Part shown: one piece after another, positions 1 through 26,332 of the stretch
Numbering within the stretch: the first letter of the stretch is position 1
Layout of the letters: every line of letters starts with the position of its first letter
Origin: a virus
Virus record (IMG/VR): IMGVR_UViG_3300042905_005950
Location: 1-26,332 of that record
Reading direction: 5' to 3' (one strand)
Length of the DNA: 26,332 nucleotides
Translations under genes and position numbers: made by a program
The notes under the pieces: generated by a model
The model's database searches: none
What the model was told of the DNA's origin: nothing
The model's input: the letters and a program-made list of their open reading frames with translations, nothing else

Positions 1-2
1 TG

Positions 3-1217
3 GCTGGTTACTATTTGGGTGTCACGGCAATGTATGATCCAGAAATGACAATGTTGTCTGATACAGCCAGAATGGAGAAATGGATTTCTGCTGTATATGA
101 GCCCATTTTAACAACATCTCCGGAAGGAACTTGTGTAACCAGAGGAGATTGGAGAAAATTTGTCACTGGTGATACCGGGCCAGAAAATAATTTTAAAGGA
201 TTAAGAAAAGCTTTAGCAAGAAGCCATGCACATGAGGCATTGACAACGTATGAATTTAATAATGATCCAACTAATCTTGTTTTGTACCATGATTATGTTG
301 GAAAAGCATATAAAAATACTGTTATTTCTGGTTTTGGAACAACCGGAGCAACTGGAATAACATTCTATAATGAATATAGAAAACAAATAGTAGATATCGT
401 CAGCGAAAGAGTAGAGTTTGAAGGCAATTTTGGAGTTATTAGATGGGGATTCACCGGTACAACGGCAAATCCACTCGAAAGAAACTATTTCAATTATAGT
501 AATAAAGCAGGAGCAAATAGTTCTTTCAGCGGAATGTGGTTAAGAGTAGAAAGTGGTCCGGGAAGCAGTGGTCCGGGTGGAGCAACAGCAAGCAGATTTT
601 ATAGAATTTTATGGACCAATGGTTTTAGATCAGATAGCGAGCCTGCACCCAATAAGTATGGTGGCGGGTGGCAAATACTAATAGGACAGACTTGGGCAGA
701 TGGAATTCCGAACGAAACATCAACACTAAAATTCTATCCATTTATCCAAGCTGATATGGGATTGACAAGACCGAGCAGTTTTCATTCTTCTGGTTATACT
801 TCGGGCAGTATTGCAGGGTTTATAAGAGTGGCAAATCCTTCTACGAATGGATGTGGAGCACTGTGGCAAAATCAAGCAAATTCCACACTGTGGGATGCAA
901 ATGCTTCTGCAGAAACACCATATTTCAGCAACTCTCTTGATGGATGGGCACCACAATATTTGTTAGCGGATTATTTGATGAGAACTAAAGGTGTTACTTT
1001 GGTAAGTGACGCAGTTCCAATTCCAGATTATATACGACAATATGTTTATACTAGCCCCTTTAATGTTTTTGGTTTGTTCCCTTGGTATACTGGAACGACT
1101 ACCGTATTCAATACTTGGCTAGGTGCTACTTGGGGAAATGCTAGTTTTATGAAATCTAATGTTAACTTTGCTCAACATTATCCGGGAACTGTAAAATATA
1201 GAGGATTAACTGTCTGA
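3..1217 (+). CDS. Unknown large protein, C-terminal part (5' end outside window)
   Basis: The reading frame is already open at the first bases of the window; the codons before the first possible start (a TTG at 15) read A-G-Y-Y, so this is most likely the C-terminal 400 or so residues of a longer protein. The segment is rich in Gly, Ser, Thr, Asn and aromatic residues (for example SGPGSSGPGG near residue 180), with few charges and no membrane segment, which is the texture of a beta-rich virion protein such as a neck, fibre or baseplate component. I do not recognise a family. A strong hairpin follows 7 bases after the stop. Calling it a virion protein is inference from composition and phage context. 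Confidence 0.7.
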   Translation, partial: AGYYLGVTAMYDPEMTMLSDTARMEKWISAVYEPILTTSPEGTCVTRGDWRKFVTGDTGPENNFKGLRKALARSHAHEALTTYEFNNDPTNLVLYHDYVGKAYKNTVISGFGTTGATGITFYNEYRKQIVDIVSERVEFEGNFGVIRWGFTGTTANPLERNYFNYSNKAGANSSFSGMWLRVESGPGSSGPGGATASRFYRILWTNGFRSDSEPAPNKYGGGWQILIGQTWADGIPNETSTLKFYPFIQADMGLTRPSSFHSSGYTSGSIAGFIRVANPSTNGCGALWQNQANSTLWDANASAETPYFSNSLDGWAPQYLLADYLMRTKGVTLVSDAVPIPDYIRQYVYTSPFNVFGLFPWYTGTTTVFNTWLGATWGNASFMKSNVNFAQHYPGTVKYRGLTV

Positions 1218-1224
1218 AAATAAA

Positions 1225-1253
1225 GTGGGGAGGTCTTTTTAGGACCTCCCCAC
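1225..1253 (+). terminator. Strong 11-bp hairpin after the first gene
   Basis: GTGGGGAGGTC (1225-1235) pairs perfectly with GACCTCCCCAC (1243-1253) around a 7-base loop. On the plus strand no U-run follows; a second small hairpin (CCGCC/GGCGG, 1253-1264) abuts it. On the minus strand the stem is followed by TTTATTTT. It may act as a terminator or as a 3' end-stabilising hairpin for the upstream transcript. Confidence 0.6.
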
Positions 1254-1325
1254 CGCCAAGGCGGATAGATCACCTCCGGCTTGTAGCCCAAAAGGGCAGA
1301 GTGCCTCAGCAATATTATTTATCCC

Positions 1326-1332
1326 CTAAATA
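1326..1332 (+). promoter_or_regulatory. Late-promoter-like box CTAAATA
   Basis: CTAAATA resembles the T4/cyanophage late promoter core (TATAAATA and variants). It lies 8 bases before the ATG at 1341, so a start site 6-7 bases downstream would give an almost leaderless mRNA. It is half of an inverted repeat: ATTATTTA (1312-1319 region) and TAAATAAT (1327-1334). Confidence 0.5.
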
Positions 1333-1340
1333 ATAAAGCC

Positions 1341-2309
1341 ATGGATGCAATCTCTGAAGATCTAAAACGCTGGTTTAAGGAAAAATGGGTGGACATTTCC
1401 CGGAAAACAAAATCTGGGAAACACCCACCCTGTGGGCGTAAGAAGTCTTCCAAGAAGGGCTACCCCAAATGCCGTCCTTCCGTCCGAGTGAGCTCAGAGA
1501 CCCCGGAAACGACCGGAGAGATGTCCCAAGGAGAGAAGAAAGCGGCTGTGCGACAAAAACGAACGGCAGAGGCTACAAAAAAAAGAAAAGGCAAGAAACC
1601 CATCATGACATCTCACCGTAATATAAAAGAAGAAGTGTTGCTTGAAAAGAATGTTCCGACCAACAAGAAACTTTACGCTAGGGTGAAGGCACTAGCCAAG
1701 AAAAAGTTTAAAGTTTATCCCAGTGCTTATGCAAATGCTTGGTTGGTGAAAACATATAAAGCCAAGGGCGGTGGCTATAAATCACTCAAAGAGGCAACGA
1801 ATATGAAAAATAATCGCAAAGAGGCCATCGACATGGCAATGTCTGAACTCATGAAGACTCAAGAGTATGCTGGCAAATTACTCAAGATGATGAGTAAAAT
1901 GAAAGATGTAGAGCCATGGGTTCAGGGCAAGATCACCACCGTGGGCGATTATATTGGGACCATCAAGCATTATCTCGAATATCGCAATTCTAAGTATGGT
2001 CGAATGAACGAGGAATTGATGGAAGCGAAGAAGGACATGGCTTGCAATAAACCCACTCGTTCCACCAGTGCGGGCAAGAAGATGATGGTCAAGGCATGTG
2101 AAGGCGGTAAGGAAAAGATTGTTCATTTCGGAGCAAAAGGGTATGGTCATAATTACAGCCCCGCTGCCCGCAAATCATTCCGTGCCCGGCATAAGTGTGG
2201 ACAGAGCAAGAGCAAGCTGTCTGCCCAATATTGGGCATGCAAGAAACTTTGGTCGGGACCAAAAGGCAGCAAAGCATCTTGCCCACCCGGAAGAAAATGC
2301 AAATATTGA
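1341..2309 (+). CDS. Basic multi-module phage protein (DUF5872-like N-terminus)
   Basis: A 322-residue, very Lys/Arg-rich protein built from several short modules common in marine phages and large DNA viruses. Residues 11-74 (WFKEKWVDISRK, HPPCGRKKSSKKGYPKC, GEMSQGEKKAAVRQKR) look like DUF5872. Residues 108-148 contain LYARVKALAKKKFKVYPSAYANAW and a GGGYK end. Residues 155-225 are a helical segment with EPWVQGKIT and DYIGTIKHYLEY. Residues 237-322 carry HFGAKGYGHNYSPAARKSFRARH, SKLSAQYWACKKLW and a C-terminal GRKCKY. No Shine-Dalgarno precedes the ATG; I keep this start because module 1 begins immediately after it. Function unknown; nucleic-acid or capsid-interior binding is suggested only by charge. 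The family name should be checked by profile search. Confidence 0.82.
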   Translation: MDAISEDLKRWFKEKWVDISRKTKSGKHPPCGRKKSSKKGYPKCRPSVRVSSETPETTGEMSQGEKKAAVRQKRTAEATKKRKGKKPIMTSHRNIKEEVLLEKNVPTNKKLYARVKALAKKKFKVYPSAYANAWLVKTYKAKGGGYKSLKEATNMKNNRKEAIDMAMSELMKTQEYAGKLLKMMSKMKDVEPWVQGKITTVGDYIGTIKHYLEYRNSKYGRMNEELMEAKKDMACNKPTRSTSAGKKMMVKACEGGKEKIVHFGAKGYGHNYSPAARKSFRARHKCGQSKSKLSAQYWACKKLWSGPKGSKASCPPGRKCKY

Positions 2310-2329
2310 GCGAATGTTGATTCAACCTG

Positions 2330-2357
2330 TTGACTTTCCGTGCCGATGTGGTAGAAT
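2330..2357 (+). promoter_or_regulatory. Sigma70-type promoter for the HTH gene
   Basis: TTGACT (2330-2335), 16-bp spacer, TAGAAT (2352-2357) preceded by TGG, an extended -10. The spacer end and -10 resemble the other promoters in the window (TGTGGTAnAAT). The predicted transcript has a leader of about 75 bases before the ATG at 2440. Confidence 0.65.
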
Positions 2358-2439
2358 GTACCTATCGTGAGCAATTCGGATGAACGACATCGGATCCGAT
2401 TGCTCTTTTAGACTTATCGATGTCAAAAGGATTTTCGTT

Positions 2440-2733
2440 ATGGCCAATACACTGTCCAAGACTCGTAAAGTGATTAACTTCCTTTCGAGCGGTAAGAGCC
2501 TCACCGCTGCGCAGGCTCGCGCTCGTTTCGGAGTGCAGAACCTCCGTGCGACGATCAGCAACATCCGTGAGATGGTAGAGGAGTATGGTAACTGGGAGGT
2601 CGTTTCTTCCAAGAACGCTTCCGGTAACACCTCCTACAGCATGGTTGACACTCACCCGGGTCGTCGTACCTACAGCTTTAACGCTGACGGCACCCGTAGC
2701 CGTGTCCGTCGTGCTAGCCGTTCTGCTCGCTAA
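2440..2733 (+). CDS. Small helix-turn-helix protein
   Basis: A 97-residue protein. I start it at ATG 2440 (MANTLSKTRK) because AAAAGG lies 9 bases upstream and the longer frame from 2380 has no ribosome-binding site. Residues about 8-47 (RKVINFLSSGKSLTAAQARARFGVQNLRATISNIR) have the pattern of a winged helix-turn-helix, followed by a short wing (WEVVSSKN) and a basic Arg/Ser tail (RSRVRRASRSAR). The gene is bounded by its own promoter and terminator, so it is monocistronic. Its codon choice (cgt, atc, aac, ggt) is more GC-rich and uniform than in the virion genes, suggesting strong expression. A DNA-binding regulator is the likely role; the target is not visible. Confidence 0.82.
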   Translation: MANTLSKTRKVINFLSSGKSLTAAQARARFGVQNLRATISNIREMVEEYGNWEVVSSKNASGNTSYSMVDTHPGRRTYSFNADGTRSRVRRASRSAR

Positions 2734-2747
2734 TTTGTCCGTGTGGA

Positions 2748-2780
2748 CATGCTGGGGTAAAACCCAGCATGCTCTTTTCT
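2748..2780 (+). terminator. Rho-independent terminator after the HTH gene
   Basis: CATGCTGGG (2748-2756) pairs perfectly with CCCAGCATG (2763-2771) around a 6-base A-rich loop, followed by CTCTTTTCT. It lies 14 bases after the stop codon. Confidence 0.88.
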
Positions 2781-2806
2781 AGTCTACATATTATGGAGGT
2801 TTAGTT

Positions 2807-3034
2807 ATGAGCAAACTATTTTATTCCAAAGTTGTAGTCGATGGTCGATGTTTGGATCTCCTCCTCAGTGAGGATGAGATCGAGGTTGCTGCGGAAAGAG
2901 CACTGGATAATCCAGAAACTGTCGTTTCTTTCCCAGAATCTCATGGAAATTGTTGGAGTGCTGAAAAGCCTCCAAAGTGCGGTCTTTGGTCTCGTATTAT
3001 GAACAAGTGCTGTGAATGCAGCCAGAAAGGTTAA
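2807..3034 (+). CDS. Small hypothetical protein
   Basis: A 75-residue protein, not recognised. The ATG is preceded by a good ribosome-binding site (GGAGGT, 2795-2800). The N-terminal part is mixed and acidic (LLLSEDEIEVAAERALDNPE); the C-terminal part has four cysteines (C49, C58, C68, C69, with C71 following), which could bind a metal. It opens the small-gene operon up to 4153 and is separated from the next gene by 2 bases. No clear promoter is visible between the preceding terminator and this gene, so it may depend on read-through or on a weak AT-rich -10 (TATTAT, 2789-2794). Confidence 0.75.
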   Translation: MSKLFYSKVVVDGRCLDLLLSEDEIEVAAERALDNPETVVSFPESHGNCWSAEKPPKCGLWSRIMNKCCECSQKG

Positions 3035-3036
3035 TT

Positions 3037-3342
3037 ATGTCTGTTAAGCTTTTTCGTCTCACTACGGGCGAGGAAATCCTCGCGAAGCACGAAGCCACGC
3101 CGAGTGGTTTCATCCTGAAGGATCCTGCGATCATCGTTCCGGTCGGTCAAGGAAAGCTTGGTTTTGCCAAGTGGCTTCCTTATGCCCAAACCGATAAGGG
3201 TGTCGAGATTCCCTCGAATTTCGTCATGTTCCATCTTGACCCTGATGTTGAGTTGGTTACTCAATACACCAGCATGGTTTCGGGTCTCGTTGTTCCGGGT
3301 CCAGCAGCAACACCACAATTCCGTATCGCAGGAGCAGAGTAA
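3037..3342 (+). CDS. Sm-like conserved phage protein
   Basis: A 101-residue protein starting at ATG 3037 with AAAGG 6 bases upstream; the in-frame ATG at 3016 lies inside the previous gene and is less likely. The opening MSVKLFRLTTGEEILAK, a central P.II.P.G.G...WLPYA segment, and a FHLDPDVELVTQY end are characteristic of a small beta-barrel (Sm/LSm-like) protein abundant in marine T4-like phages. Its function there is not established; RNA binding is a family-based guess. Codon use is host-like. It sits in an operon with the genes at 2807, 3359, 3745 and 3902. Confidence 0.82.
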   Translation: MSVKLFRLTTGEEILAKHEATPSGFILKDPAIIVPVGQGKLGFAKWLPYAQTDKGVEIPSNFVMFHLDPDVELVTQYTSMVSGLVVPGPAATPQFRIAGAE

Positions 3343-3358
3343 CCTTTAGGAGTCCCCC

Positions 3359-3748
3359 GTGACTTCCGATAAGGTTCGTAAATATATTGATATGGCGTAT
3401 CCGATCTGCTTGGATATTGAGCGGCAAAAAAAGCATGTCTCGATCATCCTTCACAAGAAGCGAGTCGTTGGAGTAGGCACGAATTCTTTCGGCTCTACTC
3501 ACCCGAAGGCCAAGCAGATCGGATATCCATACGATGAGATGCACAGCGAATTGGATGCTCTTCTTCGCGTGGACAAGGGACTTCTCAAGAAGCGACCGAA
3601 GTTGGATCTGATCAATGTTCGATTCAACCGTTTTGGTGAATTGAGAATGTCGCGTCCGTGCAATAAGTGCATGCCGTGGTGCGAAGCGTTGTTCCGTACT
3701 ATTTGGTATACTACCGATGAAGGTATCTTCAAGTTGGAGGAAACATGA
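3359..3748 (+). CDS. dCMP/cytidine deaminase-like protein
   Basis: A 129-residue protein starting at GTG 3359, with AGGAG 6 bases upstream. It has the zinc-dependent deaminase signature: H62-S-E64 (usually H-A-E; Glu is the proton shuttle) and P-C101-N-K-C104, giving the expected His plus two Cys zinc ligands. A DEMHSEL context supports this. T4-like phages often encode dCMP deaminase, which makes dUMP for dTTP synthesis. This protein is shorter than T4 dCMP deaminase and lacks obvious extra zinc motifs, so the substrate (dCMP, cytidine or a base in RNA) is open. The stop overlaps the next start (ATGA). Confidence 0.8.
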   Translation: MTSDKVRKYIDMAYPICLDIERQKKHVSIILHKKRVVGVGTNSFGSTHPKAKQIGYPYDEMHSELDALLRVDKGLLKKRPKLDLINVRFNRFGELRMSRPCNKCMPWCEALFRTIWYTTDEGIFKLEET

Positions 3749-3900
3749 TTGAAGAAGGCGCAAGAGTGATTATTGTCGAAAGTAGAGAGAGCGGAATCGT
3801 TGAATCGAAGGCGGGTGAGAAGGATTACCGCGTTCGCCTTTCTGACGGTTCTCTCGTTGTTCTGCACGAAGATGAGATTCTTCGATTTCTGAGGGACTGA
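3745..3900 (+). CDS. 51-residue SH3/KOW-like small protein
   Basis: A short gene that starts inside the previous stop codon (ATGA at 3745-3748), with GGAGG 4 bases before the ATG, so translation is probably coupled. The sequence alternates beta-strands and turns: a G-x-R-V-I-I opening, S-G-I-V-E-S, Y-R-V-R-L-S-D-G-S, then E-D-E-I-L-R-F. This is the pattern of a tiny SH3- or KOW-like barrel. Role unknown. Confidence 0.8.
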   Translation: MIEEGARVIIVESRESGIVESKAGEKDYRVRLSDGSLVVLHEDEILRFLRD

Positions 3901-3901
3901 T

Positions 3902-4153
3902 ATGTTCCGATTGTTCATCGACATTCCAATCTCCGCAATCAACACGGAGCATGCTGTTGAACAGGCACAGGCTCTTGTCAACAAGATGATTCTTGGTACT
4001 GATATGCAGCAGCACTTCAAGTCTGTAAATATCGAACAAATCAATTATCGTCTTGGTCATGATGAGGATCGACAGAAGTCGAATTATCTCATGATCGATG
4101 ATAAGGGTCATTGTTCAACGAAGAAGATAAAGGTGACAATCGCCCCAGAATAG
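3902..4153 (+). CDS. Hypothetical protein whose stop codon lies in tRNA-Gln
   Basis: An 83-residue protein, not recognised, starting 1 base after the previous stop with GAGGGA upstream. It is mixed alpha/beta, with no membrane segment. Its TAG stop (4151-4153) is also the first three bases of the tRNA-Gln acceptor stem, so RNase P cleavage of a shared transcript would remove the stop from the mRNA. It is the last gene of the small-gene operon. Confidence 0.75.
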   Translation: MFRLFIDIPISAINTEHAVEQAQALVNKMILGTDMQQHFKSVNIEQINYRLGHDEDRQKSNYLMIDDKGHCSTKKIKVTIAPE

Positions 4154-4221
4154 GGATTGGTGTAACGGTAGCACCTTTGACTCTGGATCAAAGTGTCTAG
4201 GTTCGAATCCTAGATCCCTAG
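4151..4221 (+). tRNA. tRNA-Gln (anticodon CUG)
   Basis: Full cloverleaf: acceptor TAGGGAT (4151-4157) with ATCCCTA (4214-4220), D-stem GTGT/GCAC, anticodon stem TTTGA/TCAAA with loop CTCTGGA (anticodon CTG), T-stem CTAGG/CCTAG with loop TTCGAAT, discriminator G. The U1-A72 pair is typical of tRNA-Gln. CCA is not encoded. The next promoter's -35 starts at the base after the discriminator. Confidence 0.93.
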
Positions 4222-4249
4222 TTGACTTCGGTACATCTTGTGGTACAAT
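4222..4249 (+). promoter_or_regulatory. Sigma70-type promoter upstream of tRNA-Ile
   Basis: TTGACT (4222-4227), 16-bp spacer ending CTTGTGG, TACAAT (4244-4249) with TGG extension. The expected start site (about 4256) is only 3 bases before the tRNA at 4259. The promoter would drive tRNA, the gene at 4334, the methyltransferase and the gene at 5102. Confidence 0.75.
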
Positions 4250-4258
4250 AGTAGTGTT

Positions 4259-4331
4259 GGGACGGGGGGGTGCTGGATGCCCAGAGCGACTTATAATCGC
4301 TTGGCAGTTGGTTCGAATCCAATCCGTCCTA
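4259..4331 (+). tRNA. tRNA with UAU anticodon, predicted tRNA-Ile (AUA)
   Basis: Acceptor GGGACGG (4259-4265) with CCGTCCT (4324-4330, one G-T pair), D-stem GGGT/GCCC, anticodon stem AGCGA/TCGCT with loop CTTATAA (anticodon TAT), T-stem GTTGG/CCAAT, T-loop TTCGAAT, discriminator A. Odd points: position 8 is G instead of the near-universal U, a run of seven G spans the acceptor/D junction, and there are two bases where position 26 is expected. AUA is rare in many hosts and common in AT-rich phages. Confidence 0.78.
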
Positions 4332-4333
4332 TT

Positions 4334-4597
4334 ATGAAGAAGTATTATGCAATCGACGCAGGAAACGAGAATTACCTAAGTGATACGATATATCAGGACA
4401 ACTCTGCTCGCACTGGCACTTTGCTTTATTCTAAGAAGTCAGATGCACTTGAATGTCTTGAAGAGATGGAAAGCATCTGCAAGTATATGAAACGCAAGAG
4501 CACATATACCCTGAATAAAGTTCAAGAAATGTTTGGACCTGTGATTGTTGATGGAGTGTGGTATGAACGATTCAAGAGAAACTCGAAATCTAATTGA
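4334..4597 (+). CDS. Hypothetical protein starting 2 bases after a tRNA
   Basis: An 87-residue protein starting at ATG 4334 (MKKYYAIDAGNENYL); longer frames run into the tRNA. It contains an acidic-basic helical middle (ALECLEEMESICKYMKRK). No family recognised. No Shine-Dalgarno exists because the tRNA acceptor stem lies directly upstream; maturation of the tRNA 3' end would leave an mRNA beginning with TT-ATG, that is, nearly leaderless. The gene overlaps the start of the next gene by 35 bases in another frame. Confidence 0.68.
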   Translation: MKKYYAIDAGNENYLSDTIYQDNSARTGTLLYSKKSDALECLEEMESICKYMKRKSTYTLNKVQEMFGPVIVDGVWYERFKRNSKSN

Positions 4598-5102
4598 TCA
4601 TTATCACTATTGGAACCACGATGCTATACTCGCTGACCTTGATTCTCGTAGGCACAATTTTAGCGTACTATGCTGCAACCTTTACAATGATTTTAACATT
4701 GCAAGCGTTATTCGGAACGCAAATGCTTTTCTCGCTTCCGAAGTATTACTATACGGGTCCAAGCAGTTTGATCGCAGGGGCACGGTTGGAACCCATCATT
4801 ACACTCGATTCCGACACCTACCTTCGTATGACGATGTGCGAGCGTACTTGTCAGATAAATTCGTGGTCGGAATCGATAATGTTCCCGACTCGAAGCCTAT
4901 CGATGAATTCGATTGGCCTACCGATAAGCATGTAGTCATGGTCATGGGTCAGGAACAGGTGGGTGTTCCTATTGAGATTCTTGACATCTGTGATGTCACT
5001 CTTTATATTAAACAATACGGATCTGTTCGTAGTTTGAATGTCGCATGTGCAAGTTCAATTGCCATGTACGATTACTGCACAAAGACAGTGAGGGTTTCCT
5101 GA
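4563..5102 (+). CDS. SpoU/TrmH-family RNA 2'-O-methyltransferase
   Basis: A 179-residue SPOUT protein. I start it at ATG 4563 because GGAG lies 6 bases upstream. The three family motifs are present in order: motif 1 NDFNIASVIRNANAF (42-56, Arg51 being the conserved Arg), motif 2 MGQEQVGVP (128-136, GxExxGvP), motif 3 GSVRSLNVACASSIAMY (153-169, SLNV...A). These form the trefoil-knot SAM site; the family methylates ribose 2'-O in tRNA or rRNA. The length is close to minimal members such as TrmL, with no N-terminal RNA-binding extension. Lying next to phage tRNA genes and sharing their promoter, it probably modifies tRNA; the exact nucleotide cannot be read from sequence. Confidence 0.88.
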   Translation: MNDSRETRNLIDHYHYWNHDAILADLDSRRHNFSVLCCNLYNDFNIASVIRNANAFLASEVLLYGSKQFDRRGTVGTHHYTRFRHLPSYDDVRAYLSDKFVVGIDNVPDSKPIDEFDWPTDKHVVMVMGQEQVGVPIEILDICDVTLYIKQYGSVRSLNVACASSIAMYDYCTKTVRVS

Positions 5103-5248
5103 TGGGTGGTCAACATTCAGCAGGAAAGGGCGACAAATATCGCCCAATAGATTATAAGAAGTGGTCCGAGAACTGGGATAAAATTTTTGGTAAAAAGAAA
5201 CCCAGCAAAAAGCGGAAGAGTGGTCTTGACTCCAAGAAGCGTTCGTGA
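5102..5248 (+). CDS. 48-residue conserved basic protein
   Basis: Starts on the last base of the methyltransferase stop (TGATG, 5100-5104) with GAGGG upstream, so it is translationally coupled. The protein opens MGGQHSAGKGDKYRPIDYKKW and continues SENWDKIFGKKK, a short module I recognise as common in marine phages, then ends in a Lys/Arg/Ser tail. Function unknown. The promoter of the next cassette (5226-5254) lies within its last codons. Confidence 0.78.
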   Translation: MGGQHSAGKGDKYRPIDYKKWSENWDKIFGKKKPSKKRKSGLDSKKRS

Positions 5249-5254
5249 TACACT
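5226..5254 (+). promoter_or_regulatory. Sigma70-type promoter for the membrane-protein cassette
   Basis: TTGACT (5226-5231), 17-bp spacer, TACACT (5249-5254) preceded by TGA. It overlaps the 3' end of the gene at 5102 and would drive the genes at 5299 and 6091 up to the terminator at 6265. Confidence 0.65.
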
Positions 5255-5266
5255 ATAGATAACTTA

Positions 5267-5283
5267 CCCCACATGGTGTGGGG
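5267..5283 (+). promoter_or_regulatory. Leader hairpin before the outer-membrane-like gene
   Basis: CCCCACA (5267-5273) pairs with TGTGGGG (5277-5283) around a TGG triloop, at the expected 5' end of the transcript and just before the ribosome-binding site GGAG (5290-5293). A 5' stem of this kind often stabilises mRNA. Confidence 0.6.
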
Positions 5284-5298
5284 AGAAATGGAGATTTT

Positions 5299-6078
5299 AT
5301 GAAGAAGTTTGCAACTGTACTATCTGGTCTTGTTGCTTCGTCTGCTTTGGCGGCTAATCCCGCACCGGCAGCGGAGGGTGGGCTGGGTAGTCTGAAGTTG
5401 GACTTTGGTGCGCAGGCATCACTGTACAACTTCAAGGGAAACGGCGGGTCGATCCTCGCTGTCGTGCCTGAACTTGAAGTTCATGGCTTGGCAGAGGGGC
5501 TCGTTGTTTTTGCCGAACTCCCCGTGTACGGAGACGATAATCTTACCAACACTACCAGTCTTGGTGATCTTCGTCTCGGTGCTTCTGTTCGCGTCGTTCA
5601 AGAGGCTACCGAATTTGGTGCCGCTTGGCTTGATGTGAATGCTGGTGCTGAAATTCCCACCGCCGGTGGTGAACTCGGTTCTGCGAATGTGAACCCGTTT
5701 GTCGGGTTTGTTTTCGGTCTCGATGAGGTTGCGAAGTCAGAGTTTGACTTCACTCAAACCTTCGAGTACAAGTTTGTCGGTGGTCCTGCATTCAATCCGT
5801 ACCTCGGTGGTCAGACTGATGCAGACATCATCTTCATGCGTACGGATCTCTCGGCTCCTGTTTGGGGTAACGCACTCGTCGGTGCTGTCACTGTCAAGCA
5901 GAACTACACCGTGGATCCAGGTGAGCAGCAGCTCTTCGTTGGACCCAGCCTCGTCTGGAAGCCAACTACTGCAACCACCGTTGACTTTGGAGTTGATCTT
6001 CCAGTGTGGCAAGACCTCCAATCATTCCGCCCCGAGAACAATTGTGTTGTCTCTGGCGGCATCACTATCAACTTCTAA
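5299..6078 (+). CDS. Outer-membrane beta-barrel-like protein with signal peptide
   Basis: A 259-residue protein. I start it at ATG 5299 with GGAG upstream, because this gives a clean Sec signal peptide: KK, a hydrophobic stretch, then ALA-A near residues 17-20. The mature part is a series of alternating amphipathic strands (SLKLDFGAQASLYNF, LGDLRLGASVRVV, AWLDVNAGAEI, VNPFVGFVFGL, FDFTQTFEYKF, ALVGAVTVKQNYTV, QLFVGPSLVWKP, TTVDFGVDLPVW), and the protein ends SGGITINF with a terminal Phe, the BAM-recognised C-terminus of outer-membrane proteins. It resembles small porin or MetA-pathway-type barrels. Codons are host-like and it has its own promoter and terminator, so it is probably made early and in quantity. 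Superinfection exclusion or altered uptake are possible roles; neither is shown. Confidence 0.8.
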   Translation: MKKFATVLSGLVASSALAANPAPAAEGGLGSLKLDFGAQASLYNFKGNGGSILAVVPELEVHGLAEGLVVFAELPVYGDDNLTNTTSLGDLRLGASVRVVQEATEFGAAWLDVNAGAEIPTAGGELGSANVNPFVGFVFGLDEVAKSEFDFTQTFEYKFVGGPAFNPYLGGQTDADIIFMRTDLSAPVWGNALVGAVTVKQNYTVDPGEQQLFVGPSLVWKPTTATTVDFGVDLPVWQDLQSFRPENNCVVSGGITINF

Positions 6079-6090
6079 AGGAGAAATGAA

Positions 6091-6246
6091 ATGAACGAAT
6101 CTAATAAGACTTGCACTGCTGGGGCTGCTTCTTGCGTTTTCTGCTGGCGCAATCCCCGTCACTGGTACTTCCTGATCGCGACTCTTCCGTTCTTTGCGGC
6201 AGGTGTTCGCTTCATCGCTGATGTTCTCAGCAATGCCACTCAGTGA
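6091..6246 (+). CDS. 51-residue single-pass membrane protein
   Basis: A short gene 12 bases after the outer-membrane-like gene, with AAAGGAG upstream. The N-terminus is polar with three Cys (C8, C15, C18); a hydrophobic segment YFLIATLPFFAAGVRFIADVL spans residues about 26-46. It shares the promoter and terminator of the cassette. Function unknown; partnership with the barrel protein is suggested only by co-transcription. Confidence 0.75.
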   Translation: MNESNKTCTAGAASCVFCWRNPRHWYFLIATLPFFAAGVRFIADVLSNATQ

Positions 6247-6264
6247 TAATTGATCTTTGATCAG

Positions 6265-6297
6265 AACGGCATGGGAGAAATCCCATGCCGTTTTTTT
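6265..6297 (+). terminator. Strong rho-independent terminator
   Basis: AACGGCATGGGA (6265-6276) pairs perfectly with TCCCATGCCGTT (6281-6292) around a GAAA tetraloop, with a seven-T run at 6291-6297. It ends the membrane-protein cassette 18 bases after its last stop. Confidence 0.95.
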
Positions 6298-6300
6298 ATA

Positions 6301-6471
6301 TCAAGAAGAATGCTTGTTGTTCATACACGGACATGGGCTCTGTTTTATGTTCATGGTAGATCCATCTCTGAATTGAGGTTGATCTTTTTTTTCTATTTCC
6401 TCTTCCATGACTTTTCCATGGATGAGATGAGAAAATATTTCTTCTGGCATATAATTTGAAAGATATGTCAT
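6301..6471 (-). CDS. 56-residue hypothetical protein coupled to the Cys-rich gene
   Basis: On the minus strand ATG (6471-6469) overlaps the TGA stop (6470-6468) of the 1058-residue protein as ATGA, with AGGA about 8 bases upstream, so translation is probably coupled. The protein has an amphipathic acidic helix (MPEEIFSHLIHGKVMEEEIEKK) and ends CPCMNNKHSS. No family recognised. A role tied to its large partner (assembly or stability) is a guess from coupling. Confidence 0.62.
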   Translation of the reverse strand: MTYLSNYMPEEIFSHLIHGKVMEEEIEKKDQPQFRDGSTMNIKQSPCPCMNNKHSS

Positions 6472-9400
6472 GGGGCTGTTCCTGATGATTCCCCGTCTTG
6501 GGGACAATTTATTCCGAAGTTTTCTGGTTTACTGCAAGCGCATGTTTGAGGCAAGTTACAACATGCGTTAGGATTTGAAAGATTGTCTGGAATATAAAGG
6601 AATCCTATTCCACTCGAAGCTTGTCCGTCATTGACTAATTGCAGACATTCAAAATAATCTTTTATTCCAAGACATTCTTCTGCGATTCCTTCTCCAGAAC
6701 ATTTCCAGCAGCAGACTTTCGGGTTGAAGTCTACTTGTGTTCCTACGAACTTACCGTCATATAGCGGAGGATATCCGGGTCCGGGATATTTCGGACAAGA
6801 TGCGGCATTATGGCTTGGGTCTGTCGGCGGTTCTTTATCGGCACTTGCCCCGTTTCTTCTTCCCCCACAACAATAATCTGTTCCTGAGAATAGACGACCG
6901 TACCAAGGACTATTGATCGGTGCTCCTTCATTACCATAATCAACTATTCTATTTGAGAAACAAAATAGCCCTTCACATTGTTTTCCAGGATATGGAATTC
7001 CTAGATTATTTTGTGCCAACAATGCTTCACATACACCAAAATGAGAAAGCCTATTTGAATACACAGCAGGTATTGCATTTTCTATGGCAATTGGTATCGA
7101 TAGATTTCTGCATGTGTGTGGACAGAATTCATCATAATTTCCTGTAGTCTTGTTTACAGTATAAAGATAAGAATTTACTACACCATTACAAGTGCTGTAT
7201 TCCTCTGGGTATGCACCAGATGCTTGCACTATTTTATGTCTATAATATATGAAGCGTATTCCACTGCAATTTGCATTGAATGCTATTCCTCTGCAATTAG
7301 CTGGACCGCCTCCTTGTTCTGGGTGTGTGCTGCACCAAGATCCATCAGCACACTCTATGGCAAGACAAGATCCAACATCAGTGTCACACCCAACAACAGG
7401 AAACTGAACTAATTCTCCAGATTCAGGATCAATATAACCGCAACTTATGTCCGGACATCCAGCACCATCAAATTCAAAAGATTTTTGTGGATAACCGAAA
7501 ACACCAGCAAGACACCCACCCGGAGCATTTCCAATATTACTGTATCTTCTGGGAAGATCAGGAATCCTGTATTCGAGTTCAGGAGCCTCTTCCCCGGGCT
7601 GTGGGGGTCTCACGAACCCGCCACACACATAGTCCCATCCTCCGGGTCTTGCATGCATGTAAAGCCATTGGGACTCTCTCCATGTCTTGAACTGAAGCCA
7701 TTCGTCTGTGGGTGTTTGACCAGCAAGTGGTTCAGCAGGATAACTTCCTCCCCAAGGATCTTTTATCAAATCAGCAGGGAGTTGTAAATTCACCAGTGTT
7801 TTGTCTGGGTTATTGGTAAAATCTCTTTCAGATCTGACTATAGATGGAGTGAAAGAAATAGTATTCAGTCTTGCTTTTTTGGGGTTCAACCATGCAGGAC
7901 CTGTGACTCTTGTACCATTGACCATGACATTTATTCCACCATCTTCTTCTGGTATCCAAAGTTTCTTTCTTACAGGTCCAAGATATTTTTCAATAGGATT
8001 CGATAGAAGATGCGGTTTAAATCCTGAACAACTCACACAGGTTGCAGTGGTGCATTGTTCGCCTTGAATAAAATCTCCACCACAGAGACCACAAGTCAAT
8101 CCTGTTGTTTCAAAACAGTAAGAACTTAGAGTATCGCCACATGGACCGATTGATGCATCCCAGAATGAAGGAATACAGCATGAACCATAACCCTCAGTGA
8201 TTCCAGTTATCTTACCATAGAATTGTTGAGTATAACTCAGTCCCTGTAAGATCCCAATCTCATTCAGTGCTTCTTGTCTCCAATCACCGACATCGAAATA
8301 TCCACCCTCGGATAATTTCAGGAGAATTTCTTGCTTTGGTGTTTCTCTATTTGCCAGAGATTCAATTAGATTTTGATAATCTGTTTCCGTTAAGTAATTG
8401 TTCTTAATAGCATCTTTCAAATCAAAATCAAACAAAGGTACACCGGAGCAAGCATATATCCAGAATCTAGGACCAACCAAAGATGTATTGGCACCGATTA
8501 CATTCCCCGCATTATCAGTGATCCAGCCACCCAACACACCATTTTCATCATCGTGTTGTGGATTTTCTGGACAGCGAGCTATTTCATACCAATGTTCGCA
8601 GTGGACCACACAGAGAAGATGGTCATATAAAGTACCATTGTCAAAATTGGCAATTTCTTTTGGACCCTCATCTGGGGTGTTTTCATATGTGTAATACGGA
8701 CTGGCAACTCTTCTGCCTTCATCATAACACATGATGTCAAGAAGCCATCTGTAGTATGGATTCTTTTCCATCTGTCGTTTTCTATATCTGGATAGTCTCT
8801 TGCTTTCATATGAAGTGTTGGTTCCGGTCTTAGTATCTCTAAGCGGATCTTCCGGACCACCACCCACGCATTGACATCCCGCCCATGCAATATTATCAGA
8901 TCCCTGATCGATCATGCATGGGAAATCCATCGCCTCATATGGCTGTCCCGGAGCGGGATCGGTGTCATCTATATTTGCAAGTGGAGGAGTATTATCTAAA
9001 CATCTTTGTCCAATATAATTACCATAATTATCACCGGCAGAAGTTTTGTTGATGCTTGTAGGATCACAGAAAGAACATAATCTTGGTCTGCCGTTGTTCG
9101 GCCATTTTTTAGCCAATTTTCCCGCTGCCTCATAATCAAATTTAAAATATTGCCCGACATAATTGTAATAGATTTTGACATTCGGGTGGGCTTGTTTTCC
9201 TATATTGCAACATCTTTTCACACCAAGGGGAACTTCACTGCACAGTGGAAGAGAGTTAGGATCGTCTGGATCGCATCCCGGCGGTCTAGCACAAATAACA
9301 CCAAGAGGATTATCTGGATCTTCTGGAACATCCCAATCAATACAACCGGGTGGGGGATTATCTGGACAGCATGGGGCTTGTGTATTAGGGCAGCACTCCA

Positions 9401-9644
9401 TGCCATTTCCAGCAAATGCTGGTCTTTCATATTCAAAGATAAGTCCTTGATTTTTAGAGTGGCAACACCCAGCACTCGGTGTTATAACATGTCCTTGTAT
9501 ACACCCTTTGCATTCAAGTTTATCGCATTGACAACATTTGCATTTTGTGATATCTAGTGTGGGGTCGGCTTGTATCTGGCGAGCCCCTTTTCCAAACATT
9601 TTGTCGAATATTTTATTGGTCGGTTGATTGTAAAAATTTCGCAT
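6468..9644 (-). CDS. Giant cysteine-rich protein, probable virion component
   Basis: A 1058-residue protein starting at the ATG 9644-9642, with AGGA 6 bases upstream. I count about 67 cysteines (roughly 6%), many as CC or CxC pairs: KCKCCQC near residue 35, ECC and PCC around 83-93, SCC, CGLCGGDF, QCTTATCVSC, YCCGG, VCCWKCSGEG, ECLGIKDYFEC, ACCNLPQTCAC. The rest is rich in Pro, Gly, Asn and aromatic residues. There is no signal peptide or membrane segment, so it is cytoplasmic or in the virion. The hub protein at 19465 has similar Cys-rich linkers, which suggests both are structural. Zinc binding or disulphides formed after lysis are possible. I recognise no named family. Confidence 0.82.
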   Translation of the reverse strand: MRNFYNQPTNKIFDKMFGKGARQIQADPTLDITKCKCCQCDKLECKGCIQGHVITPSAGCCHSKNQGLIFEYERPAFAGNGMECCPNTQAPCCPDNPPPGCIDWDVPEDPDNPLGVICARPPGCDPDDPNSLPLCSEVPLGVKRCCNIGKQAHPNVKIYYNYVGQYFKFDYEAAGKLAKKWPNNGRPRLCSFCDPTSINKTSAGDNYGNYIGQRCLDNTPPLANIDDTDPAPGQPYEAMDFPCMIDQGSDNIAWAGCQCVGGGPEDPLRDTKTGTNTSYESKRLSRYRKRQMEKNPYYRWLLDIMCYDEGRRVASPYYTYENTPDEGPKEIANFDNGTLYDHLLCVVHCEHWYEIARCPENPQHDDENGVLGGWITDNAGNVIGANTSLVGPRFWIYACSGVPLFDFDLKDAIKNNYLTETDYQNLIESLANRETPKQEILLKLSEGGYFDVGDWRQEALNEIGILQGLSYTQQFYGKITGITEGYGSCCIPSFWDASIGPCGDTLSSYCFETTGLTCGLCGGDFIQGEQCTTATCVSCSGFKPHLLSNPIEKYLGPVRKKLWIPEEDGGINVMVNGTRVTGPAWLNPKKARLNTISFTPSIVRSERDFTNNPDKTLVNLQLPADLIKDPWGGSYPAEPLAGQTPTDEWLQFKTWRESQWLYMHARPGGWDYVCGGFVRPPQPGEEAPELEYRIPDLPRRYSNIGNAPGGCLAGVFGYPQKSFEFDGAGCPDISCGYIDPESGELVQFPVVGCDTDVGSCLAIECADGSWCSTHPEQGGGPANCRGIAFNANCSGIRFIYYRHKIVQASGAYPEEYSTCNGVVNSYLYTVNKTTGNYDEFCPHTCRNLSIPIAIENAIPAVYSNRLSHFGVCEALLAQNNLGIPYPGKQCEGLFCFSNRIVDYGNEGAPINSPWYGRLFSGTDYCCGGRRNGASADKEPPTDPSHNAASCPKYPGPGYPPLYDGKFVGTQVDFNPKVCCWKCSGEGIAEECLGIKDYFECLQLVNDGQASSGIGFLYIPDNLSNPNACCNLPQTCACSKPENFGINCPQDGESSGTAP

Positions 9645-9681
9645 GTTTCATCCTGAAATGATGGACTTAGTATGTAGGGGG

Positions 9682-9709
9682 TTGACACATACCTATCTTG
9701 TGGTATAAT
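9682..9709 (+). promoter_or_regulatory. Near-consensus sigma70 promoter of the tRNA cluster
   Basis: TTGACA (9682-9687), 16-bp spacer, TATAAT (9704-9709) with TGG extension; the best match in the window. The expected start (about 9716) is a few bases before the tRNA-like gene at 9719. ATACC (9689-9693) and GGTAT (9702-9706) form a short inverted repeat within it. Confidence 0.85.
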
Positions 9710-9718
9710 GAGATTGTT

Positions 9719-9794
9719 GCGGGCGTACCGGCTTTGCCTTCTAAGCAATAGTACCGTAATTGGATTTATGCAGGTTCGACTCCTGCCGCCCGTG
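9719..9794 (+). tRNA. Aberrant tRNA-like gene, possible tRNA-Arg (UCU)
   Basis: Acceptor GCGGGCG (9719-9725) with CGCCCGT (9787-9793), then TA, and a good T-arm (GCAGG/CCTGC, loop TTCGACT). The only good anticodon arm is TTGC/GCAA with loop CTTCTAA (9738-9744), anticodon TCT (Arg, AGA). This arm sits where the D-arm should start, leaving only CCGGC before it, while about 20 bases (9750-9769) lie between it and the T-arm. The total length, 76, is normal. It could be a D-armless tRNA with a long variable region, or a rearranged pseudogene. Confidence 0.55.
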
Positions 9795-9812
9795 TTTAAA
9801 AATTTTATGTTT

Positions 9813-9885
9813 GCGGGCGTAACTCAGCTGGTAGAGTAATAGTTTTCCAAACTATATGTCGAGGGTTCGAATCCCTTCGCCCGCT
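9813..9885 (+). tRNA. tRNA-Gly (anticodon UCC)
   Basis: Acceptor GCGGGCG (9813-9819) with CGCCCGC (9878-9884), D-stem ACTC/GAGT with loop AGCTGGTA, anticodon stem ATAGT/ACTAT with loop TTTCCAA (anticodon TCC), T-stem GAGGG/CCCTT, T-loop TTCGAAT, discriminator T. CCA not encoded. It is co-transcribed with the tRNA-like gene 18 bases upstream. Confidence 0.94.
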
Positions 9886-9888
9886 TTC

Positions 9889-9895
9889 CTAAATA
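9889..9895 (+). promoter_or_regulatory. Late-promoter-like box CTAAATA
   Basis: CTAAATA directly after tRNA-Gly and about 50 bases before the ATG at 9946, matching the boxes at 1326 and 11051. It would allow late transcription of the membrane protein gene without the tRNAs. Confidence 0.5.
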
Positions 9896-9945
9896 GTATG
9901 TCTAGAGTTGAAATGAAAGTTAAACTTTTACCATGGAGGTACACT

Positions 9946-10200
9946 ATGTTTGGACTTGGTTACAGAACTACATCGTATGCATTTGCAATTGCTGCGGGTT
10001 TTCTTGTTCTTGCTGGTGAGGAATATCACAAGTTTGCTTTTGCAAGCGTTGTGTCTGCTCTTGTCGTTGCATATCTGAAGATTAACGAAGCAGAAACGGA
10101 TCGTCGCAACGATTGGAACAATCGTCGCGTAGATGATCTTGATGATATGATGCATCGTCAGATTTCAGAGCTTCAAGAGAAGAAGGCTGATCGCGAATAA
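9946..10200 (+). CDS. Small two-TM membrane protein with coiled-coil tail
   Basis: An 84-residue protein. ATG 9946 is chosen because a perfect GGAGGT (9935-9940) lies 5 bases upstream; longer frames run into tRNA-Gly. Two hydrophobic helices (about 10-25, YAFAIAAGFLVLAGEE; about 30-46, FAFASVVSALVVAYLKI) are followed by a highly charged helical tail (DRRNDWNNRRVDDLDD...ISELQEKKADRE). The size and layout are compatible with a holin-like or other membrane accessory protein, but nothing specific identifies it and no lysin gene is next to it. Confidence 0.78.
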   Translation: MFGLGYRTTSYAFAIAAGFLVLAGEEYHKFAFASVVSALVVAYLKINEAETDRRNDWNNRRVDDLDDMMHRQISELQEKKADRE

Positions 10201-10206
10201 TTAAAC

Positions 10207-10222
10207 GCCGGGGAAACCCGGC
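10207..10222 (+). other. GAAA-capped hairpin between gene and tRNA-Glu
   Basis: GCCGGG (10207-10212) pairs perfectly with CCCGGC (10217-10222) around a GAAA tetraloop. No U-run follows. It lies 6 bases after a stop codon and 3 bases before the tRNA, so it may protect the mRNA 3' end after tRNA processing. Confidence 0.6.
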
Positions 10223-10225
10223 AAC

Positions 10226-10299
10226 GCTCCCATAGATTAACCGGCTAAATCCCCGCCCTTTCAAGGCGGTGACTCGGGGTTCGAGTCCCCGTGGGAGTA
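10226..10299 (+). tRNA. tRNA-Glu (anticodon UUC)
   Basis: Acceptor GCTCCCA (10226-10232) with TGGGAGT (10292-10298, one G-T pair), D-stem GATT/AATC, anticodon stem CCGCC/GGCGG with loop CTTTCAA (anticodon TTC), T-stem CGGGG/CCCCG with loop TTCGAGT, discriminator A. The anticodon stem matches bacterial tRNA-Glu. CCA not encoded. Confidence 0.94.
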
Positions 10300-10308
10300 T
10301 TTTATATT

Positions 10309-10968
10309 ATGCTAAACATAAACATACCACATTTTTATTGTTATCTGCGAAAAGAACAAATGTATCAGCACAAAACTCACATAGGTGAGTTTGATAAAGT
10401 TTTGGTTTTTGGTGCTCAATCTTGTTCTGGCAGGGCATTGACATTTCATGTATTGACAGATTATGGTCTTGTGAGAAGCAGGGTCCCTATCCACATGCTT
10501 TGCCACAAGACAGATTCTTCAGTTTTCCCTTTGGATTATTTGCAGCTTTGGGATTGTTTTGATGAAAAAGTAACTGTTACTGAATTTGACGCATTGACAG
10601 ATACTAGGTCCAAAATCGTATTGAAAGATGGTTCTGAACACTGGGGAAAGTACATGATGACTTTCGACTGGTTTAGAAATTCTTATTCGGACGAACCTTC
10701 GCAATATAAATGCTTGCACATGTTCAAGTTGGATAACGGGAATTTTACACTACAACCGAATAATAGAATTAAATGGAAGTGTATGTCATTTGTTACAAAG
10801 CCATTTCCTGAAAAACCAGATTATTTGGTTGATGATAAGGCGTGGATTTGTGAAGATCAGAGTGATCGTTGGATTATAAATTCACACGACAGTTCATACT
10901 ATTATACGATAGATAAAGTTGATTTCGAAAAGAAAAACGAACAACATGGAGGTTCGGGGTCCTCATGA
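10309..10968 (+). CDS. Conserved phage protein of unknown function
   Basis: A protein of 219 residues from ATG 10309 (MLNINIPHFYCYLRKEQMYQ); an alternative start is ATG 10360 (MYQHKTH). Neither has a good Shine-Dalgarno, and the first lies 9 bases after tRNA-Glu, so the mRNA may begin at the tRNA-processing site. The N-terminal IPHFYCYLRKEQMY and FDKVLVFGAQSCSGRALTFHVLTDYGLVRSRVPIH resemble an unnamed protein of T4-like cyanophages that I recall but cannot assign a role. It ends in a Gly/Ser-rich tail after KKNEQHGG. No membrane segment. Flanked by tRNA-Glu and tRNA-Asn on the same strand. Confidence 0.8.
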   Translation: MLNINIPHFYCYLRKEQMYQHKTHIGEFDKVLVFGAQSCSGRALTFHVLTDYGLVRSRVPIHMLCHKTDSSVFPLDYLQLWDCFDEKVTVTEFDALTDTRSKIVLKDGSEHWGKYMMTFDWFRNSYSDEPSQYKCLHMFKLDNGNFTLQPNNRIKWKCMSFVTKPFPEKPDYLVDDKAWICEDQSDRWIINSHDSSYYYTIDKVDFEKKNEQHGGSGSS

Positions 10969-10977
10969 GAGTATTTT

Positions 10978-11050
10978 TCCTTCATAGCTCAGTTGGTAGA
11001 GCGGCGAGCTGTTAACTCGCAAGTCGTTGGTTCAAGTCCAACTGAAGGAG
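10978..11050 (+). tRNA. tRNA-Asn (anticodon GUU)
   Basis: Acceptor TCCTTCA (10978-10984) with TGAAGGA (11043-11049), D-stem GCTC/GAGC with loop AGTTGGTA, anticodon stem GCGAG/CTCGC with loop CTGTTAA (anticodon GTT), T-stem GTTGG/CCAAC with loop TTCAAGT, discriminator G. Textbook cloverleaf close to bacterial tRNA-Asn. CCA not encoded. Confidence 0.96.
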
Positions 11051-11057
11051 TTAAATA
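11051..11057 (+). promoter_or_regulatory. Late-promoter-like box TTAAATA
   Basis: TTAAATA followed by ATA, immediately after tRNA-Asn and 22 bases before the FkbM gene, like the CTAAATA box after tRNA-Gly. A start 6-7 bases downstream would give a short leader of about 16 bases. Confidence 0.45.
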
Positions 11058-11079
11058 ATATTTTAAAAAGAGAGATAAG

Positions 11080-11682
11080 ATGCATTTTCCAGAAAACTTT
11101 ATTCCATCATATGAAGGATTTTTTGAACACCTGAAATTTCCAATTAAGGGAGTAATTCATGTTGGTGGGCATGTCGGAGAAGAAATACCTTCGTATCGAA
11201 AATTTACATCAAACATTCATATTTTCGAACCTCAAAAGGAATGCTTTGATTCTATTCCAAATGATGTAAAAAAATATAATGTTGCTCTTGGCGATAAAGA
11301 AGGTATTGCCAAAATGCACATTGCTAATAATAAGCAATCCTCGTCTCTTCTTAAACCCAAAACCCACTTGACAGAGCATCCTTGGGTTGTGTTTACAGGA
11401 ACTATGGAGGTTCCAGTAAAAACATTGGATTCATTTAATATTCAAGATTGTAATTTCTTGAATATGGATGTTCAGGGATATGAATTGAATGTGTTAAAAG
11501 GAGCAGAGAATACATTAAAATTCGTTGACATGGTTTACAGTGAAGTAAACATCGCTGAATTATATGAAGGAAATCCGTTGCTCGATGAAATGGACGAATG
11601 GCTGAAAGAACGAGGATTTATCCGAGTTTGGCATGTAATTACAGAGCACAAATGGGGTGATGCACTTTACGCTAGAATTTAA
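11080..11682 (+). CDS. FkbM-family SAM-dependent methyltransferase
   Basis: A 200-residue class I methyltransferase of the FkbM (Methyltransf_21) type. SAM-binding motif I is VIHVGGHVGEEIPSY (25-39), the acidic motif II is IHIFEPQKECF (46-56), then NVALGDKEG (67-75), the family's VPVKTLDSF (111-119), and FLNMDVQGYELNVLKGAENTL (126-146). Length is typical for the bare domain. Family members O-methylate sugars or small molecules; in phages the substrate is usually unknown and may be a glycan of the host surface or the virion. It is the last gene before the terminator at 11735 and has a late-type box upstream. Confidence 0.9.
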   Translation: MHFPENFIPSYEGFFEHLKFPIKGVIHVGGHVGEEIPSYRKFTSNIHIFEPQKECFDSIPNDVKKYNVALGDKEGIAKMHIANNKQSSSLLKPKTHLTEHPWVVFTGTMEVPVKTLDSFNIQDCNFLNMDVQGYELNVLKGAENTLKFVDMVYSEVNIAELYEGNPLLDEMDEWLKERGFIRVWHVITEHKWGDALYARI

Positions 11683-11700
11683 TCTTGAAGGCACTGGTTT

Positions 11701-11708
11701 TATAAATA
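11701..11708 (+). promoter_or_regulatory. Exact T4-type late promoter TATAAATA
   Basis: TATAAATA is the T4 late consensus itself. On this strand the only thing downstream is the hairpin terminator at 11735-11768, so initiation here would give an RNA of about 55 bases with no ORF. Confidence 0.55.
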
Positions 11709-11734
11709 ATTGTGCCGCTTAGGACCGTCAGGGT

Positions 11735-11768
11735 GCGAGACTCCTCTTTCCGGGGAGTCTCGCCTTTT
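11735..11768 (+). terminator. Rho-independent terminator after the FkbM gene
   Basis: GCGAGACTCC (11735-11744) pairs perfectly with GGAGTCTCGC (11754-11763), followed by CTTTT (11764-11768). The T-run reaches into the stop codon of the convergent minus-strand gene ending at 11767. Confidence 0.88.
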
Positions 11769-12783
11769 ATGTGCTTATTGCGTTACTTGAACTAAAGTAA
11801 CCCAGAGACGATAGAGATGCCAAAGCGTTGGTTGTGACAACATTTCCATTAAATGTCTGAACTGTGGTTGTGACTATTGTAGATGGAAGTTGAGAGCAAG
11901 TTGCATTCGGGACCCAATAGAAGGGCGAGCCGCCCGTTACACTGGTTCTTGCAACACACTGGTCCGAGGTCTGGTTGTCGTAGCAAGCCACTCTAACGCC
12001 GTTCACATAGACCCCACAGCCCCCCACGGTCGTAGGACCAGTAGCAGCAGTTATGATCGCACTTCCTTTTTTCTCTTGAATTAATTCTATTCCAACTCTG
12101 TTTCCAAATCCGCTTTCTTGGGTGAGTCCTTCTTTAACGACCAGCGTTTCGCTGCCGTCTTTGTTTATGGTTACGCTTTTAACTGTGAATGTGGAGTTAT
12201 TAAATTGGGTTCCTGTGATTTTAACTTTATCACCAGCATAGATTCCGAACTTGGCAAATGAAGCCGTTTTATCTGTGCCCAGAGCATTGACGATTACATA
12301 TTCAGTGAATTGTCCCGATGGGGCAAGAGAGAGCCCAAACTGTGGTGGATTGACAAAATAGTCAGATTCATATCTCAATAATCTCTGATTGAAATTTGTC
12401 ATGTTCACAGGAACAGCAACAATTACATTTGAAACAAAACTCTTGAATTCATATGTCCCAGCGAGATCTGCTTCTGACCCAAGGCCATCTATTGAATATT
12501 TTGCACTGCTAACTGTGAATGTGATTCCTGCTGTAAGACCAGCGAACAATCCATTTAGCAATGAGATATCAGTGTTGTTTTGAGAATTGCTATAATCAAT
12601 TATGACTCTAGTAAAATCAGAAGAGAACGAAAACGAGGGTATTGTAGAAAGATATTTGTTTGAATTTAGTTCTAGAGTTTTGGTGGTAGTGAAATCGAGT
12701 CCTAAGAAAATACCGATCCGAGTGGTCACTTCTGTAGTGACCAGATTTATATTTGCTTTGTTATAAAGACTAGTTTGTGACAT
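11767..12783 (-). CDS. Probable virion structural protein, unknown family
   Basis: A 338-residue protein whose ATG shares one base with the upstream stop (TAATG), so it is coupled to the 454-residue gene. It is rich in Thr, Ser, Val and Asn, with alternating beta-strand patterns (for example KVKITGTQFNNSTFTVKSVTINKDGSETLVVKEG near 190-225). Four cysteines cluster at about 256-300 (GGCGVYVNGVRVACYDNQTSDQC...NATC). There is no signal peptide or membrane segment. The composition and the neighbouring gene suggest a tail or neck protein, but I recognise no family. Confidence 0.78.
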   Translation of the reverse strand: MSQTSLYNKANINLVTTEVTTRIGIFLGLDFTTTKTLELNSNKYLSTIPSFSFSSDFTRVIIDYSNSQNNTDISLLNGLFAGLTAGITFTVSSAKYSIDGLGSEADLAGTYEFKSFVSNVIVAVPVNMTNFNQRLLRYESDYFVNPPQFGLSLAPSGQFTEYVIVNALGTDKTASFAKFGIYAGDKVKITGTQFNNSTFTVKSVTINKDGSETLVVKEGLTQESGFGNRVGIELIQEKKGSAIITAATGPTTVGGCGVYVNGVRVACYDNQTSDQCVARTSVTGGSPFYWVPNATCSQLPSTIVTTTVQTFNGNVVTTNALASLSSLGYFSSSNAIST

Positions 12784-14147
12784 TAGACTGCCATTATAGC
12801 AACTTGTGAACTAATATCTGGAGTCGGTGAAGCAACTTTACCATATAAAGGAGGCAAACCATCAGCAACTAGAGATGAGTTAAAAATTGAAGCGGGAATA
12901 AAAATCGACTCTCCCGGAGAAAGATGAATACCAAAATCATCATTAGATGTCGGAGCAGTCCAAATAGGAGAGGCACCAATTTGTACACCGTTTCCGAGTA
13001 TAACGGTATAGGTTGATGAAATGTTTTTTATGGTAGTTCCATGTTTTATGTTATTGAGTACGATATTTGAGAGTTGTGTAGCTGTGTTAGAATTCAATGT
13101 TGTTCTGAATGTTCTTACTCTGGTGTTGACATGATTGAATGTTCTTACGCCTTGGAATGCAGCTTGTCTGTTGCTCGAACCATCGGTGACAAGTTCATTC
13201 AATCTCTTCGCAACCGAACCGGTCGGACCATTCCAACTTAAATCATATCTTAGCTCTCTTAGATACCACGGGATGCTATAAGCATAACCACCCTCATAAT
13301 ACATTAACAGTTTTTCGATATTTTTGGCTGCTGTTGGGAATTGTGGATTTCCAGCCAGATTTAATTGTGTTGGTTGTATGTCAACAGGAAGAACGCTATT
13401 GATAACTTCAATCGCGGAACTGGCGAGAGAAATTGTTCCGCTTACGGGAACAGGAGTTCCACCAGCAGTTCCCTCTATTCTCATCACTGTACCAGCGGCA
13501 TTCTGAACATTTATTGTAGAACCAATTGTTATGTTGGCACTGATTCCAGCGTTCACCATATTCACATTCAGTGCATCACCGGAAGAACCGATAACAGTTC
13601 CACCAGCACCTACGATCTTCACTGAGAAAGTCGCTCCACCATCTGGAGCATAGACCTTGATATTATCGGTAGCGTTGGTGAGATTCCAATTTCTTGCTAC
13701 TGTTCCTCCGACCAGAATGCTGTCGGTGGTAGAGTTCAGATAACGACCACCGGTGACATTCACAGTTCCTGTTATTCCAACAGGAGCATTTATATTTACA
13801 GATCCAGTGACGGTCACAGGAGTTGCACCGGCGACACCATACACAAAAGCATTTACTCCACCAGTGACATGAACGGGCGATCCTGCGGTGTTTCCGACAG
13901 TGAACACACCGAGACCACGAACAGCACCCGTTACTGTAACAGTGGCAAGAGTTCCAGTCAAGCCAAACACTTGAACAGGAAGAGGAGTGGTGGTAGTGGC
14001 TCTGGTTACGGTAGCATCATTACCCCAAGCTACTTTCATAACTTGAGCGTGGGCGGTAAGACCTGCGGACGAGTAAATATCTGTTCCGATAACCGCTTGA
14101 TCTCCATCCACTGCTACCAGCAAATTATTGTCGTTGTCAGTCGCCAT
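12783..14147 (-). CDS. Probable virion protein with VTG-type beta repeats
   Basis: A 454-residue protein with GGAG 6 bases before the ATG (14147-14145). Residues about 55-235 are a Val/Thr/Gly repeat region with irregular units of the form V-x-V-T-G-x-V (VTVTGAVRG, PVHVTGGVNA, PVTVTGSVNIN, GITGTVNVTGG), which usually folds as a beta-helix or stacked beta-sandwich in phage fibres. The C-terminal part from about 260 is different: LLMYYEGGYAYSIPWYLRELRYDLSW, then strands ending in an Ile/Val-rich tail. It forms a two-gene unit with the 338-residue gene. A tail fibre or decoration role is inferred from repeat type only. Confidence 0.8.
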   Translation of the reverse strand: MATDNDNNLLVAVDGDQAVIGTDIYSSAGLTAHAQVMKVAWGNDATVTRATTTTPLPVQVFGLTGTLATVTVTGAVRGLGVFTVGNTAGSPVHVTGGVNAFVYGVAGATPVTVTGSVNINAPVGITGTVNVTGGRYLNSTTDSILVGGTVARNWNLTNATDNIKVYAPDGGATFSVKIVGAGGTVIGSSGDALNVNMVNAGISANITIGSTINVQNAAGTVMRIEGTAGGTPVPVSGTISLASSAIEVINSVLPVDIQPTQLNLAGNPQFPTAAKNIEKLLMYYEGGYAYSIPWYLRELRYDLSWNGPTGSVAKRLNELVTDGSSNRQAAFQGVRTFNHVNTRVRTFRTTLNSNTATQLSNIVLNNIKHGTTIKNISSTYTVILGNGVQIGASPIWTAPTSNDDFGIHLSPGESIFIPASIFNSSLVADGLPPLYGKVASPTPDISSQVAIMAV

Positions 14148-14169
14148 TAGTTTCTCCGAAAAAAATAGG

Positions 14170-14219
14170 AATCATACCTATATATCCTTGATGTTCTGTG
14201 GTATAATGTGGGTATGATT
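14170..14219 (+). promoter_or_regulatory. gp33 promoter framed by a 9-bp inverted repeat
   Basis: Extended -10 TG-G-TATAAT (14199-14207) with no good -35 at normal distance. AATCATACC (14170-14178) and GGTATGATT (14211-14219) are perfect inverted copies on both sides of the promoter; the right copy contains the ATG at 14214. With a start site 6-7 bases after the -10, the mRNA would begin at or next to this ATG. Confidence 0.6.
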
Positions 14220-14435
14220 ATAGACCTAAAAAACAAGTTTTCTCGTAGCGTCGAGCTTTATGTCGAAAAATGGCAAGTTTCCTATATGGATGCCGTTTTG
14301 ACCTTGTGTGAAGAATACAATGTCGAGCCAGAAGCCGTCGTAAAACATCTTTCGAAACCAATACTTGAAAAGATAAAAGTCGAAGGACAGAGCCTTAATT
14401 TTCTTCCGAAAACTAAGACTAAGTTGCCTTTCTGA
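14214..14435 (+). CDS. 33: gp33-like late transcription co-activator
   Basis: A 73-residue protein. ATG 14214 is preferred over GTG 14208, which directly follows the -10 hexamer. The core VEKWQVSYMDAVLTLCEEYNVEPEAVVKHLSKPILEKIKVEGQSLNFLP aligns with the C-terminal half of T4 gp33 (MVEEFGMSYLEATTAFLEE..., ...IPSGIIEKIQSEA). In T4, gp33 bridges host RNA polymerase, the sliding clamp and gp55 at late promoters. Placement just upstream of gp32 mirrors the T4 33-59-32 order, without gene 59 in between. The T4 N-terminal region is missing, as in cyanophage versions. No ribosome-binding site is possible if transcription starts as predicted. Confidence 0.82.
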   Translation: MIIDLKNKFSRSVELYVEKWQVSYMDAVLTLCEEYNVEPEAVVKHLSKPILEKIKVEGQSLNFLPKTKTKLPF

Positions 14436-14436
14436 C

Positions 14437-14464
14437 TTGCTTTCTTTTTCAAGCATGGTATAAT
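14437..14464 (+). promoter_or_regulatory. Sigma70-type promoter for gp32
   Basis: TTGCTT (14437-14442), 16-bp spacer, TATAAT (14459-14464) with TGG extension. The start is expected near 14471, just before the leader hairpin. Confidence 0.75.
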
Positions 14465-14477
14465 ACATCAACAAAGG

Positions 14478-14503
14478 CCCGGGTAGTTCCCGGGGAAAGG
14501 AAC
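14478..14503 (+). promoter_or_regulatory. gp32 leader with two competing hairpins
   Basis: Hairpin A: CCCGGG (14478-14483) with CCCGGG (14489-14494), loop TAGTT. Hairpin B: GTTCC (14486-14490) with GGAAC (14499-14503), which would hide the Shine-Dalgarno AAAGGA. A and B exclude each other; loop bases GTT with AAC (14501-14503) could instead add a short pseudoknot to hairpin A. T4 gene 32 mRNA is autoregulated through a leader pseudoknot. Confidence 0.55.
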
Positions 14504-14507
14504 CATT

Positions 14508-15404
14508 ATGTCATTTAGCGATTTTAAGAAGCGTAGTAAGTCCAGCATCGACACCCTTGCCAAGAAGCTCGAAGAGGATCTTGGAACCAAGAAGGATTAC
14601 AAGGATGATCGTTTCTGGCGACCGGAGATCGACAAGAGCGGCAGCGGCTTTGCGATCATCCGTTTCCTCCCTGCTGTCGAGAACGAGGACATTCCGTGGG
14701 CCAAGACCTACACCCATGCATTCAAGGGTAAGGGTGGCTGGTATATTGAGAATTGTCCTACTGCGATCGGTCTGAAGTGTCCGATCTGTGAGATGAACAA
14801 CGAGCTTTGGAATTCGGGTATCGAGAGCGACAAGAATATCGCTCGCGATCGTAAGCGTAAGCTCTCGTACATCTCAAATGTTCTGGTCATCTCAGACCCG
14901 GCGAATCCTCAGAACGATGGCAAGGTCTTCCTCTTCAAGTACGGTAAGAAGATCTTTGACAAGATTCAGGAAACGATGAAGCCCGCTTTCCCTGATGAGA
15001 AGCCGGTGAATCCGTTCGATTTCTGGCAGGGTGCTAACTTCCGTATGAAGATTCGCACTGTTGCCGGTTACATCAACTACGACAAGTCGGAGTTTGATTC
15101 GGCATCTGCTCTGTTTGAGGGAGATGACAAGAAGCTTGAGGCTCTGTGGAAGAAGCAGTATGCTCTTGCGGAGTTCAGCGATCCCAAGAACTTCAAGGCT
15201 TACGAGGTTCTTTCCAAGAAGGCCAAGGATGTCATTGGAAGCGACATCCGCGAGACTTCGACGGATGACCGTACCGTGGAGGACGAGGAGCTTGAACAGG
15301 CTCCACGCCCCTCTGCGGCTCCCAAGAAGAAGGCCGATCCGACTCCTGAGCCCGAGGAGGAGATGGATTCGATGTCTTACTTCGAGAAGCTCGCCAACGA
15401 GTAA
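14508..15404 (+). CDS. 32: gp32-like single-stranded DNA-binding protein
   Basis: A 298-residue protein close in length to T4 gp32 (301). The N-terminal basic helix (SDFKKRSKSSIDTLAKKLEED) corresponds to the cooperative self-association domain. The OB-fold core carries the structural zinc site with H70, C83, C91 and C94 (THAFKGKGGWYIENC...KCPIC), as in T4 (His plus three Cys). Conserved core segments are FRFLPAVEN-like 52-59, YISNVLVISDP and NPFDFWQGANFRMKI. The acidic C-terminal tail (PEPEEEMDSMSYFEKLANE) is the partner-binding region. It coats ssDNA in replication, recombination and repair. Codon use is strongly host-like, fitting high expression. AAAGGA lies 8 bases before the ATG. The stop abuts the stop of the convergent gene. 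Confidence 0.95.
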   Translation: MSFSDFKKRSKSSIDTLAKKLEEDLGTKKDYKDDRFWRPEIDKSGSGFAIIRFLPAVENEDIPWAKTYTHAFKGKGGWYIENCPTAIGLKCPICEMNNELWNSGIESDKNIARDRKRKLSYISNVLVISDPANPQNDGKVFLFKYGKKIFDKIQETMKPAFPDEKPVNPFDFWQGANFRMKIRTVAGYINYDKSEFDSASALFEGDDKKLEALWKKQYALAEFSDPKNFKAYEVLSKKAKDVIGSDIRETSTDDRTVEDEELEQAPRPSAAPKKKADPTPEPEEEMDSMSYFEKLANE

Positions 15405-15929
15405 TCAGGCGTTAAAACTTCTCCAAATCGGCAGGAATGCCGTTTCCATGGCCACCTTTTCGAAGGTGGTCATGCCTTTTACGGTGACTCTGCCTCCTGC
15501 TCCGCCCATATCGCGTCCCCCACCTCCGGGATTTGCACTCATTGCCCCGGGGGTGGGAGGACATGGAGCACCCATGGTGCCCCTTTCCCTGAATTTTTCT
15601 TGACTGATTGTCAATTTATTGGTCGAAGCCACCATCTGATTCGGGTTTTTGTCTACGGTGACTCTTTCGGGTTGACCGATATTGACATTTGGTGAGTCCC
15701 CAGCCATAAAAAGCGTGGGTTGAGTAACATTGAAGCTTCCTCCCTTATAAAATCTGGGTATCTTGGGAGTTTCGGGTGTCAATTGAACAAAGTCAAGATT
15801 AGCGATTGACGAAATTCGGGGAAACTTACCCTTTTCGACTCCAGGTTCCTTTCCGAAGAACACATTCTTGGAAAGCATGGAACTTTTTGTCTTATTTTTC
15901 CAGTCGAATTTCGTATTTTTTGCTTTCAT
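15405..15929 (-). CDS. Small tail protein with tape-measure-like C-terminal motif
   Basis: A 174-residue protein starting at ATG 15929-15927; this ATG overlaps the stop of the -1 frame upstream (ATGA), and a longer in-frame version from 16037 would have to read through that region without a start signal. Basic N-terminus (MKAKNTKFDWKNKTK). Residues about 60-95 (FYKGGSFNVTQPTLFMAGDSPNVNIGQPERVTVDKN) resemble the conserved end motif of tape-measure proteins (GG.v..PTL...GE.....ERV.V). Residues about 115-145 are Pro/Gly-rich. It is placed after tail-tube-like and chaperone-like genes, where a tape measure would be, but is far too short for one. Function unassigned. Confidence 0.72.
   Translation of the reverse strand: MKAKNTKFDWKNKTKSSMLSKNVFFGKEPGVEKGKFPRISSIANLDFVQLTPETPKIPRFYKGGSFNVTQPTLFMAGDSPNVNIGQPERVTVDKNPNQMVASTNKLTISQEKFRERGTMGAPCPPTPGAMSANPGGGGRDMGGAGGRVTVKGMTTFEKVAMETAFLPIWRSFNA
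15447..15480 (+). terminator. gp32 terminator inside the convergent gene
   Basis: CATGGCCACCTT (15447-15458) pairs with AAGGTGGTCATG (15463-15474) through 12 pairs including one G-T, around a TTCG tetraloop, followed by CCTTTT. It lies 43 bases past the gp32 stop, inside the coding end of the minus-strand gene. A smaller hairpin CGGCA/TGCCG (15429-15442) precedes it. Confidence 0.85.
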
Positions 15930-16108
15930 CTGTTGCTTTCTCTTTCTTTTGCCTGTTCTTCCAAATGCTGCCTCAGTTGTGCCACATAAACTTCTCTCTC
16001 CCACGGTATCATGGCCTCTACATCTGACAGAGACCATTTATGAATGTGTAGTAGCAAGAAGTTTAATCTATAAAACTCTCCAATACTTATGTGGCTGAGG
16101 CAAATGCG
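15926..16108 (-). CDS. -1 frame extension of the gp26-like protein
   Basis: Open for 60 codons in the -1 frame relative to the gp26-like gene. It is entered at the T TTT TTC heptamer (16114-16108), runs past the zero-frame stop (16089-16087) and ends at a TGA (15928-15926) that overlaps the next ATG. Predicted residues include GEFYRLNFLLLHIHKWSLSD, then VEAMIPWEREVYVAQLRQHL and a charged EEQAKERESNR end. This has the look of a conserved helical tail-assembly domain (small proteins with M-P-W/F-E-R-x-V/I-Y-V motifs follow gp26 in T4-like phages as I recall). There is no ATG before codon 33 and no Shine-Dalgarno/start combination, so a gp26-extension fusion by frameshifting is the simplest reading. 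Confidence 0.75.
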   Translation of the reverse strand, partial: RICLSHISIGEFYRLNFLLLHIHKWSLSDVEAMIPWEREVYVAQLRQHLEEQAKERESNR

Positions 16109-16114
16109 AAAAAA
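15969..16114 (-). promoter_or_regulatory. Programmed -1 frameshift signal: slippery site plus long-range stem
   Basis: Minus strand: heptamer T TTT TTC (16114-16108) in the X XXY YYZ register of the zero frame (AGT TTT TTC), a 5-base spacer GCATT, then a 5' stem arm TGCCTCAG + CCACATAA (16102-16087). The 3' arm is TTATGTGG (15989-15982), a 5-base bulge, and CTGAGGCA (15976-15969). All 16 pairs are Watson-Crick. The loop of about 97 bases could hold more structure. Spacer length is within the usual 5-9 bases. Confidence 0.75.
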
Positions 16115-16803
16115 CTTTCTATTCCCATGAGAGTTACTGATCTCTCCATCCCATCTTTTGTGGTGTAATTGATGGTCTTTTTCATTCTTGGGATAGAATT
16201 AACGAATTTCTTAAATTCATCCAGTTGCTTGGATGTCATCAGATCATAAAAACTCAAAAGTTCTTCGTTTGAGATATCTGTTTTGGGGAAAACATTACCT
16301 GAAGTCTGAAGTTCAAGGAAACAATTCTTGAAAATAGATCGAATTTCATCCCCTTCGGGATCTTCATCCTGCAACAAATATTCAAAGGTTGGTTCTTGCA
16401 ACAAGAGAAGCATATCATCAGACAGCTTTATCTTATTTGACCTGTGTTTGGGTTTATCAAGGTCAAAATTCTCAAGATTTAAAGTCATATCAATCGCTTC
16501 TTTTGTTTCCGGGCATATCATCGTAAAAGATGCCTCTTCTCCGATTGATTTTCCACGAAGATAAAGAAAAGCCTTTTCTACATCGGCTATAGGCATTTTT
16601 TCCGGATTCGGGATGTCTTCAAAGCAATTTTCAAGAATCTGGGCTATGGCTTTTGCCATTTCCATACCAGAATTCGATTTTTGTGCCAGTAGAAGGATTT
16701 TTTCTTCCTTCACGGTCATGGGTCTGAATTTGTGCTTTTTCCCACTTATCGGTAATTGTACTTCATATGACGGAAAACTCTTTTTCAACAATTCTGTAAT
16801 CAT
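16087..16803 (-). CDS. 26: gp26-like protein (PF12322 type), candidate tail-assembly chaperone
   Basis: A 238-residue protein. I prefer ATG 16803 because AAAGGA lies 6 bases before it; ATG 16809 directly abuts that site. The opening KKSFPSYEVQLPISGKKHKFRPMTVKEEKILLLAQKS is the signature of T4-like gp26 (P.Y.l.LP.sGk...frPf.vkEEK.Ll.A). It continues with IADVEKAFLYLRGKSIGE, ICPETKEAIDMTLNLENF and DLMTSKQLDEFKKFVNSIPRM. T4 gp26 is needed for baseplate hub assembly. The gene follows the tail-tube-like gene by 6 bases, and its last codons carry a slippery heptamer, so it probably makes both a short form and a frameshifted long form, as lambda gpG/gpGT do. Confidence 0.88.
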   Translation of the reverse strand: MITELLKKSFPSYEVQLPISGKKHKFRPMTVKEEKILLLAQKSNSGMEMAKAIAQILENCFEDIPNPEKMPIADVEKAFLYLRGKSIGEEASFTMICPETKEAIDMTLNLENFDLDKPKHRSNKIKLSDDMLLLLQEPTFEYLLQDEDPEGDEIRSIFKNCFLELQTSGNVFPKTDISNEELLSFYDLMTSKQLDEFKKFVNSIPRMKKTINYTTKDGMERSVTLMGIESFFAFASAT

Positions 16804-16815
16804 TTTCATCCTTTA

Positions 16816-17379
16816 TTATAACTGTCTGTACATCCCTCCTACAAGGAAAGATAAAGTCATGGTTTGCGGTTCACTCTTATCGGCTGCGAATCTGAATGGT
16901 AGTATCTTTTCCAAGTAACAACCACCATAATTGTAAGACCCTACAACATTACCTTTGCGGTCGTATGCCTGTACCCTTATGTTTGTGCCAAAATTATTTC
17001 TTTTCCAAGAAAAAGAATTTACTGATGTAGCAGAGGCATCTTCGAATAGTCTGCCTCTATTTAATTGGTTGAAATTTGTGTTTGTATAATTTTTTAAGAA
17101 ATTGAAAAAATCGTTTGATTCTACTTCAGGTACTATAACTTGTGCGATTAATTGTTCTTCGAATTTCAAACCAACAGGCATTCTGAAGAATTGATTTCCT
17201 AACCAATAATTACAATTGATAAATTCATATTTTGGTCCGGGTAAATCCAGTCCAACGACTCTTTCCGGTGGAATTTTATATTGAGTATTTCCACCTATTT
17301 CAAATACTATAGAATATCTGGAAGCGTCTTGGTATCCACCTTTTCCTATTTCTGTGATGAGTGATTGAATATTGCTCAT
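16816..17379 (-). CDS. Tail-tube-fold protein (gp19/gp54-like)
   Basis: A 187-residue protein starting at ATG 17379-17377, which overlaps the gp4 stop (ATGA); a longer frame to 17421 is possible but lies inside gp4. The pattern is that of the T4 tail-tube family (gp19, gp54): an early strand SRYSIVFEIGG, a central VGLDLPGPKYEFINCNYWLGNQFFRMPVGLKFEEQLIAQVIV, a middle helix SNDFFNFLKNY, then IRVQAYDRKGNVVGSYNYGGCYLEKILPFRFA and a final strand TMTLSFLVGGMY. It is either the main tube subunit or the baseplate tube initiator; I cannot separate these by eye. The following gp26-like frameshift gene favours the tube subunit, because chaperone genes normally follow the tube gene. Confidence 0.78.
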   Translation of the reverse strand: MSNIQSLITEIGKGGYQDASRYSIVFEIGGNTQYKIPPERVVGLDLPGPKYEFINCNYWLGNQFFRMPVGLKFEEQLIAQVIVPEVESNDFFNFLKNYTNTNFNQLNRGRLFEDASATSVNSFSWKRNNFGTNIRVQAYDRKGNVVGSYNYGGCYLEKILPFRFAADKSEPQTMTLSFLVGGMYRQL

Positions 17380-17804
17380 GTAATGTGAAGATCCTCTTCG
17401 GTGAGAATCTTGAAATGCCACCCTTGTTCTTCACATAATTTAGTAGCAGATTCCCATTTAGTAGTATTTATCATGTAGGTGGCCATCTCCATGGCATAAC
17501 TCTTTTTTCGCCTATTTTCTGGCGGGGCGGTCTGCTTCTTCGGTTTGATCTCGACAACATAGGTCTTGACCTGACCATGCTCTATCGCCTCGAATAGAAA
17601 ATCTGGGTAGTACATACAAGGTCTTTTCTTTACCGGACAATAGTATGGAACGCTCAATTCCTCGCTTGCCCACCGCACTATAGACTGGTTCTCATCCAGA
17701 TATTTACAGAATTTTCGCTCCCAAAGCGATCTACATATTATCTTATTCGGGTCGCCTACATATTTTGATGGGTTTTTTGGATAAAAACGAGTCTTATAAG
17801 GCAT
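17376..17804 (-). CDS. 4: gp4-like head completion protein, TnsA/PD-(D/E)xK fold
   Basis: A 142-residue protein closely following T4 gp4 (150 residues) from end to end: FYPKNPSKYVGDPNKIICRSLWERKF (T4: VPKNISKYRGDPKKITYRSNWEKFF), then VRWASEELSVPYYCP, and YYPDFLFEAIEHG...YVVEIKPKKQTAPP (T4: RRYFMDIWMKDSSG...FIEIKPKKETQPP). E29, D68, E85 and K87 form a plausible PD-(D/E)xK nuclease site like TnsA. In T4 the protein completes filled heads before tail joining. Its ATG is only 9 bases from the ATG of the divergent gp48-like gene, and no Shine-Dalgarno is evident. The stop overlaps the tail-tube-like start. Confidence 0.92.
   Translation of the reverse strand: MPYKTRFYPKNPSKYVGDPNKIICRSLWERKFCKYLDENQSIVRWASEELSVPYYCPVKKRPCMYYPDFLFEAIEHGQVKTYVVEIKPKKQTAPPENRRKKSYAMEMATYMINTTKWESATKLCEEQGWHFKILTEEDLHIT
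17465..17472 (-). promoter_or_regulatory. Late-promoter-like box GATAAATA (minus strand)
   Basis: Reads GATAAATA on the minus strand from 17472 to 17465, about 85 bases before the tail-tube-like ATG and inside the gp4 gene. One mismatch to TATAAATA. It could boost the tube gene above gp4, but the box also encodes gp4 residues, so chance is possible. Confidence 0.35.
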
Positions 17805-17813
17805 AAAACACCA

Positions 17814-18587
17814 ATGCTAGTACCGCCTAGTCTTAACAGATACCCAGAAACGGCTACTCCGCTTTATTTAGTCCTTACCCAACAGGACACCTCTGCCCTG
17901 AATGGAGGGGAAGGAAAGTGGAGAAATATAACTCTGGATGAAATTAACGGGAACCAATATGTTCTACCTGCCCCAAAAGTAGGTCTTGGACTTGGAACCC
18001 ATTCGGCAAACCTAGATGAGGCCAAATTTTGGCAAACTTCATCGGTGGGTGATAAGGCAAGAATGGTGTTTGGAGACACCATATTTTATGCCATGGGTGG
18101 TATTATGAATGATGTTGGATATGATACCGAAACTGGCAGAGCAGCGGGCTATATTGCAGGCGGAGCGAACATACCGAAGGACCTTTCGGCTATTCAATAC
18201 AAGGGAATGAAGAAAAGAGCATATTCATTCTCCTTCGAATTGTTTGCTTTTACAAACGCAGATTTTGATGTTATAACACAATTTTGCAGGAACATGCACT
18301 CTCACTGCATGCCTGCGGTTTTGAACAATGGGACATTGAGCACCCCATCTGTATTCAGAATACAAATAATGAACAGTGGGTTTACAGATGTCACAAACAA
18401 TTGGCTCTTCCAGCCACAACCATGTACGATGACGGCATTTAACTCATCAGCATTAGATTACATCTCTATAGATTCAAATAACACCTCACCTGCAAGAGTT
18501 GGTGTAAATATGGTATTAGCTGAAATCGAACCTGTGGTCAATGTTGGCGGAAATGTAGCTACAACAGCGGAGGTATTCGGGGTATGA
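17814..18587 (+). CDS. 48: gp48-like baseplate/tail-tube cap protein
   Basis: A 257-residue protein. The C-terminal half matches the T4 gp48 layout: MKKRAYSFSFELFAFTNADFDVITQFCRNMHSHCMPAVLNN (T4: TKVFTWDLTPRSTEDLMAIINIYQYFNYFSY), a P-S-V-F-R-I-Q-I segment, WLFQPQPCTMTAFN (T4: FGPCQIQSIRF), and a final strand VGVNMVLAEIEPV (T4: FTLEITMREI). The large N-terminal variable part of T4 gp48 is shorter here. gp48 sits on the hub and starts tail-tube polymerisation. The gene heads the plus-strand baseplate operon and overlaps gp53 by ATGA. Its ATG has only a weak distant AAGG. Confidence 0.8.
   Translation: MLVPPSLNRYPETATPLYLVLTQQDTSALNGGEGKWRNITLDEINGNQYVLPAPKVGLGLGTHSANLDEAKFWQTSSVGDKARMVFGDTIFYAMGGIMNDVGYDTETGRAAGYIAGGANIPKDLSAIQYKGMKKRAYSFSFELFAFTNADFDVITQFCRNMHSHCMPAVLNNGTLSTPSVFRIQIMNSGFTDVTNNWLFQPQPCTMTAFNSSALDYISIDSNNTSPARVGVNMVLAEIEPVVNVGGNVATTAEVFGV
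17865..17871 (-). promoter_or_regulatory. Late-promoter-like box CTAAATA for the minus tail operon
   Basis: Reads CTAAATAAAG on the minus strand from 17871, identical to the 1326 box through CTAAATAA, and about 60 bases upstream of the gp4 ATG. It lies inside the divergent gp48-like gene, as the 9-base gap between the two genes leaves no room elsewhere. Confidence 0.5.
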
Positions 18588-19468
18588 AATACTTTAGCTT
18601 AGTACCTTCACTCGATTACCAGTTCCCTGACGGAAAATTTTTGTCTACCAAAAATATTTTTATTCGTCCAAATATAGCGATTAGCGAAGAATTCGATCCA
18701 AATTCAAATAAGTTTATGATCGAAGATGCAAAAAGTCCAGATAATGTAGCAAAAGAATTCTATTCAGACCCTAATCTGTTCTGGACTCTTCTGCTCACAA
18801 ATGACATAATAGATTACTATAAGGACTGGCCACTGTCATATTCTGGCTGGGAAGAGGAACAGTACGAAGTCAATTCAGAATTTATAATTTACAGCAAATA
18901 TATCATGGATATAGAGGTTGGAGATTTGGTCTGTAAATATCTTCCGGGAGAGGATGTGAATTTTGACAGGACGAATTTTGGAGTTGTGACAGCATTCGAT
19001 TCTTTCTACAGGACATTTGATGTCAATATAGCAGAAGGCCAACTCAAGAAAGACGATGAAATAATAGTATTAAGAAAAAATGGACTTCGTTACGATGTTA
19101 TAAACACACCGAATGGTGAAGAATATCAGACAATTTTGAAAATAGCTCAAAAATTGGAGTCGGTGTTTGTTTTTGAAAAGAAAGATGATTTGAGTGGTTA
19201 TTACGGAGGGGTTTCTCCATATTATTCCATAAATGGTGAAATAATAGATGATACAGTCACTGATCTTTCATTGTACACCGATACCATTCTTTGGAAGTAT
19301 ATAAACGATTCTTTGCCGAACAACTACAAAATTATCACCTTCAAGCAAAATAAAGAGAATGAGTGGACTTTCAAAAGAAATCTGACAGTGATTCCAAAAA
19401 CAAAAGTCAATCAGGTTCTAACGGCAACTATATCATCGATAGAAAATCAGAAGGCAGTGTTTGAATGA
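18584..19468 (+). CDS. 53: gp53-like baseplate wedge protein
   Basis: A 294-residue protein whose first 120 residues match the gp53 family: a LDYQFPDGKFLSTKNIFIRPN opening, then DAKSPDNVAKEFYSDPNLFWTLLLTNDIIDYYKDWPLS, the classic Y.dp.lfW.il.aNni.dp..dWPls motif (a LysM-like fold). The family name in Pfam is phage base plate wedge protein 53. In T4, gp53 clamps neighbouring wedges together around the hub. T4 gp53 is 196 residues; here an extra C-terminal region from about 170 on has two beta-rich blocks. It overlaps both neighbours by ATGA, so the three genes are probably translationally coupled. Confidence 0.92.
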   Translation: MKYFSLVPSLDYQFPDGKFLSTKNIFIRPNIAISEEFDPNSNKFMIEDAKSPDNVAKEFYSDPNLFWTLLLTNDIIDYYKDWPLSYSGWEEEQYEVNSEFIIYSKYIMDIEVGDLVCKYLPGEDVNFDRTNFGVVTAFDSFYRTFDVNIAEGQLKKDDEIIVLRKNGLRYDVINTPNGEEYQTILKIAQKLESVFVFEKKDDLSGYYGGVSPYYSINGEIIDDTVTDLSLYTDTILWKYINDSLPNNYKIITFKQNKENEWTFKRNLTVIPKTKVNQVLTATISSIENQKAVFE

Positions 19469-22400
19469 GAGTAAAACCTTTTCGTATAGTAAAAACTGAG
19501 CTTGTCAATCTCAACACCGGTGACATCAAAAAATTGAGTCAATATGGGGCTGGGGATTCAGATACAGATTTGGTATCGTTAACAATCAAGGAAAGTATGT
19601 TTTCTCCTTCTCTTGAGGGAGAAGCTGTCATTCGAGACTATTCTACCACAATTGAAGAGTTAAACATTTCGATAGGAAATTATGACACTCTTCGTGTTAC
19701 TCTTGAGCAGGTTGGTGAAAATGAATATGGAATGAGCGAATCAAAGATCCTAGTTGTAGATCTTTCGATTTATGCTTTCTCTCAAGAAACAAGTGAAGCC
19801 GAGATCCAGATAGGAAAAGTGAATATTGCTCGTCTTATCAGTTTGAAATTGGCTTCCAAAGAACATTATTTGCTAAATTACAATTTCTTTGATTTCATGG
19901 ATGATGATAAGGTGATGAAGATTTCTTATGCACCGAGCGAAGAAGAACAGCAAAGAAGTGGTGGAGCAAGCGGTGACAATAAAGGAATGGTTCAATACCT
20001 GATCGATAGAATGGGTGCATTGACAACGAGCCAAGGCGGTTCGGCTGGAGTAAAATCTCTTCCGCTCATAGCAGACAATACGGCAAACTGGGTGTGGTTG
20101 AAAAAGAGTCATAATTTTTACCCTTGGGGAAAGTTCATAAAGCCACCGAGACTGTCTCAGATGATGCAGTTGTTGGCAGAAAATGCCGTTGACGGCACAA
20201 ATAACAATGCTGTCAATTTTTTCTTTTGGCAAAATCTTGAAAACTGGAATTTTAGATCAGTCGAGAGTATAATCACAGAATATAAAACTCAAAAGAAAGA
20301 AGAAATCAAAACATATTACATCTCTCCCGTGATGAACAGAGGAGACTCGATCAGAAGCTTGGAGTCTGGTTCAGATGATGAAATTCATGTCTCTTCTTAT
20401 GAAGAGACAGATTTCTTTGATTTGCTGAGATCATATGCATTCGGTTCACTGTATACATTCGTGGAGCCAAAATATGGAGAAGATCCATATGCCAGATATC
20501 TTGATGTTCAGGGTGGACACATTTATCAAGATATTTACTATGATTATTTCGAAGATGGAACAAGATGGCAAAAGATTGAAGGTGAGCCAAAAGTTTATGC
20601 TCAAATGGGAAGTGAACCGAATAAATTTATTCAGAATGTCGGACAGAATCTTATAGCCGATACCAAATATGGTTACTTCTCCCCCAACTTTTTCAATAAG
20701 GAAAAGAAGGTTGCTTGGGAGTATAAGGGATACGAATATTCCAACAGGGATGAAGAGGAATTGTGGCAAACTCAGTTTGACATCACCGACATGCGGGGAG
20801 AAGAACTGAAGATAATTCAGGAAAAGATCAAAAAGCCCCTGAAAAAGAAAAAAGAAGAATACGCCAAGAAAAAGAACCTCAAAGAAAAGTGGAAAGTTTA
20901 TAAATGCTCTATCTGTTGTGCGGGCGATGTGGACTCTAAAGGTGTTGTTATAGAAGGTGCATCCGGTGCATCTGGAGCAGTGTCGGGATTCAGTGGTTTC
21001 TCCGATCCAAGATTTGAAAAGTCTTTCAATCTAAGAAACGACGGGGCTCTTTCAAATTATGAAATAGTGGCAGCAGGGTCCTTCACGGATACCATAAACT
21101 TCGATGCAGCAAAAGTCGGTGTCGGATTTACAGGATTCGGTTATAGTGCAGACGGGACCACCTTGACCGATGAACAAGGAAATCCGATTGTTCAGACCTT
21201 CCAAAATGAATGGACTCGAAGCGGAATGACTTTGAGCTATAATTTGAATGAATCCCCATACAATCTAAGCATGGGTGAGTTCTTCAATCTTGAACAGAAT
21301 CCTGACAATTTCGTGACTTATCGTTTTGATCTGGAAATCAAGAGACATGAGAAATTGAAGCAGATATTGGAAACCAATATCGCTACTCGAAACATAAGAA
21401 AGCAAAAGTATCAATCGGCTTTGGCTGGATATACCGCAGCGTATGTTGACCGAAATGATACATGCTTGACTGCTGGCTGCACTGGTTATTGCTTGTGCCC
21501 GACTGAATATCCTGAAACAGTAAAAGCGAAAGTTGATTTCGTGGTCGGTGCTCACGATGCTCTGAGTGGACACGAAGAGCAAATCATCGCACAGATCGAT
21601 CCGATGATTGAGAAACTAAAGGCACTCAAGGCAGAGTTCCTTTCTTTGTATAGCACCTATTGGTCCAGAAAGGCTTTCTTCTTCTCGCGAGACATTGATT
21701 TCTCGTTCTTGAAATCAGGAAATAATTTATTCAATATTAAGAGTATTACGCGCAGAAAAATAGCGACAAGCAAATATGCACCATTTGCCGTCAGAAAATC
21801 AATAGGTGGAACTTCAGGATATCCGTTGAAGATTAATGAGCCTTATGGAGGATGCGGTGGAACAGAATGGTATCCTTATGATATTCAAAGAGATGTAAAT
21901 AGTACTAGTGAAGATTCAGTACCGATAACATCTCCCTATGCTCCTGGTATAGATGTCACTAAACTTGGAGATACTGGAGCTTATCCATATTATGACAGAT
22001 ATTATAGTAGAACAATAAAAAAATCTGATTTCTGGGAATCATTCGAATCACCATTTGCAAATTTTCCATACTCAGAAGCACAGAATGAAAAAGCAAAGGG
22101 ACCGATTTGGTATCGAAACTGGCTTGTCAATTATGAAATAACTTTGATAAAACCACCATGTCTCAACCGCAAACCGCCATGTTTTGAAGGTGATTGTTCT
22201 TGTGATGAAATAGTGCTTCCCATGAGAATGCATTTCGAAACATTTGCAAACGGAGAAACTGCGGACATTCTAACCATGTCCGCAAAAATAAAAGATTATG
22301 CATTTACTCAACTGTCTAAAAATTGTGATGGATGTAGAATAAGAATAACTTCCGCATTCCCTTCATCTGATGTGAAATTATACCATCCGTGGGCAGCAGA

Positions 22401-24600
22401 TGAATTGGGCAAGACTTTCAGTTATGTTGATTACAAAAAATCTTCAAGTTTCTTTAACGATGTTCTTGATTTTAGGGGGACAACTGGTTATCCTCCTCAT
22501 ATGCTTTTAGAAGGCGAAGAAAGTTATATCAGAGTAGAATTCAAGACCCCCATCGGGCAGGAAACACTAAAAGACTTTCCGGAAGGATTTAATGACACTT
22601 ATGGAAGTGAATATTTCCTCCCATACATTGTTCTTGCCACTGCTGGTCCTTTCGGTAGTCAATCTGCAAGAACCAATATTTCGGTAATCGGTCAAGATCC
22701 ATATGGCTTCGATCTTGCAGTTAAGAAAATTAAAAATAGAGACGATTTTGCTGGAATGAACTTGATGTACACCGATGGAGAAAGACTTTTTGCTTTTAGA
22801 GACTCAGATGGAGATACAATTTATCCTGACGAAGGAGCCCCATTCAATTTTATAGAACCATTTTCTACATCATCATCTTGGCTAAAGACATCACAAAATT
22901 CCTTGTTCTATAAGCCAAAGGACGGAATTGCCGATCTTTTCGTTCCGAATGGAATTCAAGATGTTTTCATGGCATCCAGACTTGAAAGATCATTGCCAGC
23001 GAAAACTTGGTGGGATCTTTGGGTTTCCCTTCCCCCAATTGCGGTAGCAACTTTCTATAATAGATGGGATGTTCTTGGAACATCTGGTGGTTCATTGGTC
23101 CCGAATGTAGAATCAGGAATCACATATCAAGGCGTTGCGTTCTACGACAACAATTCTATTGTTGCCGAACCAGTGACATGGACAGGGGATGGATGCTCGG
23201 GTGGATGTTCGGAAGATCCGCCGTGGCCATTGTTCCTCCAGCCCGATACAGAGCAGATAATCACGGGAGCATTCCCATCAAATGTCGCAGCGACCATTGC
23301 TGAGGATATACTAGAATCATCGGCTTCGCTTGGAGATTTCGACACGGTTCTTATTCCGGGAATGTCCGGGGCATCTGGTATGTCTGGAAATCCGGCATTA
23401 ATTCTTCCCAGAGATCCATCAAACTATGTTTATAGATTCGCAGAATTCCCCCATATAGTTGGAATTGGTCCAACACAAGGAGCGTCTGGAGAAGGTGAAC
23501 TTAAGGGAATAACATCGGCTGTTGGAGGAAAAAATTACCCTGTCATATCATATCCTATCGGAACATTGATATGGGGTAAATTCTTGCCGGGTGGATCGGC
23601 GGGCGTGACCATGAGTTTCGATCTTGAAACATATGGTTTCAGTGGAGAAAAGAACTACAAAGACTACAATGTTGTTCATCGCTGGGATATGTCCAGAAAG
23701 ACCCAATATGGATTAGTCTCGTTGAGCTCAGACTCTATGCCTTCCCTTCTTTCGCTCATAGGAGGAGTCGGTGGGCAGATCGAGGAGATTCAGGAATATC
23801 AGAGATGGGTTTCAAACAAACTCATCGACTGGTTCCAGAACACCATTTTTGACAACAATTTTGCCGGTCAATTCGTAGTTCTCTCCAAACAAGGGGGCTC
23901 TTGCAAGGGCTATCCCTGCATGAATCCAGAGGGCTTCCCGGGCATTGAGGGCTGTCCGGCGAACGATCCTCTATGCAACTGTCCCTGCCAAGGAGCATCT
24001 GGAAACAAAGGCAAGCTCATGTCCAGCTATCTTATTGGAAGCACTGGAATGCCACCAGATGCCGTTCTTCGTCCAGACCTCATGGATATTGTTGACAGCC
24101 GATTCTTTGGTGTGACCTTTGCCCCGACCGGTTCTTATGGTCCAGAACCATCTTCTCTTGAGCTTGAGATTCTTGAGAAAGAACTCTCGGAATGTGAGTT
24201 AATCAAGAAAAATCTTGGAGAACAATGGTTAGGGTGTGTATGGGATAAACCAGATAGCCCGTACAATTGTAGTTGTCCAAATATCGGCAGAAGATTCCCG
24301 GATTACATGAAGTATAACAGGACATATTCAACTTTCTGGGGAACACCTCTTGCTGCGCCTCTGCTCAGAACCGCTCAGATGGCACTGTTGAATTCAAATA
24401 AGATAAGTATTACGGTTCCGGGAGATTTGGATATTAAGGCTGGCCAGATTATTAGTGTAGAAAGCCGAAATGTTCAAAACAAGAGATTCCGTGGAAAATG
24501 GCTTGTGACCACGATTAACAGATTCTTCAACCGTGCATACCATATGATGACTTTGACTCTATCCAGAGAGGGCGGTGTAGGGGAGCAAAGAAGGAATTAA
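19465..24600 (+). CDS. Giant baseplate hub protein with gp27-like ends and a Cys-rich insert
   Basis: A 1711-residue protein. The N-terminus (MRVKPFRIVKTELVN..., VSLTIKESMFSPSLEGEAVIRD, IGNYDTLRVTLEQ, residues 1-230) and the C-terminus (KISITVPGDLDIKAGQIISV, GKWLVTTINRFFNRAYHMMTLTLSREG, 1630-1705) have the pattern of gp27/gpD-type hub domains that bind the tube and the spike. T4 gp27 is 391 residues, so well over 1000 residues are inserted. The insert has Lys-rich helices (about 445-480), GASGASGAVSGFSGFS (about 497-512), Cys clusters (about 480, 667-678, 900-915, 1244-1249, 1480-1511, 1593-1607) and a further GMSGASGMSG near 1298. No gp5-type lysozyme motif is seen. It is coupled to gp53 by ATGA and followed by gp25. 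Confidence 0.85.
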   Translation: MRVKPFRIVKTELVNLNTGDIKKLSQYGAGDSDTDLVSLTIKESMFSPSLEGEAVIRDYSTTIEELNISIGNYDTLRVTLEQVGENEYGMSESKILVVDLSIYAFSQETSEAEIQIGKVNIARLISLKLASKEHYLLNYNFFDFMDDDKVMKISYAPSEEEQQRSGGASGDNKGMVQYLIDRMGALTTSQGGSAGVKSLPLIADNTANWVWLKKSHNFYPWGKFIKPPRLSQMMQLLAENAVDGTNNNAVNFFFWQNLENWNFRSVESIITEYKTQKKEEIKTYYISPVMNRGDSIRSLESGSDDEIHVSSYEETDFFDLLRSYAFGSLYTFVEPKYGEDPYARYLDVQGGHIYQDIYYDYFEDGTRWQKIEGEPKVYAQMGSEPNKFIQNVGQNLIADTKYGYFSPNFFNKEKKVAWEYKGYEYSNRDEEELWQTQFDITDMRGEELKIIQEKIKKPLKKKKEEYAKKKNLKEKWKVYKCSICCAGDVDSKGVVIEGASGASGAVSGFSGFSDPRFEKSFNLRNDGALSNYEIVAAGSFTDTINFDAAKVGVGFTGFGYSADGTTLTDEQGNPIVQTFQNEWTRSGMTLSYNLNESPYNLSMGEFFNLEQNPDNFVTYRFDLEIKRHEKLKQILETNIATRNIRKQKYQSALAGYTAAYVDRNDTCLTAGCTGYCLCPTEYPETVKAKVDFVVGAHDALSGHEEQIIAQIDPMIEKLKALKAEFLSLYSTYWSRKAFFFSRDIDFSFLKSGNNLFNIKSITRRKIATSKYAPFAVRKSIGGTSGYPLKINEPYGGCGGTEWYPYDIQRDVNSTSEDSVPITSPYAPGIDVTKLGDTGAYPYYDRYYSRTIKKSDFWESFESPFANFPYSEAQNEKAKGPIWYRNWLVNYEITLIKPPCLNRKPPCFEGDCSCDEIVLPMRMHFETFANGETADILTMSAKIKDYAFTQLSKNCDGCRIRITSAFPSSDVKLYHPWAADELGKTFSYVDYKKSSSFFNDVLDFRGTTGYPPHMLLEGEESYIRVEFKTPIGQETLKDFPEGFNDTYGSEYFLPYIVLATAGPFGSQSARTNISVIGQDPYGFDLAVKKIKNRDDFAGMNLMYTDGERLFAFRDSDGDTIYPDEGAPFNFIEPFSTSSSWLKTSQNSLFYKPKDGIADLFVPNGIQDVFMASRLERSLPAKTWWDLWVSLPPIAVATFYNRWDVLGTSGGSLVPNVESGITYQGVAFYDNNSIVAEPVTWTGDGCSGGCSEDPPWPLFLQPDTEQIITGAFPSNVAATIAEDILESSASLGDFDTVLIPGMSGASGMSGNPALILPRDPSNYVYRFAEFPHIVGIGPTQGASGEGELKGITSAVGGKNYPVISYPIGTLIWGKFLPGGSAGVTMSFDLETYGFSGEKNYKDYNVVHRWDMSRKTQYGLVSLSSDSMPSLLSLIGGVGGQIEEIQEYQRWVSNKLIDWFQNTIFDNNFAGQFVVLSKQGGSCKGYPCMNPEGFPGIEGCPANDPLCNCPCQGASGNKGKLMSSYLIGSTGMPPDAVLRPDLMDIVDSRFFGVTFAPTGSYGPEPSSLELEILEKELSECELIKKNLGEQWLGCVWDKPDSPYNCSCPNIGRRFPDYMKYNRTYSTFWGTPLAAPLLRTAQMALLNSNKISITVPGDLDIKAGQIISVESRNVQNKRFRGKWLVTTINRFFNRAYHMMTLTLSREGGVGEQRRN

Positions 24601-24603
24601 CAT

Positions 24604-25008
24604 ATGCAATACAAACCAGATCTAAAAAAATTCAAGGATGTCGATTTAGGATTCGGCAAAAACGATCTGACCAACGATCTGAAGACCAGAAATGGGCTTC
24701 CGTCCATTTCACAATCGATAAAAAATATCGTTTTGACTTCCCCGGGAGAGAGGCCATTTTCTGATTTTGGATTTGGTATTTATGCATATTTTTGGGAAAA
24801 TGACACGGTAGATACATTCATAGCGATGAAGACAAAAATAGCATCTGCAATCAATTTGTATGAACCTAGAGTAAAAGTCAATTCAAATGACATCACAATA
24901 ATCAAAAAAGCAGGGAACTCTATCGAAATAAATATCAGGTATAGACTTTCCGAAGATTTGACCCAGACCACCACACAAAACCTTTCAATAGTAGTCACCG
25001 AGGCATAA
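24604..25008 (+). CDS. 25: gp25-like baseplate wedge protein
   Basis: A 134-residue protein of the GPW/gp25 family (T4 gp25 is 132 residues). Family hallmarks: DLGFGKNDLTNDL near the start, SISQSIKNIVLTSPGERPFSDFGFG (34-58), and the strongly conserved E-P-R-V (87-90) in NLYEPRVKVNS, followed by paired strands INIRYRLS and TQNLSIVVTEA. The family is also called gp25-like lysozyme, but its role is structural: with gp6 and gp53 it forms the wedge core that starts sheath polymerisation. AAGGA lies 8 bases upstream. It abuts the gp6 start directly. Confidence 0.95.
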   Translation: MQYKPDLKKFKDVDLGFGKNDLTNDLKTRNGLPSISQSIKNIVLTSPGERPFSDFGFGIYAYFWENDTVDTFIAMKTKIASAINLYEPRVKVNSNDITIIKKAGNSIEINIRYRLSEDLTQTTTQNLSIVVTEA

Positions 25009-26332
25009 ATGGCCGAAAACATAAACATCTCAGATCTAAGCTTTGAAGGAATAAGACAATCCCTCGTTGATTATTTGAAGGGACAGAACACCCTCACCGA
25101 TTACGATTTTGAGGGATCGGCAATAAGAACCATAATCGATCTATTGGCATATAACACCTTTTATTATGGCTATTATGCAAATATGATCTCAAATGAGATG
25201 TTCTTAGATACGGCAAAACTAGAGAATTCAATGATTTCTCTAACCAAGCCTCTAGGATATGTTGTTCCAAAATATTATTCATCAAGGTCCTCGATTCGCT
25301 TGTCGAATCTAACAGTATCATCTACAACTTTATCCCGATTCTCGATTTTCAAGGGATTTTCGGTTTCTGGTAGACCATACTTTTTCTATACGATCAAACC
25401 AGTCACCATATCGAATAACAATGGTGTCGGACAAACTGAATACTTTGATATTTTTGAAGGACGAACTGTCACCAAACGCCAACTGGTAACTGTGAATACC
25501 ACAACACAGAGTTTTGTTCTAGAAGGCGAGAGAATCGACCCAAGAACCATAATAATCGAAGTACAGGAATCAGAAGGTGAACCATATAATGAATGGCTAA
25601 ACTTCCTGAACAATCCAGATTCTATTGTGGGACCGAACACGGAAATATTCTTTGTTGAGAGAACCAAGACTGGATACAGGGTAAATTTCGGAAAACAAAC
25701 ATCCAGTGACATAAGCTCTGCAAACACAGGAAAAATGATCGAGCAGGGAAACAAAGTTTATGTTTCCTATCTGACATCTTCAGGAGAAGATGCAAACCAG
25801 ATATCAAGCTTCCAGTTTGTTTCTGACGGATCCAATCTATCGGTAGGAACACCGACCACTTTGACCACCGTATTGTATCCTAGCAAAAACGGTGTCTCCA
25901 CCCCGAATCTCGATGAAATTCGATTCTTTGCTCCGAAATCATTCGCAAAACAAAATCGTCTTGTGACAAAAGGCGATTACTACGCAATGCTAAACGAGCT
26001 CGGTTATGGTTCCGGAAATAGCAATCCTGACTTCACATACAAAGTTTTCGGTGGAGAAGAAGCGACTCCTCCTGTCTACGGAAGAGTTTTCGTGAGCCTT
26101 ATTGATTTGAACTTGACAGACAATCTTGACTTTACCCAAACAGAAGAAATCAATCAAATACTTTCTGTTCTCAAGAATAAGTCCGTGGTTTCGATTCTTC
26201 CTGAATATATTCCACCAGTCGAATATCAAGTTTCTTTGACGATAACCGGATCTCTACCGGGAGCAGATAATTCCCAAATAATCGCAGCAAGAGAAGCCAT
26301 CAAGAGTAGATTGATTTCTACTTATGGCACAA
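25009..26332 (+). CDS. 6: gp6-like baseplate wedge protein, 5' part
   Basis: The ATG at 25009 follows the gp25 stop without a gap, with GAGG about 6 bases upstream; the frame stays open to the window end (441 codons seen; T4 gp6 is 660 residues). Conserved N-terminal family features: an opening helix IRQSLVDYLKGQ, DYDFEGSAIRTIIDLLAYNTFYYGYYANMISNEMFLDTAKL (about 30-70), then SLTKPLGYVVPKYYSS. Further on come a Baseplate_J-like segment (KTGYRVNFGKQTSSD) and SFAKQNRLVTKGDYYAMLNE (the F-...-a..R.VT..DY pattern). gp6 dimers form the inner ring of the baseplate. It continues the order 48-53-hub-25-6. Confidence 0.95.
   Translation, partial: MAENINISDLSFEGIRQSLVDYLKGQNTLTDYDFEGSAIRTIIDLLAYNTFYYGYYANMISNEMFLDTAKLENSMISLTKPLGYVVPKYYSSRSSIRLSNLTVSSTTLSRFSIFKGFSVSGRPYFFYTIKPVTISNNNGVGQTEYFDIFEGRTVTKRQLVTVNTTTQSFVLEGERIDPRTIIIEVQESEGEPYNEWLNFLNNPDSIVGPNTEIFFVERTKTGYRVNFGKQTSSDISSANTGKMIEQGNKVYVSYLTSSGEDANQISSFQFVSDGSNLSVGTPTTLTTVLYPSKNGVSTPNLDEIRFFAPKSFAKQNRLVTKGDYYAMLNELGYGSGNSNPDFTYKVFGGEEATPPVYGRVFVSLIDLNLTDNLDFTQTEEINQILSVLKNKSVVSILPEYIPPVEYQVSLTITGSLPGADNSQIIAAREAIKSRLISTYGT

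Follow-up and report, generated by a model that had tools for sequence, protein, structure and literature searches.

What would a T4-like phage do with a two-gene unit that encodes a predicted outer-membrane barrel and a small membrane protein? The unit lies at positions 5226-6297 of the window (the whole stretch of DNA analysed), a 26,332-base uncultured virus record with T4-type gp32, gp25 and hub genes. Its gp32 is approximately 55% identical to cyanophage gp32, and megablast of the window DNA gave no match among named phages. Judged by its genes, the carrier is an uncultured T4-like phage and the window is a fragment of its genome. DNA polymerase, UvsX, clamp and clamp loader genes are present on G001; the polymerase is also found on G011 and G012, UvsX on G011, and a hub/tail lysozyme on G009. 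T4-type genes are likewise carried by the distant-lineage contigs that have the barrel. Photosystem genes were found in none of the eight relative records, all of which are fragments.

The initial annotation described a promoter, a 7-bp leader hairpin, a Phe-ending barrel ORF, a 51-residue protein and a GAAA-loop terminator in this interval, and all of them were found:

5226-5254, plus strand: extended −10 promoter from the promoter scan (−35 TTGACT at 5226-5231, N17 spacer, TG at 5246-5247, −10 TACACT at 5249-5254)
5267-5283, plus strand: 5′ leader hairpin just past the presumed transcription start (7 bp, arms CCCCACA and TGTGGGG, loop TGG; RNA folding)
5290-5293, plus strand: Shine-Dalgarno GGAG of the barrel gene, read from the sequence and kept in relatives
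5299-6078, plus strand: barrel ORF of 259 aa with a signal peptide and a C-terminal Phe (alignments A1 and A6, AlphaFold2, VIA-align, alternation test)
6078-6083, plus strand: Shine-Dalgarno AAGGAG of the small gene, read from the sequence
6091-6246, plus strand: 51-aa ORF for a single-pass membrane protein (alignment A7 of nine relatives, hydropathy)
6263-6294, plus strand: intrinsic terminator from the scan (14 pairs, GAAA loop, then a T tract)

The barrel gene occurs in 12 IMG/VR contigs including the window, spread over four diverged T4-like lineages, a count that is a lower bound on its viral relatives. Seven of these contigs are close relatives of the window; in five of them the gene is complete or almost so (86-93% identity), and in the other two only its end is present. 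The distant relatives (four extra contigs) were reached by searching first around the gene that follows the cassette and later with alignments that became larger at each step; identity to the window barrel between lineages is 30-40% (L050/L056 31-32%, L057 39%, L058 40%, L059 30%). The 51-aa protein was found in seven contigs after removal of one false match (L021), which is part of a longer reading frame in a phage rich in GC.

Among the close relatives, DNA similarity extends from the promoter's TTGAC to the terminator. In L057, L058 and L059, the whole unit, from leader hairpin through barrel and 51-52-aa protein to terminator, is present in unrelated DNA letters. Thus, the claim of a self-contained two-gene transcription unit holds: its signals are present, and their promoter-to-terminator order is found again in relatives, which is more than chance. 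The complete unit is kept in three of the four lineages, and the fourth has the barrel without its partner. L056 has the barrel and terminator without the small protein, a clear promoter or a clear leader hairpin, so the two-gene pair is not obligatory. The score of the leader hairpin was reached by none of 500 dinucleotide shuffles in a Watson-Crick stem scan. Its stem is 7 or 8 bp in the close relatives, the extra C and G having been acquired together, and among viral contigs the leader sequence occurs only with the barrel gene (5/5 matches). A hairpin of different sequence stands at the equivalent leader position in L057, L058 and L059; that of L059 contains a G-U pair, was missed by the Watson-Crick-only scan, and was found by reading and RNA folding. 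Terminator-like hairpins were detected in 8 of the 9 cassettes scanned (13-14 pairs in five, shorter in two), and the ninth, in L058, was missed by the simple scan and is visible by reading or RNA folding. The terminator of L059 also has a GAAA loop.

The description of the locus as an isolated unit applies to its transcription signals but not to its surroundings, where neighbour families are common to the relatives: upstream, a lysine-rich protein of 45-67 aa; downstream, tRNAs and a membrane protein of approximately 100-119 aa. Since these families recur, the cassette is not an insertion peculiar to the window genome. The non-aligning flanking DNA might suggest a mobile cassette, a reading that the shared neighbour families in the gene order do not support. 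In G001-G004 and G008, the cassette directly follows a gene for a protein of approximately 800 aa, which has a dockerin match in G001-G004. Between the cassette and the tRNAs of the window, a 1058-aa Cys-rich protein without a Pfam or PHROG match is encoded on the minus strand (6468-9644); it is also found in G001, G005 and G006, and is absent from G002-G004. Purifying selection acts on the barrel (dN/dS 0.12-0.16, dS 0.26-0.72), which stays 86-93% identical where baseplate proteins fall to 34-61%. Its dS is near that of neighbouring genes and below that of gp32 and baseplate genes (0.66-2.6); because dS is low around the cassette, the sameness of the barrel may partly come from recombination.

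The barrel protein begins with a predicted Sec signal peptide, recognised by alignment and reading from a basic n-region, a hydrophobic stretch and an AxA motif at residues 16-18. A16 and A18 are invariant in the five close relatives (lineage 1), and the C-terminal Phe, the aromatic end residue expected of a beta-signal, is invariant in 9/9 barrel sequences. AlphaFold2 with nine sequences placed 12 strands across residues 33-259 (pLDDT 64, pTM 0.64; one of five models poor); with only the five close sequences, pLDDT was 26. The membrane-barrel fold claimed for this protein is thus what AlphaFold2 returned, in a medium-confidence model. Within strands whose limits were taken from that model, hydropathy alternation is 2.94 as against 1.42 (sd 0.30) in shuffles, none of 5000 of which reach it; in each of four distant relatives, 0 of 3000 shuffles reach the observed value. 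At medium confidence, the reading as a 12-stranded outer-membrane barrel is supported by the model.

The top matches of the model in Foldseek and VIA-align are outer-membrane channels (FapF Z 17.4, COG4313 16.9, KdgM 16.3, NanC 15.7, PcoB 15.3), with autotransporter barrels ranking just under them at Z 13-14. In the model, the outer loops span 4-18 aa, and the turns on the periplasmic side are shorter (2-7 aa). Acidic residues outnumber basic ones on the inward face in all four lineages (acidic/basic residues 16/5 in the window, 9/3 in L050, 12/4 in L057 and 10/4 in L059). Between-lineage conservation is 0.49-0.65 in loops 3, 4 and 5, 0.39-0.43 in the strands, and 0.22-0.35 in the other outer loops. 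We read the model as a putative water-filled channel whose outer mouth is constrained. Approximately 14 residues (19-32), candidates for a segment inside the lumen like the N-terminal one of COG4313 channels, stand before strand 1, with pLDDT below 50 up to residue 29.

The search for a porin family suggested by the initial annotation had a divided outcome: the fold matches 12-stranded channels, but no sequence family was matched. None of Pfam, PHROG and NCBIfam gave a match to the barrel; Phage_OMP (PF24653) was not among its profile matches up to E 1. Against PDB sequences, one insignificant ribosomal-protein match was returned and none that was relevant. By tblastn against named phages and plasmids, the window and distant barrels and the small proteins gave nothing significant. 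Two GTDB genome pattern scans found no relative; the scans require near-exact short peptides, so distant cellular relatives may exist. No description of the barrel family was found in the open literature, as far as titles and abstract openings go, with few subscription papers covered.

FapF, the functional-amyloid secretion channel with the best Z, is 12-stranded like the window barrel and shares 9% identity with it. FapF has an N-terminal plug domain, which has no counterpart in the 14-residue leader segment of the window barrel. The oligosaccharide porins KdgM and NanC are also 12-stranded (Z 15.7-16.3), at 8-9% identity to the window barrel, which resembles them by fold only and gave no Pfam match. 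The COG4313/Phenol_MetA_deg channels (PF13557; Pput2725, SphA and TcpY) are 12-stranded and monomeric, like the predicted window barrel, and residues 32-259 of the model align with 4rl8 (Z 16.9, rmsd 3.0 over 207 residues). Kinship with PF13557 looked plausible by eye and fold; however, hmmscan gave no match and hhalign against seven members gave a probability of 1.1% (P 0.047). As this profile comparison is not significant, the barrel is not filed under PF13557. It also differs from COG4313 in having only some 14 residues before strand 1, and the mature COG4313 channels are 270-320 aa in an excerpt of the published account, as against approximately 240 aa here (PMC4493636).

A phage gene for an outer-membrane protein had been called uncommon, which is overstated for uncultured phages. 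Several phage proteins in the structure search are already named outer-membrane barrel, porin or DUF481, and viral OmpL, encoded behind an ammonium transporter, is already in print (PMC8115048, in excerpt). The BFVD barrels of uncultured Caudovirales are predicted phage outer-membrane barrels too, with a low TM of 0.2-0.43 on query length and 6-12% identity. As excerpted, OmpL of oxygen-minimum-zone viruses is an outer-membrane channel gene that a phage carries close to a promoter and a terminator, as here; it lies behind glnK-amtB and has cellular relatives, whereas the window barrel stands alone with its small partner and none were found (PMC8115048). The barrel is a new protein family in a recurring two-gene unit; phage-encoded outer-membrane proteins are already known as a kind.

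The 51-aa protein has its own Shine-Dalgarno sequence and, by hydropathy, one hydrophobic segment. The motif C...CWxNPxH...LPFxxAG is invariant in its 51-52-aa family; in the alignment of nine sequences (A7), the invariant residues are C8, C18, W19, N21, P22, H24, A30, L32, P33, F34, A37 and G38. The small proteins of L057, L058 and L059 are 32-36% identical to that of the window. No Pfam, PHROG or NCBIfam family was matched, a DUF7670 match (E 0.059) in one of nine members only being judged chance.

The promoter belongs to a strict extended −10 class (TTGAC, TGnTAnAnT), with 31 sites in nine contigs as against 0.0 in mononucleotide shuffles. Three sites are in the window (4222-4249, 5226-5254 and 9682-9709), and the others are in eight related contigs. 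The class precedes the cassette in five contigs (window and G001-G004), gp32 in G002, G003 and G004, and also tRNA genes. In L057 and L058, the TG is missing and the promoter reads TTGAC-N17-TATACA; in L059, a good −35 is lacking. Enrichment of the T4-type late motif TATAAATA was not seen (35 observed vs 41 expected). The claim of host-like codon use was followed up solely as unusual composition relative to ORFs of the same contig. In the window lineage, the GC content of the barrel gene tops all ORFs of at least 150 aa in 4/4 contigs examined and is near that of gp32; in the window, its GC and C-ending codons are like those of gp32. Barrel composition is unremarkable in the other three lineages. 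On sequence grounds, the promoter class and the gp32-like high GC of the window lineage point to strong early expression and not to a virion part, and the promoter class suggests a role outside the virion. The strong host-type promoter, 5′ hairpin and gp32-like codons suggest that much protein may be made early in infection.

Our main reading, with a rough probability of 0.6, is that the unit makes an outer-membrane channel early in infection which remodels the host envelope; this is the core common to the channel and exclusion readings. We infer the outer-membrane insertion, early timing and channel activity of the barrel, as well as its partnership with the small protein. Host RNA polymerase would transcribe the unit early from the host-type promoter, and the leader hairpin would protect the message, a parallel being the ompA leader, whose 5′ hairpin protects its mRNA. 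The barrel would then be made abundantly, cross the inner membrane through Sec and be placed in the outer membrane by BAM. In its lumen, acidic residues are two to four times as numerous as basic ones and would make it a water-filled, cation-preferring pore, with the conserved extracellular loops as gate or binding site. The small protein would sit in the cytoplasmic membrane, N terminus inside, as the inner partner. The likeliest purpose, though at somewhat less than an even chance, is a phage-installed channel that alters what can get into the infected cell; superinfection exclusion comes next, and other envelope roles make up the rest. A more far-reaching reading is rather more doubtful, namely a new two-membrane phage system kept across T4-like lineages, in which an abundant early cation-preferring pore with constrained outer loops is joined, in three of four lineages, by an inner-membrane Cys/His protein (C...CWxNPxH) that may bind metal or contact the pore, and which would control the entry of solutes or rival phage DNA. 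The channel is placed only a little ahead of exclusion, since the data fit both, and no sequence family links the barrel to either.

As an auxiliary-type solute channel, the barrel would raise the uptake of a limiting nutrient during infection, which is possible at somewhat under even odds. The closest folds are specific 12-stranded channels (COG4313, KdgM, NanC and PcoB), the lumen is acidic and the mouth constrained, yet fold likeness does not give function, autotransporter barrels also scoring Z 13-14. Moreover, no transport or binding-protein gene adjoins the cassette in the window and a family match is absent, although viral OmpL, as excerpted, offers a precedent (PMC8115048). Under superinfection exclusion, which seems a weaker prospect, the barrel would mask or compete with an outer-membrane receptor or alter the surface, and the 51-aa protein would block DNA entry at the inner membrane. 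T4 Imm offers a parallel for such exclusion. The early-type promoter and the pairing of an outer- with an inner-membrane protein fit this explanation, as do outer loops conserved between lineages, which are expected of a binding surface; PADLOC models gave no match, and the constancy of the barrel relative to the baseplate, possibly a regional effect, argues against it. Early synthesis is frequent for exclusion proteins, and envelope-protein exclusion is known for T5 Llp, like which the unit would work, without kinship (PMC9586334, in excerpt). In that excerpt, T5 Llp and Cor are envelope proteins that the phage makes and that act on the cell it has infected, as proposed here, but they are small lipoproteins and not barrels (PMC9586334); no lipobox Cys is present here.

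Two further explanations are far less probable. A protein that acts late, in lysis or in the virion (such as a tail or spanin-like component), is very unlikely: beta-rich virion proteins are numerous in T4-like phages and tblastn gave a single insignificant match to a tail tubular protein (E 3), but the signal peptide with its AxA (invariant in lineage 1), the C-terminal Phe, the outer-membrane fold matches and the early-type promoter all stand against it. Still less credit is given to a recently captured host porin that is useless to the phage. Such an origin would suit the unusual GC in lineage 1, but four diverged phage lineages have the barrel, with leader and partner, purifying selection acts on it, and two limited scans found no cellular relative.

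The barrel family and its small partner recur in diverged virulent-type phages, so their function is testable with one construct. As a pore, the barrel would mean that a T4-like phage refits the host outer membrane early in infection; as an exclusion protein, it would stand for a barrel-based mechanism, distinct from that of the small lipoproteins of T5 and T1.

Several minor observations concern the surrounding DNA. A SpoU-type RNA methylase gene at 4563-5102 of the window (PF00588, E 9e-24) is conserved at 95-96% among three relatives and at 75% in one more. At 9719-9794, beside a clear tRNA-Gly, Rfam gave a weak tRNA match (35.6 bits) unreported by ARAGORN, and the relatives carry tRNA-Arg at this place. 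Phage proteins with C-terminal dockerin-type repeats (PF00404) are found in 6/8 related records (L031:4178-5251, L031:5362-7815 and relatives), which may hint at a host whose surface carries proteins of this type. From these repeats and their taxonomic distribution, a planctomycete host might be suspected, a link on which the literature searched gave nothing. Several genes near the cassette start with an MKTFKQLxxxLE-like sequence (L059:10822-11829, L057:1921-2654 and G001 5178-5624), which resembles the sequence that targets internal head proteins of T4 to the capsid. G001 also contains, at 37-55 kb (L028 and L029), a run of approximately 20 ORFs, one of them related to the FkbM methyltransferase of the window, that may modify surface glycans.

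Follow-up and report, generated by a model that had tools for sequence, protein, structure and literature searches.

A predicted −1 frameshift linking gp26 and gp51 in the tail assembly chaperone gene of T4-like phages

Frameshifted chaperone genes and related cassettes

In phage lambda, a −1 slip near the 3′ end of the tail assembly chaperone (TAC) gene generates gpGT, a minor long form of gpG that carries an extra C-terminal domain (Xu et al. 2004; reviewed in PMC5009743), at a gpG:gpGT ratio of about 30:1 (PMC5009743). The gp26/gp51 locus of T4-like phages follows the same layout, but differs from lambda in its protein family (PF12322, with a short form of about 240 aa), in its slip site (T_TTT_TTN) and in its candidate stimulators, a long-range stem and an internal Shine–Dalgarno (SD) sequence; in T4, moreover, the family is tied to the baseplate hub, and gp26 and gp51 are counted among the hub assembly chaperones in a review of T4 tail assembly (PMC3004832). 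The E. coli dnaX cassette likewise combines a slippery heptamer with an upstream internal SD and a downstream stem (PMC5009743). There, however, the heptamer is A_AAA_AAG, the stem is a local hairpin and the product is shorter, whereas the gp26/gp51 arrangement is predicted to give a longer product and involves a long-range stem. Internal SD sequences stimulate −1 frameshifting both in dnaX and in IS elements (PMC5009743).

Frameshifted TAC genes are already known in kind and, according to papers that cite the original work, have been reported for T4-like phages. The earlier note on this DNA, whose author was not aware of any description for gp26 loci, has to be corrected on this point. The two-gene state of T4-type phages (one short gene and a second, long fusion gene) is credited to Vladimirov, Gautam and Davidson 2022 (Virology 566:9-15) in the PRFect paper (PMC10885494), and PMC12846349 attributes to this study the polyT slip sites in the TAC-N genes of T4-like phages; by the data presented below, the short/long pair in question would be genes 26 and 51. 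For phage Adele (Vandenendeviridae / Andersonviridae), PMC12846349 reports a −1 shift at a conserved GTTTTT at the TAC-N end, followed by an unannotated open −1 frame, much as here, but in different phage families and with no stem or SD signal described in the passages covered. The contig and the clade presented below are new members of this group. Three features may be new as well: the internal SD, the long-range stem and a 3′ stem partner that has shifted from clade to clade. None of the three was found described in the literature covered, in which Vladimirov et al. 2022 is represented through the citing papers.

Reading frames, fold and slip site of gp26/gp51

The window is a stretch of 26,332 nucleotides that covers positions 1 to 26,332 of the IMG/VR viral record IMGVR_UViG_3300042905_005950. 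On its minus strand, gp26, the putative TAC short form (T4_baseplate PF12322, phrog_150), occupies 16087-16809 and encodes 240 aa when read from the ATG at 16809; translation probably begins at the next ATG, 16803, because AAGG lies six bases upstream of it and because it agrees with relatives. The 3′ end of the gene reads AGT TTT TTC GCA TTT GCC TCA GCC ACA TAA in the zero frame. The slippery heptamer T_TTT_TTC at 16108-16114 (−), in the zero frame AGT TTT TTC, is of the X_XXY_YYZ type and lies, as the earlier note had claimed and as inspection bears out base for base from 16114 to 16108, in the correct register for a −1 slip; the zero-frame stop TAA (16087-16089, −) follows six codons past the slip site. 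From 16108 (CGC), the −1 frame runs open for 60 codons, reading RICLSHISIGEFYRLNFLLLHIHKWSLSDVEAMIPWEREVYVAQLRQHLEEQAKERESNR, to a TGA at 15928-15926 inside the ATGA at 15929-15926, likewise as described before. This extension (15926-16108, −) is the C-terminal domain of gp51 and would bring the long form to a predicted 294 aa.

The ATG in ATGA starts the next gene (15405-15929, −), which encodes 174 aa of no assigned family. Upstream of gp26, the gene at 16816-17421 (−) stands where relatives have their gp54/tail-tube-like gene, annotated in them as tail tube or tube initiator; PHROG and Pfam searches returned no match for it, and it resembles the S-SM1 'tail tube' protein weakly (E 0.012). 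No tape measure gene was identified within the window. Other features include a head-closure homologue (17376-17804, −; gp4 in relatives) with a further match to the N-terminal domain of TnsA-like endonucleases (PF08722, E 1.4e-17), a cysteine-rich protein of 1058 aa without a PHROG match (6468-9644, −), a protein of 1711 aa whose last ~70 residues, its best-scoring stretch, match the tail protein family phrog_350 (19465-24600, +), and two clusters of tRNA genes at 4151-4332 and 9813-11051 (+), with five genes in all (Gln, Ile, Gly, Glu, Asn).

Both halves of the predicted long protein belong to recognizable families. While gp26 matches PF12322 with 155 bits (cut-off 24.5) and phrog_150 with E 7e-49, residues 2-58 of the −1 peptide match phrog_634, the 'baseplate hub assembly catalyst' gp51 (E 2.6e-21), and the −1 frame, previously only called domain-like, therefore codes for a known domain rather than noise. 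The AlphaFold2 model of gp26 (pLDDT 90.7) finds its best solved matches (VIA) in 3fgx, 2ob9 and 3klu, with Z 7.5, 7.3 and 6.9 over 87-88 residues; a Z of ~7 over ~90 residues is moderate, though far above the remaining rows, the next chain having Z 2.8. The structure 2ob9 is the HK97 tail assembly chaperone (gp13), named so in the structure title, and 3fgx and 3klu (YqbN) belong to the TAC family. A search of PDB sequences with the gp26 profile returned no relatives, and the link to TACs thus rests on fold comparison; in plain Foldseek, HK97 2ob9 ranked fifth, without a significant E-value. The model thereby supports a predicted TAC fold for the short form. The gp51 extension was modelled as helices (pLDDT 84), and its structural matches to tail-assembly proteins are weak only.

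To the extent that sequences can decide the matter, comparison across T4-like phages establishes a programmed event. Loci were gathered from IMG/VR with gp26 queries, from cultured phages and, in a few cases, with a DNA pattern that includes the slip site, and in all 115 in which both gp26 and gp51 were found, gp51 lies in the −1 frame behind a T_TTT_TTN in register. Cultured members infect, among others, Synechococcus, Prochlorococcus, Pelagibacter, Methylophilales, Stenotrophomonas, Vibrio, Aeromonas, Cronobacter, Rhizobium/Agrobacterium and Pseudomonas. A set of 54 representatives, all below 70 % identity, has TTTTTTC (37), TTTTTTT (13), TTTTTTA (3) or TTTTTTG (1) as its heptamer, and the zero-frame stop follows 0-8 codons past the slip (a single codon in 37 of them). 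Without exception (54/54), the codon ahead of the slip has T as its third base (AGT, GAT, TCT, AAT, GCT or ACT), although the encoded amino acid varies between Ser, Asp, Asn, Ala and Thr, and TTT is used for the first Phe, again in 54/54; under local codon usage, the respective probabilities are 10^-14.6 and 10^-11.3, values that ignore kinship among representatives and are to be read as orders of magnitude only. Representatives with Leu instead of Phe at the second slip codon retain the T run as well. In relatives, the slip site and the −1 frame recur down to ~30 % protein identity, and the stem discussed below down to ~43 %, which rules out chance as the origin of the arrangement. An assembly error as the cause of the split frame is ruled out by its presence in more than 100 loci. 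The programmed −1 frameshift that the earlier note had proposed for this gene is thus strongly supported by comparative sequence evidence (54/54 representatives).

The same conservation bears on the possibility that gp51 is simply a separate small protein, initiated independently or by coupling at the gp26 stop, with a T run that merely codes for Phe-Phe. Databases do annotate gp51 as a gene of its own, with varied starts, and an ATG overlaps the zero-frame stop or lies close to it in some genomes (Vibrio Va3, Rhizobium P10VF). Ahead of the gp51 core, however, 23/54 representatives have no ATG, GTG or TTG at all, and a start candidate with an SD occurs in only 1/54; in the window, the first candidates past the slip are TTG 16057 and ATG 16012, both within the conserved gp51 domain, which agrees with the view of the earlier note that this frame lacks a credible start of its own. 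Mere coding for Phe-Phe also fits poorly with the conservation of individual bases (T in third position of the pre-slip codon across five amino acids, TTT in 54/54), and in T4, Proteus and Campylobacter the gp51 domain is fused to a gp26-like protein. We consider independent initiation highly unlikely. Transcriptional slippage on the T run, by which a mixed mRNA pool with altered U number would yield the long form, is a known alternative route, for example in Thermus dnaX (PMC5009743), and the homopolymeric slip site, extended to 7-8 T in some relatives (L010, L078, L101), would suit it. At most sites, the run nevertheless ends after six T and gives way to C, and TTC serves as the second Phe codon in 37/50 cases, although TTC makes up 34 % of the Phe codons in these genes; selection therefore seems to avoid longer T runs. 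As the register of T_TTT_TTN is fixed and signals that would act on the ribosome (SD spacing, downstream helix) are conserved, slippage was downgraded and appears most improbable.

Candidate RNA signals on both sides of the slip site

Downstream of the heptamer, folding and duplex tests recover the stem of the earlier note exactly: a 16-base 5′ arm, TGCCTCAGCCACATAA (16087-16102, −), begins 5 nt past the heptamer (spacer GCATT) and is complementary, apart from a 5-nt bulge, to the 3′ arm TTATGTGGC-ACAAC-TGAGGCA (15969-15989, −), which codes for VYVAQLRQ. The arms lie ~97 nt apart and form 16 pairs around the one bulge, with a 17th U-A pair possible. In the alignment, an inner helix appears in the loop (15990-16062, −), pairing 16062-16056 (ACTTCTT) with 15996-15990 (GAGAAGT). 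The 201-nt region folds with -54.7 kcal/mol (z -2.94), and the arm-to-arm duplex (-25.3) surpasses 500/500 dinucleotide shuffles and all but 4/500 synonymous-codon resamples. Such pairing had been called an unlikely coincidence, a judgement sustained by both null models and by its recurrence in relatives. Within the window's own clade (8 members, support 100/99), the stem recurs in 7/8 members, with duplexes of -22 to -26 as compared to shuffle means of -11 to -16, and with 1-9 of 500 synonymous resamples as good; the remaining member (L004) retains the outer half only. In this clade, 91.7 % of the stem cells are paired (33-50 % when slid) and 92.9 % of those of the inner helix, with one double change each. 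The stem is hence conserved here rather than proven by covariation, and a coding constraint on both arms is possible.

It is conceivable that the frameshift is real and that the stem merely results from coding sequences that overlap or are strongly conserved, without a role of its own. The 5′ arm is indeed dual-coded, the 3′ arm codes for a conserved VYVxQLRQ or PWERE motif, double changes are few in the window's clade, and in some clades among the 53 loci tested downstream pairing does not rise above the synonymous null. Against this stands the pairing beyond that null in 7/8 members of the window's clade and, family-wide, the behavior of the arm just past the heptamer, which pairs downstream beyond the synonymous null in 19/53 loci (offset +3) or 13/53 (offset +5), while control arms further down do so in 0-7. 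Sister clades covary and use another 3′ partner for a 5′ arm that begins equally far from the slip site. The evidence of covariation comes from a 27-row set that comprises 25 of the 26 rows of one tree clade (one being too short), chosen without regard to pairing, and two outside rows that do show pairing. In this set, the arm at +5..+16 pairs with +103..+114 (PWERE codons; for example CCCTCTCCCA/TGGGAGAGGG, CCCTTTCCCAC/GTGGGAAAGGG and GCTCTTTCTCAT/ATGGGAAAGAGC), and 22 double-change cells were counted as compared to 10.1±2.8 in shuffles, with 0/500 as high. RNAalifold returned no consensus structure for the 27 rows, several of which lack the helix. The compensatory changes that the earlier note had named as a check are hence found in sister clades, but hardly in the window's own clade. 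Taken together, a coding by-product seems unlikely, and the comparison supports the stem as a putative conserved signal.

On the upstream side, an SD-like stimulator candidate precedes the slip in most relatives. Family-wide, pairing with the 16S tail peaks in 8-nt windows that start 13-18 nt upstream of the heptamer, where the mean of per-locus minima is -6.4 kcal/mol as compared to -1.8 at control sites and -5.1±0.16 under the synonymous null. The signal is weak in the window's clade, with a mean of -3.9 versus -6.7 elsewhere; the window itself carries a weak GGGA (16123-16126, −; best -4.2 kcal/mol) 9-12 nt upstream of the heptamer. These patterns suggest a composite signal that would set the short:long ratio of TACs throughout the T4 superfamily, with an internal SD ~10 nt upstream of T_TTT_TTN and a long-range helix that starts a fixed 5-6 nt past the slip, the 3′ arm of which would have been moved within gp51 between clades, and with the stem largely replacing the SD in the window's clade. 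We regard this proposal as equally likely to prove right or wrong.

One gene with a frameshift or two genes without

A further line of evidence comes from gene counts. The first ~200 residues of T4 gp26 and of T4 gp51 match PF12322 (E 9e-64 and 4e-52, respectively), while the gp51 C-terminal domain is found on gp51 only; T4 gp51 therefore corresponds to the long form and T4 gp26 to the short form. Whole genomes of T4 and Proteus Pm5461 contain two PF12322 genes each, and Campylobacter CP20 has, in a phrog_150 search, one short and one zero-frame long family gene; in all three phages, the domain is fused to a gp26-like protein without a frameshift. By contrast, the frameshift phages DLP6, S-SM1, P10VF, AS-szw, Va3, Mosig, Aeh1 and pf16 each have one PF12322-family gene, as does the 76-kb contig behind locus L006 (a fragment; frameshift type). 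T4 gp26 still terminates in FF, but with the non-slippery codons TTC TTT. Beyond this pair, T4 gp26 weakly matches phrog_1140, the family of the gp28 hub distal subunit (E 9e-4), and gp28 might represent a third distant paralogue. Together with the predicted TAC fold, the one-gene versus two-gene pattern lends support to the G/GT-style chaperone pair that had been suggested for this locus.

We consider it very probable, on the basis of sequence comparison, that gp26/gp51 is a tail (baseplate-hub) assembly chaperone gene that gives two proteins from one message by −1 frameshifting. Most ribosomes would stop at the gp26 stop and release the short form of about 240 aa, while a minority would shift back at T_TTT_TTC, from TTT-TTC to TTT-TTT, and read on through the gp51 domain, giving a gp26-gp51 protein of ~294 aa. 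In the window's clade, the likely stimulator would be the long-range RNA helix that starts 5 nt past the slip, has its 3′ arm at the end of the gp51 coding sequence and holds the inner helix in its loop; in most other T4-like clades, a strong SD-like sequence ~10 nt upstream would be added. By analogy with lambda gpG/gpGT, many short and few long subunits may form a coat around the tape-measure or hub core, while the long form may recruit a tube or hub partner through its extra domain. T4 would obtain the same pair by gene duplication, with gp26 as the short and gp51 as the long form. That the long protein is made, in what ratio and with which binding partners, and that stem and SD stimulate the slip, is what we infer from these comparisons.

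Across the genomes and contigs counted, the comparison indicates a rule: there is either one gene and a frameshift, or there are two genes and none. The frameshift would also explain several annotation puzzles. In Aeh1, published as lacking gp51 (PMC3037559), gp51 lies at 2250-2459 (NC_005260, locus L121) in an unannotated −1 frame behind T_TTT_TTC, and a gp51 annotation is absent from AS-szw and Cronobacter S13 as well; elsewhere, annotated gp51 starts are scattered internal codons. In the T4-like genomes inspected, the long chaperone is thus still split or dropped by annotation. Finally, the conservation of the RNA signals opens the short:long ratio of this putative chaperone pair to direct tests.
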